Source of the DNA: Planctomycetota bacterium
Lineage (GTDB): Bacteria > Planctomycetota > Phycisphaerae > Phycisphaerales > SM1A02
Assembly: GCA_022562915.1 (NCBI GenBank)
Contig: JADFOJ010000006.1
Location: 1-64,000, forward strand
Length of the DNA stretch: 64,000 bases
Direction of reading: 5' to 3'
The translations under genes were made by a program, and so were the position numbers. The notes below the pieces were generated by a model that had not been told where the DNA came from, searched no databases, and saw nothing but the letters and a program-made list of their open reading frames with translations. The stretch's first letter is position 1; the number at the start of each line of letters is the position of its first letter. Below are positions 1 through 64,000 of the stretch, one piece after another.

Positions 1-8
1 GATGTGCT

Positions 9-129
9 GCGTAACCAATCGCTGCAGCAGACGGGCCGCCCGTCGCGCGACCGGCTCCATCAGCAGGACGTACAATGTCTGTGTAGCGGACCGGCGTCGC
101 CGGCCCGCAGCTGAGCTCAACCGTTAGGC
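9..129 (+). repeat. attC site 1
   Basis: The left core box reads GCGTAAC (9-15; one mismatch to RYYYAAC) and the right box GTTAGGC (123-129). The site is of the short-L-box form, with CAGCAGACGGGCC on the left and GGCCCGCAGCTG on the right. It closes a cassette that begins before the window. Its sequence, including eight bases of the preceding cassette (gatgtgct), is almost identical to attC3. Confidence 0.85.
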
Positions 130-644
130 CGCAATTGTATTCAAGGGTTTGGTTCTATTTGTTTGGCTGCGCGACCGGCGCCGCATCAGCGTGCTTCACG
201 ACCTCGCGTTATCTGACGCCACCCATTGCCGCTGCGAACGCGAACAGACCTACTCACGCGTACCGTGCCGCCGAACAGTCGGCGCTCAGTGTGTGCTGTC
301 TTTTGGCGGGCGCCGTGTCGGCCCCATGCCGAGCGTGACTTGTCCAATCGACCCGCCCAGTATGCTGTCGCTTTGCCCAACCCGCCTCGTCGCGGGTCAG
401 TGGCGGGCATTCGGGTTCACCCCAGGGACCGCCCCCTCGGAACTCAAGGACAGCACCGCAGCCTCTCGTGGTGGGGGCGTCGGGCACACACGGTCCCGAA
501 TGCCCGGTTGCCCACAACGCCGGTCGTCTGCCACGATCCGCTGTGCCGCCGGACGCTGGCCCATTCAGAGCCGTCTCGGTACAGGCGTGCCGAAGTCGCG
601 ATCCGTTTCGGACGCAGCCGGTCACTTGTGTGATCCGACGGGCG
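124..644. other. Cassette 1 body without a convincing gene
   Basis: This stretch between attC1 and attC2 starts with TTAGGC and runs to a GTCTAAC box. The longest reading frame, plus strand 149-667, would give 172 residues rich in Arg, Ser, Cys and Pro and ends inside attC2. No frame has a clear ribosome-binding site, hydrophobic segment or recognisable motif, and open frames occur on both strands as expected for GC-rich non-coding DNA. It could hold a decayed gene, a non-coding RNA or a promoter cassette. I do not call a gene. Confidence 0.4.
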
Positions 645-767
645 GTCTAACCAATCGCTGCAGCTGACGGGCCACCCGCCGCGCGGCCGACCCCATCGGC
701 CAAGGCGTACAATCCCGGTGTCGTCGGACCGGCGTCGCCGGCCCGCAGCTGAGCTCAACCGTTAGGC
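645..767 (+). repeat. attC site 2
   Basis: The core boxes are GTCTAAC (645-651) and GTTAGGC (761-767). The left inner arm CAGCTGACGGGCC pairs with GGCCCGCAGCTG except for a single extra A, the position of the extrahelical base in attC folding. The short-L-box form is seen also in attC5. Confidence 0.87.
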
Positions 768-802
768 AGCACCGGCTCACACAGATTCCACGGAGGTGCG
801 CA

Positions 803-1162
803 ATGCGTCAAACACCTCGGTTTGCCCGGACGCGGCTCGTCTTGGCCAGCTTCCTAGTCGCCTTTGCATTGATTGGGCTGGTTTGGCTTGCAGCTTCCCA
901 GCATCGTCGCATTCGCGTTTTGGAGGCCCGTCTCTCGGTAATCGAAGGCCGGGTTTCCGCAGTGTTGTCTGGATCGGTTCTGCGCGAGTTCAATGGACAT
1001 CGCTATTACATCCTCCCTTCAACGACCCCGCCTCCCGGGACACTGGGCGCTCCGCTCGTTGTTCCGCGTGACTCCTCGTGGGGATTTCTGGGGGTGCCCG
1101 GCCCCAACTACGACCAGTGGGATTTTCAGCAAGGCCACTTTGACCGGCTCGATCGTCAGTAG
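803..1162 (+). CDS. Cassette 2: small single-span membrane protein
   Basis: The 119-residue product has a basic start, one hydrophobic segment at about residues 12-31 and then a short charged helix (about 34-55) that could form a coiled coil. The remainder is Pro- and aromatic-rich and would lie outside the cytoplasm. A strong ribosome-binding site (GGAGGTG, 792-798) fixes the ATG at 803. It is the only good frame in its cassette and lies in the usual orientation, upstream of attC3. I do not recognise the family. The topology (short anchor plus coiled coil) suggests an inner-membrane protein of unknown role. Confidence 0.7.
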   Translation: MRQTPRFARTRLVLASFLVAFALIGLVWLAASQHRRIRVLEARLSVIEGRVSAVLSGSVLREFNGHRYYILPSTTPPPGTLGAPLVVPRDSSWGFLGVPGPNYDQWDFQQGHFDRLDRQ

Positions 1163-1214
1163 TCGAGCCCCAGTCGAACCATTGCCAAGACGACTCCGGC
1201 GAAACTGATGTGCT

Positions 1215-1335
1215 GCCTAACCAATCGCTGCAGCAGACGGGCCGCCCGTCGCGCGACCGGCTCCATCAGCAGGACGTACAATGTCTGTGTAGCGGATCGG
1301 CGTCGCCGGCCCGCAGCTGAGCTCAACCGTTAGCC
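1215..1335 (+). repeat. attC site 3
   Basis: The left box GCCTAAC (1215-1221) is the exact complement of the GTTAGGC that opens cassette 2 at 761. The right box is GTTAGCC (1329-1335). The body matches attC1 nearly base for base. The TTA of the right box is also the stop codon (read in reverse) of the gene that follows. Confidence 0.87.
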
Positions 1336-1824
1336 GGCCAACAGCTTCGCAGTTTGTCCTTCGGGTCGCTTTCTCAATGTGACCTTAACGTCGTAGTCGA
1401 GAACCGAGAGAAGCGAGATCACCTTCTGGAGAGACTTTCCATAGTTGGTCTGGTCCAGAATACGGTACAACTGCGGAACGGATGTCCCCAAGCGACGGGC
1501 GATCTCTCGTCTTGATAGCGGCGAATCCTCGAGTCGGCGCTGCGCCTCGATGGTCAACTGATAAAGCATCAGATCTGCTAGGTAGCGCGGATCCTTATTG
1601 TACTCCAGAACACTATCGACGTGCACTGAGCCTTCCTTCCCTGACTCAAGCACGTACGTAAACCCGTCCCGGCCGAGTTCCTGATCAACGCAGACCTCGA
1701 CGATTCGGTCCCCCGGGCTAGGCCGCGGCCTCACGCGAGCGTACGGAAACACCAACGTTTGCTTACGTGTACGTACTTCAAACGCTCTTCTGTGGTTGTT
1801 CGCTTTGACACTTATAATCTTCAC
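1330..1824 (-). CDS. Cassette 3: antitoxin-like protein, DUF2442-like N-terminus with helix-turn-helix
   Basis: The 164-residue protein pairs with the DUF4160-like gene upstream (ATGA-type overlap at 1821-1824). Residues 1-75 are a beta-rich region resembling DUF2442-type partners. About residues 95-145 form a helix-turn-helix of the Cro/XRE kind (SRREIARRLGTSVPQLYRIL, then a leucine-rich helix). This layout fits the antitoxin and repressor of a small two-gene module. The gene is reversed relative to the cassette, so it must use its own promoter. Its stop codon is formed by the TTA of the attC3 right box, so coding sequence fills the cassette to its boundary. The toxin-antitoxin role is inferred from gene pairing, not shown. 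Confidence 0.72.
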   Translation of the reverse strand: MKIISVKANNHRRAFEVRTRKQTLVFPYARVRPRPSPGDRIVEVCVDQELGRDGFTYVLESGKEGSVHVDSVLEYNKDPRYLADLMLYQLTIEAQRRLEDSPLSRREIARRLGTSVPQLYRILDQTNYGKSLQKVISLLSVLDYDVKVTLRKRPEGQTAKLLAG

Positions 1825-2030
1825 AGCTTGCCCTCGTCGACCAAATCACGAATCAGGTTCTCGACGCGGCGTGTGGCTGCGCCTCTCATCGCCTTCCAAT
1901 TCTCAATATCCCATTTCACGATTAGCTTACCATCGCGGTACACATGCACATGGGACGGCGAATGATCACCCACCCATGCCAGAAAGACGAAGTTCCCTCT
2001 CCGAATCTTCGGCACAATAATTGTTACCAT
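1821..2030 (-). CDS. Cassette 3: DUF4160-like small protein
   Basis: The 69-residue protein contains the DUF4160-type core, here as FLAWVGDHSPSHVHVYRDGK, in which the DH.P.H.H pattern aligns with the family's DHnPPHFH motif. It is followed by a short WD-containing strand and a terminal helix. I choose the ATG at 2030; a GTG at 2042 would add four residues and lie inside the upstream inverted repeat. It is the first gene of a two-gene unit overlapping the helix-turn-helix gene by four bases. DUF4160 genes usually sit beside DUF2442 genes in mobile DNA and are suspected toxin-antitoxin components; the biochemical activity is not known to me. Confidence 0.72.
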   Translation of the reverse strand: MVTIIVPKIRRGNFVFLAWVGDHSPSHVHVYRDGKLIVKWDIENWKAMRGAATRRVENLIRDLVDEGKL

Positions 2031-2040
2031 GTACGGTAAC
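2023..2040. promoter_or_regulatory. Inverted repeat overlapping the start of the cassette 3 gene pair
   Basis: GTTACC and GGTAAC form perfect arms around a six-base centre, and the ATG of the DUF4160-like gene lies within it. On the minus strand a TTGACA lies just upstream (about 2045-2050). A palindrome at the start of a module encoding a helix-turn-helix protein is a natural place for autorepression. This is inferred from position and symmetry only. Confidence 0.5.
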
Positions 2041-2120
2041 ACTTGTCAAGACGATAATCTAGGATAATCGAAAGAGCTGTAGCAGCTTTGCAACCGGCCC
2101 TTTTGCCGGGCCGACCGGCC

Positions 2121-2252
2121 GGCTAACCAATCGCTGTCCGCCGGAGGCGGACCGGGCCGCCCGCTGCGCGACCGACGCCTGCACCAGGACATATAATGCT
2201 TCGTGTCGTCGGACCGGCGTCGCCGGCCCGCAGCTGAGTTCAACCGTTAGGC
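2121..2252 (+). repeat. attC site 4 (hairpin-bearing form)
   Basis: The left box GGCTAAC (2121-2127) exactly complements the GTTAGCC that opens cassette 3 at 1329, even though both depart from the usual GCCTAAC/GTTAGGC. The right box is GTTAGGC (2246-2252). In place of the usual left L box there is a perfect hairpin GTCCGCC-GGA-GGCGGAC (2136-2152), followed by CGGGCC, which still pairs with the right arm. Confidence 0.87.
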
Positions 2253-2288
2253 GTCGAACAGGGCCTGCTGGTTGTCCGTAGGATCGTC

Positions 2289-2900
2289 GTGCGATGCTCT
2301 ATTCCTCGCATTGGCATTGCCATGGCCGCTGGCCTGGTCATCACGACAGTTGTTGCATTCTCGTGTTCGATCTGGCCACCCCTCACATCTGAATCACCTG
2401 ATGTTGCCTCTGAGGCCCTCGCGCAAGCACTCGTTGAATCCGCCCCGGAGGGGCTAATCAAGCAACAAATGATCCTCTACTCCAAGTCTGGTTTCGGATG
2501 TCGTCAACTGGTCATTTGCGACGCTAGTGGCCCCATGCAAGTGGGGAATGGATCCGGCTTCATGGTCCTTCCCGAGGGTTGGTACTGCGCCGCTGGGTGG
2601 CCGCTGCAGTGCTTTGAGGGACAGAGCGGCCTCGCTTCACCGAGAACGGTCTGGATTGCTCCACGATCCATGCGCCGCTCGGCAGGCGTCTACAGCAGCA
2701 TCGTGCCTCTGAGACCGAGGTGGCTTCCCTTGTTTGGCAACACGTTCCTGTACGGGGCGCTTGTGTGGGTGGCCATCAGCGGCGTGCCTTGGGCCATCCG
2801 GCGCAGGCGAAAGCGTCGGGGCCTCTGCCCACACTGCGCCTACCCACTTGGAACGTCTGACCTCTGCGTCGAGTGCGGTCGACCCCGACTCGCCGCCTAA
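2289..2900 (+). CDS. Cassette 4: membrane protein with C-terminal zinc ribbon
   Basis: The 203-residue product has an N-terminal hydrophobic segment (about residues 8-28), a central soluble region, a second hydrophobic span near residues 148-170, a basic RRRRKRR stretch and a C-terminal zinc ribbon, CPHCAYPL...CVECGRP. This ribbon type is common on planctomycete membrane proteins, so the cassette gene was probably captured from a related bacterium. The start may be the GTG at 2289 or the ATG at 2322. The stop codon TAA (2898-2900) lies inside the attC5 left box. Function is unknown. Confidence 0.75.
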   Translation: MRCSIPRIGIAMAAGLVITTVVAFSCSIWPPLTSESPDVASEALAQALVESAPEGLIKQQMILYSKSGFGCRQLVICDASGPMQVGNGSGFMVLPEGWYCAAGWPLQCFEGQSGLASPRTVWIAPRSMRRSAGVYSSIVPLRPRWLPLFGNTFLYGALVWVAISGVPWAIRRRRKRRGLCPHCAYPLGTSDLCVECGRPRLAA

Positions 2901-3017
2901 CCACTCGCTTCAGCTGACGGGCCGCCCGCTGCGCGGCTGACTCCGTCAGCCCGGTACAATGTCTGTTGTTCGTGCGGGCCGGCGTCGTCGGCCCGCAGCT
3001 GAGCTCAACCGTTAGGC
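2895..3017 (+). repeat. attC site 5 (best-formed copy)
   Basis: The boxes GCCTAAC (2895-2901) and GTTAGGC (3011-3017) are perfect complements. CAGCTGACGGGCC (2911-2923) pairs with GGCCCGCAGCTG (2990-3001) leaving one unpaired A at 2917, which is T on the bottom strand. Nine unpaired bases separate core and inner boxes on each side (2902-2910 and 3002-3010). These are the expected extrahelical base and unpaired central spacer. Confidence 0.92.
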
Positions 3018-3344
3018 CGCAGACCGCCGGGCCGGCTCACCGATGATCTTTGCGAGTTGTTTGCGGGTGGCGCCGAGAGCAAGAAGTGATCGCAGCAGAA
3101 GGTCGATGGACACTTCTGGATCAGCGGCTTCCATTTTCGCGACGCGGGATTGGCTCGACCCAATTACCTTGGCGACCTGAGATTGTGTCAATCTCTTGGC
3201 CTGTCGCCGCTTCTTGAGGTTCCGAGAGAGTGACAGCTTCATCTCTACGAACGCTGTCTCTTCCTTGGACAGGCCGAGGAAATCAGCAGCTGCTCCAACC
3301 TTCCATCCCGCTGCTTCAAGTCGGCGCCGCTTTGTCTTGTTCAT
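3012..3344 (-). CDS. Cassette 5: HigA-like XRE antitoxin
   Basis: The 110-residue protein carries a Cro/XRE helix-turn-helix at about residues 45-95 (RLTQSQVAKVIGSSQSRVAK), preceded by the '...LGLSKEETAFVEMKLSLSR' lead-in seen in antitoxins that follow RelE/HigB-type toxins. It is encoded second, after the toxin, with a four-base overlap (3341-3344), the HigBA order. The protein should bind and neutralise the toxin and repress the promoter. The pair runs opposite to the cassette direction, and its stop codon is the TTA of the attC5 right box (3012-3014). Confidence 0.85.
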   Translation of the reverse strand: MNKTKRRRLEAAGWKVGAAADFLGLSKEETAFVEMKLSLSRNLKKRRQAKRLTQSQVAKVIGSSQSRVAKMEAADPEVSIDLLLRSLLALGATRKQLAKIIGEPARRSAA

Positions 3345-3688
3345 CGCTTACCTCGTGCAATCTTGTCATAATCCGTAAGTCTCGCCTTGCAGTTCTGAAT
3401 CACGCGCGCCGGCGTCTTTCCCGTCTTCTTCGCGAATACATCAATAATCACAATTGCATCCTTGTCGATCCGGTAGATGATTCTCCAATAATGATCCCGG
3501 TTACGTACTCGAAGTTCGTGGCACCGTGACCCGATTGGCGGCATTGGCCGTGACGCCGGCAGTCCCAGGTGCTCACCTTGCTGAAGGCGTCGAAGTAGGA
3601 AGCCCGCCTCCAGCCGGGCCTTCTTCGAGAAAGGCGGGTTGCGGACCTGGCCCTCAAACCATACCAACGGTTTGTCGGCCTCAGCCAT
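3341..3688 (-). CDS. Cassette 5: HigB/RelE-type toxin (phage Gp49-like family)
   Basis: The 115-residue protein has the RelE/HigB fold signature: an N-terminal region 'GQVRNPPFSKKARLEAGFLL', a central HELRVRNRDHYWRIIYRID strand pair and a 'VFAKKTGKTP' strand with a terminal helix. Family members are ribosome-dependent mRNA interferases. The start is the ATG at 3688, and the gene overlaps the antitoxin gene by four bases. A perfect inverted repeat lies 11-28 bp upstream. The coding sequence appears intact, so a functional module is plausible. The assignment to HigB rather than another RelE branch rests on gene order and size. Confidence 0.85.
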   Translation of the reverse strand: MAEADKPLVWFEGQVRNPPFSKKARLEAGFLLRRLQQGEHLGLPASRPMPPIGSRCHELRVRNRDHYWRIIYRIDKDAIVIIDVFAKKTGKTPARVIQNCKARLTDYDKIARGKR

Positions 3689-3698
3689 TGCTGGAGTC

Positions 3699-3716
3699 TA
3701 TGTCAGATATGACATA
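3699..3716. promoter_or_regulatory. Probable operator of the cassette 5 toxin-antitoxin pair
   Basis: TATGTCA and TGACATA are perfect 7-bp arms around GATA, placed just upstream of the toxin start at 3688. XRE antitoxins of HigBA pairs typically bind such palindromes over the promoter. The position shows that the reversed cassette carries its own control region. Confidence 0.65.
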
Positions 3717-3762
3717 ACGTCAAGTGCTCGCTCCAACTTCTTTGCGGAGTCCTCTGTTTGCG

Positions 3763-3894
3763 GCCTCACCAATCGCTGTCCGCCGGAGGCGGACCGGGCC
3801 ACCCGACGCGCGACCGGCTCCATCAGCAGGACGTACAATGTCTGTGTCGTCGGACCGTCGTCGCCGGCCCGCAGTTGAGTTCAAACCGTCAGGA
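3763..3894 (+). repeat. attC site 6 (degenerate, hairpin-bearing)
   Basis: The left box is GCCTCAC (3763-3769, one mismatch) and the right box GTCAGGA (3888-3894, two mismatches). A perfect hairpin GTCCGCC-GGA-GGCGGAC occupies 3778-3794. The boxes are the most damaged of the seven full sites, so recombination here may be weak. Confidence 0.8.
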
Positions 3895-3947
3895 GGCCAA
3901 GTCCATCGCCATGACGGCGATGCAGGTGGTCACGAAGATCTGAGTCA

Positions 3948-4208
3948 ATGCCACGAATCTCGTACTTCTACGGAATCGCCATCTACATGTATCACCGTGA
4001 CCACGCACCGCCGCACTTTCATGCCATTTACGGTGAGCACGAAGCGGTGATCAGGGTGGACTCAGGGGATATCGAACGCGGGCAGCTCCCCACACGTGCG
4101 AAGTCCTTCGTTACTGACTGGGCTACAATGCACCGTGACGAGCTATTGCGGAACTGGGAGTTGGCCCAGGCCGGCGAGCCTCTGATCCAAATCCCGCCTC
4201 TTGACTGA
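3948..4208 (+). CDS. Cassette 6: DUF4160 protein
   Basis: The 86-residue protein is a canonical DUF4160 member: an N-terminal 'PRISYFYGIAIYMYHRDH' strand pair, the family motif DHAPPHFHA, then 'GEHEAVIRVDSGDIERGQLP' and a C-terminal helix with WATMHRDELLRNWELA. Full family length is about 80-90 residues, so it is complete. It is followed after nine bases by the DUF2442 gene, the usual partner. The function is not established; the pair is widely treated as a candidate toxin-antitoxin system. Unlike cassettes 3 and 5 it is in the normal cassette orientation. Confidence 0.88.
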   Translation: MPRISYFYGIAIYMYHRDHAPPHFHAIYGEHEAVIRVDSGDIERGQLPTRAKSFVTDWATMHRDELLRNWELAQAGEPLIQIPPLD

Positions 4209-4217
4209 GATTCAATC

Positions 4218-4475
4218 TTGATTCTTCGCATTAGCCAAGTCGAGGTCTGTAGTCCTCATTCTCTGAGACTGTTGTTCACCGACGGTACGTCAAAGGTAGT
4301 TGATCTGTTGCCCCTGCTCGAGGGACCGATTTTCGAGCCATTGAGAGATCCTGGGTATTTCTCCCAAGTCAAGCTGGACCCGGTTTGCGGAACAGTGGTC
4401 TGGCCAAACGGCGCGGATCTTGCACCAGAGGCTTTGCACGAATTGGAATCGCAAGAGAAGCGCGCGGCCTCCTAA
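4218..4475 (+). CDS. Cassette 6: DUF2442 protein
   Basis: The 85-residue protein shows the DUF2442 pattern: ILRISQVEVCSPHSLRLLFTDG, then DLLPLLEGPIFEPLRDPGYF, then GTVVWPNGADLAPEALHEL. The start is a TTG at 4218, close behind the DUF4160 stop. No helix-turn-helix is attached, unlike the cassette 3 partner. The stop TAA (4473-4475) lies within the attC7 left box, so the coding region ends at the recombination site. It probably acts with the preceding protein. Confidence 0.87.
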   Translation: MILRISQVEVCSPHSLRLLFTDGTSKVVDLLPLLEGPIFEPLRDPGYFSQVKLDPVCGTVVWPNGADLAPEALHELESQEKRAAS

Positions 4476-4602
4476 CCACTCGCTGTCCTCCGAAGGCGGA
4501 ACGGGCCGCGCGCTGCGCGGCTGACTCCGTCAGCCCATGCGTACAATGCGGTGTCGTGCGGGCCGGCGTCGCCGGCCCGCAGCTGAGTTCAAACCGTTAA
4601 GT
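4470..4602 (+). repeat. attC site 7 (hairpin-bearing form)
   Basis: The left box TCCTAAC (4470-4476) mirrors the unusual GTCAGGA that opens cassette 6 except at one base. The right box GTTAAGT (4596-4602) fits GTTRRRY fully. The hairpin here is imperfect (GTCCTCC-GAA-GGCGGAA, near 4485-4501). Confidence 0.85.
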
Positions 4603-4619
4603 GCTGCCGGGTAAACGCA

Positions 4620-5465
4620 ATGTCCCCCGTCTGGTTGCCCCGTCGGTCGTTCTCCGGGAAGCGCTGCCCGAAGTGCAGCTACGACCTCTCCGGTTCTCGC
4701 ACCGGCCGATGTCCCGAGTGTGGCACGCTGTACACGACCCGGTATAAGTCACTTCGGTCAGCTCTCAAGCAGCGCTGGAACTCGGCCTCGCGCCTTTCGG
4801 CTCTCGTGTATCTTGGCGCCCTTGCGGTCGCTGCCGTGCTGCCCCTGCACGTCTCCTGGGAAGTCCTCATGTTTCCGGCCTCCCTTGTGGCGTCCCCTCA
4901 GGGCATGCTCGGCCGCGTCGTTCTCGCTCTCATCAATGTCGCTCTTTGGGGCGGGTTTCTTGGGGCCTGCTACGTTGCCGTTCTTCTCGTGGCGACCCAG
5001 TTACCGGCAATAATCCCCAGGTGGCCGGACCGATTCAGACGGCAGCACTGCCGCGAGTGCGGTGTGGACCTGACCAGTGCCCGGGGAGCACAATGTCCGC
5101 AATGCAACGCCGCCTTTCCGAGATTCTCCGGTCGGCAGCCTTCGAACCTGGAGGCGAGCCTGACCTCCCATTGGCGTCTCGCGACCCTGGTCCTTGGTGT
5201 CGTTCACTTTGCCGCAACGCTTTGTCTGGCCCCGCACTTCATGTCGCAAGCTTCTGGTAGCCGGCAGCTCGACATCTGGGGTCGGATTGAGTTTGTTCTG
5301 TTAATGCCCGTGGGTCTCTTCGGCGTGAGTTCGGGCTGCTTGTTCGCTATCGTCGGCTTGGTCTGCAATAGTCTGTTGTGGGGCGCCGTGCTTGCGTCCC
5401 TCTATGTACTCGTTCGAGCCGGGGCGTCTTATGTCTCGCATTACCTGACCACTCGGCGCAGCTGA
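4620..5465 (+). CDS. Cassette 7: multi-span membrane protein with two zinc ribbons
   Basis: The 281-residue protein begins with a zinc ribbon (CPKCSYDL...CPECG, about residues 18-35), followed by hydrophobic spans near 60-80, 90-125, 185-205 and 215-270. A second ribbon, CRECGVDL...CPQCNAAF, lies between at about residues 148-165. Ribbons on both sides of membrane segments recall the planctomycete zinc-ribbon membrane proteins in the rest of this window. The stop lies inside the remnant of attC8, so the last residues come from the site. The role is unknown. It is the longest gene in the array. Confidence 0.78.
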   Translation: MSPVWLPRRSFSGKRCPKCSYDLSGSRTGRCPECGTLYTTRYKSLRSALKQRWNSASRLSALVYLGALAVAAVLPLHVSWEVLMFPASLVASPQGMLGRVVLALINVALWGGFLGACYVAVLLVATQLPAIIPRWPDRFRRQHCRECGVDLTSARGAQCPQCNAAFPRFSGRQPSNLEASLTSHWRLATLVLGVVHFAATLCLAPHFMSQASGSRQLDIWGRIEFVLLMPVGLFGVSSGCLFAIVGLVCNSLLWGAVLASLYVLVRAGASYVSHYLTTRRS

Positions 5466-5488
5466 CGGGCCCCCCGTCGCGCGGTGTC
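5443..5488 (+). repeat. attC site 8, truncated
   Basis: A left box ACCTGAC (5443-5449, one mismatch), the spacer and CAGCTGACGGGCC match the start of the other sites, but similarity ends near 5488 and no right half follows. This marks the right boundary of the array. Confidence 0.75.
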
Positions 5489-5715
5489 CGGGCCCATTCG
5501 ACTGAAATCTCGGTTAATTGTGCGACCCCGACGACAGGCGCAGTTGAAACACCCTTTCGAGTCGCCCTGCCCGCGCCGATCATGACGTTGGCCGTTTTAT
5601 GACAGACGGGCGTCTCATCAGGCGCGCGAGGTCGAAACGAGGTTTCGTCTTGCGGGACCCGCGATACTGTACTCACCGGTTGACGCCACGTTCCGGCTGC
5701 GTACCGTTGCCGTCG

Positions 5716-6570
5716 ATGACTCGTGCGAGACACTACGTGGTTGCGGCGGGCGCCGTGTTGATCGCCGCACTGCCCTCCTGGGCCCAGGGCGTGGACAAGA
5801 GCCGATACAGCGTGTTCAACCCGACGCCGCGAGAGCTCTGGCGCCCGCTGAGCGCGGACCGCCCCGACATCACCGAGAGCCCGGTGACCGTAGACGCCGG
5901 AGCGATCCAGCTCGAGGCCAGCTTCTTCGAATACGCCCATGACTCGGCGAACGACGACGCCGAGACCACGGATTCACTGGCCCTTGCCTTCTCGAACATC
6001 AAGATCGGACTGCTCAACAACGTCGACCTGCAGATCCTCTTCGCTCCGTACGTCAGAGAGGAGTCACGTCCGGATGCAGCCGGGCGGACGACGGTCGCTG
6101 ACGGCCCGTCCGACGTGACCGTCCGGCTCAAGGTCAATTTCTGGGGTAACGATGGTGGTCGGACCGCGCTGGGGGTGCTGCCGTTTGTGAAGATCCCGAC
6201 GGGCTCCCAGGTCAGTAACGATCACGTCGAGGGCGGAGTAGCGCTGCCGTTTGCCTGGGATATCACCGAGGGCGCCAGCCTTGGCGTCATGCTCGAGCTT
6301 GACGTTCTCTACAGCGAGGAGACGGGGGACCACGACTTCGGTTTTCTGCACACCGTGGTGCTTGGCGTCGATCTTTTGGGACCGGTAGGTGGATATGTTG
6401 AGTATGTCGGCAACGCGCTCTTTGACGGCTCCGACTACGAGGCGCTCGCCAGCTTCGGCCTGACGTACGAGCTGACCGAGAACGCGGTGCTCGACGCCGG
6501 GGCATTGATCGGCTTGACTCGCGCAGCGACCGACGTGGCGGTCTTCACCGGGATCACTCTTCGTTTCTAG
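5716..6570 (+). CDS. Outer membrane protein, phenol-degradation MetA-pathway type
   Basis: From the ATG at 5716 the 284-residue protein opens with a signal peptide (basic start, hydrophobic core, cleavage near SWAQG). It then carries the family opening 'LSADRPDITESPVTVDAGAI', with alternating amphipathic strands to a terminal phenylalanine, the usual end of an outer-membrane beta-barrel. An earlier in-frame start at 5599 would add 39 residues before the signal peptide and is unlikely. The family forms putative channels; the substrate is unknown. It stands alone between the cassette array and the P450 gene. Confidence 0.82.
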   Translation: MTRARHYVVAAGAVLIAALPSWAQGVDKSRYSVFNPTPRELWRPLSADRPDITESPVTVDAGAIQLEASFFEYAHDSANDDAETTDSLALAFSNIKIGLLNNVDLQILFAPYVREESRPDAAGRTTVADGPSDVTVRLKVNFWGNDGGRTALGVLPFVKIPTGSQVSNDHVEGGVALPFAWDITEGASLGVMLELDVLYSEETGDHDFGFLHTVVLGVDLLGPVGGYVEYVGNALFDGSDYEALASFGLTYELTENAVLDAGALIGLTRAATDVAVFTGITLRF

Positions 6571-6649
6571 GCGCCGGACCGACCATCGCGTGCACGGAGA
6601 CTCCAGACTGAACTACAATGCTGCGTGTCCGGGCCGGCCGTTGCCCCGT

Positions 6650-7864
6650 ATGACAAGCAGACTTGCCAGTTCCGAGCACAAGGCGAACCCCTGCCCGTAC
6701 TATGAACGCCTGCGGGCCGAGTCGCCCGTTCACCGGGTGATGCTGCCGGGCCGGAAGACCGCGTGGCTCGTCACTCGGTACGCGGACGCGGAGTCCGTGC
6801 TGAAGGACACTCGCTTTGTCAAGGACAGATTCAACGTCTCGGACGCCCACGCCGCCGCATGGATGCCTTGGATGCCGGGATTCGTCAGGCCGTTGACACG
6901 CAACATGCTTGACGTGGACAATCCGGACCATGCGCGACTGCGATCGATCGTGAGCAAGGCGTTCACGCCGCCACGGATCGAACAGATGCGCAACCGGATC
7001 GAGACGCTCGCCGACGATCTGCTGACCGCCGCCCAGGCGAGGCAGCACCTCGACCTGATACGCGACTTTGCTCGTCCCATCCCGACCACGATCATCGCCG
7101 AAATGCTGGGCGTTCCAATCGAGGATCGCGGCAGGTTCACCACGTGGTCGAGCGCTATCGTGGCTGCTGATTCGTCCAAGTGGGCGACGTTGCGAGCGAT
7201 ACCGAACCTCTGGCTGTTCATCCGGTACCTCCGCGGACTCATCGAGGCGCGAAGAACCGACCCCCAGGATGATCTGCTCAGCGCGCTGATCGAGGCCGAA
7301 GAGGCCGGGCAGCGACTGAACGAGGACGAGTTGCTGGCGATGGTGTTCCTGCTGCTGGTGGCCGGCTATGAGACGACCGTCAACCTGATCGGCAACGGCG
7401 CGCTGGCCCTTTGGCAGCACCCCGACCAGCTGGCGAGATTGCGCGACAACCCCGGACTCATCCGGCCGGCGGTGGAGGAGCTGCTTCGGTACAGCGGCCC
7501 CCTGGAACTGGCGACCGAACGATACGCGCGCGAGGACCTGGCGATCGCGGGCGTCGCGATCCCGCGCGGATCACTGGTCTTCGCGGCGATCGCGTCGGCC
7601 AACCGCGACGATCGACAGTTCTCGGAGCCGGACACGCTGGACATCACGCGAGAGCCGAACAAGCACCTTGCCTTCGGTCACGGCGCCCACTTCTGCCTGG
7701 GCGCGTCGCTCGCGAGGATGGAGGGGCAGATCGCGATCGGTGCCCTGGTGCGCAGGGCCGTGCAGTGGCGCCCGGCCGTCGAGCCGGCGGCGCTGCGATG
7801 GCGGCGAGGGTTCGTGTTGCGGGGATTGAAGTCGTTACCGCTGACGGTGAGCAAGTGGGCATGA
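6650..7864 (+). CDS. Cytochrome P450
   Basis: The 404-residue soluble bacterial P450 shows the I-helix oxygen-binding motif AGYETT, the K-helix ExxR (EELLRY) and the haem-binding loop FGHGAHFCLG with its cysteine ligand. The N-terminus at 6650 (MTSRLASSEHKANPCPYYER) matches the usual start of class I bacterial enzymes; a GTG at 6590 would add an unlikely extension. The enzyme would hydroxylate an organic substrate using electrons from ferredoxin, but no ferredoxin or reductase gene is adjacent. The 'NMLDVDNPDHARLRSIVSKAF' region resembles CYP107-like families. The substrate cannot be told. Confidence 0.93.
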   Translation: MTSRLASSEHKANPCPYYERLRAESPVHRVMLPGRKTAWLVTRYADAESVLKDTRFVKDRFNVSDAHAAAWMPWMPGFVRPLTRNMLDVDNPDHARLRSIVSKAFTPPRIEQMRNRIETLADDLLTAAQARQHLDLIRDFARPIPTTIIAEMLGVPIEDRGRFTTWSSAIVAADSSKWATLRAIPNLWLFIRYLRGLIEARRTDPQDDLLSALIEAEEAGQRLNEDELLAMVFLLLVAGYETTVNLIGNGALALWQHPDQLARLRDNPGLIRPAVEELLRYSGPLELATERYAREDLAIAGVAIPRGSLVFAAIASANRDDRQFSEPDTLDITREPNKHLAFGHGAHFCLGASLARMEGQIAIGALVRRAVQWRPAVEPAALRWRRGFVLRGLKSLPLTVSKWA

Positions 7865-7871
7865 CCGTCCA

Positions 7872-8120
7872 ATGATGAGTACACCGCCTGACAAGCCACT
7901 TACCGCACACACGCGAGATGGCTCGGTGTCCTGTGAATCCTGTGGCTACGATCTGCGCCGCAACGAGTCCGGGTGCTGCCCCGAATGCGGTGCGGTGATC
8001 CCGCGAGTATCCCACATGCCACCCCAATGGTGGGTGCTGCGCGTGGCGCTTGGTCTTGCGGGCGGGTTGCTGCTGTTGTGGATCGTCGCGTGGTTGCTCG
8101 GGCGCATGGGTGTGCTGTGA
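7872..8120 (+). CDS. Small zinc-ribbon membrane protein
   Basis: The 82-residue protein has a zinc ribbon CESCGYDLRRNESGCCPECG (residues 21-40) and one membrane span near the C-terminus (about 56-77). The spacing and the GYDLR element are the signature of the planctomycete ribbon family, also seen in cassettes 4 and 7. It follows the P450 gene by seven bases and may be co-transcribed. The function is unknown. Confidence 0.75.
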   Translation: MMSTPPDKPLTAHTRDGSVSCESCGYDLRRNESGCCPECGAVIPRVSHMPPQWWVLRVALGLAGGLLLLWIVAWLLGRMGVL

Positions 8121-8194
8121 GACCATCGCCGGGTGAGCGGATCGAGGAGCCTTTGGTAGAATGATCGGCGGCAACGTGAACAGGGAGTACACCG

Positions 8195-8392
8195 ATGGGT
8201 CTCTTCTGGGATCTCATACAACAGAGCCAGATCTCCGATCAGAAGTCGCGTACGGCGTCCGTGGAGGAACGGCTCGCATGCGTCGAGACAGAGCTCTCAC
8301 GAACGCAGGAGACGATGCGACTTCTCCTGCAACGGCTGGAAACGCACCTCGGCGAGGACATTGACCGCGACGGTTCGATCGGTGGTACGTAG
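8195..8392 (+). CDS. Small coiled-coil protein
   Basis: The 65-residue protein starts MGLFWDLIQQSQISDQ and continues with a heptad-like helix (about residues 20-52). AGGGAG at 8182-8187 gives a good ribosome-binding site for the ATG at 8195. Short proteins of this shape beginning MGLFWDL are familiar as hypothetical proteins in planctomycetes; the function is unknown. Its acidic end is consistent with a soluble adaptor. Confidence 0.65.
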   Translation: MGLFWDLIQQSQISDQKSRTASVEERLACVETELSRTQETMRLLLQRLETHLGEDIDRDGSIGGT

Positions 8393-8439
8393 CGGGGGCA
8401 TGGTTTGACACCGGCGCGCCCGCAGCAGGAGCCTTCAGC

Positions 8440-9135
8440 GTGAACAAGACGGAGGTTCTCAGGGAACTCAAGAAGCTCGGCACCGCCCGGAACCGCACGG
8501 TCTTCGCGCGGCACGGTGTCACCGGTGCTCTCTACGGTGTCAGCTGCGCCGACCTCGGCACGCTCAAGAAGAAGATCAAGGTCGACCACGAGCTGGCCCG
8601 GGAGTTGTGGGCATCGGGCAACCACGACGCGCGCGTGTTGGCGATGATGGTCGGCGATCCCGAACAGGTCACCGCACGCCAACTGGACACCTGGGTTCGG
8701 GAACTCGGTGACTACGTGCTCACGGATGCGTTTTCCGGTCTCGCCGGCCGGTCGCCGCTGGCGCCGAAGCGCATGGAGAAATGGATGGCCGCTCGCGGCG
8801 AGTGGGTGTGCGCGACCGGATGGAACCTGCTGTGCGGGTTGGCGATGTCGGACCGGGAGGTCCCCGACGAGCGGCTCGAAGGCTACGTCAAGGTCATTGA
8901 GTCGACGATCGGCACCCGGCCCAACCGTGCCAGGTACGCGATGAACAACGCGCTGATCGCCATCGGCACGCGCAACCGTCGGCTGGAGAAGCACGCTGTC
9001 GCCGCGGCCCGGCGCATCGGGCCGGTCCAGGTGAATCACGGCGAGACGGGCTGCAGGACCCCCGACGCGGTGACGTACATCCCCAGGGCCGCCGCCCACC
9101 GGCGTGGCAAGAGCGCCAAAGCGAAGGCCCGGTAG
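8440..9135 (+). CDS. AlkD-like DNA alkylation repair protein
   Basis: The 231-residue HEAT-repeat protein belongs to the DNA alkylation repair (AlkC/AlkD) superfamily. Recognisable parts are 'ARHGVTGALYGVSCADLGTL' at the N-terminus, ELARELWASGNHDARVLAMM in an early repeat, and the C-terminal HGETGCRTPDAVTYI signature with a basic tail. Relatives remove alkylated bases by non-flipping glycosylase action, though this sub-branch includes members of unknown activity. The start is a GTG at 8440 with CAGGAG just upstream. It heads a compact run of plus-strand genes. Confidence 0.85.
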   Translation: MNKTEVLRELKKLGTARNRTVFARHGVTGALYGVSCADLGTLKKKIKVDHELARELWASGNHDARVLAMMVGDPEQVTARQLDTWVRELGDYVLTDAFSGLAGRSPLAPKRMEKWMAARGEWVCATGWNLLCGLAMSDREVPDERLEGYVKVIESTIGTRPNRARYAMNNALIAIGTRNRRLEKHAVAAARRIGPVQVNHGETGCRTPDAVTYIPRAAAHRRGKSAKAKAR

Positions 9136-9149
9136 CAGGTCACGATCAG

Positions 9150-9515
9150 ATGGAGCCAGTCTTCGATCCGCAACCGGTCGTGCTCCGCGGGCGATACGTG
9201 CGGCTGGAACCGCTGTCGCAGACGCACGCGGCGGACATCGAACAGCTCATCGCCGAGGCCGTCGTGGAGATGGCCTCCGGTGCACAGATCCCCTTCGCGA
9301 TGGTCCACGCCCGGAGCGGGGACGCGATCGGCTCGACCCGCTACCTGGATCTGCGCCCCGCCCACCGGGAGGGCGTGTTGCGCAGGAGCTTTATCCTCTG
9401 GGACGGGTTCGTCCGGGACTCCGTCTACTTCAGTATCGTGGATGACGAGTGGCCGGCCGTGAAGCAGCGGTTGCTGTCCATGCTGGGCACGTCGAGCGGG
9501 GAGACATCACCGTGA
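9150..9515 (+). pseudogene. GNAT acetyltransferase with internal deletions
   Basis: The 121-residue frame aligns with a family of about 190-200 residues. It keeps the N-terminal 'VVLRGRYVRLEPLSQTHAAD', the central QIPFAMVHARSGDAIGSTRY and the C-terminal EGVLRRSFILWDGFVRDSVYFSI. Missing in frame are the segment after HAAD and the long stretch after 'GSTRYLDLRPAHR', which should contain the acetyl-CoA-binding loop and the helix leading to 'ERLGA'. Without that loop the protein should not bind cofactor. It is probably a decayed gene or a naturally deleted variant; an assembly collapse is the alternative. Its stop overlaps the start of the next gene (GTGA at 9512). Confidence 0.7.
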
Positions 9516-9925
9516 CCGCCGATTGGCAGCGTGAGATCGTCGAGCTTCACGAGTTCTTCGAGGGCTGGCTCGGGGGGTCGCTGGCGGACACCGATGGGTC
9601 GTTCGGTCGGTTCGAGGGAGCGATCGTGCCCGGGTTCACCTTCATCGGCCCCGATGCGAGGGTGATCGGCCGAGAGGATCTTGTCGCCGGACTTCGCGCA
9701 GCTCACGGCAGCAGGCCTGCAATACGGATCCGGATCGAGAACCCTCGACTTCGGCACGAGGCCGCGGACCTGCTGGTCGCCACCTACGAGGAGTGGCAGG
9801 AGTGCACGCCGACGGTGACGGGTCGCCTGAGCACGGTCGTCTTTGGAACCTCGCACGACGGTCTCGAATGGATGCACGTACACGAGACGTGGATCAGGCC
9901 GCCGGCCGGCGGTGCGACGGCATGA
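9512..9925 (+). CDS. DUF4440/SnoaL-like protein
   Basis: The 137-residue protein has an NTF2-like pattern: an N-terminal amphipathic helix (REIVELHEFFEGWL), 'FEGAIVPGFTFIGPDARVIG', a central YEEWQ strand, and the closing LSTVVF...LEWMHVHETWI. DUF4440 members include enzymes and ligand-binding proteins, so no reaction is assigned. The start is the GTG at 9512, which overlaps the preceding stop. The stop overlaps the next start (ATGA at 9922), indicating translational coupling. Confidence 0.8.
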   Translation: MTADWQREIVELHEFFEGWLGGSLADTDGSFGRFEGAIVPGFTFIGPDARVIGREDLVAGLRAAHGSRPAIRIRIENPRLRHEAADLLVATYEEWQECTPTVTGRLSTVVFGTSHDGLEWMHVHETWIRPPAGGATA

Positions 9926-10491
9926 GATGGTCGTTGCTGCTGCCGGCTCTTCTCACCGCGATGGCCGCCGCGGCATCGGTGGCGGTGATCATGGACACCA
10001 TGGACACCGTGGACACCATCGATGTCATGGGCGAACCGTCAACGGCGCTGGGCACGGCCCACCCGCAGTACCCCACGCTGCTGCAAGGTGACCCCGGCGC
10101 CACGGGACATGAGCGGATGCTGCCCGCGGTCTGGGCGTGCGGCGTGCTGATGCTGGCCTTCGCCGCGGCGCTCATGGCCTGGGGCTTGCGGCGCAACGAA
10201 CGGTCCGGATGGCCGGCGTGGGCCCTGGCGGCGTGCTTTGTCCTGCAGGCAGGACTCTTCTCGGTGGCGATGCTGGCGTACGTGCGGTTCATGGGGGATC
10301 CGTCGCCGCCGTTGTGGTGGGCATTGCCGCTGCCGACCGCGTGGCTGGTCTACGTCTTCTGGCCGGCGCAACTCGTCTTCGTCGTGCTGTTCGTGGTGAC
10401 CTTCGACCGGTGGTTCTGGACGCCCCTCGACGAGGCGACGTTCCGCCGGATCGTCAGTGCGCGTCATGGCGATCGGAACGGAACAGCATAG
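9922..10491 (+). CDS. Four-span membrane protein upstream of the symporter
   Basis: The 189-residue protein has hydrophobic spans at about residues 3-25, 70-90, 100-122 and 140-165, with a short loop containing a MDTMDTVDTIDVMG repeat after the first span. It starts at an ATG overlapping the previous stop and ends directly before the symporter start at 10492, with no gap. Small membrane proteins often precede SSS symporters and are thought to act as partners. I do not recognise a named family. Confidence 0.7.
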   Translation: MRWSLLLPALLTAMAAAASVAVIMDTMDTVDTIDVMGEPSTALGTAHPQYPTLLQGDPGATGHERMLPAVWACGVLMLAFAAALMAWGLRRNERSGWPAWALAACFVLQAGLFSVAMLAYVRFMGDPSPPLWWALPLPTAWLVYVFWPAQLVFVVLFVVTFDRWFWTPLDEATFRRIVSARHGDRNGTA

Positions 10492-11976
10492 ATGGAGCCG
10501 TACCGCTACACGATCATCCTGGGCTGCATCGGCGTGTACATGCTGCTGTGCGTGGGGGTCGGCATCTGGGCATTGCGGCGGACGAAATCCGCCAAGGATT
10601 TCTTCGTGGCCGGACGCAGGCTCGGCATTCTCGTGACGTCGATTGCGATCTTCTCCAGTCTCATCAGCGGCTTCACGTTCGTGGGCGGGCCCGGTCTGGT
10701 GTACCGGATGGGCATGTCGAGCATGTGGATGCTGTATGCGGGGATCATCGGCGGCTGCCTGAGCGCGGTCCTGGTGGGAAAGCGCCTGCGGCTCTTCGCG
10801 GAGCTTCGCGAGACGTTGTCGCTTCCCGATGCGGTGGCCGCGCGCTACAACAGCGAGACGACCCGCTTCCTGACGGCGGTCGCGATCCTTCTGGGCGTGG
10901 TCGGGTATCTCGCCGTGCAGATCCTGGCGATGAGCCTGGTGTTGCAGAGCCTGCTGCAGCGGTCGGAACTCGTTGCGGCGGTCCCGCTGGAGATCTGCGT
11001 GCTCGCCGCGTGCGCCGTGCTCGTGTTCTACTGCACGACCGGCGGCATCATCGCCAGCGTCTACACGGACCTCGTGCAGGGTTTGGTCATGGTCGTCGCG
11101 GCCGCCCTCGTGTATTTCACCGCTCGCGCGTCGTTGGGGGGTGGGTTCACGGCGATGACCGACGCGATCATGAGCGACGATCGGGAAACCATGGGGCCGT
11201 GGGGCTCGGCCTCCATGCTGTGCGGCCTGTCCTGGCTCTTTCTGTTCATGGTCGGTGCGTGCGGCCAGCCCCACGTGATCACGAAGCACATGATGTTCCG
11301 GCGAGTCGGTGACCTGAAGTGGATCATCCCGATCTCGATCGTGGCCGGGATGATCACCGTCCTGCTGACCGTCCCGATCGGCATGCTGATGCGGGCGCTG
11401 GTCCTGACGGGGGCACAGCCGGAGTTGGCGAGCCCCGATGCGGCCGCGCCGGTGTTTCTCCAGGCGTTCGCCAACCCGGTACTGGCGGGCGTCGTCCTCG
11501 CGGGCCTTTTCGCGGCGATCATGTCCTCCGCCGACAGCTTCCTGAATATCGGCGCGGCGGCGCTCGTACACGACATCCCCCGCGCATTCGGCGCCGGCAA
11601 AGCCGCGACGAAGTTGCGCAATGCGCGGCTGGCGACCGTGGCGATCGCGATCACGGCGGCGCTGGTCGGACTGTACTGGGGTGACCTCGTCGCGCTGCTG
11701 GGCGCGTTCGGCTGGGGCACGTTCGCGGCGGCGCTGGTGCCTGTCGTGGCGATCGGCTTCAACTGGAAGCGGGCGACGGCGGCGGCGGCCAACACGGCCA
11801 TCATCTTCAGCCTGGTGGTGAACTTCGGGATCAAGCTGTTCAGCATCGAGTTGCCGGGGGGAATCGACGGTGGCGCACTTGCGCTGACGGGCTCGCTCGC
11901 GCTGTTCTTCGTGGTCTCGATGCTTTCCAAGCCGAGGCCGCTCGACGCCGACATTGACGCGGTGATGGATCTCTGA
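10492..11976 (+). CDS. Sodium:solute symporter (SSS family)
   Basis: The 494-residue protein has about 13 membrane spans. Family marks include 'SAKDFFVAGRRLG' after the first span, SGFTFVGGPG, the GQPHVITKHMMFR loop and FAAIMSSADSFLN, close to the SSS signature and sodium-site serines. It imports a small solute such as proline, pantothenate or a carboxylate with sodium. The length matches PutP-like members. It is the last gene of the run beginning at 8440, immediately behind a small membrane partner gene. Confidence 0.9.
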   Translation: MEPYRYTIILGCIGVYMLLCVGVGIWALRRTKSAKDFFVAGRRLGILVTSIAIFSSLISGFTFVGGPGLVYRMGMSSMWMLYAGIIGGCLSAVLVGKRLRLFAELRETLSLPDAVAARYNSETTRFLTAVAILLGVVGYLAVQILAMSLVLQSLLQRSELVAAVPLEICVLAACAVLVFYCTTGGIIASVYTDLVQGLVMVVAAALVYFTARASLGGGFTAMTDAIMSDDRETMGPWGSASMLCGLSWLFLFMVGACGQPHVITKHMMFRRVGDLKWIIPISIVAGMITVLLTVPIGMLMRALVLTGAQPELASPDAAAPVFLQAFANPVLAGVVLAGLFAAIMSSADSFLNIGAAALVHDIPRAFGAGKAATKLRNARLATVAIAITAALVGLYWGDLVALLGAFGWGTFAAALVPVVAIGFNWKRATAAAANTAIIFSLVVNFGIKLFSIELPGGIDGGALALTGSLALFFVVSMLSKPRPLDADIDAVMDL

Positions 11977-11982
11977 CTCTGC

Positions 11983-12363
11983 TTACGTCCCGGGCTGGTA
12001 CAGCGCAAGCACCGCGCCGGCGGGATCCTGGATGACACAGGTCCGCTCCTGCTGTGGGGCCCCGGTGGGGCCGGTGAGGATCCTGCCGCCGAGGTCTTCG
12101 CAGCGCCGGGCGCTCGCCTCGATGTCTTCGACGATGACGTACATGATCCACTGGGCCGGAAGGCCCGTGTTAACGCCCCGGGCATGGCAGACGCCGGCGA
12201 CGGCCTCGCCGGATTCCGGCGGCGTCATGGTGAAGTCGTTGTATCCGCCCATGTCCACCGGGAGGGCCTTCCACCCCACGACCTCGCTGTAGAAGTTCCG
12301 GATCTCCTCGGCGTTGTCCACCGTGAGGTCCGTCCATCCGATCGTGCCGACTCCGCCTGCCAT
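11983..12363 (-). CDS. VOC (glyoxalase-fold) family protein
   Basis: The 126-residue protein has the VOC fold pattern: GTIGWTDLTVDNAEEIRNFY with a VGWK turn, a QWIMYVIVEDIEASARR middle section and a DPAGAVLALYQP end. Members include glyoxalases, dioxygenases and antibiotic-binding proteins; only a single repeat pair is present, so a dimer is likely. The ATG at 12363 is preferred over an upstream start at 12393. It converges on the symporter gene with six bases between stops. Confidence 0.85.
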   Translation of the reverse strand: MAGGVGTIGWTDLTVDNAEEIRNFYSEVVGWKALPVDMGGYNDFTMTPPESGEAVAGVCHARGVNTGLPAQWIMYVIVEDIEASARRCEDLGGRILTGPTGAPQQERTCVIQDPAGAVLALYQPGT

Positions 12364-12397
12364 GTCTTGTCTTCCTTCGCCCCTGCGCCCCATCTTC

Positions 12398-13345
<948 letters not shown>

Positions 13346-13354
13346 GGAGCTATC

Positions 13355-15859
13355 CTACCGGCTCCGATCAGCGCTGCGGTCGGGGCGGCTGCCGCCGACC
13401 GAGCTGGCGATGATCTTCGCGTCGTCGAGCGGCAGCGGATAGATCCAGCGCACCACGGTCAATCCCCGGCTGTGCGGTGTCTCGCCATCGACGGTGAGCG
13501 GTACCGGGGTCGAGGAATTCTCCAGGTAGCCGATCACGATCAGGCACGGGCGTGTGAACCACGCCGAGAGATCGAGCTCACGCCCGAGTCTCCGGATCAC
13601 CACCGCGGTGTCCGGGTCCTTCTTGTCCTCGGTGATGTACGTCGGCGGCCCGAGCTGGTGGTAGATGCTGAGCATCTCGATGTACTTGCGCACCTCGCCC
13701 GGCTTCAGCTGTGCACCACTGCCGCTCATACCGAAGGCGTCGAAGCGGTCGCTCTCATGCGGGGCGATGTACGTGTCGTGAATGTTCCGTTGCAGGAACG
13801 TCCTGCCGCTCGGCACCAGGAACTCGGCGAGCGACAGCCTCGTACCGGGGTACCATGGCGCACGGCCGGCATCCGACGCCCAGATGTGGCCCACGTTCAG
13901 CATCTCGCCGGAACGGGTCCGCGGCACCCACGGGAGCTCGTTGTCCTCCCAGAGGTACTCGCGCCGCTTCATGCGGGTGTTGCCCACCCAGATCACGCGC
14001 ACATTGCTCAGGATCCCGGGCAGATCGTTGATGAGCGTTCCGGTGAATCGCGCCGACGTTCCCGGGCCGCCGGTGACGGTGATCGGGTCGTCGGGGTCCA
14101 CCCGCAATGTTCCACCCCAGTCCGGATCCAGGGCGCCCATCCAGTTCAGATACAGTTGCGTCGCCGTGGCCCGCGCCGGCACCCGGTAGTTCGCGGGAGA
14201 GCGTGCCACGTCGACCAGGTAACGGTCCACGTTGGGGAATCGCTCCGGCTGTCTCGGCGGCGGCGCCTCCCAGGTGTACAGCAGGTCCTGCCCGCGCTGA
14301 ACGGGATCGCTGTCGATGGACACGCCCACGTCGCCATAGCCGGGCAGGTACAGGGCTCCCCAGCTCACGGCCCGCTGGAAGTGCGGCTCGCTGTCCAGGC
14401 CGGCGTCACCGGGACGCACCACGTGATCGAGGAAGGTGACGTGCAGGAACTCGGTGTCACTCTGTCTCAGCAGGCGGACACCGCCCCAGGCCACGGCCGT
14501 GAACAAGCCACCGGTCGCCGCGAAGACCAGCCAACTGTGGCGGACGCGCCCGTGCTGCTTGAGGAAGAAGAACAGGCCCGGACCGGCGATGGCCCAATAC
14601 GCGCCGAACAGCAGCACCGCCGCCAGCAAGCCGGCCGAGGCCTCCCTCGACTTGTCGACATCATTCCTCAGGACTTGCCTGTCGCCGATGAATACCTCGT
14701 TCGCCCCCCCCCTCGTGAGCATGCGCGGATCGTTGGACTCCATCGCCAGCAACTCCTGGGGCTGGGGCGTGTCGGCGCGTCGGCCGAGGATACGGTTCCA
14801 GAAGACGTCGGCCTGCGGGAGCCGCATGCTGGCGAGCCGCTGGGACGCCAGGTCGATCCCGACGATCGTGATCCGGCCGAAGTCGACGAGCCGCTGAATA
14901 ACGACCACGCGCCCGTCCGGCAGCGCGATCAGCGGCTCGTACCGGTTGTCGATGGAGGTGTAGGCTCCGCCGATCTCACTGAAGACCCGCACGGTCAACT
15001 CGAAGTCGCGGATGGGTCCGAGCCTGCTCTTGGAGAGGACGGGCATCAGCTCCGAGAGCATCAGGTCATCCTTGCGCGGGGCCTGCTGGACGAGCAGGTC
15101 GTCGAGCGAGGTCTGCCCGCGCGCGCCGAGCACCCACGGGTTGCCCGCCTCCGGCAGGATGATCACGAGGTGCCCGCCGCGGCGAACGTATTCGCGCAGG
15201 GCGCCGGCCGAATCGACCCGAAGCTGCTGCGGCAGCGCATCGGTCCACACCACCGCCTCGAACGGTGCGAGGCCTTGCCAGCGATCGGGCATCGCCCGGG
15301 GCGCGACACCGGAGATGATCCGAGTCTCCTCGTGGGCGCCGGGCGGGCTCGTACGGGTGTTCCAGGTGTTGGAATAGTCATCGAGCCTCGCCCGTGCCCG
15401 GCCCACGACCGCGATCATGCCGGCCTCGAGCGGAACTCGCGTGGAACCGCTGGTTGCCGGGCTGATACGTCTTCCGCCCAGCTCGCGGCGGCGGTCGCCG
15501 TCGCGTTCCTCGAACACCCGCACCGTCCAGATCGTGTCGTCCGTCGTGTGCGGCGACAACGGCGCGTACAGCCACACCGGCGAGCGAGTGCCGGGGCTCA
15601 GCGTGATCGACCGCCCGTACTCGGCAATGTCGCCCTCGGCATTGGGGACCTCCCACTGGACCCAGCACGGTGTCGGATCGTCCAGCGAGCTTGTCAGGAT
15701 CAGCCGGAGTGCCGTGAGTGCGCCGGGACGATACGCGTTGCCGATCCCGAACTGCTCGACCTCGACCCGAACGTCCGCGTCATCTGCTGCAGCGCCGGCG
15801 GCGGATGTCACGGCGCCGAGCGCGGCCAGGAGAGCCGGAAGCATTCGCCGGAGGGTCAT
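13355..15859 (-). CDS. Large exported membrane-anchored protein next to an ABC ATPase
   Basis: The 834-residue protein starts with a signal peptide (MTLRRMLPALLAALGAVTSA). It has a long N-terminal extracytoplasmic region with a glutamine-amidotransferase-like stretch (DSAGALREYVRRGGHLVIIL). Two membrane spans follow mid-protein (AAVLLFGAYWAIAGPGLFFF and a span after VRHSW), then a second large outside domain. This build is common in planctomycete clusters with ABC ATPases and DUF58/vWA proteins, where it is thought to take part in envelope processes. The ATG at 15859 is chosen because the signal peptide follows directly. The exact function is unknown. Confidence 0.78.
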   Translation of the reverse strand: MTLRRMLPALLAALGAVTSAAGAAADDADVRVEVEQFGIGNAYRPGALTALRLILTSSLDDPTPCWVQWEVPNAEGDIAEYGRSITLSPGTRSPVWLYAPLSPHTTDDTIWTVRVFEERDGDRRRELGGRRISPATSGSTRVPLEAGMIAVVGRARARLDDYSNTWNTRTSPPGAHEETRIISGVAPRAMPDRWQGLAPFEAVVWTDALPQQLRVDSAGALREYVRRGGHLVIILPEAGNPWVLGARGQTSLDDLLVQQAPRKDDLMLSELMPVLSKSRLGPIRDFELTVRVFSEIGGAYTSIDNRYEPLIALPDGRVVVIQRLVDFGRITIVGIDLASQRLASMRLPQADVFWNRILGRRADTPQPQELLAMESNDPRMLTRGGANEVFIGDRQVLRNDVDKSREASAGLLAAVLLFGAYWAIAGPGLFFFLKQHGRVRHSWLVFAATGGLFTAVAWGGVRLLRQSDTEFLHVTFLDHVVRPGDAGLDSEPHFQRAVSWGALYLPGYGDVGVSIDSDPVQRGQDLLYTWEAPPPRQPERFPNVDRYLVDVARSPANYRVPARATATQLYLNWMGALDPDWGGTLRVDPDDPITVTGGPGTSARFTGTLINDLPGILSNVRVIWVGNTRMKRREYLWEDNELPWVPRTRSGEMLNVGHIWASDAGRAPWYPGTRLSLAEFLVPSGRTFLQRNIHDTYIAPHESDRFDAFGMSGSGAQLKPGEVRKYIEMLSIYHQLGPPTYITEDKKDPDTAVVIRRLGRELDLSAWFTRPCLIVIGYLENSSTPVPLTVDGETPHSRGLTVVRWIYPLPLDDAKIIASSVGGSRPDRSADRSR

Positions 15860-15923
15860 CCCCAGACTGTAGCACGGACGCGCGGTCAAGTCGGGCGGCC
15901 ATCTCGCCGATCCCCCTTAGGGT

Positions 15924-16157
15924 ATGGGTGACACGAACCTTCCCGCGGAAGTCTGGTTCCTGGTGGCGATGATCGCGGCCATGACCGTGACGATGTGCCT
16001 GAGGGTGCTCGTCGCGGCGATGCGGTACGAACACGATCGCAGGAAACTCGCCGGTGAGGTCGACGAACTTCGAAAGCGTTACTCGCTCTCGTATCCCGAC
16101 GTCATCGTGTCCGTGGACGTCGTGTCGGACATGGAATCCGATGCCAGGGCGGCGTGA
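15924..16157 (+). CDS. Small single-span protein with charged helix
   Basis: The 77-residue protein has one membrane span (about residues 10-32) followed by a charged helix, RYEHDRRKLAGEVDELRKRY. It lies alone between divergent and convergent minus-strand genes. No family is recognised; topology suggests an inner-membrane protein with a cytoplasmic coiled coil. The ribosome-binding site is weak, so the call is moderate. Confidence 0.55.
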   Translation: MGDTNLPAEVWFLVAMIAAMTVTMCLRVLVAAMRYEHDRRKLAGEVDELRKRYSLSYPDVIVSVDVVSDMESDARAA

Positions 16158-16181
16158 GACAGCGCGGGCGGCTCGATGTGC

Positions 16182-17594
16182 TTACCGATTCGCCGCCTGA
16201 TGCACGCGTGCAAACTGCGCCAGCATCGCCGCCTGCGAGCGCATCCCCATCTCGAAACAGCGCAGTTCGAACTTCTCGTTCGGTGAGTGGATGCGGTCGT
16301 CGTCGAGTCCGAAGCCGACCAGCAGGGAGTCCACACCCAGCAGGCGCTGGAACGAGCCCGCCACCGGGATCGAGCCGCCGCAACCGATGAGCACCGCCGG
16401 GCGGTGGTAGACGGACTCCAGTCCGGCGAGCGCCGCTTCCAGGTACGGCGAATCGGTGGGGACCCGTACGGCCGGACTCGTGCCGTGGGAGGTGATCTCC
16501 CAGCGACAATCGGTCGGGGTGCGGTCGTGCAGGAACTCGACGAGGCCGTCGTACACCTTCGTCGGGTCCTGGTCCGGCACGAGCCGGCAACTGATCTTCG
16601 CGGACGCCCGAGCCGGGATGATGGTCTTGGCGCCCTCACCGGTGTAGCCGCTCCAGAGCCCGTTGATGTCGCAGGTGGGCCGTGACCAGATGCGCTCCAG
16701 CGTGCTTCGATCCGCTTCGCCCACGGCGGTCTTGAGGCCGGCATGTCCGAGAAACGTCGCTTCATCGAATCCGAGCCCCCTCCATTGGTCGCGCTCGGCG
16801 AGGCTGATCTCGCGTACGTCGTCGTAGAAGTGGGGGATCCGGATCACGCCGCGATCGTCCTTGAGTTGACCGAGGACCCGCGCCAGCTCGTTGGCGGGGT
16901 TGACGGCCGCGCCGCCGTACATGCCCGAGTGCAGGTCGTGGCTCGGCCCGTGAAGCGACACCTCCACGTACACGAGCCCGCGCAGCATGGAGGTGATCGC
17001 GGGGGTGTCAATGTCCCACATGGCGGTGTCGGTGATCACGGCGGCGTCGGCGGTGAGCACAGCGGTGTTGGAGGCCAGGAAGGGGTCGAGGCTGGGGCTG
17101 CCGGACTCCTCCTCGCCTTCCAGCAGAACGGTCACGTTCACCGGCAGCGACCCGTGCACGTGGTGCCACGCGCGGAACGCCTCCACGAAGGTCATGAGCT
17201 GGCCCTTGTCGTCCACGGCGCCGCGGGCCACGATCCGTCTGCCGTGCGGGCCGTCGACGATCGTCGGCTCGAACGGCGGTGAGTCCCACAACTCCAGAGG
17301 ATCGGGCGGCTGCACGTCGTAGTGCCCGTAATAGAGGATGTGCGCGACGGTGTCGGTGTCATGGTCCCGGCAGGCCGCCGTCACCATCGGCTGGCCGGCG
17401 GTGTCGTGCACGGACGACTCGAAGCCGATCGTGGCAAGGTCGTCGGCGAGCAGGTCGGCCGCGGCCCGGGTCTGGGGGCGATACTGCGGGTCCGTGGAGA
17501 TACTGGGGATCCGCAACAGTGCGGACAGCCGTTGGACTGCGCCGTCAAAGTCATCGCGAAGCCGTTGGAGCACTGGAGCGAGTGCGTCACTCAT
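16182..17594 (-). CDS. M20 family metallopeptidase (dipeptidase-like)
   Basis: The 470-residue enzyme has the M20 metal-site sequence GHYDVQPPDP with the catalytic Asp two residues on. RGAVDDKGQLMTFVEAF carries the bridging Asp, LLEGEEESGSP the catalytic and metal glutamates, and HSPNEKF a C-terminal His ligand. The dimerisation domain (DLHSGMYGGAAVNP) is intact. Members of this subfamily (carnosinase/CNDP-like) hydrolyse dipeptides in the cytoplasm using two zinc ions. Length and motifs are complete. A zinc-ribbon gene lies just upstream on the same strand. Confidence 0.93.
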   Translation of the reverse strand: MSDALAPVLQRLRDDFDGAVQRLSALLRIPSISTDPQYRPQTRAAADLLADDLATIGFESSVHDTAGQPMVTAACRDHDTDTVAHILYYGHYDVQPPDPLELWDSPPFEPTIVDGPHGRRIVARGAVDDKGQLMTFVEAFRAWHHVHGSLPVNVTVLLEGEEESGSPSLDPFLASNTAVLTADAAVITDTAMWDIDTPAITSMLRGLVYVEVSLHGPSHDLHSGMYGGAAVNPANELARVLGQLKDDRGVIRIPHFYDDVREISLAERDQWRGLGFDEATFLGHAGLKTAVGEADRSTLERIWSRPTCDINGLWSGYTGEGAKTIIPARASAKISCRLVPDQDPTKVYDGLVEFLHDRTPTDCRWEITSHGTSPAVRVPTDSPYLEAALAGLESVYHRPAVLIGCGGSIPVAGSFQRLLGVDSLLVGFGLDDDRIHSPNEKFELRCFEMGMRSQAAMLAQFARVHQAANR

Positions 17595-17604
17595 GGGTCA
17601 TGGG

Positions 17605-17919
17605 TCAGACGGAAAACGCGGCCGCCGAGAGGTAGATGACGACAACCAGCCCGAACATGACCATGAACATGAACGCGACCCACCGGTGTACGAACTGCAC
17701 CTCGACGATCGGGTCGAGCCGTGGCGATTGGTGGTCGGATACTCCCGGGATCCCCTCCATCTCAACGTAGCTGCGTGCGGGTCGTTGCCGGAGATCACAA
17801 CCGCACCGGGCACAGCGGGGTGCCAGGCCGTTGCGAAGAAGTGCTCCGTCATAGCCGCACGCAAGGCACCGCCGTCGAAGCAGGCGCGGGTCGAGTCTCC
17901 GGGAGGTGCTCAGAATCAT
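17605..17919 (-). CDS. Zinc-ribbon protein with C-terminal membrane span
   Basis: The 104-residue protein has a zinc ribbon, CLACGYDGALLR...CARCGCDL (about residues 19-43), followed by RPARSYVEMEG and a C-terminal membrane anchor near residues 80-100. The combination is a recurring planctomycete hypothetical. The ATG at 17919 is preferred over a start at 17949. It lies ten bases upstream of the M20 peptidase start and may be co-transcribed with it. The function is unknown. Confidence 0.72.
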   Translation of the reverse strand: MILSTSRRLDPRLLRRRCLACGYDGALLRNGLAPRCARCGCDLRQRPARSYVEMEGIPGVSDHQSPRLDPIVEVQFVHRWVAFMFMVMFGLVVVIYLSAAAFSV

Positions 17920-18016
17920 TCTTCCCGTGTCCTTCAGGCAACCATCCAACCAGGTTCCCGTCTCGCCAAGACTAGCATGGTCCGTTGGTCATGCCAGAAA
18001 AAAGGTCCATTCGGGC

Positions 18017-19015
18017 TCACTCGAGCTCCATGCACTCGGTGTGCTCGCCCTCGACGGCGCACTGGACGATGCCGTCGACGATCCGCAGTGCCACGGGCGT
18101 CGTCATGATCCAGTCGCAGCCCAGCGGCAGTGAGAGCAACTCGCACTCCTGGGGCGGCCCGGGCCACCAGCCGTTGTCGCTGGTGAGCACGGTGGGGCTG
18201 TCGGGCACTTCGATCGCGGTCACCATGGAGGTGATCGCCGAACCGTTGAGGTCGTCCCTGAACATGTCCTCGCAGTGGTCGCAGGTGCGGCTGTAGAAGA
18301 CGACATAACGCGTGCCACTGTCCAGGCCGCTGGGCTTGCGGGGCATGAAGGAGAAGAGTTCCACTTCGGTCCAGGGCTTGCCGACCCAGCTTCCCACGTC
18401 CTTGGCGAACCAGAAGGAGGGTACGGGGGTCACGTTGGAAACGACGACGGGCGCGCCGCCGTGACCGTTGCCGTTGCCGTTGTCGTTCGTCGTGGTCGTG
18501 GTGGTACGGGTCTCCAGGGGATGGATGACCATCCAGTAGCTCAGGCCGAAGCCGCCGGCGATGAGCACGGCCGCCAGCACCGCCGGCGTGCGCGACGGGG
18601 CCGCCGGGATCAGCGGGGACGGATCGAACAGGACGACGCCCAGCAGCAGTGACCCGTCTATGGCCAGTATCACCCAGGGGGGGATCTTGACGTTGCCGAG
18701 GCAGCCGCAACTCGTCACGTTCCCCTGGACCATCTCGCCGATCAGGACCAGGCAGAAGACGCTGAGCAGGAATATCGCCATCGGCCGGGCGAGCCGGGCC
18801 ATGCACAGCATCACGGCGATGGCCAGGAATTCCAGACCGATCAGGACTGCCAGCGTCCAGTGGAGATCCAGGTTCATCCTGGCGGCCAACGGCAGGATGG
18901 TCTTGCCCGGCAGGTTGCTGGGCGTCCCCTCCATGAGCTTGAACAGCGCTCCCGTGAGCACCCACGCCGGGACGAACACCCGTGAAAGGACCTGACCTAT
19001 CTTTGCACCTGACAT
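18017..19015 (-). CDS. MauE/DoxX-like membrane protein fused to a thioredoxin-like domain
   Basis: The 332-residue protein has four or five membrane spans in its first 170 residues, with a TSCGCLGNVKIPPW motif like the conserved CGCFG of MauE. After a Thr/Asn/Gly-rich linker (near residues 170-190) comes a soluble domain with FYSRTCDHCEDMF, a thioredoxin-type CxxC. MauE proteins supply electrons or disulfides for methylamine dehydrogenase maturation and in other bacteria pair with separate thioredoxins. Here both are joined, suggesting a self-contained transmembrane thiol-redox relay. The target protein is not apparent nearby. Confidence 0.78.
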   Translation of the reverse strand: MSGAKIGQVLSRVFVPAWVLTGALFKLMEGTPSNLPGKTILPLAARMNLDLHWTLAVLIGLEFLAIAVMLCMARLARPMAIFLLSVFCLVLIGEMVQGNVTSCGCLGNVKIPPWVILAIDGSLLLGVVLFDPSPLIPAAPSRTPAVLAAVLIAGGFGLSYWMVIHPLETRTTTTTTNDNGNGNGHGGAPVVVSNVTPVPSFWFAKDVGSWVGKPWTEVELFSFMPRKPSGLDSGTRYVVFYSRTCDHCEDMFRDDLNGSAITSMVTAIEVPDSPTVLTSDNGWWPGPPQECELLSLPLGCDWIMTTPVALRIVDGIVQCAVEGEHTECMELE

Positions 19016-19224
19016 GGACCGCCTCGCAACCGTCGACCGGATACCCCGACGGGGGACCGGCCTCGGCGGCGGATCATAGCTGCCGTACGATTTTTTGGGG
19101 CACCGTGCTGTCAGAACCGCGCAACGAAGGCATCATATCTCTCGTCGGCAACGGAGTGAGGCCGGGCCTCGGTCCATCCCGGCCCCCGACCTACGGTTCG
19201 ACCAACGTCCGAAAGGATCTCACG

Positions 19225-21003
<1,779 letters not shown>

Positions 21004-21005
21004 AG

Positions 21006-21026
21006 AAAAGGACCCTGGGTCCTTTT
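21006..21026. terminator. Bidirectional rho-independent terminator
   Basis: AAAAGGACC and GGTCCTTTT form a 9-bp stem with a three-base loop just after the stop at 21003. A-T ends on both sides allow termination of the convergent gene ending at 21045 as well. Confidence 0.8.
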
Positions 21027-21044
21027 CCTGCCCTCGGTCCTTTT

Positions 21045-21677
21045 TCAGAGATCCGGGTTCATCGTGTAGGTCCCCGTCAGTGTCGCTTCGGCGAGCACGT
21101 GCCCCTCGATCGCCTGCCGTACGTCGGCGGCCGTGAACTCGCCCTTCACCGGGCAGGTGTCGATGTCCAGCGCGAACAGCATGAAGTGGTACCGGTGCAC
21201 GCGCTGATCGTTCCACGGCGGGGCGGGTCCGTCGTAGCCGCGGTAGGTCCCGCCCATCTTCGGGTCGCCGGCGAACCAGCCGGTGTAGTCCGTGACGCCC
21301 TGCCGCGCGGCAGGCGCACCCGCCGGGTTGACCGGACTCTTCTTGCCGCCTGGGGTCACGCCGTCGCTGCACTCGCCCGCGGCGACGCCGGTGCACGTCG
21401 GAGGGATGTCCACCATGACCCAGTGATGAAAGTCGGCGCGTGGCAGGTCCGCGGGCACGACGGCCCCTTCCTTGTTCACGTCGTCCGGCACGGTGGGGGC
21501 GTCGGGATCGACCACGATCAATGCGAGCGAGCGGCATCCGTCGGGGACGCCGGACCAGACGAGCGGCGGGTTGCGGTTGTCCGAGAAGGTGAAGTGTGTC
21601 TCGGGGTCATGCTTTCCGAAGGCGAACTCCGGCGGGATCGACCCCTCGTGCGCAAAGCCTGGACTGGTGATTTCCAT
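21045..21677 (-). CDS. PEBP (YbhB/YbcL-like) family protein
   Basis: The 210-residue protein has the phosphatidylethanolamine-binding fold: SPGFAHEGSIPPEFAF at the start, PLVWSGVPDGCRSLALIVVDPDAP carrying the family DPD ligand-site motif, FHHWVMVDIPP, and GGTYRGYDGPAPPW before a YHFMLFALD strand. It is longer than YbhB (about 160) because of an insert with paired cysteines. The exact ligand is unknown; bacterial members bind small anionic molecules. The start ATG at 21677 fits the family. A second member is at 36086. Confidence 0.88.
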   Translation of the reverse strand: MEITSPGFAHEGSIPPEFAFGKHDPETHFTFSDNRNPPLVWSGVPDGCRSLALIVVDPDAPTVPDDVNKEGAVVPADLPRADFHHWVMVDIPPTCTGVAAGECSDGVTPGGKKSPVNPAGAPAARQGVTDYTGWFAGDPKMGGTYRGYDGPAPPWNDQRVHRYHFMLFALDIDTCPVKGEFTAADVRQAIEGHVLAEATLTGTYTMNPDL

Positions 21678-21690
21678 GGGTGCCAATCTA

Positions 21691-22953
21691 TCACATGCGG
21701 GTCGCACGCGGCAGTGACACGCTGTCGGCGCCGACGAGTCCGGCGAGCCGACCCAGCGCCGACCGCAGCGCCGACATCCGCGAACGGGTCGGCCGCACGC
21801 CGGGCTCCCACCACACGCCCCGAACCTGCAATTCCCCGCGGTCGCGGTGCAGCTTGGGGTCGAGCCGGCCGACGAGGCGGTCGCCCTCCATGATCGGCAT
21901 CACGTAGTAGCCGTAACGCCGCTTCGCCGCCGGAGTGAACGCCTCGAAACGGTAGTCGAAGGCGAACAGTCGGGCCGTCCGCGCGCGGTCACGGAGGATC
22001 GGGTCGAAGGGGCACAACAGGCGAATTCGTTTCGGCGGCGGGGCCGGCCGTGTGGCGCGATGCTCCCAGTCGGGCCTGGCGTAGCCGCGCCACGGCCTGC
22101 CGTTGCCGGCCGACGCCACTTCGACGGTGACCAGGTCACCGGCATCCGTGGCCGCGGTGCACCAGTTCCGCGCTTCCGCCAGCGTCACCGCGCGCAGGAA
22201 ACGGGCGATCTCCCCCGTCGTGGCGATGCCGAGGCGATCGATCGCCGCCGCGCATGCCCAGTCGACGTGCGCGCGGTCGTCGGGCACCGGCAGGTCCGTA
22301 TAGCCCGCCATCACCCGTTCGGTGAGGTCGTAGGCTTTCTGGAAGTTCTCGCGCCGCGCGATCGACAACGTCCCGCTGCGCCACAGGATCTCCAGCGCCG
22401 CTTTCTGCGGCTTCCACTCCCACCAGCCCCCGCCGGCCCTGGGGTTGCTCTGGAAGTCACTCGACTTCAACGGGCCCTCGGCGGTGATGCGGTCGACGAC
22501 GTGCGTGAGCGTCTGCGCCTGGTCGCCGCTGAAGTGCTCGGCCCACCACGTGCCCGTCAGACGACGGGCCCGGAACCGCTCGAAACGAACCTGCCAGTGG
22601 CCGAACCACTCGCTGGGGATCGCCGACGCATCGTGGGTCCAGTGCTCGAAGAGCGTCCGGTTCCGCTCCAGCAGGCGATGGAGCATGCGAGGCTCGTAGC
22701 CGTCGAGGCGGCCCGCCAGGATCAGGTGGTGCGCGCGCTCGATGACGTTGATCGAGTCAACCTGGACGTACCCCAGCTTCTGCACAATTTTCCGGACGAC
22801 TGCGGGAGTGGCCCGCCGGGCCGGGTCATCGAGCAGCCCCTGGGCGCCGAGGAACAGACGCCGGGCGGTGGACGCGTTGACGGTTGGGACGGCTCGCGGC
22901 GGCACGAGGGCAACTCTACTGTGTCGCGGCAACTCCTGTAGCATGCCGGCCAT
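21691..22953 (-). CDS. YcaQ/AlkX-type DNA glycosylase (winged-helix family)
   Basis: The protein (up to 420 residues) belongs to the HTH_42/YcaQ family of interstrand-crosslink DNA glycosylases. The catalytic QxD segment is present as YVQVDSINVIERAHHLIL, as are LFEHWTHDASAIP and CPFDPILRDRARTARLF...YRFE near the C-terminus. YcaQ unhooks alkylated and crosslinked bases. The ATG at 22953 overlaps the divergent mechanosensitive channel start; a GTG at 22905 gives an N-terminus closer to the family and is a likely alternative. The gene supports the alkylation-repair theme with the AlkD-like gene at 8440. Confidence 0.87.
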   Translation of the reverse strand: MAGMLQELPRHSRVALVPPRAVPTVNASTARRLFLGAQGLLDDPARRATPAVVRKIVQKLGYVQVDSINVIERAHHLILAGRLDGYEPRMLHRLLERNRTLFEHWTHDASAIPSEWFGHWQVRFERFRARRLTGTWWAEHFSGDQAQTLTHVVDRITAEGPLKSSDFQSNPRAGGGWWEWKPQKAALEILWRSGTLSIARRENFQKAYDLTERVMAGYTDLPVPDDRAHVDWACAAAIDRLGIATTGEIARFLRAVTLAEARNWCTAATDAGDLVTVEVASAGNGRPWRGYARPDWEHRATRPAPPPKRIRLLCPFDPILRDRARTARLFAFDYRFEAFTPAAKRRYGYYVMPIMEGDRLVGRLDPKLHRDRGELQVRGVWWEPGVRPTRSRMSALRSALGRLAGLVGADSVSLPRATRM

Positions 22954-24829
22954 GAAGGCGTGGATGAGTCACGTCGCGGTCCCACTGCTCGCCGCGCTGG
23001 GCTTCGCGTCCATCGGCGCGAGCGGGCAGGATACACCGGCGCCGCCCCCCGCCGAAGCCGTCGCTGCCGAGACGCCTAGGCCCGTCCCGAAAGAACTCGA
23101 CAGCCCCGGCTCCACGATGCGCACGTTCCTGGAGGCGATGAAGAAGCAGCCCCAGGTCTACGAGACGGCCGTCTCGTGCCTGGACCTGAGCCTCGCGGGC
23201 GAAGAGAAGGCGCAGGGCGACGCGACCAAGCTCTTCGGCATCCTGAACAGGATCGAGCATGTGGCGTGGTGGCTGCTGCCGGATGCGCGGGCGGTCGGGC
23301 CGGACGGCCCGGAGGCGGACCGCGCCGAGTACGTCTTCTTTCCGCGATACCCGGACCACGCGTGGATAGACCGGCGGGTGGACGTCGGCGACCACCGGAT
23401 CGTGCTGGCACGCACGACCGACGGGGCATGGAAGTTCTCCGCCGAGACCGTGGCGGGTATCGGCCGGCTCTACGACCGGCTGCGCCAGCTTCCGGTGTTG
23501 TCGGGCCTGGTCGACGAGCGCGATCTCAGCCTGTTGCTCCGGATGGAGAGCGCGTTGCCGGACGTGCTGGTCGAGGGCAAGTTCCTCACGCTCAAGTACT
23601 GGCAGTGGATCGGCCTGTTCATCCTGATCTTCACCGGGATCGTCCTGGACTTTTCCGTCAGGATCATTCTGTCGGCGACGTCTCGACGTCTCATCGCCAG
23701 GAAGGGTGGTGAGGCGAAGAGGGACACGGTGCGCAAGACGGTCCGCCCCTTCGGGCTCGCCGTGGCGGCACTGTTCTGGCTGGCCGTGATCAGGCTGCTC
23801 GACCTGCCGGTGGAGGTCCTGAAGGTCCTGCTGCCGGCGGTTCGGTTCTTCGCGATGCTGGCCGGTGTCTGGGCGGGCTTCCGCCTCACGGACCTTGTCG
23901 GCGAGGTCTTCCAGAGCAAGGCCGCGAAGACCCAGACCAAGATCGACGATCTGCTGGTGCCGCTGGTCCGCAAGACCGTGAAGATCTTCATCTTCGTCTT
24001 CGGCATGATTTACATTGCCGACAGTCTGAACATCAAGATCGCGCCGCTGCTGGCGGGTCTCGGCATCGGCGGCATCGGGTTCGCCTTCGCCGCCCGCGAC
24101 ACGCTGGAGAACTTCTTCGGCAGCCTGACCGTCGTGGTGGACCGGCCGTTCCAGGTCGGCGACTGGGTGGTGATCGGCGACGTGGAGGGCACGGTCGAGG
24201 ACGTCGGGTTCCGCTCCTCGCGGGTCCGCACGTTCTACAACTCGCTGGTCACGATACCCAACGGCATCCTCGTCCGGGCCACCGTGGACAACTACGGGCG
24301 CCGCAAGTACCGCCGGTTCAAGACCCATATCAGCATCACGTACGACACTCCGCCGGCGAAGATCGAGGCGTTCTGCGAGGGTATCCGGGAGCTGATCCGC
24401 CTTCACCCCTACACCCGCAAGGACTATTACCAGGTGTGGCTGCACCAGTTCGCGCCGTCGAGCCTCGACGTGCTGGTGTACGTGTTCCACGAGGCGCCGG
24501 ACTGGACCACCGAGCTTCGCGAGCGGCACCGGCTCATGCTCGACATCATCCGGCTCGCCAGGCACCTCGGCGTCGAGTTCGCGTTCCCGACCGAGACGCT
24601 GCACCTGTACCAGGAATCCCATGACGCCCAGGCGGCCACGAGCCCGCCACCGCCCGCGCCCGGCAGCGGCGACGACGAGAGGGCAATGACGGACGGCCGC
24701 CGCGCCGTCCGCGCCGTGACCGCCGAAGCCGATTGGCGCGCCGGCAAGCCCGCCCCGTACGTCTTCACGGAGGCGTCGAAGGCCGATGAGGACGCGCAGA
24801 TCGAGGCGACGACCGGCGGCGACGGGTGA
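22952..24829 (+). CDS. MscS-family mechanosensitive ion channel
   Basis: The 625-residue protein has a signal peptide and a periplasmic domain (to about residue 215). Several membrane spans follow, then the MscS pore helix and beta domain, GLGIGGIGFAFAARDTLENF, VDRPFQVGDWVVIGD...GTVEDVGFRSSRVRTF and TIPNGILVRATVDNYG. The C-terminal domain continues to about residue 560, with an acidic low-complexity tail. Such channels release solutes on hypo-osmotic shock. The larger size places it with the YnaI/YbdG-like branch. The start could be the ATG at 22943 or 22952. It is divergent from the YcaQ gene. Confidence 0.92.
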   Translation: MKAWMSHVAVPLLAALGFASIGASGQDTPAPPPAEAVAAETPRPVPKELDSPGSTMRTFLEAMKKQPQVYETAVSCLDLSLAGEEKAQGDATKLFGILNRIEHVAWWLLPDARAVGPDGPEADRAEYVFFPRYPDHAWIDRRVDVGDHRIVLARTTDGAWKFSAETVAGIGRLYDRLRQLPVLSGLVDERDLSLLLRMESALPDVLVEGKFLTLKYWQWIGLFILIFTGIVLDFSVRIILSATSRRLIARKGGEAKRDTVRKTVRPFGLAVAALFWLAVIRLLDLPVEVLKVLLPAVRFFAMLAGVWAGFRLTDLVGEVFQSKAAKTQTKIDDLLVPLVRKTVKIFIFVFGMIYIADSLNIKIAPLLAGLGIGGIGFAFAARDTLENFFGSLTVVVDRPFQVGDWVVIGDVEGTVEDVGFRSSRVRTFYNSLVTIPNGILVRATVDNYGRRKYRRFKTHISITYDTPPAKIEAFCEGIRELIRLHPYTRKDYYQVWLHQFAPSSLDVLVYVFHEAPDWTTELRERHRLMLDIIRLARHLGVEFAFPTETLHLYQESHDAQAATSPPPPAPGSGDDERAMTDGRRAVRAVTAEADWRAGKPAPYVFTEASKADEDAQIEATTGGDG

Positions 24830-24851
24830 CCCGAGACTGACCGGCGTCCGG

Positions 24852-26834
24852 TCACTCGAAGATCTCCGTCCCGTCAGGCGCCGGCGAGGGGAACGCCGAA
24901 TCGCAGTGTTCGCAGCGATCTCTATTGGTGACGCGTTTCTTGCCGCAGGCGTCGCAGGGCAACCTCGCCGGCCAGTCCCGCAGACACCACAGCAGCGCAA
25001 GCCCCATCGGGCCCGCGAAGAAGTTGAACACGCTCCAGCCCCATCGCCGTCCCCGGCTGAACGCATACCGGCGGGCCAGACGCATCGTCACGACCGCGCA
25101 CGCGATCGCCATGAGCGACATGACACCGTACACGACGTCTGCCCGGATCGGTCCGTCCGGATCGAACGACGACTCTCCCAGCGCACGCGTGACCACGAAT
25201 GCCGTGCCCATGGCCGCGAGCGGTACGGTGAGACCGAGGGCCACGTCGTACCATGTCGAGCCGGAGTACTGCCGGGGAATCGCCGGCAGCTCGTGCCTCG
25301 CCACGAGGGCGCCGTTCGGTCCGTAGACGATGAGATCACCGGGGAGCTCGAGGGCCTCGACGCACGGCCGGTGCGACGGGCTGTACCACACGAAGAAACG
25401 CTGCGGGTTCTCAGTGGCGGCGAACTGCAGGTACCCGTAGCGCACAAGGTCGTGCTCGATGTCGGCGGCGGTGAGGACCTCGCCATCGCGGGTCATGAAC
25501 CGAACGGTCCGGTCCGTCACCACGACGAATTCGTTGTGGTCACGCGAGCGCAGAGCGGTGAGGGCGAGCACGCGTTCTCCCGCGGGCGCGATCATCGTTG
25601 CGATCGTGCGCTCGCGGGGCTTGAGACGGTAGACGACGTCCTCGAACACCAGCACGTTGCCCCACGTGGAGACGATGGACTCGCCGAATCGTTGCACGGG
25701 CGACTCCGGCGGTGCCCTGTATTCCGTGGGGCCGAGTCGCCCCACGAGCACAGTGCGCTCCAGGTCGAACGCCAGGACGAGCCGCTCCCGGAACGAGTAC
25801 AGCCACTGCGTCTGTCCCACCCCCCCGACGTGCCGGTAGAACGTATCCGCGTGCCGATACCCGTGGGCACGGTTTGGATCCGGCTCCGATTCGTCGGGGA
25901 TGACCACGGTGTCGGTTCCGAGGAACATCGCGTACCAGCGATCGCTCTCCTGGGCCTCACGCTCCAGTGGCCGGTTGTGTGTGCCGTCGAGATTGGTGAT
26001 CTCGATCGCGCGGTTCCACCGGTCCCGCACGAGACGCACGACCTCACCGTCGCGCGTGATCCGGTAGGTGGTCCGTGTTCCGGGGCCCGTGGCGGCCGCG
26101 CCGGCGATCGCCGCCAGCACCATGCCGCCGATCACGAACACGATCGCGATCCCCGCGAGCAGGCTCGCGCCCAGCGCTGCCTTGGCGGCCAGGGGCTGCG
26201 GCCCGTACTGGCCCCCGCCGACAAAGCTCCCCCACGCGGCAACGCCCAGAACGCCCGCCGCGACGATGATCGCGAGGAGGGCGAGCCAGAAATACCAGAC
26301 GGACACGACGATCACCGAGCAGATGATGGCGACGCCCACGGCCAGGACACGGCTGCCGTACCACCTCGCGTCGCGCATGCCGACCAGGAGCCCGGCGAGG
26401 TAGTACACCGAGCCTGTCAGCACGTCGGCGAGCCCCGGCAGCACCATCGGCCAGTAGAATGGCGCCGGGACGTGTCCCGGCATGGCGAGCCATGCGTTGG
26501 CCGCCGCCAGCGGGAGACCGACCGCCAGGAAGTACAGCACGAGACCCGCCGACATCTTGGCGAGCGCGATGGTCGTCCTGGACATCGGGCGGTGTACGAG
26601 GAACGCCCAGAGGTCGCGACGCTTCTCCGTGAGGACGTGCAGGACACCGAGAAAGAGGCCGGCCAGCGGGCACGCCACCACGCTCCATTGCTGGAACCGT
26701 TCAAACGGCGGCACGTACCTTCCCGGCCGCGTCACGTCCCAGGCGAAGTAGATCGCCGCGATCGTCATGATCGCCAGCACGGCGAAGGCCCACGTGAGGC
26801 CCTGTCGCAGCTCTTTGAAGAACAGGGGCTTCAT
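24852..26834 (-). CDS. ABC-2 type permease with soluble insert and C-terminal zinc ribbon
   Basis: The 660-residue protein begins like an ABC-2 permease (KPLFFKELRQGLTWAFAVLA) with about seven spans to residue 260. It continues with a long soluble beta-rich region (about 265-530), two or three further spans, and a cytoplasmic zinc ribbon CDACGKKRVTNRDRCEHC at the end. It overlaps the ABC ATPase gene by four bases (26831-26834). The large domain between the spans and the ribbon are unusual for a permease and suggest substrate or signal sensing. It completes a regulator-ATPase-permease operon. Confidence 0.82.
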   Translation of the reverse strand: MKPLFFKELRQGLTWAFAVLAIMTIAAIYFAWDVTRPGRYVPPFERFQQWSVVACPLAGLFLGVLHVLTEKRRDLWAFLVHRPMSRTTIALAKMSAGLVLYFLAVGLPLAAANAWLAMPGHVPAPFYWPMVLPGLADVLTGSVYYLAGLLVGMRDARWYGSRVLAVGVAIICSVIVVSVWYFWLALLAIIVAAGVLGVAAWGSFVGGGQYGPQPLAAKAALGASLLAGIAIVFVIGGMVLAAIAGAAATGPGTRTTYRITRDGEVVRLVRDRWNRAIEITNLDGTHNRPLEREAQESDRWYAMFLGTDTVVIPDESEPDPNRAHGYRHADTFYRHVGGVGQTQWLYSFRERLVLAFDLERTVLVGRLGPTEYRAPPESPVQRFGESIVSTWGNVLVFEDVVYRLKPRERTIATMIAPAGERVLALTALRSRDHNEFVVVTDRTVRFMTRDGEVLTAADIEHDLVRYGYLQFAATENPQRFFVWYSPSHRPCVEALELPGDLIVYGPNGALVARHELPAIPRQYSGSTWYDVALGLTVPLAAMGTAFVVTRALGESSFDPDGPIRADVVYGVMSLMAIACAVVTMRLARRYAFSRGRRWGWSVFNFFAGPMGLALLWCLRDWPARLPCDACGKKRVTNRDRCEHCDSAFPSPAPDGTEIFE

Positions 26835-27760
26835 GGCGTGGCCTCCGGATCAGGCAGCAGGAGGTTCTTCTCACCGCGATCGCCGAGGTAGTCAATGAAC
26901 GCGTCCTCCAGGCCGATGGGTACTTCCTGGACACTCGACGCGCCCAGCGAGCCGACGGCGGCGCGCACCCGGTCGTCGACGTTCGCGATGGTGAGCTGGA
27001 GTTCCCGCCCGTCACGGAACGCGTGGACGAGGCCCGGCAGCGTGGGGGTGTCCGGCGGCGGCGAACCGTCCCACGCGAGCACGAAACGCGAGATGCGCCG
27101 TTGAAACGTCGCCAACGTGCACGACGCCCGCAGCACGCCGCGATCCAGGACCGCGATCCAGTCCGCGACCCGCTCGACGTCGCCGAGCAGATGCGACGAG
27201 AACAGGATCGTCCTGTCCTTGCCGCGTGTGACCGCGATCATCGCCTCCAGCAGCGAGCGGCGGGCCACGGGGTCCAGCCCCAGCGCCGGGTCGTCCAGGA
27301 TCAGCAGTTCGGGCTCCGGGGCGAGTGTGAGCGCGAGGCACAGGCCCGCGCGCTCGCCACGCGACAGCTCGCGGGCGCGTCGTTCGGGGCCGAGACGAAA
27401 GTGTTCGAGAACCGCCCGGAAGATCGATTCGTTCCAGCTCCGGAAGCACGCCGCCTGGAAGCGGCCGCACTCGCCGATCCGCATCCAGTCATACACGGGG
27501 TGGCCTTCGGCCATGTAGCCGATACGCGACCGCGCCGTCTCGGAGAGCGCGCGGCTGTCCTCGCCGAGCACGCGCGCCTCGCCGCGGGTCGGCTCGAGAA
27601 GCCCGAGCAGCATGCGGATGGTCGTCGTCTTGCCGGAGCCGTTGCGTCCGAGGAATCCGAAGATGCACCCTCGCGGCACGGCGAGATCGAGATCGGAGAC
27701 CACCGTTCTCGACCCGAAGCAACGCGAGAGTCCCTTTGTCTGGATCACGAAGTCGTCCAT
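26831..27760 (-). CDS. ABC transporter ATP-binding protein (YtrB-like)
   Basis: The 309-residue ATPase has Walker A GRNGSGKTTT, signature LSRGERAG, Walker B LLILDDPALGLD and switch H in FSSHLLGD. The residue after the Walker B aspartate is Asp instead of the usual catalytic Glu, which may slow hydrolysis. The N-terminal motif GLSRCFGSRTVVSDLDL is typical. It lies between a YtrA-type GntR repressor gene and the permease, matching the ytr-style operon known for export under cell-envelope stress. Confidence 0.88.
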   Translation of the reverse strand: MDDFVIQTKGLSRCFGSRTVVSDLDLAVPRGCIFGFLGRNGSGKTTTIRMLLGLLEPTRGEARVLGEDSRALSETARSRIGYMAEGHPVYDWMRIGECGRFQAACFRSWNESIFRAVLEHFRLGPERRARELSRGERAGLCLALTLAPEPELLILDDPALGLDPVARRSLLEAMIAVTRGKDRTILFSSHLLGDVERVADWIAVLDRGVLRASCTLATFQRRISRFVLAWDGSPPPDTPTLPGLVHAFRDGRELQLTIANVDDRVRAAVGSLGASSVQEVPIGLEDAFIDYLGDRGEKNLLLPDPEATP

Positions 27761-27776
27761 CGTCGTGCGTCCTCGC

Positions 27777-28172
27777 CTACGAAGGTTCCAGTCCGTATTC
27801 GCGCAACTTCTCCTGGAGGGCAGCCGTGACGTCGTCTGCCGAGAAATCCAGCAGCGCGGCCTCGCTCACCAGTGCCTCCAGCAACGGCGCGAGACGCCGC
27901 CGCCGGTGGGCCCTGGTGTACACCTGCCGTTTGGTGGCCACGAAGTACCCTTTGCCCTGCTGGGACTCGATGACGCCGTCCCTCGCCAGCTCGCCGTACG
28001 CGCGGGCTACCGTGTTGGGGTTGATGACCAGTCGCTGGGCCAGTGACCGGACGCTGGGAAGCCGATCGCCGGGCGTGAGCCGCCCCCGCAGGACGACCAG
28101 GCGGATCTGATCGATCAGCTGCCGGTAAATGGGAGTCGTGCTTCCCGTCGAGATGCGGCAGTCAAGAGGCAC
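27777..28172 (-). CDS. GntR-family repressor, YtrA subfamily
   Basis: The 131-residue regulator has the GntR winged helix (IYRQLIDQIRLVVLRGRLTPGDRLPSVRSL, within about residues 15-45, with NPNTVARAYGELARDGVIE as recognition helix). A short C-terminal tail of about 45 residues follows, the hallmark of the YtrA subfamily. Family members repress the ABC transporter genes downstream and are relieved by cell-wall or other stress. The start is a GTG at 28172. The ATPase and permease follow on the same strand with 16 bases between. A fitting operator lies just upstream at 28189. Confidence 0.92.
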   Translation of the reverse strand: MPLDCRISTGSTTPIYRQLIDQIRLVVLRGRLTPGDRLPSVRSLAQRLVINPNTVARAYGELARDGVIESQQGKGYFVATKRQVYTRAHRRRRLAPLLEALVSEAALLDFSADDVTAALQEKLREYGLEPS

Positions 28173-28188
28173 GGGTCAGGCTCCGACA

Positions 28189-28213
28189 ACTGTACTAAGC
28201 ACACTAATACAGT
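28189..28213. promoter_or_regulatory. Predicted YtrA-type operator
   Basis: ACTGTA, 13 bases, TACAGT forms an inverted repeat 17-41 bases upstream of the regulator start. The half-site length and 13-base spacing equal the AGTGTA-13-TACACT operator I recall for Bacillus YtrA. Autoregulation of the operon is the natural reading. Confidence 0.7.
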
Positions 28214-28265
28214 AGGACGACGCACGGCCCGTGTCAACCGCGGGCACCGCCCGACGGACTGCTCG

Positions 28266-28832
28266 CTAACGGCTCTCTTCGATCATCTCGCAAAGCAGGT
28301 GAACGACGACCTGGTGCGCCTCCTGTACGAACGCGGAGTCCGTCGCGTCGATGGTGATCTCGTGGTCGCACAGCGGACCGCACTCGCCGCCGCCCGATCC
28401 GAGCAGGCCGACGGTCAGCGTGGCGGACTGCTTTGCCGTCTTGAGCGCCTCGACGAGGTTCGGGCTCCTGCCCGACGTCGAGAGGACCAGCAGCACATCG
28501 TCCGGGTCGAGCAGGGCCTCGCACTGCCGCGCGAAGATGTTCTCGAAGCCGAAGTCGTTGGCGATGCAGGTGAGCGCGGTGGGGTCGGCGTTGAGACAGA
28601 CCGCGCGGAGCGCCGGGCGGTCGCCCCGGTAGCGGCCGATGAGTTCCTCGGCGAGGTGCAGCGCCTGTGCCGCCGAACCGCCGTTGCCCGCTGTATAGAT
28701 CGTGCCGCCGCGGTGGAGCCGGTCGATCAGCGCCGTGGCGACGGCGTCGATGCGGTCGACCTGGTCGCGCAAGGACCGAATCGCGGCCATGCTGCCGTCG
28801 AGGCGGCGGAGGATCGTGTCGGCGTGGCTCAT
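28266..28832 (-). CDS. gmhA: Phosphoheptose isomerase (SIS domain)
   Basis: The 188-residue SIS protein matches GmhA: AGNGGSAAQALHLAEELIGRY carries the metal-site His and Glu, NADPTALTCIANDFGFENIF and LSTSGRSPN form the sugar-phosphate site, and VQEAHQVVVHLL supplies the Gln and His metal ligands. It isomerises sedoheptulose-7-phosphate to a heptose-7-phosphate for the lipopolysaccharide core. The ATG at 28832 is preferred over the GTG at 28844 because GGAG precedes it. With lpxB at 39718 it supports a lipopolysaccharide-bearing outer membrane. Confidence 0.9.
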   Translation of the reverse strand: MSHADTILRRLDGSMAAIRSLRDQVDRIDAVATALIDRLHRGGTIYTAGNGGSAAQALHLAEELIGRYRGDRPALRAVCLNADPTALTCIANDFGFENIFARQCEALLDPDDVLLVLSTSGRSPNLVEALKTAKQSATLTVGLLGSGGGECGPLCDHEITIDATDSAFVQEAHQVVVHLLCEMIEESR

Positions 28833-28850
28833 GGAGACTCCCACGCCCCG

Positions 28851-29951
28851 TCACACCCGCTCGATCGAGAGACCGTGCGCCTCGGCGACCGGCCGGTTCG
28901 TGAGGGTGCCGCGGCTCATGTTGACGGCGTTGCTGAAGTGGACGTCCATCCGGGCCAGTTCGTCGGCGCCGTGATCGACGATTTTCAGGATCCACGGCAA
29001 CGTGGCGTTGGTGAGCCCCAGCGTCGCCGTGCGGGCGACGGCGCCGGGCATGTTGCCCACGCAGTAGTGCACCACGCCGTCGACCGTGTACACCGGGTCG
29101 CTGTGCGTGGTCATGCGGGCCGTCTCGACGCAGCCGCCCTGGTCGATGGCGACGTCGACGATCACCGAGCCGGGCTTCATGCGTTTCAGATCGCTGCGGG
29201 AGATGAGCCGCGGAGCCTTGGCGCCGGGAATGAGCACCGCGCCGACGATGAGATCCGCCCAGCCGAGGTGTTCGCGCACGGTGTGCGGGTCGGAGTAGAT
29301 GTGCCTGACGTTGGCCGGCATGGATTCGCCGAGCACGCGCAGCCTGTCGAGATCAATGTCGAGGATGACGACCTCGGCGCCCATGCCCGCGGCGATGCGG
29401 GCCGACCACGATCCGACCACGCCGCCGCCGAGGACGAGCACTCGCCCCGGCTCGACGCCGGGCACGCCGCCCAGCAGCACGCCGCGCCCGCCGTGCGGGT
29501 TCTCCAGGTAGTCGGCGCCCTCCTGGACCGCGAGCTTGCCGGCAATCTCGCTCATCGGCGTGAGCAAGGGCAGCCGTCCGTGGTCGTCGGTCAGCGTCTC
29601 GTAGGCGACGGCGATGCAGTTGCTCTCGAGGCAGCCGAGCGTCAGGTCGCGGTTGGAGGCGAAGTGGAAGTACGTGAACACCGTCTGCCCGGCCCGAATG
29701 AGCGGGATCTCCTGCGGCTGCGGCTCCTTGACCTTGACGATCAGCTCCGCCCGCGCCCAGACGTCCTCGGCCGAGGGAACAATCTCGGCACCCACCGCGT
29801 CATACGCGGCGTCGGGGAAACCGGCGCCGACGCCCGCGCCGGACTGGACCAGCACCTGGTGACCGCGGGTGCAGAGCATCTCCACGCCGGCGAGGCGCAT
29901 GGCGACGCGGAATTCGTCGGGCTTCACTTCGGCCGGTACGCCGACGATCAT
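28851..29951 (-). CDS. ald: Alanine dehydrogenase
   Basis: The 366-residue protein is a full-length alanine dehydrogenase: [18 protein letters not shown] at the start, LIVKVKEP with the catalytic lysine, TYFHFA with the catalytic histidine, [20 protein letters not shown] as the NAD-binding loop and [16 protein letters not shown] near the C-terminus. It interconverts L-alanine with pyruvate and ammonia using NAD. It lies just upstream of gmhA on the same strand with no functional link apparent. Confidence 0.95.
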
Positions 29952-30111
29952 CGGGCGTTACTCCGTTGAGGCGGGGGATGGCGACGACCCCTCTGCGGGG
30001 ATGATATCGGCAAGGCGTGGGACGTGCGGTCCTGCGTCCGACCGGTTATCTGCCGTGAAAGTCCGGGGGTGCTAGGATCAGTGTTTCAGCAGCCTGCCGA
30101 GGAATACGTTC

Positions 30112-31566
30112 ATGATTCACGTTCGTCAAACGGTCCTGTGCGGTCTCGTGTGTGTCGCGATCGGCGGTCCGGCCGCCGCGCAGACCGGCGATGTCCTTCG
30201 GAAGCTCAACAGCGACGACACGGTCAAGGGGACCGAGCGCAGCAAGAGCTACCCCGTGCTCTTTGACGCGTATCTCGAACTCGATCCGCCGCCGATGGAG
30301 ATTTCCGACCGGTTCAACATCAGGACGGTCTCACCGAAGATGCCCAGGTGGCCCTCGGTCAGCGACTGGGTGGAGTCCAACCCGGGCATGGCCGACGCGA
30401 TCCTGGCATGTCTGAAATGCAACATCATCGGCCTGCCGTACGGCGTGGACGAAGTGAAGGCGTCGTACCGCGAGGCGGGACTCTTCGCCGCGGTCGGTGC
30501 CGACGGGAGCCCGCACAGCACCGGGTTCCCGTACCTCAACGCGATGGACGTCATCGCGACCTACGGGACGGCGGAGATCTACCGGCTCTTCGAGGCGAAG
30601 CAGACCGACCGGGCGCTGAAGCTGACGGTCGCGTACCTGTGGATTCTGCGGCAACTCTGCGATCGGGAGTTCCTCGATGAGAAGCTGAGGGGCATCACGC
30701 TGCTCGTCGAGGCGCTGGCGAATGTCCGCAGCACGTTCTACCTGTACCAGGACGACATCACGGCCGAGCAGTTCAAGAGGCTCGCCTGGTTCGACCTGCC
30801 GCAATTGCGCCCGGACCGGAATCGTCTGCACATCCCCGAAGGGGACCGAGTGGTCTCCGAGGCGCTGCTTGACGAGGTGTTCGACCCACGGACCGACCAG
30901 GCGGATCCGGAGAAGTTCGCCGACGCCTTCGCCGAGATCCAGTCGGCCGACGCCCCGCTGACACGGTTCGGGGCGGCCCGCCGGTGGAGGATGATCGCGA
31001 CGGTCCACGGCAGCCTGGAGGCGTCCAAGGACCGGCTCAATCTCATCTACGACGACTGGTGGCGTCGATGGCGGGTGCAGGAGTACGACAGGATTCTCGA
31101 TACTGAGACGCAGTTCGAACGAACCAATCCGGTCCGCTATGCGGCGGTGATCCACTCCATACAGGACATCCAGGACGTCTTCGCGATCCGCAATCTGCTG
31201 ATCGCGTCGGTGAACGGGACGGCGGTGTCCGCGGGGCTCTGCGCATACAAGGTCACCTTCGGGAAGTTCCCCGACGACAAGGAGAAGACCTACGGCCAGT
31301 ACATCCGCAAGCGGATCTCCGACATCGATCCATACGACGAGGACTTCGGGCGGCTCCGCTACCGGATACTGACGGGTGAAGAGTCGATCGACACACTGTT
31401 CGGCCGCCTCCAGCTCGCCGAGGGGCAGTGTCTGCTTTACAGTCGCGGACCGGATCACCGGGACGACCGCGCCCACCGGCACTCCGACGTCGGCGTCGAC
31501 GGCAGCGACTATGTCTTCTGGCCACCGATGAAGACGTTGGCTCGGGAACAAGGGAGGATTAACTAG
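30112..31566 (+). CDS. Exported protein of unknown function
   Basis: The 484-residue protein has a signal peptide ending near PAAAQT and a helical body rich in Trp and Arg with no motif I recognise. The C-terminus carries LLYSRGPDHRDD...GSDYVFWPP, an ending seen on many planctomycete exported proteins that resemble type II secretion-like substrates. The stop codon TAG lies inside the perfect hairpin 31555-31593, so the gene may end on a structure inserted later or on its own terminator. Confidence 0.7.
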   Translation: MIHVRQTVLCGLVCVAIGGPAAAQTGDVLRKLNSDDTVKGTERSKSYPVLFDAYLELDPPPMEISDRFNIRTVSPKMPRWPSVSDWVESNPGMADAILACLKCNIIGLPYGVDEVKASYREAGLFAAVGADGSPHSTGFPYLNAMDVIATYGTAEIYRLFEAKQTDRALKLTVAYLWILRQLCDREFLDEKLRGITLLVEALANVRSTFYLYQDDITAEQFKRLAWFDLPQLRPDRNRLHIPEGDRVVSEALLDEVFDPRTDQADPEKFADAFAEIQSADAPLTRFGAARRWRMIATVHGSLEASKDRLNLIYDDWWRRWRVQEYDRILDTETQFERTNPVRYAAVIHSIQDIQDVFAIRNLLIASVNGTAVSAGLCAYKVTFGKFPDDKEKTYGQYIRKRISDIDPYDEDFGRLRYRILTGEESIDTLFGRLQLAEGQCLLYSRGPDHRDDRAHRHSDVGVDGSDYVFWPPMKTLAREQGRIN

Positions 31567-31593
31567 TGCCGCTTTGCGGCACTAGTTAATCCT
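31555..31593. repeat. Perfect 18-bp inverted repeat with 3-base loop
   Basis: AGGATTAACTAGTGCCGC and its exact complement flank TTT. No long T run follows in either direction; instead a purine-rich stretch with three GAGAGTAGA-like copies (to about 31630) follows. It could act as a transcript-stabilising or terminating hairpin. Arm length is much greater than a typical terminator. Confidence 0.85.
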
Positions 31594-31674
31594 AGAGAGT
31601 AGAAAATAGAGAGTAGAGAGTAGAAAGAAAGACTGGGTTTGTGGGGGGGGGGAGTTGCCGGTACCTTGGTGGGT

Positions 31675-32661
31675 ATGGGTGACGTTGAGAAGATTGTCAT
31701 TATCGGGAGCGGGCCGGCTGGATGGACGGCGGCGATCTATGCGGCGCGCGCGATGCTCGATCCGGTGCTGCTGGAGGGTGTTCCCAAGCAGAATGGGGGG
31801 TATGTGCTGCCGGGCGGTCAGCTGATGTTGACCACTGAAGTGGAGAACTATCCCGGCTATCCGGAGGGGATCGACGGGCCGAAGATGATGGCCGATTTCA
31901 AGAAGCAGGCGCAGCGGTTCGACACTCGGATCGAGGCCCGTGACGTTGTGCGGTGCGATTTCTCGACGCGCCCGTTTACCCTGGAGACACGAAACGGCAG
32001 CGGCGACGAGAAGACCGTGACCGCTCACGCCGTGATCATCGCCAGCGGCGCCACCGCCAACTGGATCGGTCTCGACAACGAGCGGCGGCTCGCCACGTCC
32101 GGCGGCGGAGTGAGCGCGTGCGCCGTGTGTGACGGGGCGCTGCCCGTGTTCCGGGACCAGGTCCTGGTCGTCGTGGGCGGCGGTGACACGGCGATGGAGG
32201 AGGCGTCCTACCTGACGAAGTTCGCCTCCAAGGTCTACATCGTGCACCGGCGCGACTCGTTGCGGGCGAGCAAGGTCATGCAGGACCGCGTTCTCAAGAA
32301 CCCCAAGGCCCAGGTCATCTGGAACTCGGTCGTCACCGACGTGCTGGGCGACGAGATGATCTCGGGGGTCCGGCTGAAGGACGTCGAGACGGGCCTCGAG
32401 CGTGATTTCGAGTGCAAGGGGCTGTTCCTCGCGATCGGCCACACGCCGGCAACCGCGTTTCTCGAGGGCAGCGGGATCGAGCTCGACGACAAGAAGTACC
32501 TCAAGCTCACGGCCGCGCAGCGGATGAACACGAGCATCGAAGGGGTCTTCGCGGCGGGAGACGTGGCCGACTCGACCTACCGCCAGGCCGTCACCGCAGC
32601 GGGCATGGGCTGCCAGGCCGCCCTCGACGCCGAGCGGTGGCTGGCGGAGCAGGGAAAATAG
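31675..32661 (+). CDS. trxB: Thioredoxin reductase
   Basis: The 328-residue flavoprotein has the FAD-binding GSGPAGWTAAIYAARAML, the redox-active CxxC at residues 149-152 in the form CAVCDG (CATCDG in most members), the NADPH-binding VVVGGGDTAMEEA with HRRDSLRASK, and a C-terminal GVFAAGDV FAD motif. It passes electrons from NADPH to thioredoxin in the cytoplasm. The ATG at 31675 follows a G-rich run; an in-frame GTG-type start at 31639 is unlikely. Its stop codon lies within the left arm of the large palindrome. Confidence 0.95.
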   Translation: MGDVEKIVIIGSGPAGWTAAIYAARAMLDPVLLEGVPKQNGGYVLPGGQLMLTTEVENYPGYPEGIDGPKMMADFKKQAQRFDTRIEARDVVRCDFSTRPFTLETRNGSGDEKTVTAHAVIIASGATANWIGLDNERRLATSGGGVSACAVCDGALPVFRDQVLVVVGGGDTAMEEASYLTKFASKVYIVHRRDSLRASKVMQDRVLKNPKAQVIWNSVVTDVLGDEMISGVRLKDVETGLERDFECKGLFLAIGHTPATAFLEGSGIELDDKKYLKLTAAQRMNTSIEGVFAAGDVADSTYRQAVTAAGMGCQAALDAERWLAEQGK

Positions 32662-32805
32662 ACCGGGGGAAAATAGACCGGGGGAAAATAGACCGGGACT
32701 ATTTTTTCGCGGCTCAGGACGCCGCAATATCGCCGATTCGTGGTCGCGAAAAATTAGTCCCGGTCTATTTTCCCCCGGTCTATTTTCCCCCGGTCTATTT
32801 TCTCC
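32651..32805. repeat. Large near-perfect palindrome with triple GGGGAAAATAGACC units
   Basis: The left arm (32651-32711) has three tandem GGGAAAATAGACC-like units then a T-rich GGACTATTTTTTCGCG end. The right arm (about 32745-32805) is the reverse complement with about three mismatches, and roughly 33 bases form the centre. It fills the space between two convergent genes and includes the trxB stop codon. The arms share sequence with the palindrome at 41507, defining a repeat family. Confidence 0.9.
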
Positions 32806-32806
32806 G

Positions 32807-34123
32807 CTAATCCGGCGCAAGCTTGGTAATTATCTTGGCCCCCACCGCGTCGCCCCAGACGTTCACGGTGGTGCGGCACATGTCCACGATCCGGTCCACG
32901 CCCAGGATCACGCCGATGGCGGCGACGGGAAGCAGCTCGCTCTCGGCGGCACCCTGGCCTCTCAGGACCGTGTTGACGGCGGTGATCACGATGATCATGG
33001 TCACGACGCCCGCTGACGGGATGCCGGCCGCGCCGACTGCCGCGAGCGTTGCGGTGATGACCACGATCACCAGCTCGCCGAAGCTCAGATCGATTCCGTA
33101 GAGCTGGAAGAGAAAGACCACGGCGACCGCCTCGTACAGGGCGGTCCCGTCCATGTTCACCGTTGCCCCCAGGGGAAGCACGAAGTTCGCCGCCTTCCTG
33201 GAGCACTCCCCTTCGCCCTCGGCGCTCTCGATCGTGACCGGCAGCGTGGCGGCGCTGGAATCCGTTCCGAAGGCGGTCATCAGGGCGCGGCGCATCTGCC
33301 ACATGTACCGGAACGGGTTTCTCCGGGTAAACATGAACAGTACGGTCGGCAGCACGATCAGACCGTGGATCGCCAGCCCGGAAAGAACCACGATGATGTA
33401 CTTGGCCAGCGGGCCGACCAGTTCCCGCAGACCGATCTTGCCGACCGTCCACGCCACCAGCAGAAAGACGCCGATGGGACAGAGCCAGATGACCCACATC
33501 ACCAGCCTCATGATCGCGTCGAAGAGTCCTTCGAACAGTTCCACGACGATCCTGGTCTTCTCGCCACCGGCCGCGAGGGCGAGACCGAACAGCAGCGCAA
33601 AAGCGATGACCCCCAGGGTGCGGCCCTTGGCCATCTCGTCCACGATGTTCCTGGGCACCAGCTGGCGGAGGATGCTCATCCAGGCGCCGCCGAGGCCCTC
33701 TTCCTGGGCCTCCTTGATGTTGGGGGCGATGTCCGTCGCCCGGGCGAACGACGCATCGGCCTCGCCGACCAGCCGCGCCGCCGTGTCCGCCGGCAGATCG
33801 CCAGGCCGGAACGTCGTCACCAGCACCGCCCCGATGATGCAGGCGATCAGCATGGTCACCAGGTAATACGCCAGCGTGGACCCGCCGACGACCCCCAGCT
33901 TGGAGGGGTCCCCGATGGAGGTCATGCCGACCACGACGCTGACGAACACCAGCGGGATGATCAGCAGGAACAGCGGCCGGATCAGGAACAGGTCGCCGGC
34001 CTGCTTCGTCCAGTGGGCGTCCGGGTTCTCACCCATGGAGCCGTAGAGCACGGTCTGGCCGAAGATCGCCCCGGCCACCAGGCCGAGCAGGATCAGAACG
34101 GTGAGCAGGTTGCTGCCCTTCAT
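32807..34123 (-). CDS. Dicarboxylate/amino acid:cation symporter (DAACS family)
   Basis: The 438-residue carrier has the family features: RPLFLLIIPLVFVSVVVGM in an early span, AFGTDSSAATLPVTIESAEG as the serine-rich re-entrant loop, LPLGATVNMDGTALYEAVAV with the NMDGT ion-site motif, and AAGIPSAGVVTMIIV. It imports C4-dicarboxylates or glutamate-type amino acids with Na+ or H+. The start ATG at 34123 precedes the first span, and an acidic loop near residues 110-150 is somewhat longer than usual. Confidence 0.92.
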   Translation of the reverse strand: MKGSNLLTVLILLGLVAGAIFGQTVLYGSMGENPDAHWTKQAGDLFLIRPLFLLIIPLVFVSVVVGMTSIGDPSKLGVVGGSTLAYYLVTMLIACIIGAVLVTTFRPGDLPADTAARLVGEADASFARATDIAPNIKEAQEEGLGGAWMSILRQLVPRNIVDEMAKGRTLGVIAFALLFGLALAAGGEKTRIVVELFEGLFDAIMRLVMWVIWLCPIGVFLLVAWTVGKIGLRELVGPLAKYIIVVLSGLAIHGLIVLPTVLFMFTRRNPFRYMWQMRRALMTAFGTDSSAATLPVTIESAEGEGECSRKAANFVLPLGATVNMDGTALYEAVAVVFLFQLYGIDLSFGELVIVVITATLAAVGAAGIPSAGVVTMIIVITAVNTVLRGQGAAESELLPVAAIGVILGVDRIVDMCRTTVNVWGDAVGAKIITKLAPD

Positions 34124-34137
34124 CGGGCGAGAGCCTA

Positions 34138-36030
34138 TCAGGATCGGCCGGAGCCGGCCCAGATCGACAGCGTCAGCAGCGCGAAGAGCCTCTGCCCGTG
34201 ATCCTGCACGCCTGCCATGTGCTCGTCCAGCAGGCGCCGCACCACGGCGCGCCGGAGCTGTACAGGACCGAACGGCTCCACGGAGTGCATGTGGTCCAGC
34301 AGCATCGTTCGAAGGCCGCCGAAGTCGGCGCGGAACCACTGCCCGATGGGAACGGCGAACCCCATCTTCGGCCGGTCGACTGCCGCCGCGGGCAGGTGCT
34401 TGCGCGCGATCGCCCGAAGGAGGCCCTTGCGCCGGCCGCCGGCGAGCAACGCGCCAACCGGGGCCGCCAGGACTGCCCGGGCAAGGTCGCGATCGAGGAA
34501 CGGGCAGCGCACCTCCAGGGCGACGGCCATCGACGCGGTGTCCACCTTGCACAGCAGGTCGTCGGGCAGGTACCCGGTGAGGTCCGCACCGCGCAGTGCC
34601 GCCAGTGCCGCATCGGGCCGGCTGGTGTCGAGCACCGGCGGCAGCAGCAGTGGCGGCGGCGCCTCGCCGAGCAATTCGGCGATCTGGGCCGAGCAGAAGA
34701 TCGCTTCGGTGGCCAGCACGCCGAGATCGGGAAAGTCTCTCGCCATGACGCCGAGACGTCCCAGCTTGTGGACCCGGCCCCTGGGGTGTGTTCGCCTCAG
34801 AAGGGCCGCGGGAATCCGTTTCAGGATCCCGTGGTACCGGGCCAGCGGCGCCGCCGCGAGATACCGCTCGTAGCCGACGAACAACTCGTCGCCGCCGTCG
34901 CCGGAGAGCACCACGGTGACGTGCTCGCGCGCGGCGCGGCTCACCCACGCCGTCGGCAGCAGCGAGCTGTCGCCGAACGGTTGACCAAGCTGGTCGATGA
35001 GCCGGACCAGGTCCTCGGCGGGATTCATCGCGACCTCGAGCGTGCGGTGGCTGGTGCCGAGGTGTTCGGCAATGTGCCTGGCGTGCGCCGACTCGTCATA
35101 GCGCGGGTCCGGCATGCGTACCGAGAAGGTGTGCAGCTCCGGCAGGTGCCGCAGGGCGAAACACGCGATGAGCGAGGAGTCGACGCCGCCGGACAGAAAG
35201 CACCCCAGCGGGACGTCCGCCTCCACTCGCCGGGCGACCGCCTGGTCGAGCAGGCGCTCGATCTCATCGGCATCGACGCTCGCATCGGGCGGTGCTCCGG
35301 CGACGAGGTCCGCCGGAATGCTCGGTTCGATGTTGTCCACGAGGACCGCTCCGGTCGTCGCGGCGGTGATTGTCCGGCCGTGCGACGCCCGCCCGAAGCG
35401 GAGGTACTGGGCGGTCCATTCGCGGCGGGCCGTGGCACAGGCCGGCGTGACCGGCGGGATCGCGGCGACCGCGGCGGCGTCGCTGGCCGCCACGAGCAGC
35501 CGAACGCCGCCGTCGGCGTGCTCGAGGCGGTGATACAACGGCTTCTCGCCGAACCAGTCGCGGGCGAGCGTCAGCGAGGCCGCCAACCGGTCCCACACCG
35601 CGTAGGCGTACATGCCTTCGAGATGGTCCTGGAGACGTTCTCGCCACTGGCGGTGTCCGTGCAGAAGCACCTCGGTGTCGCTGTGGTCGCTGGTGAAGTG
35701 GTGACCGTGCGACTCCAGCTCGGCCCGCAGCTCGCGGTGGTTGTAAATGCAGCCGTTGAAGACGACCGCGACGAGGCCCTCGGCTTTCGTTCGCCCGCGC
35801 CGGGAGACCATCGGTTGTGCACCGCCGTCGTGATCGAGGATCGACAGTCGCCGGTGGACCAGCGCGACCTCGATCCGGCGCGAGCCGCCGGGCGAATTGA
35901 TCTCGACCCGATCGCGGAACCGCCCGTGGCCGTCCGGGCCGCGATGCGCGATCCGGGCGTCGATGGCATCGAGCCACGAGTCGGGGATCGCACCACCGTC
36001 GGATCGCAGGATGGCCCCGATGCCGCACAC
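34138..36030 (-). CDS. asnB: Asparagine synthetase (glutamine-hydrolysing)
   Basis: The 630-residue enzyme has an N-terminal class II glutaminase domain (HRGPDGHGRF, FNGCIYNHRELR, FGEKPLYH) and a synthetase domain with the ATP pyrophosphatase loop SGGVDSSL and VLSGDGGDELFVGYERY. I place the start at the GTG at 36030 because it leaves Cys2 (V/MCGIGAIL) as the catalytic nucleophile exposed after Met removal; an upstream start at 36060 would bury it. It amidates aspartate or a related acceptor; some relatives act on cell-surface polymers. Confidence 0.92.
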   Translation of the reverse strand: MCGIGAILRSDGGAIPDSWLDAIDARIAHRGPDGHGRFRDRVEINSPGGSRRIEVALVHRRLSILDHDGGAQPMVSRRGRTKAEGLVAVVFNGCIYNHRELRAELESHGHHFTSDHSDTEVLLHGHRQWRERLQDHLEGMYAYAVWDRLAASLTLARDWFGEKPLYHRLEHADGGVRLLVAASDAAAVAAIPPVTPACATARREWTAQYLRFGRASHGRTITAATTGAVLVDNIEPSIPADLVAGAPPDASVDADEIERLLDQAVARRVEADVPLGCFLSGGVDSSLIACFALRHLPELHTFSVRMPDPRYDESAHARHIAEHLGTSHRTLEVAMNPAEDLVRLIDQLGQPFGDSSLLPTAWVSRAAREHVTVVLSGDGGDELFVGYERYLAAAPLARYHGILKRIPAALLRRTHPRGRVHKLGRLGVMARDFPDLGVLATEAIFCSAQIAELLGEAPPPLLLPPVLDTSRPDAALAALRGADLTGYLPDDLLCKVDTASMAVALEVRCPFLDRDLARAVLAAPVGALLAGGRRKGLLRAIARKHLPAAAVDRPKMGFAVPIGQWFRADFGGLRTMLLDHMHSVEPFGPVQLRRAVVRRLLDEHMAGVQDHGQRLFALLTLSIWAGSGRS

Positions 36031-36085
36031 GGCCCAAGGGTGCCACACCTTGGCCGCCACGGCAAGCCGCCGGGGTGAATCGTCC

Positions 36086-36613
36086 TCAGTGACGCACGGG
36101 TCGGGCGACGCGAACGTCGGCGCCGCGGTCCATGTACCGGGCCGCCATCGCCCTGGCGTGGGAGTACGTCACCATCAGCTCGCCCTGGTCCAGGACGTGG
36201 CCTTCCATGGCGTCCAGCAGGTTCTGCCTGGTCGTGTCCGGGCCGAGGTCCAGTTCCCGGTCCAGGGCGTAGACCTTGAAGAAGTACCGGTGCGTTCCCG
36301 CGGGTGGGCACGGCCCGGCGTAGCCGAAGCGGCCGAAGGAGTTGCGACCCTGGTAGAGACGACCGCCGGCGGTGTCGACGTGCGGCTGCCGCGCGATGTC
36401 CGCCGCCAGAGCACTGTCGTGAAGGTTCCACACAACCCAGTGCACCCACCTGCCGCGCGGGCCGTCCGGGTCGTCCATGATGAGGGCATAGCTCCTGGTG
36501 GCCTGGGGGCCGCGGCTCCAGTCCAGCGGCGGTGAGATGTTCCTGCCGTCACCGGTGTATTCGACGGGGATGTCTTCGAGGGCAAAGGCCCGGCTGGTCA
36601 CGTCGAGACTCAT
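36086..36613 (-). CDS. PEBP (YbhB/YbcL-like) family protein, second copy
   Basis: The 175-residue protein shows the family's features: VEYTGDGRNISPPLDWSRGP, YALIMDDPDGPRGRWVHWVV with the DPD motif and HW pair, and GYAGPCPPAGTHRYFFKVYALD. It is closer to the usual length than the member at 21045. The ATG at 36613 is preferred over an upstream start. The role is not defined; the ligand pocket residues are present. It lies between asnB and aspS on the same strand without close spacing. Confidence 0.9.
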   Translation of the reverse strand: MSLDVTSRAFALEDIPVEYTGDGRNISPPLDWSRGPQATRSYALIMDDPDGPRGRWVHWVVWNLHDSALAADIARQPHVDTAGGRLYQGRNSFGRFGYAGPCPPAGTHRYFFKVYALDRELDLGPDTTRQNLLDAMEGHVLDQGELMVTYSHARAMAARYMDRGADVRVARPVRH

Positions 36614-36803
36614 GGCGAGTGCTCCGTGGGGTGCCGCCTCCGGTGAGGTTTCTTCGACACCCGCCGGAAGAAACTCAACGCAGGTCCGCCCGGCGGCCGC
36701 GCGGCGGGCTCTCTGGACCGGTTGGGCAAGGCTCCGGGTTCCCGGACGCCCGACCACGGGCGACCTCGCTTCGCTCGGTCGACCGTGCCACCCGCTCTCT
36801 TAC

Positions 36804-38576
36804 TTACGCCTCGACGTTCCGGACGTGCAGCTCCGCAAGCTGCGCCGGGTCGGCATCTCCCGGCGCGCCGGTCATCAGGTCCTGTCCGGTCTGGGTCTTG
36901 GGGAAGGCGATGACGTCGCGGATATTGGTGGTGCCCACCATGAGCATGATCAGCCTGTCCAGGCCGAAGGCGATGCCGCCGTGGGGCGGCGCGCCGTAGG
37001 TGAGAGCCTCCAGCAGGAACCCGAACTTGTCACGGGCCTCCGTCTCGGTGAGCCCCAGCAGTTGGAAGACCCTGTTCTGGATCTCCTGCCGGTGGATCCG
37101 GATCGACCCGCTGGCGCACTCGGCACCGTTGATCACGTAGTCGTAGCTCGACGAGACGCACGCCCCGGGGTCCGTCTCCAGCAGGTCGAACTGGTCTTCG
37201 CGCGGCATGACGAAGGGGTGGTGTGAAGACTGCCAGCGTTGCTGCTGGCTGTCCCATTCGAACATGGGGAAGTCCACGACCCACAGGCACTTCCACAGTG
37301 TCGGGTCGACGAGGTCCAGTTCGCCTCCGAGGTGCAGGCGGACCTCCCCCAGCGCGGCGTTGGCAACCGGCCGCGCGTCGGCGGCGAAGAACACGAGATC
37401 ACCGGCTTCCACGCCCAGCTGTGCCTTGAGATCGGCGCCGATCGGGTCCAGGAACTTGCTGATCCCCGATCGGAAACCCTCGGAGGTGTACTTGACCCAG
37501 GGCAGGCCGCCGGCGCCGGCGGCGCGGGCGACGGTGTCGCACGCGTCGATTTTCTTCCGGCTGAGCGTCTCGGCGCCGCCGGGCACACGGATCGCCTTGA
37601 CCACGCCGTCGGGCTTCGCCAGCGCGTCGCGAAAGACACCGAACTCGGTCCGTGCGGCGAGCTCGGAAATGTCGGCGAGCTCCAGTCCGAAACGAAGGTC
37701 CGGCTTGTCGGATCCCCAGCGGTCCAGTGCCTCCCGGTGGGGGATGACCGGCGCCTCGCCGACGTCCACGCCGAGGACTTCCTTGAACAGGACGGGGATG
37801 AACGCACCCATGACCTCCAGGATCTCGTCGCGGCTCACGAAGCTCATCTCCAGGTCGATCTGGGTGAACTCCGCCTGGCGATCGGCACGGGGGTCCTCGT
37901 CGCGGAGGCACTTGCAGATCTGCAGGTACCGGTCGCAGCCGCCGATCATGAGGATCTGCTTGAAGATCTGCGGGCTCTGCGGCAACGCGTACCACTTGCC
38001 GGGGTACGCGCGCGACGGCACGATGAAGTCGCGCGCGCCTTCCGGAGTCGTCTTGATGAGCAGCGGTGTCTCGATCTCCATGAAGCCGCGTGCCGTGAAG
38101 TACTGCCTGGTGACCTGCATCGCGCGATGGCGAACGCGAAGAATGTGCTGCATGCGCGGCCGCCGCAGATCGATGTACCGGTACTGGAGCCGCTTCTCCT
38201 CGGCGATTTTCTCTGCCTCGTAATCGTCCGGGAGTATCGGAGGCGTCTCGGTCTTGTTGAGGACCTCCAGGTGCTGGGCCATGACCTCGATCTCGCCGGT
38301 GGCCAGCTTCATGTTGACGCCGCCCTCGCGGCGGCGCACGATGCCGGTCACGGCGATGACGTCCTCGCGCCGCAACGCCCGGGAAGCCTCGACCACGGAT
38401 GGTTCGACGTCCTCCAGGTCGAAGACGATCTGGGTGAGGCCGTCCCGGTCGCGGAGGTCGACGAAGATCAGCCCCTTGCCCTGGTCCCTGTACGTGTTGA
38501 CCCAGCCCGCCAGTGTGGCGGTCTGGTCGACGTGATCGGGGCGCAGCTCCCCGCACATGTGCGTGCGTTTCATCAT
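36804..38576 (-). CDS. aspS: Aspartyl-tRNA synthetase
   Basis: The 590-residue class II synthetase is of the bacterial type with the GAD insertion. It has an N-terminal anticodon-binding OB fold (TATLAGWVNTYRDQGKGLIFVDLRDR), the class II motif 2 region (CLRDEDPRADRQAEFTQIDLE) and motif 3 (YGAPPHGGIAFGLDRLIMLM). It charges tRNA-Asp with aspartate. The ATG at 38576 is chosen as the start of MMKRTHMCGELRP. An asparagine synthetase is nearby, but whether this enzyme also charges tRNA-Asn cannot be judged here. Confidence 0.97.
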   Translation of the reverse strand: MMKRTHMCGELRPDHVDQTATLAGWVNTYRDQGKGLIFVDLRDRDGLTQIVFDLEDVEPSVVEASRALRREDVIAVTGIVRRREGGVNMKLATGEIEVMAQHLEVLNKTETPPILPDDYEAEKIAEEKRLQYRYIDLRRPRMQHILRVRHRAMQVTRQYFTARGFMEIETPLLIKTTPEGARDFIVPSRAYPGKWYALPQSPQIFKQILMIGGCDRYLQICKCLRDEDPRADRQAEFTQIDLEMSFVSRDEILEVMGAFIPVLFKEVLGVDVGEAPVIPHREALDRWGSDKPDLRFGLELADISELAARTEFGVFRDALAKPDGVVKAIRVPGGAETLSRKKIDACDTVARAAGAGGLPWVKYTSEGFRSGISKFLDPIGADLKAQLGVEAGDLVFFAADARPVANAALGEVRLHLGGELDLVDPTLWKCLWVVDFPMFEWDSQQQRWQSSHHPFVMPREDQFDLLETDPGACVSSSYDYVINGAECASGSIRIHRQEIQNRVFQLLGLTETEARDKFGFLLEALTYGAPPHGGIAFGLDRLIMLMVGTTNIRDVIAFPKTQTGQDLMTGAPGDADPAQLAELHVRNVEA

Positions 38577-38595
38577 GAGGGACGGGCATCCTAAC

Positions 38596-39696
38596 TCACG
38601 GCGCCGAGTCAGGCGCGGTCGCCGCACGAATGCGGGCGAAGGCGTGCCGGATGATCTCCAACGCCGGCTTGCCCCGCACGCCGTAGCCGGTGTCCCCGGC
38701 GCCGCCGTGATGGTACGGATCCCAGTAGTAGCAGTTGAAGCCGATGACCGGGCTGTCCGGCATCACGAACGTGTCGGTCCACGCCCCGAAGAACGCGCGG
38801 TAGCAGCGGGCCTGCGACTCGCCGTCGGCTTCGACGCCGTCGCGGGGGACGTAGTCCCACGGGTGGGCGGCCGCCCAGGGCAACGAGGGGTATCCAAGCT
38901 CCATGATCAGCAGCGACCTGTGCTCAGAACGTGCGTAGCGCAGCATTCGGGCCCGCTGGACCCTCCACGCCCTGACGAGCTGAGACACGGACGCTTCGGG
39001 ATTGTCACGGGACAACTCGAAGTATGAGCTGACGCTGATGAAGTCGACCATCGACCAGAAGGTCACCGCCTGGTACCGGTCCCAGTTGGCGGTGTAGGTC
39101 ACCCGGCCGTCGAAGCGCTGCCTGACCCGCTGGATGATGTGGCGCCAGCGGTCGAGCCGGCCCTCGGTCGTGTTGAGCTCACTGCCGACGGAAAAGACGT
39201 CGACGCCGGTGGCGACGGCGATCTCCAGGTAGTACTCGATGAAGCGCTCGTACTGGGCCCACCACGCCTCCAGGTCCGCGGGCCTCAGGACACCGCGCCA
39301 GTCCTTCTCGCCGGGGAATTCGATGAGGACGATCGGCAGCAGGATGGTCTGGAGCCCGCGGTCGCCGGCCCGATCGAGGATCGCCGCCAGCTGGTCCCTG
39401 GTCGGGCACTTGGCCGGATTCACCCGGATTTCGCTGGAGTCCACCTTGTCCTGGAACATCGGCGTCACGAGCAGCAGGGTGTTCGCCCCAAGCTCGGCGA
39501 TGGCGTCGACGGACTGCAGGTACAGCGGCAGGTCGCTGATGTAGTGCGCGTTGATCGCGACGCCCAGGACCGGCATGTGCTCCAGCAAGGCGTCGGTGGG
39601 AGCCGACATCGCGGTCGGCACCGCGATGATCGCCAGGGTGGCCGCCGCGGCCGCCGGCCCTGCGAGGGCGGTCCGATGGTGCAGAGCGGGGGGCAT
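38596..39696 (-). CDS. Exported GH113-like glycoside hydrolase
   Basis: The 366-residue protein has a hydrophobic N-terminal signal and a TIM-barrel pattern. VDVFSVGSELNTTEGR would hold the catalytic acid and LLIMELGYPS the nucleophile glutamate, as in GH113 beta-mannanase-like enzymes. Other barrel marks are 'ALEHMP...NAHYI' strands and YWDPYHHGG near the end. Substrate specificity is uncertain, and some proteins with this signature may not be mannanases. It diverges from lpxB with 21 bases between the starts. Confidence 0.78.
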   Translation of the reverse strand: MPPALHHRTALAGPAAAAATLAIIAVPTAMSAPTDALLEHMPVLGVAINAHYISDLPLYLQSVDAIAELGANTLLLVTPMFQDKVDSSEIRVNPAKCPTRDQLAAILDRAGDRGLQTILLPIVLIEFPGEKDWRGVLRPADLEAWWAQYERFIEYYLEIAVATGVDVFSVGSELNTTEGRLDRWRHIIQRVRQRFDGRVTYTANWDRYQAVTFWSMVDFISVSSYFELSRDNPEASVSQLVRAWRVQRARMLRYARSEHRSLLIMELGYPSLPWAAAHPWDYVPRDGVEADGESQARCYRAFFGAWTDTFVMPDSPVIGFNCYYWDPYHHGGAGDTGYGVRGKPALEIIRHAFARIRAATAPDSAP

Positions 39697-39717
39697 GGCC
39701 GTATCGTAGTCGCTGTC

Positions 39718-40917
39718 ATGCCGGAGCAACCGACGGAATCCAGGCCGGCATTGTTGTTCACCGCCTTCGAGCCCAGCGGCGACGCGATGGCTGCGCCGGT
39801 GATCCGCGAGCTGATCAAACACCCCAGCGGTCCGAAGGTCTTCGCCTACGGCGGTCCGCAGATGAAGGCCGCCGGCGCAGAGCTTCTGGGCGAGACCGTC
39901 GGCGGCAGCGCCATCGGGTTCAACGCGCTGGGCAAGTCCATGGCTGTTCGCAGGATTGCCCGCAAGATCAAGGCCTGGACCGCGTGGCAGCGGGTTCTCG
40001 TCCACGTCCCCGTGGACTCGCCGGCCGCCAACTTTCCGATCTGCAAGGTGATGCGCGCCTCCGGTGCCCGCGTGATTCACCTCGTGGCCCCGCAGTTGTG
40101 GGCGTGGGGGCGGTGGCGCATCCGCAAGCTGCGGAAGCTCACGGATCTCGTGCTGTGCGTGCTGCCCTTCGAGGAGCAGTGGTTCTCCGACCGCGACGTG
40201 CCCGCCCGGTTCATCGGGCACCCCGCCATTAACCGGGTCGTCGATCTGGACGCGATAAAGGAACGAATGCACGGTCTACCGCAGGGAGCGCCGCGCCTGG
40301 GCCTCTTCCCCGGCTCCCGGCCCCACGAAGTGAAGGCGAACACGCGGCTGCTCGTGGACGCATACGCCGAACTCCAGGCGCGGCATTCGGGTCTGTGCGG
40401 GGTGATGGTCGCGGCGTCCCCGGAGCTTGCGAAGATCGTTCGTCGCCGGATCCGGGTCTTTCCGACGAACCTGCACATGACCACCGGCGCCGCCGATGCG
40501 GTGATCGCCTGGAGCGACCTGGCGCTGGCGGTCTCGGGCACGATTACCCTCGACATCGCCGTGCAGCGGAAGCCGATGATCGGCGTCTACAAGACGGGGT
40601 TGCTGACATGGCTCACCGCGAAGCTCCTGATTCACACGCACTACTGGCTTCTGCCCAACATCATCGCCGAGCGCGAGATCTCTCCCGAATTCGTGCCGCA
40701 CATCGGCGGCCCGATGCCCATCGTGCGCGAGGCGACGCGTTACCTGCTGGATTCCAAGCACGCGGCCATCCAGAGCGAGGAGTTGCACCGCGTCTGCCTG
40801 CGGTTTGCCAACCACGATCCCGCCAAGGACGCCGTCCGGTTCATCGTCAAGACGCTTCAGCAGGGCGTACGGGATAAAGCCCAAGCGAGCAGCGACGGTT
40901 CCCCAGCCGGTCAGTGA
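39718..40917 (+). CDS. lpxB: Lipid-A-disaccharide synthase
   Basis: The 399-residue enzyme shows the LpxB pattern: LFTAFEPSGDAMAAPVI at the N-terminus, VDSPAANFPICKVMRASGAR, the APQLWAWGRWR sequence of the family, IGHPAI, LFPGSRPHEVK with the nucleotide-sugar loop, and SGTITLDIAVQRKPMIGVYK. It joins UDP-diacylglucosamine and lipid X to form the lipid A disaccharide at the inner membrane. This supports a lipid A-containing outer membrane. The 3' end overlaps the convergent gene at 40847 by 71 bases. Confidence 0.94.
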   Translation: MPEQPTESRPALLFTAFEPSGDAMAAPVIRELIKHPSGPKVFAYGGPQMKAAGAELLGETVGGSAIGFNALGKSMAVRRIARKIKAWTAWQRVLVHVPVDSPAANFPICKVMRASGARVIHLVAPQLWAWGRWRIRKLRKLTDLVLCVLPFEEQWFSDRDVPARFIGHPAINRVVDLDAIKERMHGLPQGAPRLGLFPGSRPHEVKANTRLLVDAYAELQARHSGLCGVMVAASPELAKIVRRRIRVFPTNLHMTTGAADAVIAWSDLALAVSGTITLDIAVQRKPMIGVYKTGLLTWLTAKLLIHTHYWLLPNIIAEREISPEFVPHIGGPMPIVREATRYLLDSKHAAIQSEELHRVCLRFANHDPAKDAVRFIVKTLQQGVRDKAQASSDGSPAGQ

Positions 40918-41497
40918 TCTCGAAGCCGCGGACGCTGGGCGACCGGACGGAAAGGCCGCACCGCAGGCAGTGGTCGAGCCAGGCCGCGAGGTCGTGGTCG
41001 ACCGTCTTCCGGTCGCGGGCGAAGAGCACGATCAAGACACCGGCGTGAAGAATGCCGCGGTTTCGGCTGAGCTTCTGAACGTCCCGGGCCGCGCCGGTGA
41101 GCAGTTGAGCCGAGTAGCGGCTGTTGGGCCCGTCCGGCGTGAACTGGCCGATGACCTTGACCTCCAGCCAGAACGCCTCGTCCAGCGGCACCGGCCGCGG
41201 CGGATCGAAGAGCGTCGGCTCGCGCCACGGCGCATGCAGGGGCTGCCCGTCAGTGGTCACGACGAGGTCGCATCGCTCGCACTCGGTCTCGCGGCGAGGT
41301 CGAGCCGGTTGCGGGTACATCTGCTCCGGGTAGACGCCGTATCCGCTCGCTTCAAGCCCACGGCGGAGCACCGGGTGAAGACGCACCTCGTCGAGTGAGT
41401 CCAGCCCGTGCGGGGACTGCCGGTGGTCCAGCCGCGCGGCCTCGGTGGCAAGGGCATCGTTCAGCGCGTCGGCGAGGTGGGAGACGGAAAAAGACAC
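40847..41497 (-). CDS. Hypothetical protein with possible PD-(D/E)XK nuclease core
   Basis: The 216-residue protein is unrecognised by name. A core of 'CERCDLVVTTDGQ' followed by EAFWLEVKVIGQF gives a D...ExK arrangement like that of PD-(D/E)XK nucleases. YSAQLLTGAARDVQKLSRN and ILHAGVLIVLFARD could be the following helix and strand. This is a fold guess from spacing only. The start is a GTG at 41497, and its upstream region abuts the palindromic element. The 3' end overlaps lpxB by 71 bases on the opposite strand. Confidence 0.6.
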   Translation of the reverse strand: MSFSVSHLADALNDALATEAARLDHRQSPHGLDSLDEVRLHPVLRRGLEASGYGVYPEQMYPQPARPRRETECERCDLVVTTDGQPLHAPWREPTLFDPPRPVPLDEAFWLEVKVIGQFTPDGPNSRYSAQLLTGAARDVQKLSRNRGILHAGVLIVLFARDRKTVDHDLAAWLDHCLRCGLSVRSPSVRGFEITDRLGNRRCSLGLYPVRPAEAS

Positions 41498-41506
41498 CGG
41501 ACGGGG

Positions 41507-41598
41507 CGGGAAAAGAGACCGGGTCTATTTTTCGTGTCGGATGCCTGCGATTGTCTGACAATCCCTGTGGCGAAAAATAGACCCGGTCTCTTTTCCCG
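41507..41598. repeat. Large palindrome, perfect 28-bp arms
   Basis: The arm CGGGAAAAGAGACCGGGTCT followed by ATTTTTCG (41507-41534) is exactly complementary to 41571-41598, with 36 bases between. It shares the GGGAAAA-AGACCGGG and CTATTTTT-CG parts with the element at 32651. A further degenerate half-copy (GGAAAAAGACACCGG) lies just outside near 41487-41500. Confidence 0.9.
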
Positions 41599-43344
41599 CT
41601 ACTCCTGCACATCCTCCCCGCTGATGACATCGGTGATCTTCGGGGCCGCGTGGGGGTGGAACTCGCCGGCCTTGAGCTTGCCTATGTACTGGTGGTAGGC
41701 CTTCATCGCCTGGTGGCCGAAGATGAGCATGATCGGGATGTTCGCCAGCAGCATCAGGCCGGTGCCGAGGCTCGTGAGGGCGTCGAGTTCTGCCTCGGTG
41801 CTGACCAGTTGCGGGATCGCCGCGACGATGATCAGCGCGCAGTAGACGTACTTGTAGGGTGTCACGGAACGCTGGCCGAGGAGATAGACCATCCCCTGCT
41901 CGCCGTAGTAGCTCCAGGAGATCATCGTGGAGATGGCGAACAGCCACGCGGCCAGCGTCACGAGCCACTTGCCGAGTCCCTCGGTCACGTTGTCGAAGGC
42001 CTTGGCGGTCAGCGTGGCCCCCTTGTAGTCAAAGAAGATGCTGCCGGAGGCGACGTCCGTCTTGTCCAGCGCGAGGGAGGGCTCCGTGTTGCTCTTGAGT
42101 CGCTTCCACTCGATCACGGCGGCATCCCCGTCGTGGCGCACGATGCCGGTGATGCTGTGAAGACTGTTGCCCGTCTGCGGGTTACTGTCGGCCGTGACGA
42201 TGATCTTGACGGTGTCGGTCCAGTTGTCGTCGATCAGCCCGGTCACGTCAGTCGTTTCCAGTGTCCACGTGTTGACCTCGCCCTCGACCGCGACGACCTG
42301 CGGAAGCACGTCGAGGGTGGCCTCGGGTCCCCGTTTCCAGATGCCGCTGGTCAGGATCACCAGCGCCGTGAGCGTGCAGACGACGATCGTGTCGATGAAC
42401 GGCTCAAGGCCCGACACGACTGCCTCACGGACGGGCTCACTGGTCTTTGCCGCCGAGTGGGCGATCGGGGCGGACCCCTGTCCCGCCTCGTTGGAGAACA
42501 GCGCCCTCTTCATGCCCCAGAGAAATGCGTAGCCGAGCGTGCCCCCGATGAACGCGCCCTGCGCCTCCAGCGGGCTGAAGGCACTCTTGACGATGAGCGC
42601 GAGCATGGAGGGCACCACGTCGATCTTCATGATCAGCACGTACACCGCCGCGATCAGGTACAGCGCACACATTACCGGGACCAGGCGGCCCGCCACCGCG
42701 CCGATCCGCTTGATGCCCCCGAGGATCACCATGCCCACCAGGATGGCGAGCACGATGCCCGTGGCGATCTGCGGCACGCCGAAGTACTGGTGGGTGATGT
42801 CCGCCACGTTCCAGGACTGGAACATGTTCCCGCCGGTGACGGCCGAGACCAGCAGCGTGACGCAGAAGATCCCGCCCAGGAGCTTGCCGAGCCACGCGAG
42901 CCCGGGGTTCCACTTCGCGAGGCCCTTGCTGACGACCCACATCGCGCCGCCGTGGGGGTTGTCCGGGTCATCGGTGTTGCGGTAGAGCATCGCCAGCGTG
43001 ACCTCGGTGGTCTTGAGCGCCATGCCCACCGCGCCGACGACCCACATCCAGAAGATGGCGCCCGGCCCGCCGAGACCGATGGCAAGCGCCACGCCGCCGA
43101 TGTTGCCGAGGCCCACCGTGGCGGACAGCGCCGCCGACAGCGCCTGGAAATGGTTGATCGCGCCGGGGTCGCCAGGATCGTCGTACTTGCCGCGGGTGAC
43201 GGCCACGCCGTGGGTCAGCGCGCGGTACTGGCAGAAGCCGCTCCATACAGTGAACAGCACTCCCGTGGCCAGAACCGTGTAGAGCACGGTATCGGCCCAG
43301 ATGATGTCGTTAATGGCCTCGATGATCTCCATGAGCCCGTGCAT
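41599..43344 (-). CDS. Alanine/glycine:cation symporter (AGCS family)
   Basis: The 581-residue carrier has the AGCS features: ALSAALSATVGLGNIGGVALAI near the N-terminus, GGAMWVVSKGL, the conserved MKRALFSNEAGQGSAPIAHSAA signature region, and MISWSYYGEQGMVYLLG. A hydrophilic insert of about 110 residues (about 330-445) separates two late spans and is not part of the standard family, which averages about 450-500 residues. It imports alanine or glycine with sodium. It lies next to another amino-acid transporter gene on the same strand. Confidence 0.93.
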   Translation of the reverse strand: MHGLMEIIEAINDIIWADTVLYTVLATGVLFTVWSGFCQYRALTHGVAVTRGKYDDPGDPGAINHFQALSAALSATVGLGNIGGVALAIGLGGPGAIFWMWVVGAVGMALKTTEVTLAMLYRNTDDPDNPHGGAMWVVSKGLAKWNPGLAWLGKLLGGIFCVTLLVSAVTGGNMFQSWNVADITHQYFGVPQIATGIVLAILVGMVILGGIKRIGAVAGRLVPVMCALYLIAAVYVLIMKIDVVPSMLALIVKSAFSPLEAQGAFIGGTLGYAFLWGMKRALFSNEAGQGSAPIAHSAAKTSEPVREAVVSGLEPFIDTIVVCTLTALVILTSGIWKRGPEATLDVLPQVVAVEGEVNTWTLETTDVTGLIDDNWTDTVKIIVTADSNPQTGNSLHSITGIVRHDGDAAVIEWKRLKSNTEPSLALDKTDVASGSIFFDYKGATLTAKAFDNVTEGLGKWLVTLAAWLFAISTMISWSYYGEQGMVYLLGQRSVTPYKYVYCALIIVAAIPQLVSTEAELDALTSLGTGLMLLANIPIMLIFGHQAMKAYHQYIGKLKAGEFHPHAAPKITDVISGEDVQE

Positions 43345-43429
43345 AATCGCGTCCTCACATCTCTGGGCGTTGGGCGGTGCTGCGGCCGATCATGGCCGGA
43401 ATCCGCGGCAAGTGCAATTCTCCGAACCC

Positions 43430-44827
43430 CTATCCGTCGGTGTCGAAGACTCCCAGGGCATTCAGCATGACCAGCACGACCGCGATCGGTACGAGGTAGC
43501 GGAGCAGCCATACCCATCCCCAGTACAACGCGCCGAGCGTCGTGCCCGTCTTGAACCCCTGCTCCCTGGCGTCGTTGCCGACCCGCCACGCCACGAACGC
43601 CGCGATGCCCAGGCCGCCCAGCGGCAGCATCCAGTTGCTCGAGAAGGAATCCAGCACGTCGAACCAGGTCTTGCCATTGTTCTGCCCGAACACCGGTGCC
43701 GTCATCTCCTTGAACCGCTCCCCGAAGAACCCGGCGCCGCCGCTCAGGGCGGATGGGATGCCCAGCACCAGGATGCAACCGCCGGTGGTGAGCGTCGCCT
43801 TCACGCGGCTCCAGCCGCGCTCGTCGATGAAGTAGGCGGTGGCGACCTCCAGGAGAGAAATCGCGCTGGTGAGCGCTGCAAACGTCAGCAGGATGAAGAA
43901 CGCCGGGCCCAGCAATGCCCCCGCGGGCATCTGTGAGAAGGCGATGGGAAGGCTGACGAACGCCAGCCCGACGCTCTGGTCGGGGTCGAGGCCGACCGTG
44001 AAGAGGATCGGAAAGAGGATCAACGCCGCCAGCAGCGCCACGGCCGTGTCCAGCCCGCACACGATGATCGACGTCGAGACGACGTCCTCGTCGCGTCGCA
44101 TGTAGCTGCCGTAGGTGATCAACGCTCCCATCCCCAGCGACAGGCTGAAGAACGCCTGGCCCAGTGCAGCCAGCGTGCTCCGGGCGGGGTGGAACTTCTC
44201 GGCGTGGAAGCCGAAGACGAACTTGAAACCGGCTGCGAAACCGTCGGTTGTCATCGCATACACGAGCAGGACCAGCAGCAGAACGAACAGGGCGGGCAAC
44301 AGGATCCGCGACCAGAACTCGATGCCCCGCTTGACCCCCGCGATCACGATGCCGATCGTCAGCACCATGAAGACAACGTGCCAGAACAGGTTGAGCCCGG
44401 CGTTCCGGTACAGGGATCCGAAGACATCGCCGATCTGCTCGGGCGAGAGGCCGGTGAACGAATTCGTGACCGAGAGCCAGACGTAGTGCATGCTCCAGCC
44501 GGCGACGACGCTGTAGAACGACAGGATCACGAACGCCGCGACGACGCTCAGCCAGCCGAGACCCATCCACGGGCTCCGCGGACGCGACATGGACCGGATC
44601 GCCCCGACCGGCGAGTTCTGGGCGGTTCGCCCGATGAAGATCTCCGCCATCATGATGGGCAGACCGACCAGCGCCACGCAGGCGAGATAGATCATGACGA
44701 AGAGACCGCCGCCGTTCTCGCCCGTGATGTACGGGAACCGCCAGATGTTGCCGAGCCCGACGGCGGAGCCTGCCGCGGCGAGGATGAACCCGGTCCGGCT
44801 GCCCCAATTGCCTCGCTGTGATGCCAT
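43430..44827 (-). CDS. Sodium-dependent transporter (NSS/SNF family)
   Basis: The 465-residue protein has the neurotransmitter:sodium symporter signature WGSRTGFILAAAGSAVGLGNIWRFPY at the N-terminus, GLPIMMAEIFIGR, and SLSLGMGALITYGSY in a central span with ion-site residues. About twelve spans are present. LeuT-like bacterial members import amino acids with sodium. The ATG at 44827 directly precedes the first conserved segment. With the AGCS gene downstream it forms a probable amino-acid uptake pair. Confidence 0.95.
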   Translation of the reverse strand: MASQRGNWGSRTGFILAAAGSAVGLGNIWRFPYITGENGGGLFVMIYLACVALVGLPIMMAEIFIGRTAQNSPVGAIRSMSRPRSPWMGLGWLSVVAAFVILSFYSVVAGWSMHYVWLSVTNSFTGLSPEQIGDVFGSLYRNAGLNLFWHVVFMVLTIGIVIAGVKRGIEFWSRILLPALFVLLLVLLVYAMTTDGFAAGFKFVFGFHAEKFHPARSTLAALGQAFFSLSLGMGALITYGSYMRRDEDVVSTSIIVCGLDTAVALLAALILFPILFTVGLDPDQSVGLAFVSLPIAFSQMPAGALLGPAFFILLTFAALTSAISLLEVATAYFIDERGWSRVKATLTTGGCILVLGIPSALSGGAGFFGERFKEMTAPVFGQNNGKTWFDVLDSFSSNWMLPLGGLGIAAFVAWRVGNDAREQGFKTGTTLGALYWGWVWLLRYLVPIAVVLVMLNALGVFDTDG

Positions 44828-44920
44828 GGAACGAGCCCTTTCGCGAGTCCCGGTGCCCAGGGAAATCGAAGGGCGGATCATACAGTGAGCCGCAGAGGGG
44901 ACCAACGCTACGATAGAGCC

Positions 44921-45910
44921 GTGGTGAACCCCTGCAGCCTGCGACCCGACATCGAGCGTGCCGTCATCGACGGCTTCGCGCTGCCCCTGGGCATCTCGCC
45001 GGGTGACATCACGCCGCCGACGGTGGGGTACACGATCGAGTACTCGACGGGCGAGGGCGACGAGCCCGACACGTATTCGTTCTACGTCGCCGTGAGCCAC
45101 GAGCGGGTGGCTTCGATCGTGGAGAGGGTCTTCTCGCTGCTGCCGGCGGAGGTCTGCGCCATCGTCGAGATCAGTTCACGCGACGCCTATCGGCAGACGG
45201 ACATCTTCCTGAGCCGGGAGCCGATTCCCCTGGACGATTTCCTGTCCACGTGGCGGCGGTGGCAGGCGGTCCTGCTCGAGGACGGCTCGATCGCCGCCGG
45301 CGGCAACAGCGAGGATCCGTTCGTCGAGATCTTCGTCGACCAGTGGAAGGGCGTGTCCATCATCGTGCCGCTTGACATGCGCGACGACGTCGAGGGATTG
45401 TTGACCTCGTTGGGGCTCCAGGAAGTGCCCGAGACGTGGGCCGTGGGCGAGGAGAACTCCGCGATGGAGAATGTCCGTATCCGGCCCGTCGTGGAAAGCC
45501 TCGACGGCGCGGCGGCGGACATCGACGACGTCCTGCTGGAGCTCCGCCGCGACTGGCAGATGGAACTCAACATCGATCCGGACACCAACATCGATGCGGT
45601 CGGTCGTCACCTGGGCAACACGCTCTGGCACGCGGTGATCGGAGTCCACGGCTACGGTGAGCCGCCCGAGATCGCGGACATGACGATCTGGGCGACCGCG
45701 GGATCGCTCGGTCAACTGGAGACGCTGATCGACGCGATGTTCCGGGAGGACGGCGAGTGGGCCATCGACGAGGTCTTCTCCACCGATCGGACTGCCTTCG
45801 ACGAACGTCCGGACGAGTTGAGAGACCTGCCGGCGAGGCGCCGGGATCCCGGGATTCACCTCGTCACGATCGAGCGTCGAGGCGAGGCTCCTCCGGGACC
45901 GGAATCGTGA
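44921..45910 (+). CDS. Hypothetical protein
   Basis: The soluble acidic protein of about 329 residues has no motif I recognise. Its pattern of alternating strands and helices, without signal or membrane segment, suggests a cytoplasmic two-domain protein with a possible internal duplication (two 'DP...EI/DI...' halves). The start is uncertain among GTG codons at 44885, 44921 and 44924. It overlaps the YkgJ-family gene by four bases (GTGA at 45907), so the two are translationally coupled and may act together. Confidence 0.65.
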   Translation: MVNPCSLRPDIERAVIDGFALPLGISPGDITPPTVGYTIEYSTGEGDEPDTYSFYVAVSHERVASIVERVFSLLPAEVCAIVEISSRDAYRQTDIFLSREPIPLDDFLSTWRRWQAVLLEDGSIAAGGNSEDPFVEIFVDQWKGVSIIVPLDMRDDVEGLLTSLGLQEVPETWAVGEENSAMENVRIRPVVESLDGAAADIDDVLLELRRDWQMELNIDPDTNIDAVGRHLGNTLWHAVIGVHGYGEPPEIADMTIWATAGSLGQLETLIDAMFREDGEWAIDEVFSTDRTAFDERPDELRDLPARRRDPGIHLVTIERRGEAPPGPES

Positions 45911-46353
45911 CGGCTGTCGCGACCCGGTGGTATGACCGGGGATTGCGGTTCTCGTGTACCCAGTGCGGCAACTGCTGTACCGGACCGCCCGGCACCGTGT
46001 GGTTCACGTCTGAAGAGGGCCGGAAGATCGCCGCGAGACTCGGCGTGGAGACCGCCGAGTTCTACGCCCGCTACGCTCACAAGGTGGACGGCCGGTGGTC
46101 GCTGCGGGAACTCCCCGTACACGGTAAGAAGTTCGACTGCGTCTTTCTCGCTCGCACGTCGGCGGACGGGAAGACCGGCTGCTCGATCTATGCCGACCGG
46201 CCCGCGCAATGCCGCACGTGGCCGTTCTGGCCGGAGAACCTCACGTCCAGGGCGACGTGGGAAGCGGTCAAGCGGTGCACGCCCTGCCCGGGCATGGACA
46301 ATGGAACGCTGGTTCCCGTAGACCGGATCCGGATATTGGGGGAGGAGTCGTGA
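45907..46353 (+). CDS. YkgJ family cysteine cluster protein
   Basis: The 148-residue protein has FSCTQCGNCCTGPPG near the N-terminus and FDCVFL...GCSIYADRPAQCRTWPFWP in the middle, the eight-cysteine pattern of the YkgJ/CxxCxxCC family, which is proposed to bind zinc or an iron-sulfur cluster. The start is the GTG overlapping the previous stop. A final CTPCPGMD adds two cysteines. The function of the family is not well established. Confidence 0.85.
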   Translation: MTAVATRWYDRGLRFSCTQCGNCCTGPPGTVWFTSEEGRKIAARLGVETAEFYARYAHKVDGRWSLRELPVHGKKFDCVFLARTSADGKTGCSIYADRPAQCRTWPFWPENLTSRATWEAVKRCTPCPGMDNGTLVPVDRIRILGEES

Positions 46354-46386
46354 TATAAGGGGGACGCCAGTCATGGAGGACGAAAC

Positions 46387-46647
46387 ATGGCAAAGCTTGG
46401 AACGAACGCACATCCTGCCGTGGTCCGTGTGCAGACCCCGGAAAGGGCGCACGAGATCCTCTCCGTATGCGACACGCAACGCTGGAAGGCCATTGTCGGT
46501 GTTGAGCCCGACAAGCCGGAAGATCTTTCTGATCTGGAAAAGCTGCTGAATCCCCCGGCGCCTGTCATGGTCGGTCCACGGGTGGGGCGCAATGACCCGT
46601 GTCCGTGCGGTAGCAGGCTCAAGTACGAGAAATGCTGCGGCAGGTGA
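46387..46647 (+). CDS. SEC-C motif protein of the PBPRA1643 type
   Basis: The 86-residue protein starts [20 protein letters not shown], continues with [21 protein letters not shown] and ends with the SEC-C zinc motif [19 protein letters not shown] good ribosome-binding site (GGAGGA) precedes the ATG. SEC-C motifs bind zinc and can contact ribosomes or SecB, but this small family has no assigned role. It lies 12 bases upstream of an attC-like element (46660-46727), the usual place for a cassette gene, but no attC closes the region on its left. Confidence 0.8.
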
Positions 46648-46659
46648 ACCTCAAAGGCC

Positions 46660-46727
46660 CCCTGGCCACTCGTTCCAGTTGCGGGCCGGGTCGTCGCCCG
46701 ACCCGCAGCTGAGTTCAACCGTTGGGC
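46660..46727 (+). repeat. attC site 9, compact
   Basis: The right box GTTGGGC (46721-46727) fits GTTRRRY fully. The left box near 46660-46666 (CCCTGGC) is degenerate. CAGTTGCGGG and CCCGCAGCTG pair with one wobble and no extra base, so the site is shorter (68 bp) and simpler than those of the main array. Confidence 0.75.
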
Positions 46728-46790
46728 GGCTGGACCGACCGCCCGATCCGATCGCATCCTTATCAAGGCACGAGCCAGGAGATACGCGCT

Positions 46791-47000
46791 GTGAGAACAT
46801 TCAAGTTCGTCGTCGAACGCGATCCGGAGACCGGCTCCTATGTGGGTTACGTGCCCGGGTGGCCGGGGGCTCATACGCAGGGCGCGGACATTGAGGAACT
46901 TCAACGGAATCTCCGCGAAGTCATCGAGATGCTCCCCGAAGACGGCGAACCCACCCTTGAGTCCGAGTTCGTCGATGTACGAACGATTCAAGTCGCCTAG
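46791..47000 (+). CDS. hicB: HicB-type antitoxin
   Basis: The 69-residue protein has the HicB half-RNase H fold signature: RTFKFVVERDPETGSYVGYV, PGWPGAHTQGADIEELQRNL, then REVIEML. It is intact but short and lacks an added DNA-binding tail. The GTG at 46791 has AGGAG upstream. It should neutralise a HicA toxin; the downstream partner frame is interrupted. It lies in a cassette running from the attC9 right box to the attC10 left box. Confidence 0.85.
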   Translation: MRTFKFVVERDPETGSYVGYVPGWPGAHTQGADIEELQRNLREVIEMLPEDGEPTLESEFVDVRTIQVA

Positions 47001-47002
47001 TG

Positions 47003-47227
47003 GTGGGCTCTGTTCCCGTCTTGAAGCCACGCGAGGTCGTTGCGTTGCTCAAGGGACTCGGTTTCAGTGAGGTTCGTCAACGCGGCTCTCACAAGTAGTT
47101 TCGGAATCCTGACGGGCGATGCACCACCGTTCCATTTCACAGCGGCCGAGACATCTCCCCGACTCTCGTGCGCAAGATTGCTCGGGACATCGGCCTCACC
47201 GTGGACAAGTTGCTCGGGCGCGAGTAA
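47003..47227 (+). pseudogene. hicA: HicA-type toxin interrupted by an amber stop
   Basis: The frame from the GTG at 47003 reads KPREVVALLKGLGFSEVRQRG then SHK, stops at TAG (47096-47098), and continues FRNPDGRCTTVPFHSGRDIS...RDIGLTVDKLL to a TAA at 47225-47227. This is the full HicA fold with the catalytic-loop GSH/K histidine before the stop. HicA relatives usually have Gln or a basic residue at the interrupted position, so a single CAG-to-TAG change is the simplest cause. The toxin would be truncated to about 31 residues and inactive unless the stop is read through. Confidence 0.8.
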
Positions 47228-47233
47228 CCAGCG

Positions 47234-47312
47234 GCCCAACCAATCGCTCTCCGCCGCAGGCGGACCGGGCCGCCCGTCGCGTGGCTCCGCCACGTGCAGG
47301 TTACAATGTCTG
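47234..47312 (+). repeat. attC site 10, right half lost
   Basis: The left box GCCCAAC (47234-47240) is perfect and exactly complements GTTGGGC at 46721, the start of the same cassette. A TCCGCC-GCA-GGCGGA hairpin follows (47250-47264), as in attC4. Similarity ends near 47312 and no right arm is present. Confidence 0.8.
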
Positions 47313-47359
47313 CCAGGGTTGTGTGTGGGTTCTGACGAGTTGACTGTACATTCGACCCG

Positions 47360-47392
47360 CGTATGGCGCCAGACGCCCACGTATGGCGCCAG
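47360..47392. repeat. Two direct copies of CGTATGGCGCCAG
   Basis: Copies lie at 47360-47372 and 47380-47392, a 20-base period, in the 120 bp between the truncated attC10 and the next gene. Nothing else is recognised in this gap. Confidence 0.7.
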
Positions 47393-47448
47393 GCACCTGC
47401 GTGTGACCCAGAGCAGGCAGGCGTTGCCCTTGAGTCAAGACCGTGTCC

Positions 47449-48039
47449 TCACGGCGCCAGCGCCAGCGGCTGCCAGTCGGTGACTGGATTCATGATCGCC
47501 CGGCGCTGGTCGTCGTCGCAGACCTGCAGCCACTCGATGCCCGTGATCGTGATCTCGATGACCGCGAAGTTGCGGCGGGCCGCCGCCTCGTCATTGGCGT
47601 CCATCGCGGTCTTCATTCCCATGAGCCTTGGGTCGGGTTGCTTCAACGGTCGGCCGGGGTCCTCGGGCGAGTGCAGCAGCACCTGGAGTCCCAGCGACGC
47701 CTGCAGCCAGTGGTCGTCCGCCAGCGGGCTCGACGAGTCGATGGTCGCGGTGCCCCGGATCCGCAGTTGGACGCCGCATGCGGGGTCCCACGCTATCGCG
47801 CTCACGGCCGGGCAGGCCCGGAGCTGTTGAACCTTGGGCGACCGGAGGTCCGTGTAGAACCACAGCTTGCCACGGGACCGGTCGGCGCCCCGCACCACCA
47901 TGAGCCGGGCCTCCGGTGAGCCGTCGTCGCCCAGTGTGGCCAGGACCACGACGCGCATCGGGTGCGACCGATCGTCGCCCGCCTGCGCGAGCAGTTTCCA
48001 CGCCTGGTCGGCTATCGAATCGTACGAGATCAGTTGCAT
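47449..48039 (-). CDS. Pyridoxamine 5'-phosphate oxidase-like flavoprotein
   Basis: The 196-residue protein has a PNPOx-like FMN-binding barrel: RVVVLATLGDDGSPEARLMVVRG, GKLWFYTDLRSPKVQQL and AIAWDP...LRIRGTATI, followed by a C-terminal region with GIEWLQV. These enzymes bind FMN or F420 and reduce or oxidise small substrates; true vitamin B6 oxidases are longer at the C-terminus. The ATG at 48039 is preferred over an upstream start at 48051. The gene converges on the cassette locus. Confidence 0.85.
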   Translation of the reverse strand: MQLISYDSIADQAWKLLAQAGDDRSHPMRVVVLATLGDDGSPEARLMVVRGADRSRGKLWFYTDLRSPKVQQLRACPAVSAIAWDPACGVQLRIRGTATIDSSSPLADDHWLQASLGLQVLLHSPEDPGRPLKQPDPRLMGMKTAMDANDEAAARRNFAVIEITITGIEWLQVCDDDQRRAIMNPVTDWQPLALAP

Positions 48040-48242
48040 CGACCCTCCCATGACGTGTATCGCCGTTACGGATCGTCCGGCGGGACGGGACGCATCAGAA
48101 GCTGGTCAGACTCAAACCGCTCGCGGCCGGCGGGGACGCGGACCGATCAGCTGGTCAAGAAACCTCGACATCATGAGCCCTTTGATGAGAGGAAGAATTC
48201 GGAAGCGTCGCGTCTCCGCTGGCGCCTCCGACATGCGGGAGG

Positions 48243-48266
48243 GGCGGCGCGCTGTCGCGCGCCGCC
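48243..48266. terminator. GC-rich hairpin after the small lipoprotein gene
   Basis: GGCGGCGCGC and GCGCGCCGCC form a perfect 10-bp stem with loop TGTC, ten bases past the stop at 48277 on the minus strand. There is no T tract, so termination strength is uncertain. The rest of the 48040-48276 gap shows no gene. Confidence 0.5.
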
Positions 48267-48276
48267 GAGGGTGTGG

Positions 48277-48420
48277 TCAGCGTTGTGACCGTGCCGACGG
48301 CTCCACGAGGAAGTAGCCCGCCATTTCAAGGTGCAGCGCCGAGCAGAACTCGGTGCCGCAGCCGGCGAGCAGTGCAATGCAGACCAGGCCGGCCAGGGAT
48401 GTACGAAGGGGGTCTCTCAC
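48277..48420 (-). CDS. Small lipoprotein
   Basis: The 47-residue product has a short basic start, a hydrophobic core and a lipobox LAGC (LVCIALLAGCGTEF), leaving a mature peptide of about 28 residues containing another Cys. The start is a GTG at 48420 behind an AGGGCAGG stretch. Signal peptidase II would process it and anchor it by lipid. Small lipoproteins of this sort are often missed; the role is unknown. Confidence 0.6.
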   Translation of the reverse strand: MRDPLRTSLAGLVCIALLAGCGTEFCSALHLEMAGYFLVEPSARSQR

Positions 48421-48569
48421 GGGCACCTGCCCTTTCACCGGTGCTGAGCCCCGTGCACCACGCACCGGGACCTCCCGACGCCGGAATCATCACGTTGTCG
48501 GACCGATGTTGGTATGGGGATTCCGCCCCGATTCCGGGGCCGGCCCGGCCTCATCCCGGTTGCCGGCTC

Positions 48570-49334
48570 CTACGCCACGGTGCGGAGCAGCGCGCCGACG
48601 CCGTACGCCAGGGCCGCCGCGAGGCCGCCGATCCCCAGCGTCTCCAGCCCGGAGGTGAGCCACCGCTCGCCGACGATGCGACTCTTGATCGCGCCGACGA
48701 TGAGGAACGCCGCGGCGGTCAGCACGACGCTGGCCGCGAACGACGCCGTCAGCCATTCCGGCTTCGCCAGGGCAGCGACGAAGGGCAGCAGCGGGATGGC
48801 GCCGATGAGCACGAACGCGACGAAGGTGACCATCGCCGCTCGCGCCGGCGACGGGCCGCGCAGCGACAGGCCGAGTTCGTCCTGGAGCATGGTGTCCACC
48901 CAGCGGGTGATGTCCGAGGTGATGATCGCCACCGCGTCATCGAGGGCGTCGCCGGCGAACCCCTTGTTCGCGAAGATCTGGCGGATCTCCTCTCGCTCCC
49001 CCTCCGGGACGGTGGCGATGTGGGCTTCCTCCCGGCGACGGGCGCGGTGCCGGAGCTGCTGATCGGCCCGCGTACCCAGATAGTTGCTTGCCGCCATGCT
49101 GAAACCGTCCGCGACGAGGTTGGCGACACCCAGCACCACCACGATGCCCACCGACAGCTGCGCGCCGATCGCGGCGCAGACGATGGCGAACGTCGTGACC
49201 GTCCCGTCGATCGCGCCGTAGATGAAATCGCGCAGGTGGCTGTGCGGCGCCGGTGTGATCAGGCGGTCGCGGATCGCCGCCGGAGTGTGCTCGGCCCTGA
49301 TCCGTGCCAGTCCGGCGTCCGTTGACGTGCTCAT
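48570..49334 (-). CDS. VIT1/CCC1 family transporter
   Basis: The 254-residue protein has five spans with the family's [20 protein letters not shown] at the first span, [18 protein letters not shown] at the second, and [10 protein letters not shown]...[16 protein letters not shown] in the metal-binding cytoplasmic loop. Homologues move iron or manganese. The ATG at 49334 overlaps the upstream CBS gene by four bases, indicating coupling. The loop has the expected Glu residues for metal binding. Confidence 0.92.
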
Positions 49335-49825
49335 CGCGGGAAGGCGCGCAGGATGTCGAGGCTGGTCGCGATGCCCAGGACGTGCATTTCGTCGTCCACG
49401 ACCACGACGCGGTGGACGCGGTCTTCGGCCATGCGGCGGGCCACCTCGCTCAGGAGTTCGTTCGGACGGGTGGTCACCGGCTCCGGCGTCATGAACTCCT
49501 CGACGGTGCCGAGATTGTCCGGGTGCAGGTCCTCGTCGGTGAGGCCTTCGGCGAGCGCTTCGAAGAACGACGGCGGTCTCGACCCCTGCGGTCCCTCGAC
49601 CACGCGGCGCAGCAGGTCGGTCCTGGAGACGACGCCGATGACCCGGTCAAGGCCGTCGACGACCGGCACGCCGGAGATCTCGTTGGCTTCCAGGATCCTC
49701 GCCAACTCGCGTGCGGGCGTGTCCGGGCTGATGCAGAGCGGGTTGCGGGTCATGACGTCACCGACGGTGGTCGCCGTGGGTGTCGCCCGGCCCAGGTCGT
49801 GTGTCCGGTCTTTCATCTCTTTCAT
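49331..49825 (-). CDS. CBS-domain pair protein
   Basis: The 164-residue protein consists of two CBS domains: [28 protein letters not shown]...GVPVVDG...[13 protein letters not shown], then [25 protein letters not shown]...[23 protein letters not shown] pairs bind adenosyl nucleotides and sense energy status. The four-base overlap with the VIT1/CCC1 gene suggests that it modulates metal transport. It is divergent from the hydrolase gene. Confidence 0.93.
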
Positions 49826-49940
49826 CGGTCGGCCCTTTCCGGGATGATGCGTACCGCACGGGTTGCCGCTTCCGTGTGATTGGACGACACGACGGGTGGG
49901 CGCAGCCACCGGGAAACCGCCCTGTTTTTTCACGAGGCTG

Positions 49941-50594
49941 ATGTCACGGCAGATCAACGAGCGCGACGTGGTGGTGACCGCCGGCGACGTGAGGCTGCCG
50001 GGGACGCTGACGACGCCCGCGGGAACTGACGCACTCGGAACCGTGGTGTTCGCACACGGCAGCGGCAGCAGCCGGTTGAGTCGCCGCAACGTCGCGGTCG
50101 CTCGCCGCCTCGTCGAGGCCGGGTGCGCGACGCTGCTGTTCGACCTGCTCACCGAGCCGGAGGCCGCCGATCGCGGCAACGTCTTTGACATCGCACTGCT
50201 CGGCCGGCGGGTGAGGGCCGCGACGGAGTGGCTGAGGGGTCGAACCGAGTTGGGCGGTGCGGCGGTCGGTTACTTCGGGGCGAGCACCGGTGCCGCGGCG
50301 GCGCTGGTCGCCGCGGCGGACCTCGGCGACGAGGTCGCAGCCGTGGTGTCGCGCGGGGGGCGGCCGGACCTCGCCGGCGACGCGTTGCCGCGCGTCACGG
50401 CGCCGACGCTGCTGCTGGTCGGCTCGCTCGACGTCGAGGTTCTTCGCCTGAACGAGGCCGCGCGGCGCCGCATGCGCACTGCGACCAAGTTGATCGTCGT
50501 CGAGGGTGCTGGTCACCTGTTCGAGGAGCCCGGCACACTGGAAGCCGTGGCCGATGCCGCGGCAACCTGGTTTGTCGATCGCTTCGAGTCGTAG
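49941..50594 (+). CDS. Alpha/beta hydrolase (dienelactone-hydrolase-like)
   Basis: The 217-residue protein has an alpha/beta-hydrolase fold: VVFAHGSGSSRLSRRN as the oxyanion-side loop, GYFGASTGAAAALVAA with the nucleophile Ser in a GxSxG, LLLVGSLDVEVL with the acid and EGAGHLFEEPG with the His. The ATG at 49941 fits the family start. The substrate is unknown. It is transcribed divergently from the CBS gene. Confidence 0.88.
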   Translation: MSRQINERDVVVTAGDVRLPGTLTTPAGTDALGTVVFAHGSGSSRLSRRNVAVARRLVEAGCATLLFDLLTEPEAADRGNVFDIALLGRRVRAATEWLRGRTELGGAAVGYFGASTGAAAALVAAADLGDEVAAVVSRGGRPDLAGDALPRVTAPTLLLVGSLDVEVLRLNEAARRRMRTATKLIVVEGAGHLFEEPGTLEAVADAAATWFVDRFES

Positions 50595-50613
50595 GAACGT
50601 ACAACCACGGCTG

Positions 50614-50970
50614 CTACGGTAGCTGAGTCCTGCCGTTGGCGCGGTGCCGTCGGACGTGGTCGTCCAGCCGGCGGCGGGCGCGGGCGAACGCCTCGCGCAC
50701 GGCGATGCGGACGTCGTCATGGTGATGGGCGGGCGGTTCCCGGTTGACGATGATGTCACCGTCGGGGACGGCCAGCTCGATCCGCACCTGGAAGGTGTTG
50801 CCCCCGGGGCCGTCGCGGCTCGCCTCGGCCACGACGATCCGGCAGGCGGTGATCCTCTCGTAGAAGCGATCGAGTTTCTCCGCTTCCGCCCAGCAGGCCG
50901 CCTCGACCGCGTCGGAAACAGGCATGTCGCGAAACGAGATCTGCACGGGCACCTGCATGGACGACTCCAT
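50614..50970 (-). CDS. Ribosome hibernation factor, HPF/RaiA family
   Basis: The 118-residue protein is a short HPF: VPVQISFRDMPVSDAVEAAC at the start, RIVVAEASRDGPGGNTFQVRIELAVPDGDI in the middle, HHDDVRIAVREAF near the end. It lacks the C-terminal dimerisation domain, so it is of the short type like YfiA/HPF and would inactivate single ribosomes in stationary phase. The start could be the ATG at 50970 or 50958. Confidence 0.88.
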   Translation of the reverse strand: MESSMQVPVQISFRDMPVSDAVEAACWAEAEKLDRFYERITACRIVVAEASRDGPGGNTFQVRIELAVPDGDIIVNREPPAHHHDDVRIAVREAFARARRRLDDHVRRHRANGRTQLP

Positions 50971-51050
50971 GTCTATCTTGGCACCGCCAGGCAACGGCCG
51001 CGATGGGAAATTCGCCCCGATTCCCGCAGAGCACGCGCCGGCATGGCGAC

Positions 51051-53240
51051 TCACCCCCAGTTCGCCAGCAGGGTCAGGAAATCCTCGATCCCGACCTCGC
51101 AGTCGCCGTCGAAGTCCGCGGGGCACGCCCGCGGCGTGCTGCAGTCGCCGCACGGCCCCCAGGCGGCGAGCAGCGCCAAGAGGTCCACGATGCCGACCAC
51201 GCCGTCTCCATCGACGTCGCCCGGCACGGCCGCGGGGCAGACGACGATCTCCATCCTGAAGTCATCCACGCCCGCCTCGACGATCGAGAAGCCGTTGATG
51301 TCCGAGGCGACGAAGCGCACCTGCACCTGATCGGTGGGCGCGACGTGGTCGGCCACGTTGAAGAAGGCCAGGATCCAGCCGCCGGAGGTTCCCGGTCCGG
51401 CGGGCCCGATCGTCTCGAGGTTGCACCAGGTGGCGCCACCGTCGTTGGAGATGTCGATGACGAAGATGTCCTCGTTGGGCGCGGCGCCTTCGTCATTATC
51501 GATCAGGAAGAAGTCGTTGGAGTACCAGCGCCAGTAGCTGACGAGTGCGTCCTCGGCCCCGGCGAGATCGAAGACGGGGCTCAGAAGCGTCGTGTGCCCC
51601 TCGTCGACGTCCTCGTCGCCGGCCTGGCCGTTGGGGTTGCCCTGGCCGGTGACGTAGCAGATCTCGCCGGGATCGGGTGTGTGGTCCGCCTCGGGCTGGG
51701 CGATGGTGCCGTTGGGCTCGACGCGGACCCAGATACCCGCCACCGCATCGTCGCCCGGCGCCCCGCGGGTCCAGCCCAGATCGGCCTCCATGTCGTCGTC
51801 GAACGCGACGGTGGTCTCGTCGGCCGAGGGGACGCTGTGCTGCGCCGACGGGGCATTCGGCGGATCGGTCATCGTGATGTTGGAGACCGTCTGCGCGCTC
51901 AGGTAGAACCGGACGAGCTGTCCGCAGGGCGTCGGGCCGAAGGTCCCTTCGAAGAGACCGCCGCCCACATCGCTCATCGGCACGTCGACGGGCCCCGCGC
52001 CGGCGTCGTAATGCAGCGCCGCCGTGCCGGGCACGAGCTGCTCGCCGTCCTGCTCGGTGATCTGCACGAGGATGGTCTCGCCCATCGGGTCAATCAGTGC
52101 CGGCAGACCGTCCGGGTACGTGAAGACCAGCGGCGCCGGGCCGGGCCGCACCACGAAGAGCCCCTCGAACTTGGTGCTGATCAGCACGTTCCCGCTGGGA
52201 AAGAATGGATAGATGCTCCAGGCGCCGTTGAACTCGGCGGCATCCGAGCCGGGGAAGGTGTCGAAGTTGCCGATGGGAACGGGGTTCAGCGGGTCCTGCG
52301 TGGCGTCGTAGATACGCAGGCCCGCCGTGTAGTCCGCCTCGTAGATGAGCCCCTCGTGCAGGTAGAGGTTGTGATCGATCGCCTCGCCGCCGGCGGTGTA
52401 AGTGCTCGCGACGAACGGAGCCGCCAGGTTGGTCACGTCGAAGACGACCGTCTCGTTGACGCCGTCGATCTCATCGTTCAGGTAGAGGTACCGGCGATCG
52501 TCGGAGAGCCAGCACTGGTGGGCGAAGCCGAGGTTCGGGTAGGTGGTCTGCGACACGCGGAACATGTTGCTCTTGTTCGTGACGTCGAAGATCTCCAGGC
52601 CGAAGCCGCCATCGGCGGCGAAGGCGAACTGGCGCCCGCTGGGATACGTCACGATCTGCGCGTCGTGGACGGACTCGCCACCGTTGAGCGGCACCTCTCC
52701 CGCGTACGTCGGGTTGGCGGGGTCCGAGAGGTCGAACGCCACGAGCCGGCCGCCGGCGATGTTCGACCCGCACAGATAGAGGAACCCGCTCTCCCGGTCG
52801 ATGGCGACGTTGTGGCTCGTCTGCACGCCGGCGTCCGTGACGCTCTGCACGTGGATGACGTTGCCGTTGTCCACGTCGGCGAGGTCGATGACGTCGATAC
52901 CGCCGGAGGACTCGTTGACGACGTACGCGTAGTTCTGGTAGGTCTTGACGTCGCTCCAGTTGCTCTCGCTGTGCGGTACGCTTGCGATGATCGCCGGGAA
53001 CGAGGGATCGGTGATCTCGACGACGGCGAGGCCGTTTCGCATTCCCATCAGCGCGTACTCGCGTCCGGACGGAGACACGTAACCCCAGCAGTCGTTGCCG
53101 CGGCTCGGCGAACCGGGGAACGACTCGGCGGGGATGTTGCTGAGGAAGGTGACGTTGTTCGAAGGGAAGCCGGCCTTGACAACGGGGTGCCCCGCTATGC
53201 AGGCGGCGAGCAGTGCTCCGGCGTACACGGGTCGAGTCAT
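51051..53240 (-). CDS. Secreted LVIVD-repeat protein with dockerin-like C-terminus
   Basis: The 729-residue protein has a signal peptide. About 370 residues of LVIVD-type beta-propeller repeats follow (GLAVVEITDPSFPAIIASV, GLEIFDVTNKSNMFRVS and others), of the choice-of-anchor B kind. Next are an Ig-like and an MAM/beta-sandwich-like domain, and finally two dockerin-like repeats (GDVDGDGVVGIVDLL and ADFDGDCEVGIEDFL), each ending WG. The repeats carry the DxDGDG calcium loop. This double repeat is characteristic of Phycisphaerae-type secreted proteins and probably anchors or assembles them at the surface. Confidence 0.85.
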   Translation of the reverse strand: MTRPVYAGALLAACIAGHPVVKAGFPSNNVTFLSNIPAESFPGSPSRGNDCWGYVSPSGREYALMGMRNGLAVVEITDPSFPAIIASVPHSESNWSDVKTYQNYAYVVNESSGGIDVIDLADVDNGNVIHVQSVTDAGVQTSHNVAIDRESGFLYLCGSNIAGGRLVAFDLSDPANPTYAGEVPLNGGESVHDAQIVTYPSGRQFAFAADGGFGLEIFDVTNKSNMFRVSQTTYPNLGFAHQCWLSDDRRYLYLNDEIDGVNETVVFDVTNLAAPFVASTYTAGGEAIDHNLYLHEGLIYEADYTAGLRIYDATQDPLNPVPIGNFDTFPGSDAAEFNGAWSIYPFFPSGNVLISTKFEGLFVVRPGPAPLVFTYPDGLPALIDPMGETILVQITEQDGEQLVPGTAALHYDAGAGPVDVPMSDVGGGLFEGTFGPTPCGQLVRFYLSAQTVSNITMTDPPNAPSAQHSVPSADETTVAFDDDMEADLGWTRGAPGDDAVAGIWVRVEPNGTIAQPEADHTPDPGEICYVTGQGNPNGQAGDEDVDEGHTTLLSPVFDLAGAEDALVSYWRWYSNDFFLIDNDEGAAPNEDIFVIDISNDGGATWCNLETIGPAGPGTSGGWILAFFNVADHVAPTDQVQVRFVASDINGFSIVEAGVDDFRMEIVVCPAAVPGDVDGDGVVGIVDLLALLAAWGPCGDCSTPRACPADFDGDCEVGIEDFLTLLANWG

Positions 53241-53286
53241 CGTCCGTCTCCAGGCTAGCAGCCCGAATGACTTCTTCAACGGGCTG

Positions 53287-53949
53287 CTAGACTTCGACCA
53301 TACCCTCGCGGATCGCGAAGCGGACCAGCTCGGCGCGGTTGTGGATGCTGAGCTTCTGCATGATCGACTCCCGGTGACCGTCGATCGTCTTGGGGCTCCG
53401 GCAGATCGTCTCGGCGATCTCGGTGCGGCTCATGCCGCGGCCGATGAGCCGCAGCACCTCCTGTTCTCGCGGGGTCAGGGCGTCCAGCTTCGAGGTCGGC
53501 GGCACGAGTTTCCCGTGCCGGCCGCCCTTGCTGGGCTTGCAGCGTGCCTGGACCTTCGGGCTGAAGGCGAACTCGCCGCCGGCGACCTTGCGGATGCCAT
53601 CGACGATCGTCTGGGCGTCCTCGCCCTTGGAGAAGTATCCCCACGCGCCGGCCTTGACCGCGGCGCTGATGTAGTGATCGCGCACGTAGGCGCTCAGGAA
53701 GATTGTCCGGACCTCCGGGCATTGGCGTCGAAGGTCATCGGCCGCCTCGAAGGGGTCGGTGCCGGGCATCTCGATGTCCAGCAGCACGATGTCCGGCCTG
53801 GTCTCCCTGGCCTTGGCGATCAGCCGATCGGCGCTTGGAAGAGACCCGATGTACTCGAGGTCCCGCTCGAGTTCGAATCGCGCGGCCAGTCCGTCAACGA
53901 GGAAGGAATGGTCATCGACGCAGAGAATCCGGATTTTTCGCTGGTTCAT
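53287..53949 (-). CDS. NarL/LuxR-family response regulator
   Basis: The 220-residue regulator has a receiver domain with IRILCVDDHSFLVDGL, phosphoacceptor Asp in VLLDIEMPG and Lys in GYFSKGEDA. A C-terminal LuxR-type helix-turn-helix follows (LTPREQEVLRLIGRGMSRTE...SPKTIDGHRESIMQKLSI). It overlaps the sensor kinase gene by 38 bases (53912-53949), so the two form a pair. Targets are not evident. The ATG at 53949 lies inside the kinase frame. Confidence 0.93.
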   Translation of the reverse strand: MNQRKIRILCVDDHSFLVDGLAARFELERDLEYIGSLPSADRLIAKARETRPDIVLLDIEMPGTDPFEAADDLRRQCPEVRTIFLSAYVRDHYISAAVKAGAWGYFSKGEDAQTIVDGIRKVAGGEFAFSPKVQARCKPSKGGRHGKLVPPTSKLDALTPREQEVLRLIGRGMSRTEIAETICRSPKTIDGHRESIMQKLSIHNRAELVRFAIREGMVEV

Positions 53950-55537
53950 CTCGATGCTCCGTCAGGATGGACGCTGCTTCAAGCACCCGCTCGCGCAACG
54001 TCTCAAAGTCTTCGGGATCGTCCACGACCACGGCTCCGAGCCGGGCCCACTGGTCCGGTGCGGACCCCAGGACAAGTATGCGGCGCCGAAGGCCCAGGTC
54101 AAGAAACGCACGGGCGCGTTCCAGTGCCGCCGGTGAGGCATCGGTCAGCCAGAAGATGGCGGAGCCCGGATCGCCGCAAGAGTCCCGCGTGACCGTGAAG
54201 CCGGCCGCTTCCAGCAGCGTGCACGCGAAGGAGGCCATGCGCGGGTCGGCCACGCTCACGGTGGCGGGCAGGTCCGGCGCCTCAGAGGGCCGGACGGAGT
54301 GGACGGGCAACTCCAGCACGATGGTGGTGCCCCGGCCCGCGCCGGAGTCGATCGTCAGCAAGCCGCCGGCGGAGCGCACCACGCCCTGCACGAGAGAGAG
54401 GCCCAGGCCCGTGCCCAGGCCGCGTTTCTTGGTGGTAAAGAACGCGTCGAGGGCCCGCCGCTTCACCTCCGGCGTCATGCCGTGGCCGTTGTCACTCACG
54501 CCCAGGCGCACGAAGCGGCGATCGTCCGAGGCGTGTGCCCACACGCGGACCTTGCCGTCGTCGCCGACCGCCTCGCCGGCGTTCACGACCAGGTTGAGGA
54601 TCGCCTGCGTGAGCCGGTGCGGGGGCACCGCCACCGCCGGTAGCGTGCTCGGCCAGCTCGTGGCGAGGCGCACGTGCCTTGGGAGACCCCGGGCCAGCAA
54701 CGGGCCGACCTGGTCCCACCATTCGGGCAGGTCGGTGCCTTCGAGGGACGCCTCCGCGTCCTCCGGGTCGAGCGAGAGCAGGTGGAGGCCGTCGGCAAGC
54801 TGCTGGAGGTACTGGACGCTCTTGCGCACTTCCTCGAAGTGCCGCCGGCTCTTCTCAGGAAGCTGGTCCGCATCCAGCGCGTCCAGACGGCATCGAATCG
54901 GCAGCAGCACGTTGTTCATGTCGTGACCCAGCCCCGCCGCGAGCGTCCCGATGGAGGCAAGCCGGTCCGCGAGGCGCAGTTGCTCGTTGGATGCCTCCAG
55001 TTCGCCGGTGCGCTCCGCGACGAGCTCCTCGAGATGCTCGCGGTGCCGCCGCAGCTCCTGCTCCGATTCCTTGCGCGCGGTGATGTCCCGGATGATCGCC
55101 GTGAACAGCGGTTGGTCGGAGCCGGGAACCTCGACCCGGTTCACGGAGATCTCGACCGGGATCGTTCGCCCGTCGCGGTGCACCGCCTCGAACTCGCGAG
55201 GCCGGCCCAGTATGTTCGTCACGCCGGTGCTGCGATACCTGGCGAGGTAGCCGTCATGCGCGGAGCGGTGGGGTTCCGGCATGAGCACCGAAATATTCAG
55301 GCCGCTGAGCTCCTGCGGCGACCAGCCGAAGACCCGCTGCACCGAGTCGCTTGCGGCCTGGACGATGCCGTGCGCGTCGATCGTGATGACCGGATCGAGC
55401 GACGATGCGAGGATCGCGCGGTATCGGGCGACCGTCTCCCGGAGCTCCAGATCGAGCGCTCCGTCGGAAACGACCTGGTCGGGTTGGTCCTGTTGACGAA
55501 GCACGACGAGCCTCCGGGGCGCCTTGCGGCGCGGCAC
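53912..55537 (-). CDS. PAS-domain sensor histidine kinase
   Basis: The 541-residue soluble kinase has a PAS domain (about residues 35-155: RAILASSLDPVITIDAHGIV, ending RDITARKESEQEL). A coiled-coil helix leads to the phosphoacceptor region GLGHDMNNVLLPIRCRL, and the ATPase domain has NLVVNAGEA, DNGHGM and GLGTGLGLSLVQG. About 120 C-terminal residues look like a receiver (VSVADPRMASFACTLLEAAG) without a clear acceptor Asp. No membrane span is present. It should phosphorylate the regulator encoded downstream. Confidence 0.92.
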   Translation of the reverse strand: MPRRKAPRRLVVLRQQDQPDQVVSDGALDLELRETVARYRAILASSLDPVITIDAHGIVQAASDSVQRVFGWSPQELSGLNISVLMPEPHRSAHDGYLARYRSTGVTNILGRPREFEAVHRDGRTIPVEISVNRVEVPGSDQPLFTAIIRDITARKESEQELRRHREHLEELVAERTGELEASNEQLRLADRLASIGTLAAGLGHDMNNVLLPIRCRLDALDADQLPEKSRRHFEEVRKSVQYLQQLADGLHLLSLDPEDAEASLEGTDLPEWWDQVGPLLARGLPRHVRLATSWPSTLPAVAVPPHRLTQAILNLVVNAGEAVGDDGKVRVWAHASDDRRFVRLGVSDNGHGMTPEVKRRALDAFFTTKKRGLGTGLGLSLVQGVVRSAGGLLTIDSGAGRGTTIVLELPVHSVRPSEAPDLPATVSVADPRMASFACTLLEAAGFTVTRDSCGDPGSAIFWLTDASPAALERARAFLDLGLRRRILVLGSAPDQWARLGAVVVDDPEDFETLRERVLEAASILTEHRDEPAKNPDSLRR

Positions 55538-55555
55538 GTGATTGTAGCGCAGGCG

Positions 55556-56371
55556 TCACGTCACGCTCTTTACATCGATACGCCCGGGGTTGGCGTAGAT
55601 GTTCATGCGCCCGTCGCGCAGGAAGCCCACGAGCGTCTGGTTGCTCTCGTCGGCAAACCGGGCCGCCAGGCTCGACGGCGCCGAGATCGCGGCGACGATC
55701 GGTACGGCCGCCGCCAGGGCCTTGAGCATGATCTCGAATGACGCCCGGCCGCTGATCAGCATCACGTGACGGTCCAAGGGCAGCAGGCCGTGCAGCAGGC
55801 CGTACCCGAGCACCTTGTCCACGGCGTTGTGCCGGCCGACGTCCTCGCGCGTGACGACGAGGTCACCCGATGCGTCGAAGATCGCGGCCGCGTGGAGCCC
55901 GCCGGTGCGATCGAAGGTCGGCTGCGCCGCGCGGAGCGTCCGGGGAAGTCCGAGGATGATCCCGGCGGCGACGACCAGGTCGGACGTGACGGCGCCGAAC
56001 CGGTTCCGTATCGCCTCGATCGAGGTCTTGCCGCAGAGGCCGCAACTGGACGAGGTGAACACGTGGCGGGTGAGGCGCCCGAAGTCGACCGCGACCTCCG
56101 GGGCCAGGGTCGCGTTGACGACGTTGTCCTGCTCGACACTGGCGCACGGTTCGATCCGCACGAGATCCGCCGGGGCAGCGATGATCCCCTCGGTCAGGAG
56201 AAAACCCGCCGCCAGCTCGACATCGTGGCCCGGTGTCCGCATCGTGATCGCGATCGACCGGCCCCGAACCCGGATCTCCAGCGGTTCCTCCTCGGCCAGC
56301 TCATCGTGATCGCCCTGCACGGGGGCCGCAACCCCGATCCGCCAGACTTTCCTCCGTTGGCTCGCTGTCAT
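55556..56371 (-). CDS. fdhD: Formate dehydrogenase accessory sulfurtransferase FdhD
   Basis: The 271-residue protein matches FdhD. EEEPLEIRVRGRSIAITMRTPG is followed by AAGFLLTEGII, by the sulfur-transfer cysteines in SSSCGLCGKTSIEAI, by REDVGRHNAVDKVLG, by LLISGRAS-type LISGRASFEIMLKA and by the C-terminal GRMNIY. It delivers sulfur from IscS to the molybdenum cofactor of formate dehydrogenase. No formate dehydrogenase gene is within the window. The start may be the GTG at 56383 or the ATG at 56371. Confidence 0.93.
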   Translation of the reverse strand: MTASQRRKVWRIGVAAPVQGDHDELAEEEPLEIRVRGRSIAITMRTPGHDVELAAGFLLTEGIIAAPADLVRIEPCASVEQDNVVNATLAPEVAVDFGRLTRHVFTSSSCGLCGKTSIEAIRNRFGAVTSDLVVAAGIILGLPRTLRAAQPTFDRTGGLHAAAIFDASGDLVVTREDVGRHNAVDKVLGYGLLHGLLPLDRHVMLISGRASFEIMLKALAAAVPIVAAISAPSSLAARFADESNQTLVGFLRDGRMNIYANPGRIDVKSVT

Positions 56372-56436
56372 TCCGCTGGACACGGTAGCGGCCGGCGACG
56401 AGTCGGACGGCCGGAATTCTCATGGCGAATACCATA

Positions 56437-56465
56437 TTGACAACCTACGACGTCTGTAGTAGAGT
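56437..56465 (+). promoter_or_regulatory. Sigma-70 type promoter of the BlaI-M56 operon
   Basis: TTGACA (56437-56442), 17 bases, TAGAGT (56460-56465) forms a good promoter. The spacer contains CTAC-GACGTC-TGTAG, a near-palindrome where a BlaI-type repressor could bind. The coding region starts at 56515. Confidence 0.65.
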
Positions 56466-56514
56466 CAGGGGTGCATCATATATAGGTGCAGGCGGTGGGG
56501 GTGTGGAGAGACCG

Positions 56515-56916
56515 ATGGCACCGCGGGAAAGCGATCTCGGCACGGCGGAGTTGGAGGTGCTCAAGGCCCTGTGGGATCACGGTCCCGCCACCGTCCGGCA
56601 GGTGCTGGAACGCCTGCACGACCAGGGCCGCAGGGTCGCCTACACCACCGTGCTGACCTTCCTCAGCCGCCTGGAACAGAAACGCTTCGTCACGAGCGAC
56701 AAGTCGGACCAGGCGTACGTCTACCGGCCGGTCGTGAGCCGCCAGAAGGTCACCGCCACGCGATTGCGGTCGGTGATCGAGCAGCTCTACGACGGGGTGG
56801 CGGCACCGATGGTTCTGCAGCTCATGCGGCAGGAGAATTTCTCCGCGGATGAAATCGCGGAGTTCCAGAATCTAATTGACCAGTTGGACGCGAAACGGCA
56901 ACGCTCAAAACGATGA
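56515..56916 (+). CDS. BlaI/MecI-family transcriptional repressor
   Basis: The 133-residue winged-helix repressor has ESDLGTAELEVLKALWDHGPATVRQVLERL, the recognition part RVAYTTVLTFLSRLEQKRFV and a C-terminal dimerisation helix (EQLYDGVAAPMVLQLM). It overlaps the M56 peptidase gene by four bases. In the classical system the partner protease cleaves the repressor to induce the operon; here the operon may serve another process, since no beta-lactamase is present. Confidence 0.93.
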   Translation: MAPRESDLGTAELEVLKALWDHGPATVRQVLERLHDQGRRVAYTTVLTFLSRLEQKRFVTSDKSDQAYVYRPVVSRQKVTATRLRSVIEQLYDGVAAPMVLQLMRQENFSADEIAEFQNLIDQLDAKRQRSKR

Positions 56917-59321
56917 TCATGGACTGGCTGCCAATCGATCTGGTGTGGCGGGGAGCGCTGGTGGTCGTACCCGCGGCCCTGCTCGTCGCGCTGATCGGAG
57001 GCGTGTGTCCGTGCCGTCCGTCCACCCGTCACGCGATGTGGCTGGTCGTGCTGCTGATTCTCGTGGCGACACCGTTCGTGCCACGCATTGATTTCGGGCA
57101 GTTGCCGGTCGGCCCCTCGGCGGACCTGGTCCAGACCCCGCGGACCGAATCGGCTCCCCGCCGGGAACAGGAGGCCATCGCCCCCACTGTCTCCTCCGGG
57201 CCGCCGGCAGCTGTTTTTTTTCTTGAACCGACGCGGCAACACGGCAACCGGCCGACCATGCCGCCGGCGCCGATCGCGCGGCCGGTCGAACTGCCCGTGG
57301 CACCCGAACCGGTTCCGGTACCACGGCAGGTTCCCGGGCTCGCGACGTCGGGCGTTCCCGAATGGCTGGTCCGCCTCGACGCGGTCCGTACGGCGGTGCT
57401 GAGCCTTGCTCCCATCCCGGCCGCTGTCTGGCTTGGTGGAATCCTGCTGCTGCTGGTTGTCGGCGCCGTGCGAATCGCCCGGGCGTCGAGACTGGTCCGC
57501 AACGGCTCGGCCGCGCCGCCATCGGTGGTCCGCATGGTCGAGACAGAGTCACGCAGGCTCGGACTGAGGCGGTCGCCGGCGATCGTGATGGTTGACGGGC
57601 GCATCTCACCGATGCTCTTCTGCGGCCGGCGCGTGACCCTGGTACTGCCCCGGCGGCTCTGGCGGCAGCTTGACGAGATCGGTCGCCGTGCCGTGATCTG
57701 CCACGAGCTCGCCCACCTGCGGAGGCGGGATCATTGGGTGTGCTGGATCGACATGATCGTCGGCTGGATCTACTGGTGGCACCCCGTGGTGTGGTGGATT
57801 CGCCGGCGCCTGGGCGAAGAGGCGGACCTCTGCTGCGATACATGGGTAACCACGTTGCTGCCGAACGGGCGGCGGGCCTACGCGCAGGCGCTGCTCGAGG
57901 CCCGCCGATGCGGCAGCCGTACTTCCAACGTCGCGCCCTCGGTCGGGCTCGGCGCCACGACCAGAAGAGCCAGACGATTTGCAAGGAGACTTACGATGGT
58001 GATGACCTCACACACGAGCCCCGGGATCTCACGCAAGGGCACGCTGCTGGCATGCGTCCTCGGCCTCGGCGGAATCCTCGTCACGCCGCTGTGGGCGTGT
58101 CCGGATGCTCCCAGGTCCGACACGTCGGCCAGGACGGTCAGGGCACCGCGCGCACCGCGCGCACCGCTCGCACCGCGCGCACCGCTCGCACCGCTCGCGA
58201 CGATGCCGCCCCTGCCCGACGCGATGCCGGGGTCCGAGACGACCTTCGAACAATTCATGCAGGGCCGCGAAGGCGAGCCGCTGGAGCACCGCATGCAGGA
58301 GCTGGAGCGCCGGCTCGAGCGGATGCACCGTGAGCTGGAGCGGATGCTCCACGAGCCGCGAAGCCACGGTGGTGATGGGGGTGTCCTGGGGCTTGTCAGG
58401 GCCGAGAGCCTCGGCCGGCTGTTGACCATGTACGGCGCGGCCGTCGGCCAATCGAAGCGCCACCGCGACAGTTGCATCAAGAACGCAGCTGTGAGCACCG
58501 GGCCGATCGTGATCCGCAAGTACGAGCTCGCCGGCGGCAAGCGCGAGGCGCTGATCGAGCTCATGGTTCGCGACGACGTGCCGATCCGCGTCAGGCCGCT
58601 CGACGACGGCATCGAGGTGCACGCGACGGAGGGGCAGCAGTGCCTCTTCGAGGCGTTCGTCATGATGATCGGCACCGGCGAAACCGAGCAGGAGTACGAG
58701 CTGTCCGAAGGCAAGCTCGAGGCGTTGACCGGGCTCATGGTCCGGTCCGATGTGCCGATCTTCGTCTCGCCCGGCGAGCGGCAGATCACGCTTCACGGGA
58801 CGGAGCTCGAGCAGGCCGTTTTCGGGGCGTTCGTCAGGATGATTCAACCCGGTGACCGAGCAGCGGGCAGTCGCGACGCGCCCGAGGCGCTGGCGTACAG
58901 CGAGGCGCTCGCGGGCCTGGCCAGCCAGTACGAATCGCAGGCGCACGCCCAGGTCGCGGGAATGCGCGGCCTCCAGGCCGCGCTTCGTGCCCTCGCGCAA
59001 CAGGGCAGGAACTTCGATCGCCAGTCCGATCGGCTTTACGAGAAGGCCGACCGGCTTCGCGACAAGGCCGACAGTGTCCGTGATGATGCGGACGAGCTGC
59101 GCGACGACGCCGATGAACTCCAGGGCAAGACGCGAGAATCGGCGATGAAGCGTGCCGAGAAACTCCTGCGCAAGGCCGAGGAGATCCTGCAGGCGGCCGA
59201 GTCGATCGAGCAGCAGGCCGAGATGCTCGAGCAACAGGCCCAGCAGATCGAGCAGCAGGCGGAGCAGATCGAGCAGCAGATCGACGAGCTGGATGAACTC
59301 GCCGACCGCGGTGTGCGTTGA
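56913..59321 (+). CDS. BlaR1-like M56 membrane protease with duplicated domain and coiled-coil tail
   Basis: The 802-residue protein has early membrane spans, a Pro-rich loop, and the zinc-protease motif CHELAHLRRRDHW (HELAH at residues 264-268) with EEADLCCD as the distal ligand region. A second half follows, absent from BlaR1: an Ala-Pro-Arg/Leu repeat (near residues 410-425), two similar segments of about 50 residues (starting YELAGGKREAL at 537 and YELSEGKLEAL at 595), and a long Gln/Asp-rich coiled coil to the end. The usual penicillin-binding sensor domain is lacking, so the inducing signal must differ. A terminator follows. Confidence 0.85.
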   Translation: MIMDWLPIDLVWRGALVVVPAALLVALIGGVCPCRPSTRHAMWLVVLLILVATPFVPRIDFGQLPVGPSADLVQTPRTESAPRREQEAIAPTVSSGPPAAVFFLEPTRQHGNRPTMPPAPIARPVELPVAPEPVPVPRQVPGLATSGVPEWLVRLDAVRTAVLSLAPIPAAVWLGGILLLLVVGAVRIARASRLVRNGSAAPPSVVRMVETESRRLGLRRSPAIVMVDGRISPMLFCGRRVTLVLPRRLWRQLDEIGRRAVICHELAHLRRRDHWVCWIDMIVGWIYWWHPVVWWIRRRLGEEADLCCDTWVTTLLPNGRRAYAQALLEARRCGSRTSNVAPSVGLGATTRRARRFARRLTMVMTSHTSPGISRKGTLLACVLGLGGILVTPLWACPDAPRSDTSARTVRAPRAPRAPLAPRAPLAPLATMPPLPDAMPGSETTFEQFMQGREGEPLEHRMQELERRLERMHRELERMLHEPRSHGGDGGVLGLVRAESLGRLLTMYGAAVGQSKRHRDSCIKNAAVSTGPIVIRKYELAGGKREALIELMVRDDVPIRVRPLDDGIEVHATEGQQCLFEAFVMMIGTGETEQEYELSEGKLEALTGLMVRSDVPIFVSPGERQITLHGTELEQAVFGAFVRMIQPGDRAAGSRDAPEALAYSEALAGLASQYESQAHAQVAGMRGLQAALRALAQQGRNFDRQSDRLYEKADRLRDKADSVRDDADELRDDADELQGKTRESAMKRAEKLLRKAEEILQAAESIEQQAEMLEQQAQQIEQQAEQIEQQIDELDELADRGVR
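58140..58200 (+). repeat. Short 9-base tandem repeat encoding Ala-Pro-Arg/Leu
   Basis: About six copies of a GCACCGCGC/GCACCGCTC unit give alternating APR and APL triplets in the M56 protease, at the start of its added C-terminal half. Identical codon use points to recent slippage. Confidence 0.85.
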
Positions 59322-59350
59322 TCGAGCCTGCCGGCGGCGATGCGCGATAC

Positions 59351-59381
59351 GGGGTGAGGCCGCAACGCCTCACCCCTTTTT
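59351..59381 (+). terminator. Rho-independent terminator of the BlaI-M56 operon
   Basis: GGGGTGAGGC and GCCTCACCCC form a perfect 10-bp stem with a six-base loop (CGCAAC), followed by TTTTT. It lies 30 bp after the stop at 59321. Confidence 0.95.
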
Positions 59382-59412
59382 GGAGGGTCGGTCGATCCAG
59401 GGAGGTCTGCGC

Positions 59413-60729
59413 ATGAGTGTCCCGCGAACCACACGATTCTCGCCGGGCTGTGTCGCCTGCGTCGTCGCAGCGACGGCGCTGGGCGGCGCCGCCAACGGTC
59501 AGATCGCCGTTGACGAAGCGGCCGCCCTGCGCAGCTACTACAGCGGCAACGGGTTGCTCAACCGGGGGATGTACGACCTGGCCGCCCAGGAATACCGCCG
59601 GTTTCTCGAGGATCATCCCGATCACCTCAAGGCGACGTTGGCGCGGTACGGGCTGGCGGTGAGCCTCTTCAGGTCGGGCAACTACGCGCCGGCAGTGCAG
59701 CAGCTCGAGGCTCTCGGCACGCCCGACGACTTCGAGTACGCCGCCGAGGTGCTCGTGATCACCGGCCAGAGCCGACTGGTGCTCGGTGACCCGGCACGTG
59801 CCGCGGAGGCGTTCGGGCAGGTCCTGCGCGAGCATCCGGAGCACGGGCTCGCCGACGAAGCGGCAGCGCTGCACGCCGAGGCGTTGTACGAAGCCCGGCG
59901 CTTCGAGGAGGTCGAGCGCCCATGCCGGCTGCTCGCCACGCGTTGGCCGGACAGCCCCCATCGCGAGCGGGCCGAGCTCTTCGGCGGCCTCGCGCAACTC
60001 GCGCGCGGCCGCTTTGCAGCGGCCGCCGAACGTTTCGACGCGATGATCGCGATGTACCCCGACGGCGACCACGCCGACCGCGTGGTGCTGCTGCGTGCCC
60101 AGAGCCTGCATCGGGCCGAGAGGGTGCCGGATGCCGTGGCCGGGTACCGCGACGTGATCCGGCGGGCCCGCGACGAGTTCGTGCCGGACGCGATGTACGG
60201 GCTGGCCGTCCTGCTGAACATGACCCGCCGTCACGCCGAGGCCGGCACGGTCCTGGACGGGCTCCTGCGGCGGTACCCCGACGACGACGTCGTTCCGGCG
60301 GCGCAGCTCATGCGAGGTCGCGTGTGGTTCGACGTCGAGCAATACGAGCGGGCCGGCGAAGTATTCGAGGAGCTCTCGCGGCAGGACGGTGACTACCGCG
60401 ATGATGCGGCGTACTGGTCGGCCAAGTCGATGTTGCGACGCGGTGACGCCTCCGGGGCGGCGCGGGCGCTGGAGCAGGCGCTGGCGAACTTCCCCGACAG
60501 CGAGCTGGTTCCGCAGATGACCTACGACCGGGCGGTGGCGCTGCTGGGCGCGGGCGAGCCCGGCGTCGCGATCACGGTCCTGGAAGAGTCCGGTCCGCGT
60601 CACCGGAGCACGACCTCGCCGCCGACGCCTTGCAACTCGAGGCCGCGGCGCACCATCAGCAGCGCCGGTACCGCGAGAGCCTCGCCCGCTGCGAGACGTT
60701 TCACCGGCGCTATCCCGGCCACGAGCTGA
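59413..60729 (+). pseudogene. TPR-repeat exported protein, N-terminal part with frameshift
   Basis: From the ATG at 59413 (GGGAGGT upstream) a signal peptide is followed by tandem tetratricopeptide repeats (YDLAAQEYRRFLEDHPDHLKA, YAPAVQQLEALGTPDDFE, and more). At about residue 390 the frame loses TPR character and reads Ser/Thr/Pro-rich sequence to a stop at 60729. The TPR pattern resumes at once in the frame starting 60603, so one base has been lost near 60600-60605. Reading CACCGG as CACCCGG restores ...RHPEHDLAADAL. It is thus one gene with a frameshift or sequence error. Confidence 0.85.
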
Positions 60730-63700
60730 GTTCGGCGGTCGATCTGCTGGCGGCGGAGAACACCTATTTCCTGGAGGATTACGAAGCGGCAGTGCCGAGG
60801 TACGAGTCCTTCCTGGGGCGCCATCCAGATCACGAGCAGGCGGGGCTCGCGCGTTTTCGCCTGGGGATGGCGCTGCACCGGCAGGAGCGTTTCGGCGATG
60901 CGCGGCCGTGGTTGGAAAGCGTCGTCGACGGACGCGACACCGAGCAGCGCTACCGGTCGGCGCTGCTGGCCGCCGGTGACGGCGAATTCCAGCGCGACCG
61001 CTGGCCCGCGGCCGAGCAGCACCTGCGTGACTATCTGTCGTTCGGCCTCGATCAGCCCGGCGCGGATGATGCGCTGCTCAAGCTGGGCCTCGCGCAGCAG
61101 CGCCAAGGTGATCGTGATGGCGCCCTGGAGACCTTCGGCAGTCTGATCGACCAGCGCGACGACAGTCCTCATCGCCTGCACGGCCTCTTCGAGACCGGGC
61201 AGGTCCTGGTGGAGCTGGATCGTCACGACGAGGCCCGGACCGTGTTCGAGCAGGTCCTGGAGCAGGGACCGGAGTCTCCGTTCGCGGGGCACGCGATGAA
61301 TCACCTGGGGGCCCTCGCTCTCCGTGACGGCGATTTCAGCGAGGCAGCGCTGTTCTTCGGCAGTGCCGCGTCGAAGCTTGGATCCGGTGATGCCGCGGCC
61401 GAGGCGCTCTTCCAGCAGGGCCGCGCGCTGATGGCGGCCCGCAGCTACGACCGGGCCCGGAGCGTTCTCTCGACATTGCTCGGCTCGTACCCGTCGCACG
61501 AGCGAACCGCGCAGGCGTCGGCGCTGCACGCCGTTGCGCTGTCGCGGCAGGATGTGCAAGACGAGGCCGGTCACCAGTCGGCACTGGCGGCGATCGAACG
61601 CGTCGAGGCGCGGCACCTCGGATCGCTGGAGCCGGCGTTGCGGGCATCGTTGTGGTATGAGAAGGCGTGGTGCCTGCGCGAACTGGGCCGTTATGACGAC
61701 GCGGCGCACACGTACCGGCGAGTGCTCGACCAGGAGCAGTCCGGCGATCAGCGCGTGGGCGACGTGTGCGACCATGCCACGCTCGAGCTCGCCGAGCTCG
61801 AAGCGGACGCCGGGCGGTACCAGGAGGCTGCCGAGCTGCTGCGCCGCCTCGAACGGCGAACCGGCGGTACGGCGGGTGAACCGGTCCTGCACCGGCAGGT
61901 CGAATACCGGCTGGGCCTGTGCGAGTTTCATCTCGGCAGGCACGTCCAGGCGGCGACGATGCTGGAGTCGTGGCTGGGCGACGAGCCTGACGCCGAACTC
62001 GTGCCGTCGGCGCGATTACTGTGTGCCGAGTCGCTCATCAACCAGGGCCGGTACGGCCGCGCGATCGAGCACCTTGATCGCCTGGTCACGGACCATCCCG
62101 GCGACGAATCGCAGGGCCCCGGCCTGCTGCGGCTCGGCACCCGCCACGGCGAGTTGCAGAACTGGCCGTCGAGCGAGGAAGCCTTCGCGACGTACCTTCA
62201 ACGGTTCGAGGGCTCGGAACTCTGGTTCCAGGCGCAGTTCGGCATCGGCTGGGCCCGCGAGAACCAGGGTCGCTACGACGACGCGATTGCTGCGTATCAC
62301 CTCGTGACGGCGCGGCACCAGGGGCCGACCGCGGCCAGGGCGCAGTTCCAGGTCGGCGAGTGTCTCTTCGCGCAAAAGAAGTACGACGAGACATCGCCCG
62401 CCGTGAGCCCCGCCGGCGACTTCGTCTACTTCGCGTCCGACCGGCCGGGCGGGGCCGGCGGGTTCGACCTGTACCGCTCCCGGCGAGTGCACGGGGCGCA
62501 CATGCCGGCATTGAGCCTGGGCGAGCCGGTGAACACGGCCGCCGACGAGTTGGATCCGGCGGTGAGCCTCGGCGGCTTCGGGCTGCACTTCGCCGCCGAG
62601 GGCGATGGCAGCTTTGATCTGCGGTACACGGTCTCGCGCGAGGTGTTCACGCGCATCGAGACCTACCGGTCCGAGCTGGCATGGGGCACCATGTGGACCG
62701 ACCTGTGGCCGTACCTGCTGTGGCTGCTGGTGGGGATCGCGCTGCTTGGCATCCTCGCGGGACTGCTGCACCGGCTGGAGTACCGCAAGCTGACGCTGCT
62801 GGCACGGTGCATGATGGCAAGCCTGGTCATTCACCTGCTCGTGATGGTGGCGTTCGGGTTCTGGGGCGTGTCATCGGTGCTGTCGGAGTGGACCAGGCCC
62901 GGCCGCGGCACGCGCGTCGTGCTCACGGCGCCGTCGGTCGGCGCCGGGCTCGCCCACCAGGTCCGCGCGATGCCGGCGATGCCCGAGCAACCCGACGTCC
63001 GGGCGCAACGGCGCGGCGAGCGCGGCCCCGATCTCCTGGCGATAGCCCGCCACGCCGGCGAGCCCGCGGGACCGGGCATGGCACTGCCGGTGATCGAAGC
63101 GGGCGAGGTCGATGCGTTGACACGGATCAGCCCGCCCGGTGCATCGAGGGTGTTCGAGCCGTCGAGAGTCGTCCACGCGGCGGCGCCCGACGCGCCCGGG
63201 CCTGCGTCCTCAACCAGGGTGGCCATCGACGTCGCGCCCACCGTCAGCCGGCCAGCGGCGCTGGCGTTCGATCTGCCGCGACTCGAGGAGTCGTCGGTGG
63301 TCTCGGAGCCGGAGCGGGCGCACGGCCCGGTGACCGTGCCGGTGTCGGCGCGGCATCGCCGGTGGGCGCCTCCGGCGGAGGCCGACCCACGGCGCGCCGA
63401 CGTCGGTGTCACGCGGTACACGGTCGAGGCCGCGGTCCGGTTCATCTACGAGGCGCGGGGCCTGTCCGTGGGCGGATGGCGGTACCGGCCCGGACAGGCC
63501 GGTGACACGTCGGTCATGGGCTGGCAGATCATGGCGCTGACCAGCGCCAGGCGAGCCGGCATCGACGTGCCGGACGATGCCTTCGACATCGCCGCAAAGT
63601 GGCTCGACCTCGTGCACCGCCCTTCGCAACCGGGGACGTACACGTACCAGCCCCGCCGCGAGGTGACGCCCGCCATGACGGCAGAGGGGATGTTCGTACG

Positions 63701-64000
63701 GCAACTGCTCGGCGCCGGGCGCGACGAGCCGCGCATGCGAGGCTCGGCGAAGTACATTCTCGACCACCCTCCGGGCTGGCGGCCCGATGCCAACACCTAC
63801 TACTGGTACTACGCCACGCTGGCCCTGTTCCAGCACCAGGGCTCGGAGTGGCGGCAGTGGAACGAGTCGATCAAGCTGCTGCTGGTCGGGCGACAGTTGA
63901 CGTCAGGTCGAATGGCGGGAAGCTGTGACCCCGACGGCCGGTGGGCAGGGGTGGCCGGGCGCGTCTACCAGACGGCGATCGCGACGCTGACGCTGGAGGT
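60603..64000 (+). CDS. TPR protein continued, fused to PD40-like, membrane and toroid domains (runs off window)
   Basis: This frame stays open without a stop from 60603 to the last base. It begins with TPRs (AADALQLEAAAHHQQRRYRE and about a dozen more) to about 62390. There the repeats break off at QKKYDE and a PD40-like segment follows (SPAGDFVYFASDRPGGAGGF). Next come two membrane segments near 62700-62880, a Pro-rich linker, and an alpha/alpha-toroid region with GGWRYRPGQAGDTSVMGWQI and ANTYYWYYATLALF, like prenyltransferase/squalene-cyclase repeats in planctomycetes. The abrupt change at 62390 suggests a gene fusion or deletion. The 3' end is missing. Confidence 0.8.

Follow-up and report, generated by a model that had tools for sequence, protein, structure and literature searches.

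The closest described systems are the REPINs and their RAYTs (Bertels and Rainey 2011, PMC3116915), which are dispersed, extragenic, hairpin-forming inverted doublets with a spacer, just as the repeat family described here (family A), and also resemble it in having a transposase gene flanked by its own repeat and singlets that represent remnants. Complementary loop variants have been reported in REP families tagged with GTAG/GTGG (PMC3733652), and they are also present in family B, a second repeat of the genome under study. Certain TnpA-Y1 genes (subclass 2.6 and class 3) have on their flanks atypical secondary structures of which the host genome contains further copies, and class 3 is found mainly in Planctomycetes, Acidobacteria and Proteobacteria (PMC6006769). 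With regard to hairpins in general, template switching makes and mends perfect ones (PMC8794818) and causes quasipalindrome mutations in E. coli (PMC7202029). The way in which REP and REPIN hairpins spread, and their effects on flanking DNA, are poorly known.

The palindromes of the window

The window, that is, the whole 64-kb stretch of DNA that was analysed, contains only two elements with near-perfect arms of 29 nt or more, one around position 41507 and the other at 32648-32808. The first element and its neighbours are arranged as follows:

41506 to 41534, + strand: left arm, GCGGGAAAAGAGACCGGGTCTATTTTTCG, made up of a REP-like unit, in itself imperfectly palindromic, and a short outer arm
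41535 to 41570, no strand: spacer of 36 nt, the hairpin loop, unlike that of other copies
41571 to 41599, - strand: right arm, reverse-complementary to the left one at every position
41599 to 43344, - strand: agcS-type amino acid carrier gene (gene model; NCBIfam TIGR00835, 408 bits)
40847 to 41497, - strand: predicted ORF of 216 aa (gene model; no Pfam or NCBIfam match)

The first-pass annotation had described this palindrome as having 28-nt arms at 41507-41598; the palindrome is real, and its extent needs correction by a single base, to an inverted repeat of 29 nt (41506-41534 and 41571-41599) that is 100% complementary, with 36 nt between the arms. The right arm is directly adjoined by the agcS stop codon, and the predicted start of the 216-aa ORF is 9 nt from the element. 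The fold is far stronger than that of shuffled sequences, both for the DNA (z -9.7) and for RNA in the orientation of agcS (z -7.6). No Rfam match was found within the 64-kb window, which speaks against a known RNA family, and a scan for intrinsic terminators, whose overall counts are at chance level, gave none at the element. This copy is a single-unit, divergent member of family A, and its outer arm is short, reaching 10 nt beyond the AGACC core.

The second element and two of its neighbours, together with a unit of family B, occupy these positions:

32648 to 32808, no strand: triple-unit member of family A, 64-nt arms 95% complementary, 33-nt spacer
31669 to 32661, + strand: trxB, thioredoxin reductase (gene model; TIGR01292, 360 bits)
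32807 to 34123, - strand: glutamate/C4-dicarboxylate:proton symporter gene (gene model; profile match)
36754 to 36791, - strand: family B unit, GTGGCACGGTCGACC-loop-GGTCGCCCGTGG, just downstream of aspS

The TAG stop codon of trxB (32661) falls within the triple-unit element, and on the other side the symporter gene, on the opposite strand, stops at 32807. The earlier proposal that the two elements belong to one family and differ in their centre holds, given that they have in common GGGAAAA(T/G)AGACCGGG and CTATTTTT(T)CG and that their spacers differ; it is also correct that both are located at gene 3' ends (agcS at 41507; trxB and the symporter gene at 32651). A separate hairpin, free of family A (31555-31593; 18-bp perfect stem, 3-nt loop, no repeat inside), takes in the last codons and the stop of the gene at 30112-31566 and is possibly a simple template-switch product.

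A dispersed family of inverted doublets

The 10-mer ATAGACCGGG has at least 168 matches (88+80) in the 3.59-Mb genome (153 contigs), while its reversed control has 2 (1+1), so the genome-wide search bears out the dispersed family that had been proposed from the two copies of the window. The copy number is a lower bound. The loci were studied as stretches around the matches, with about 370 kb of sequence in all, and they correspond to roughly a hundred dispersed copies, of which about 80 can be read as inverted doublets, plus some 30 singlets, part of them cut by contig ends. The catalogue comprises 63 +- doublets (of which L001, at the start of a contig, is an artefact of slicing and was left out) and 17 higher forms; subtypes defined by the spacer have a total core of mostly 70-78 nt, or 29-55 nt in the short forms. 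Among the higher forms there are symmetric ones (++--, n = 8; +++---, at 32660 of the window; and, in L089, a triple arm of 48 bp) and one-sided expansions (+--, n = 4; ++-, n = 2). In L008, one A copy is nested within the spacer of another. Single and triple-unit forms, anticipated by the first-pass annotation, are therefore present in the catalogue, and so are double ones. These multi-unit forms are better explained by the expansion of one arm and its subsequent mirroring than by separate mobile unit types.

A tandem or satellite array is ruled out, since the copies are dispersed over many contigs. Copies of family A lie near or at the ends of contigs C14, C22, C23, C26, C47, C63 and C77, and likewise of C81, C86, C106, C120, C128, C130 and C139; because this position is so common, the assembly is probably interrupted by the repeat, which would have more copies in reality than were counted. 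A long homopolymer C tract is seen beside the A copy at the end of contig C6 (right flank of L004), and at 2050-2124 of L080 there is a hairpin with a perfect stem of 36 bp and a loop of 3 nt, which includes GGGGACAGATC and resembles the REPs of other transposase groups. Among 60 relatives, none of the same genus, the counts of ATAGACCGGG are near control level and the repeat is absent, and a scan for exact doublets in 85k genomes gave 5 scattered matches in unrelated organisms, against a chance estimate of about 7.

Y1 transposase genes

The genome has three Y1_Tnp genes (C86/L032, C34/L031 and C83/L033), and the first is associated with family A:

L032 (contig C86), ORF 1180 to 1872: Y1 (IS200-like) transposase of 230 aa, with A units at 1196 and 1909-1962

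This gene is bordered by an A unit and, at its opposite end, by an A doublet, and its frame ends inside the A unit. The protein scores 43.7 bits against PF01797 (cut-off 23) and 46 bits against the curated RAYT model NF047646 (E 4.8e-12; cut-off 80), and HWH and YVERN motifs can be read in its sequence. Its nearest homologues within the taxonomic family are about 50% identical, and several of them have flanking inverted doublets with a quite different sequence; a comparison by sequence with solved structures gave no match. Given that the transposase gene is flanked by the A repeat, family A is likely mobile, and this RAYT-type enzyme is probably what spreads it. The Y1 gene of L033 is flanked by family B and reaches 87.3 bits against NF047646, and that of L031 is ruled out as the transposase of family A, as the repeat found beside it is another one, family C.

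Location at gene ends

The 68 clean doublets are found between tail-to-tail genes (34), between tandem genes (24), between head-to-head genes (1), inside a predicted gene (3) or at contig edges (6), with a median of 17 nt from the gene stop to the A core; genes were predicted with a simple caller based on codon usage, for which the genes of the window served as the training set, so that single gene-to-core distances are approximate. Fifteen genes stop on a codon of the A element itself (9 on TAG and 6 on TAA), which means that their proteins end in a repeat-encoded K or KIDR(D/E). In L122, L092, L004, L099, L032 and other loci the protein end is KIDRE or KIDRD, and the frame enters the repeat and stops on TAA.

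Mirrored outer arms

Outside the repeat, the flanks of one copy are complementary to each other and not to the flanks of other copies. This complementarity was evaluated in 48 loci (the 68 clean copies less the 20 that have B-like flanks): the mean score is 9.5 for matched flanks vs 1.3 for mismatched ones (0 of 20000 permutations), and 22 of the 48 copies exceed the 99th percentile of the control, where 0.5 would be expected. The length of the outer arm varies from 0 to about 43 nt, many copies having none at all, and the 5' outer arms are purine-biased (73% vs 29%). Unit expansions are mirrored too, in the same way as the outer arms.

The source of the reverse-complement copy can be identified in the cases of pdxH (L127) and of the 3-hydroxybutyryl-CoA dehydrogenase gene, hbd (L014). 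The arm of L127 is CGGCTGAGCCCGTGAGGGGAAGAAG: one side holds the last pdxH codons (RLSP-stop), in a protein that matches Pfam PNP_phzG_C up to its last residue/position, and the other side is the mirror image of that end, located in intergenic DNA after the stop of the neighbouring gene. The arm of L014 holds the family-conserved end of hbd, which aligns with solved homologues up to residue 289/292, and its mirror copy, which has two differences, sits in a short unassigned frame. A (GAA)n tract is mirrored as (TTC)n in L099. As for the convergent gene pairs, in 6 out of 27 the two stops are equidistant from the core (within 1 nt), compared with a permutation mean of 1.9 (568 of 100000 permutations as high).

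Families B and C

Family B (GTGGCACGGTCGAG-loop-CTCGCCCGTGG) has 253 half-site matches genome-wide with at most 2 mismatches; it has a GTGG foot, is more abundant than family A and flanks its own RAYT gene (L033, C83). Its tip carries very variable inner hairpins, for example AGTCCGCCGCAGGCGGACT, AGCGAAGCGAG or TTGC. Mirrored outer arms were not found in 14 doublets of family B from this genome (mean score 0.5), in 23 doublets of family C, mostly from a related genus, or, by eye, in a further family in G081. The absence of arms in families B and C indicates that they are not common to all REPINs, although the cores of family C are all 76 nt and look young, so age may explain part of the difference from family A. 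The exact-match copies of family C (AAAAAGGGGTCGGGAGTC; L031/L190/L199/L207), among the matches listed, are all on C34, and the family is dispersed in g37, another genus of the same taxonomic family; its presence on C34 is due either to horizontal transfer or to contamination of the assembly with this contig.

About 13 identifiable B units hold an A copy in their hairpin loop. At one position of the B stem, T and C are mismatched in 27 of the 38 empty units vs 1 of the 13 A-filled ones; this position is strictly paired in 4 of the 13 filled units vs 1 of the 38 empty ones (p 0.012), a difference that fits arm correction or preferential insertion. The A copies carried by family B may share ancestry, because many of them have the CCAG/CTGG inner variant.

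Origin of the mirrored arms

The account that we favour, and regard as reasonably probable, is that family A is a REPIN-like population whose hairpins undergo template switching, which copies one flank onto the other. In the order of events that we infer, two REP-like units, inverted around a spacer, would fold into one long hairpin, and the RAYT-type Y1 transposase from C86 would spread family A to gene 3' ends. After insertion, replication would be especially prone to template switching at the hairpin: the nascent strand would fold back on it, copy the adjacent flank and then rejoin the template, and the other flank would be overwritten by a mirror copy as a result. The palindrome would thus be extended outward, its arms homogenised and tandem expansions (two- and three-unit forms) mirrored. 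The one-sided +-- and ++- forms that exist beside the symmetric ones are expected intermediates of template switching. This is also the simplest account, since it joins two known processes, the spread of REPINs by RAYTs (PMC3116915 and PMC6006769) and template switching at hairpins (PMC8794818 and PMC7202029). Two observations count against it, namely the excess of purines in the 5' outer arms, which goes beyond what template switching alone would produce, and the short outer arm of the 41507 copy itself. Likewise, a general hairpin-driven process needs extra reasons, such as age or arm perfection, given that families B and C lack the arms.

A more far-reaching proposal, which we put forward only tentatively, is that the REPIN family actively mirrors host flanks on insertion or replication, or targets hairpin tips, and that it grows by copying gene ends, overwrites C-termini and stop codons, and nests in the loops of a second family. 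Insertion alone would suffice if family A entered, at the tip, hairpins that were already in place (terminators or other REPs) and the outer arms were the stems of those targets, and the A copies found in the loop of about 13 B units, the B-like flanks of 20 of the 68 clean copies, the copy nested in the spacer of another (L008) and the existence of A-free hairpins that include a gene stop (31555-31593 in the window) are in line with it. However, A-free arms of at least 14 nt are rare (5 outside families A and B in about 370 kb, against 22 long-armed non-B copies), conserved coding ends or (GAA)n/(TTC)n arms are improbable as ready-made targets, and the stronger pairing of A-filled B units (4/13 vs 1/38, p 0.012) fits later correction; we therefore judge this explanation rather unlikely.

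It is still less probable that the copies are bidirectional terminators or stabilisers of mRNA 3' ends and that selection for long perfect stems alone made the arms. Stepwise selection could hardly build locus-specific arms of 25-43 nt, the terminator scan made no call at the 41507 element, and family B, also located at gene ends, has no mirrored arms, even if the gene-end sites, the single head-to-head case and the very stable RNA fold are what such a function would predict; selection for stems may act together with a copying mechanism. The least likely explanation of all is that transposition itself yields an inverted target duplication, the mirrored arms being the footprint of each A insertion: of the families examined, A alone has them, but no HUH transposase is known to act in this way, arm length ranges between 0 and about 43 nt, many copies being armless, and one-sided expansions are present.

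Returning to template switching, the mirrored gene ends on both sides of many copies suggest that local copying errors, set off by the hairpins, alter the tails of genes; in this way, small repeats could reshape the ends of the genes beside them. With about 80 copies at one-sided, two-sided and nested stages, and two control families, the genome makes it possible to test for template switching at mobile hairpins of bacteria.

Comparison with known systems

With respect to the criteria for REPIN/RAYT systems, family A is dispersed, present in high copy number and mostly extragenic (3 of 68 in a predicted gene), consists of inverted doublets and flanks a Y1 gene. The GT[AG]G foot typical of REP hairpins is not conserved in its units, unlike those of family B, which fits the GTAG/GTGG-tagged REP families (PMC3733652) by its GTGG and its variable-loop hairpin, whereas family A is untagged. 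Since it lacks the GTAG/GTGG foot, and since atypical flanks have been reported for some TnpA-Y1 subclasses, we have named it REPIN-like rather than a typical REP family. It resembles subclass 2.6 and class 3 in having a Y1 gene with atypical flanking structures repeated in the genome, but the Y motif of its transposase is YVERN, unlike the Y----Q signature of class 3 (PMC6006769).

The locus-specific mirrored arms and the symmetric two- and three-unit arms of family A are not described in the accessible portions of PMC3116915, where the ordered clusters consist of entire REPINs repeated in tandem together with their flanks. The hairpins generated by template switching (PMC8794818) and the quasipalindromes of E. 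coli (PMC7202029) share with family A the reverse-complement copying between arms and the perfect stems; those cases involve RNA genes and short quasipalindromes, while in family A the seed is a repeat that appears to be mobile, and gene ends are part of the flank that is copied. Taken together, these comparisons place family A within a known general kind of element, from which it is set apart by an atypical unit and by an unusual, quantified pattern of mirrored flanks.
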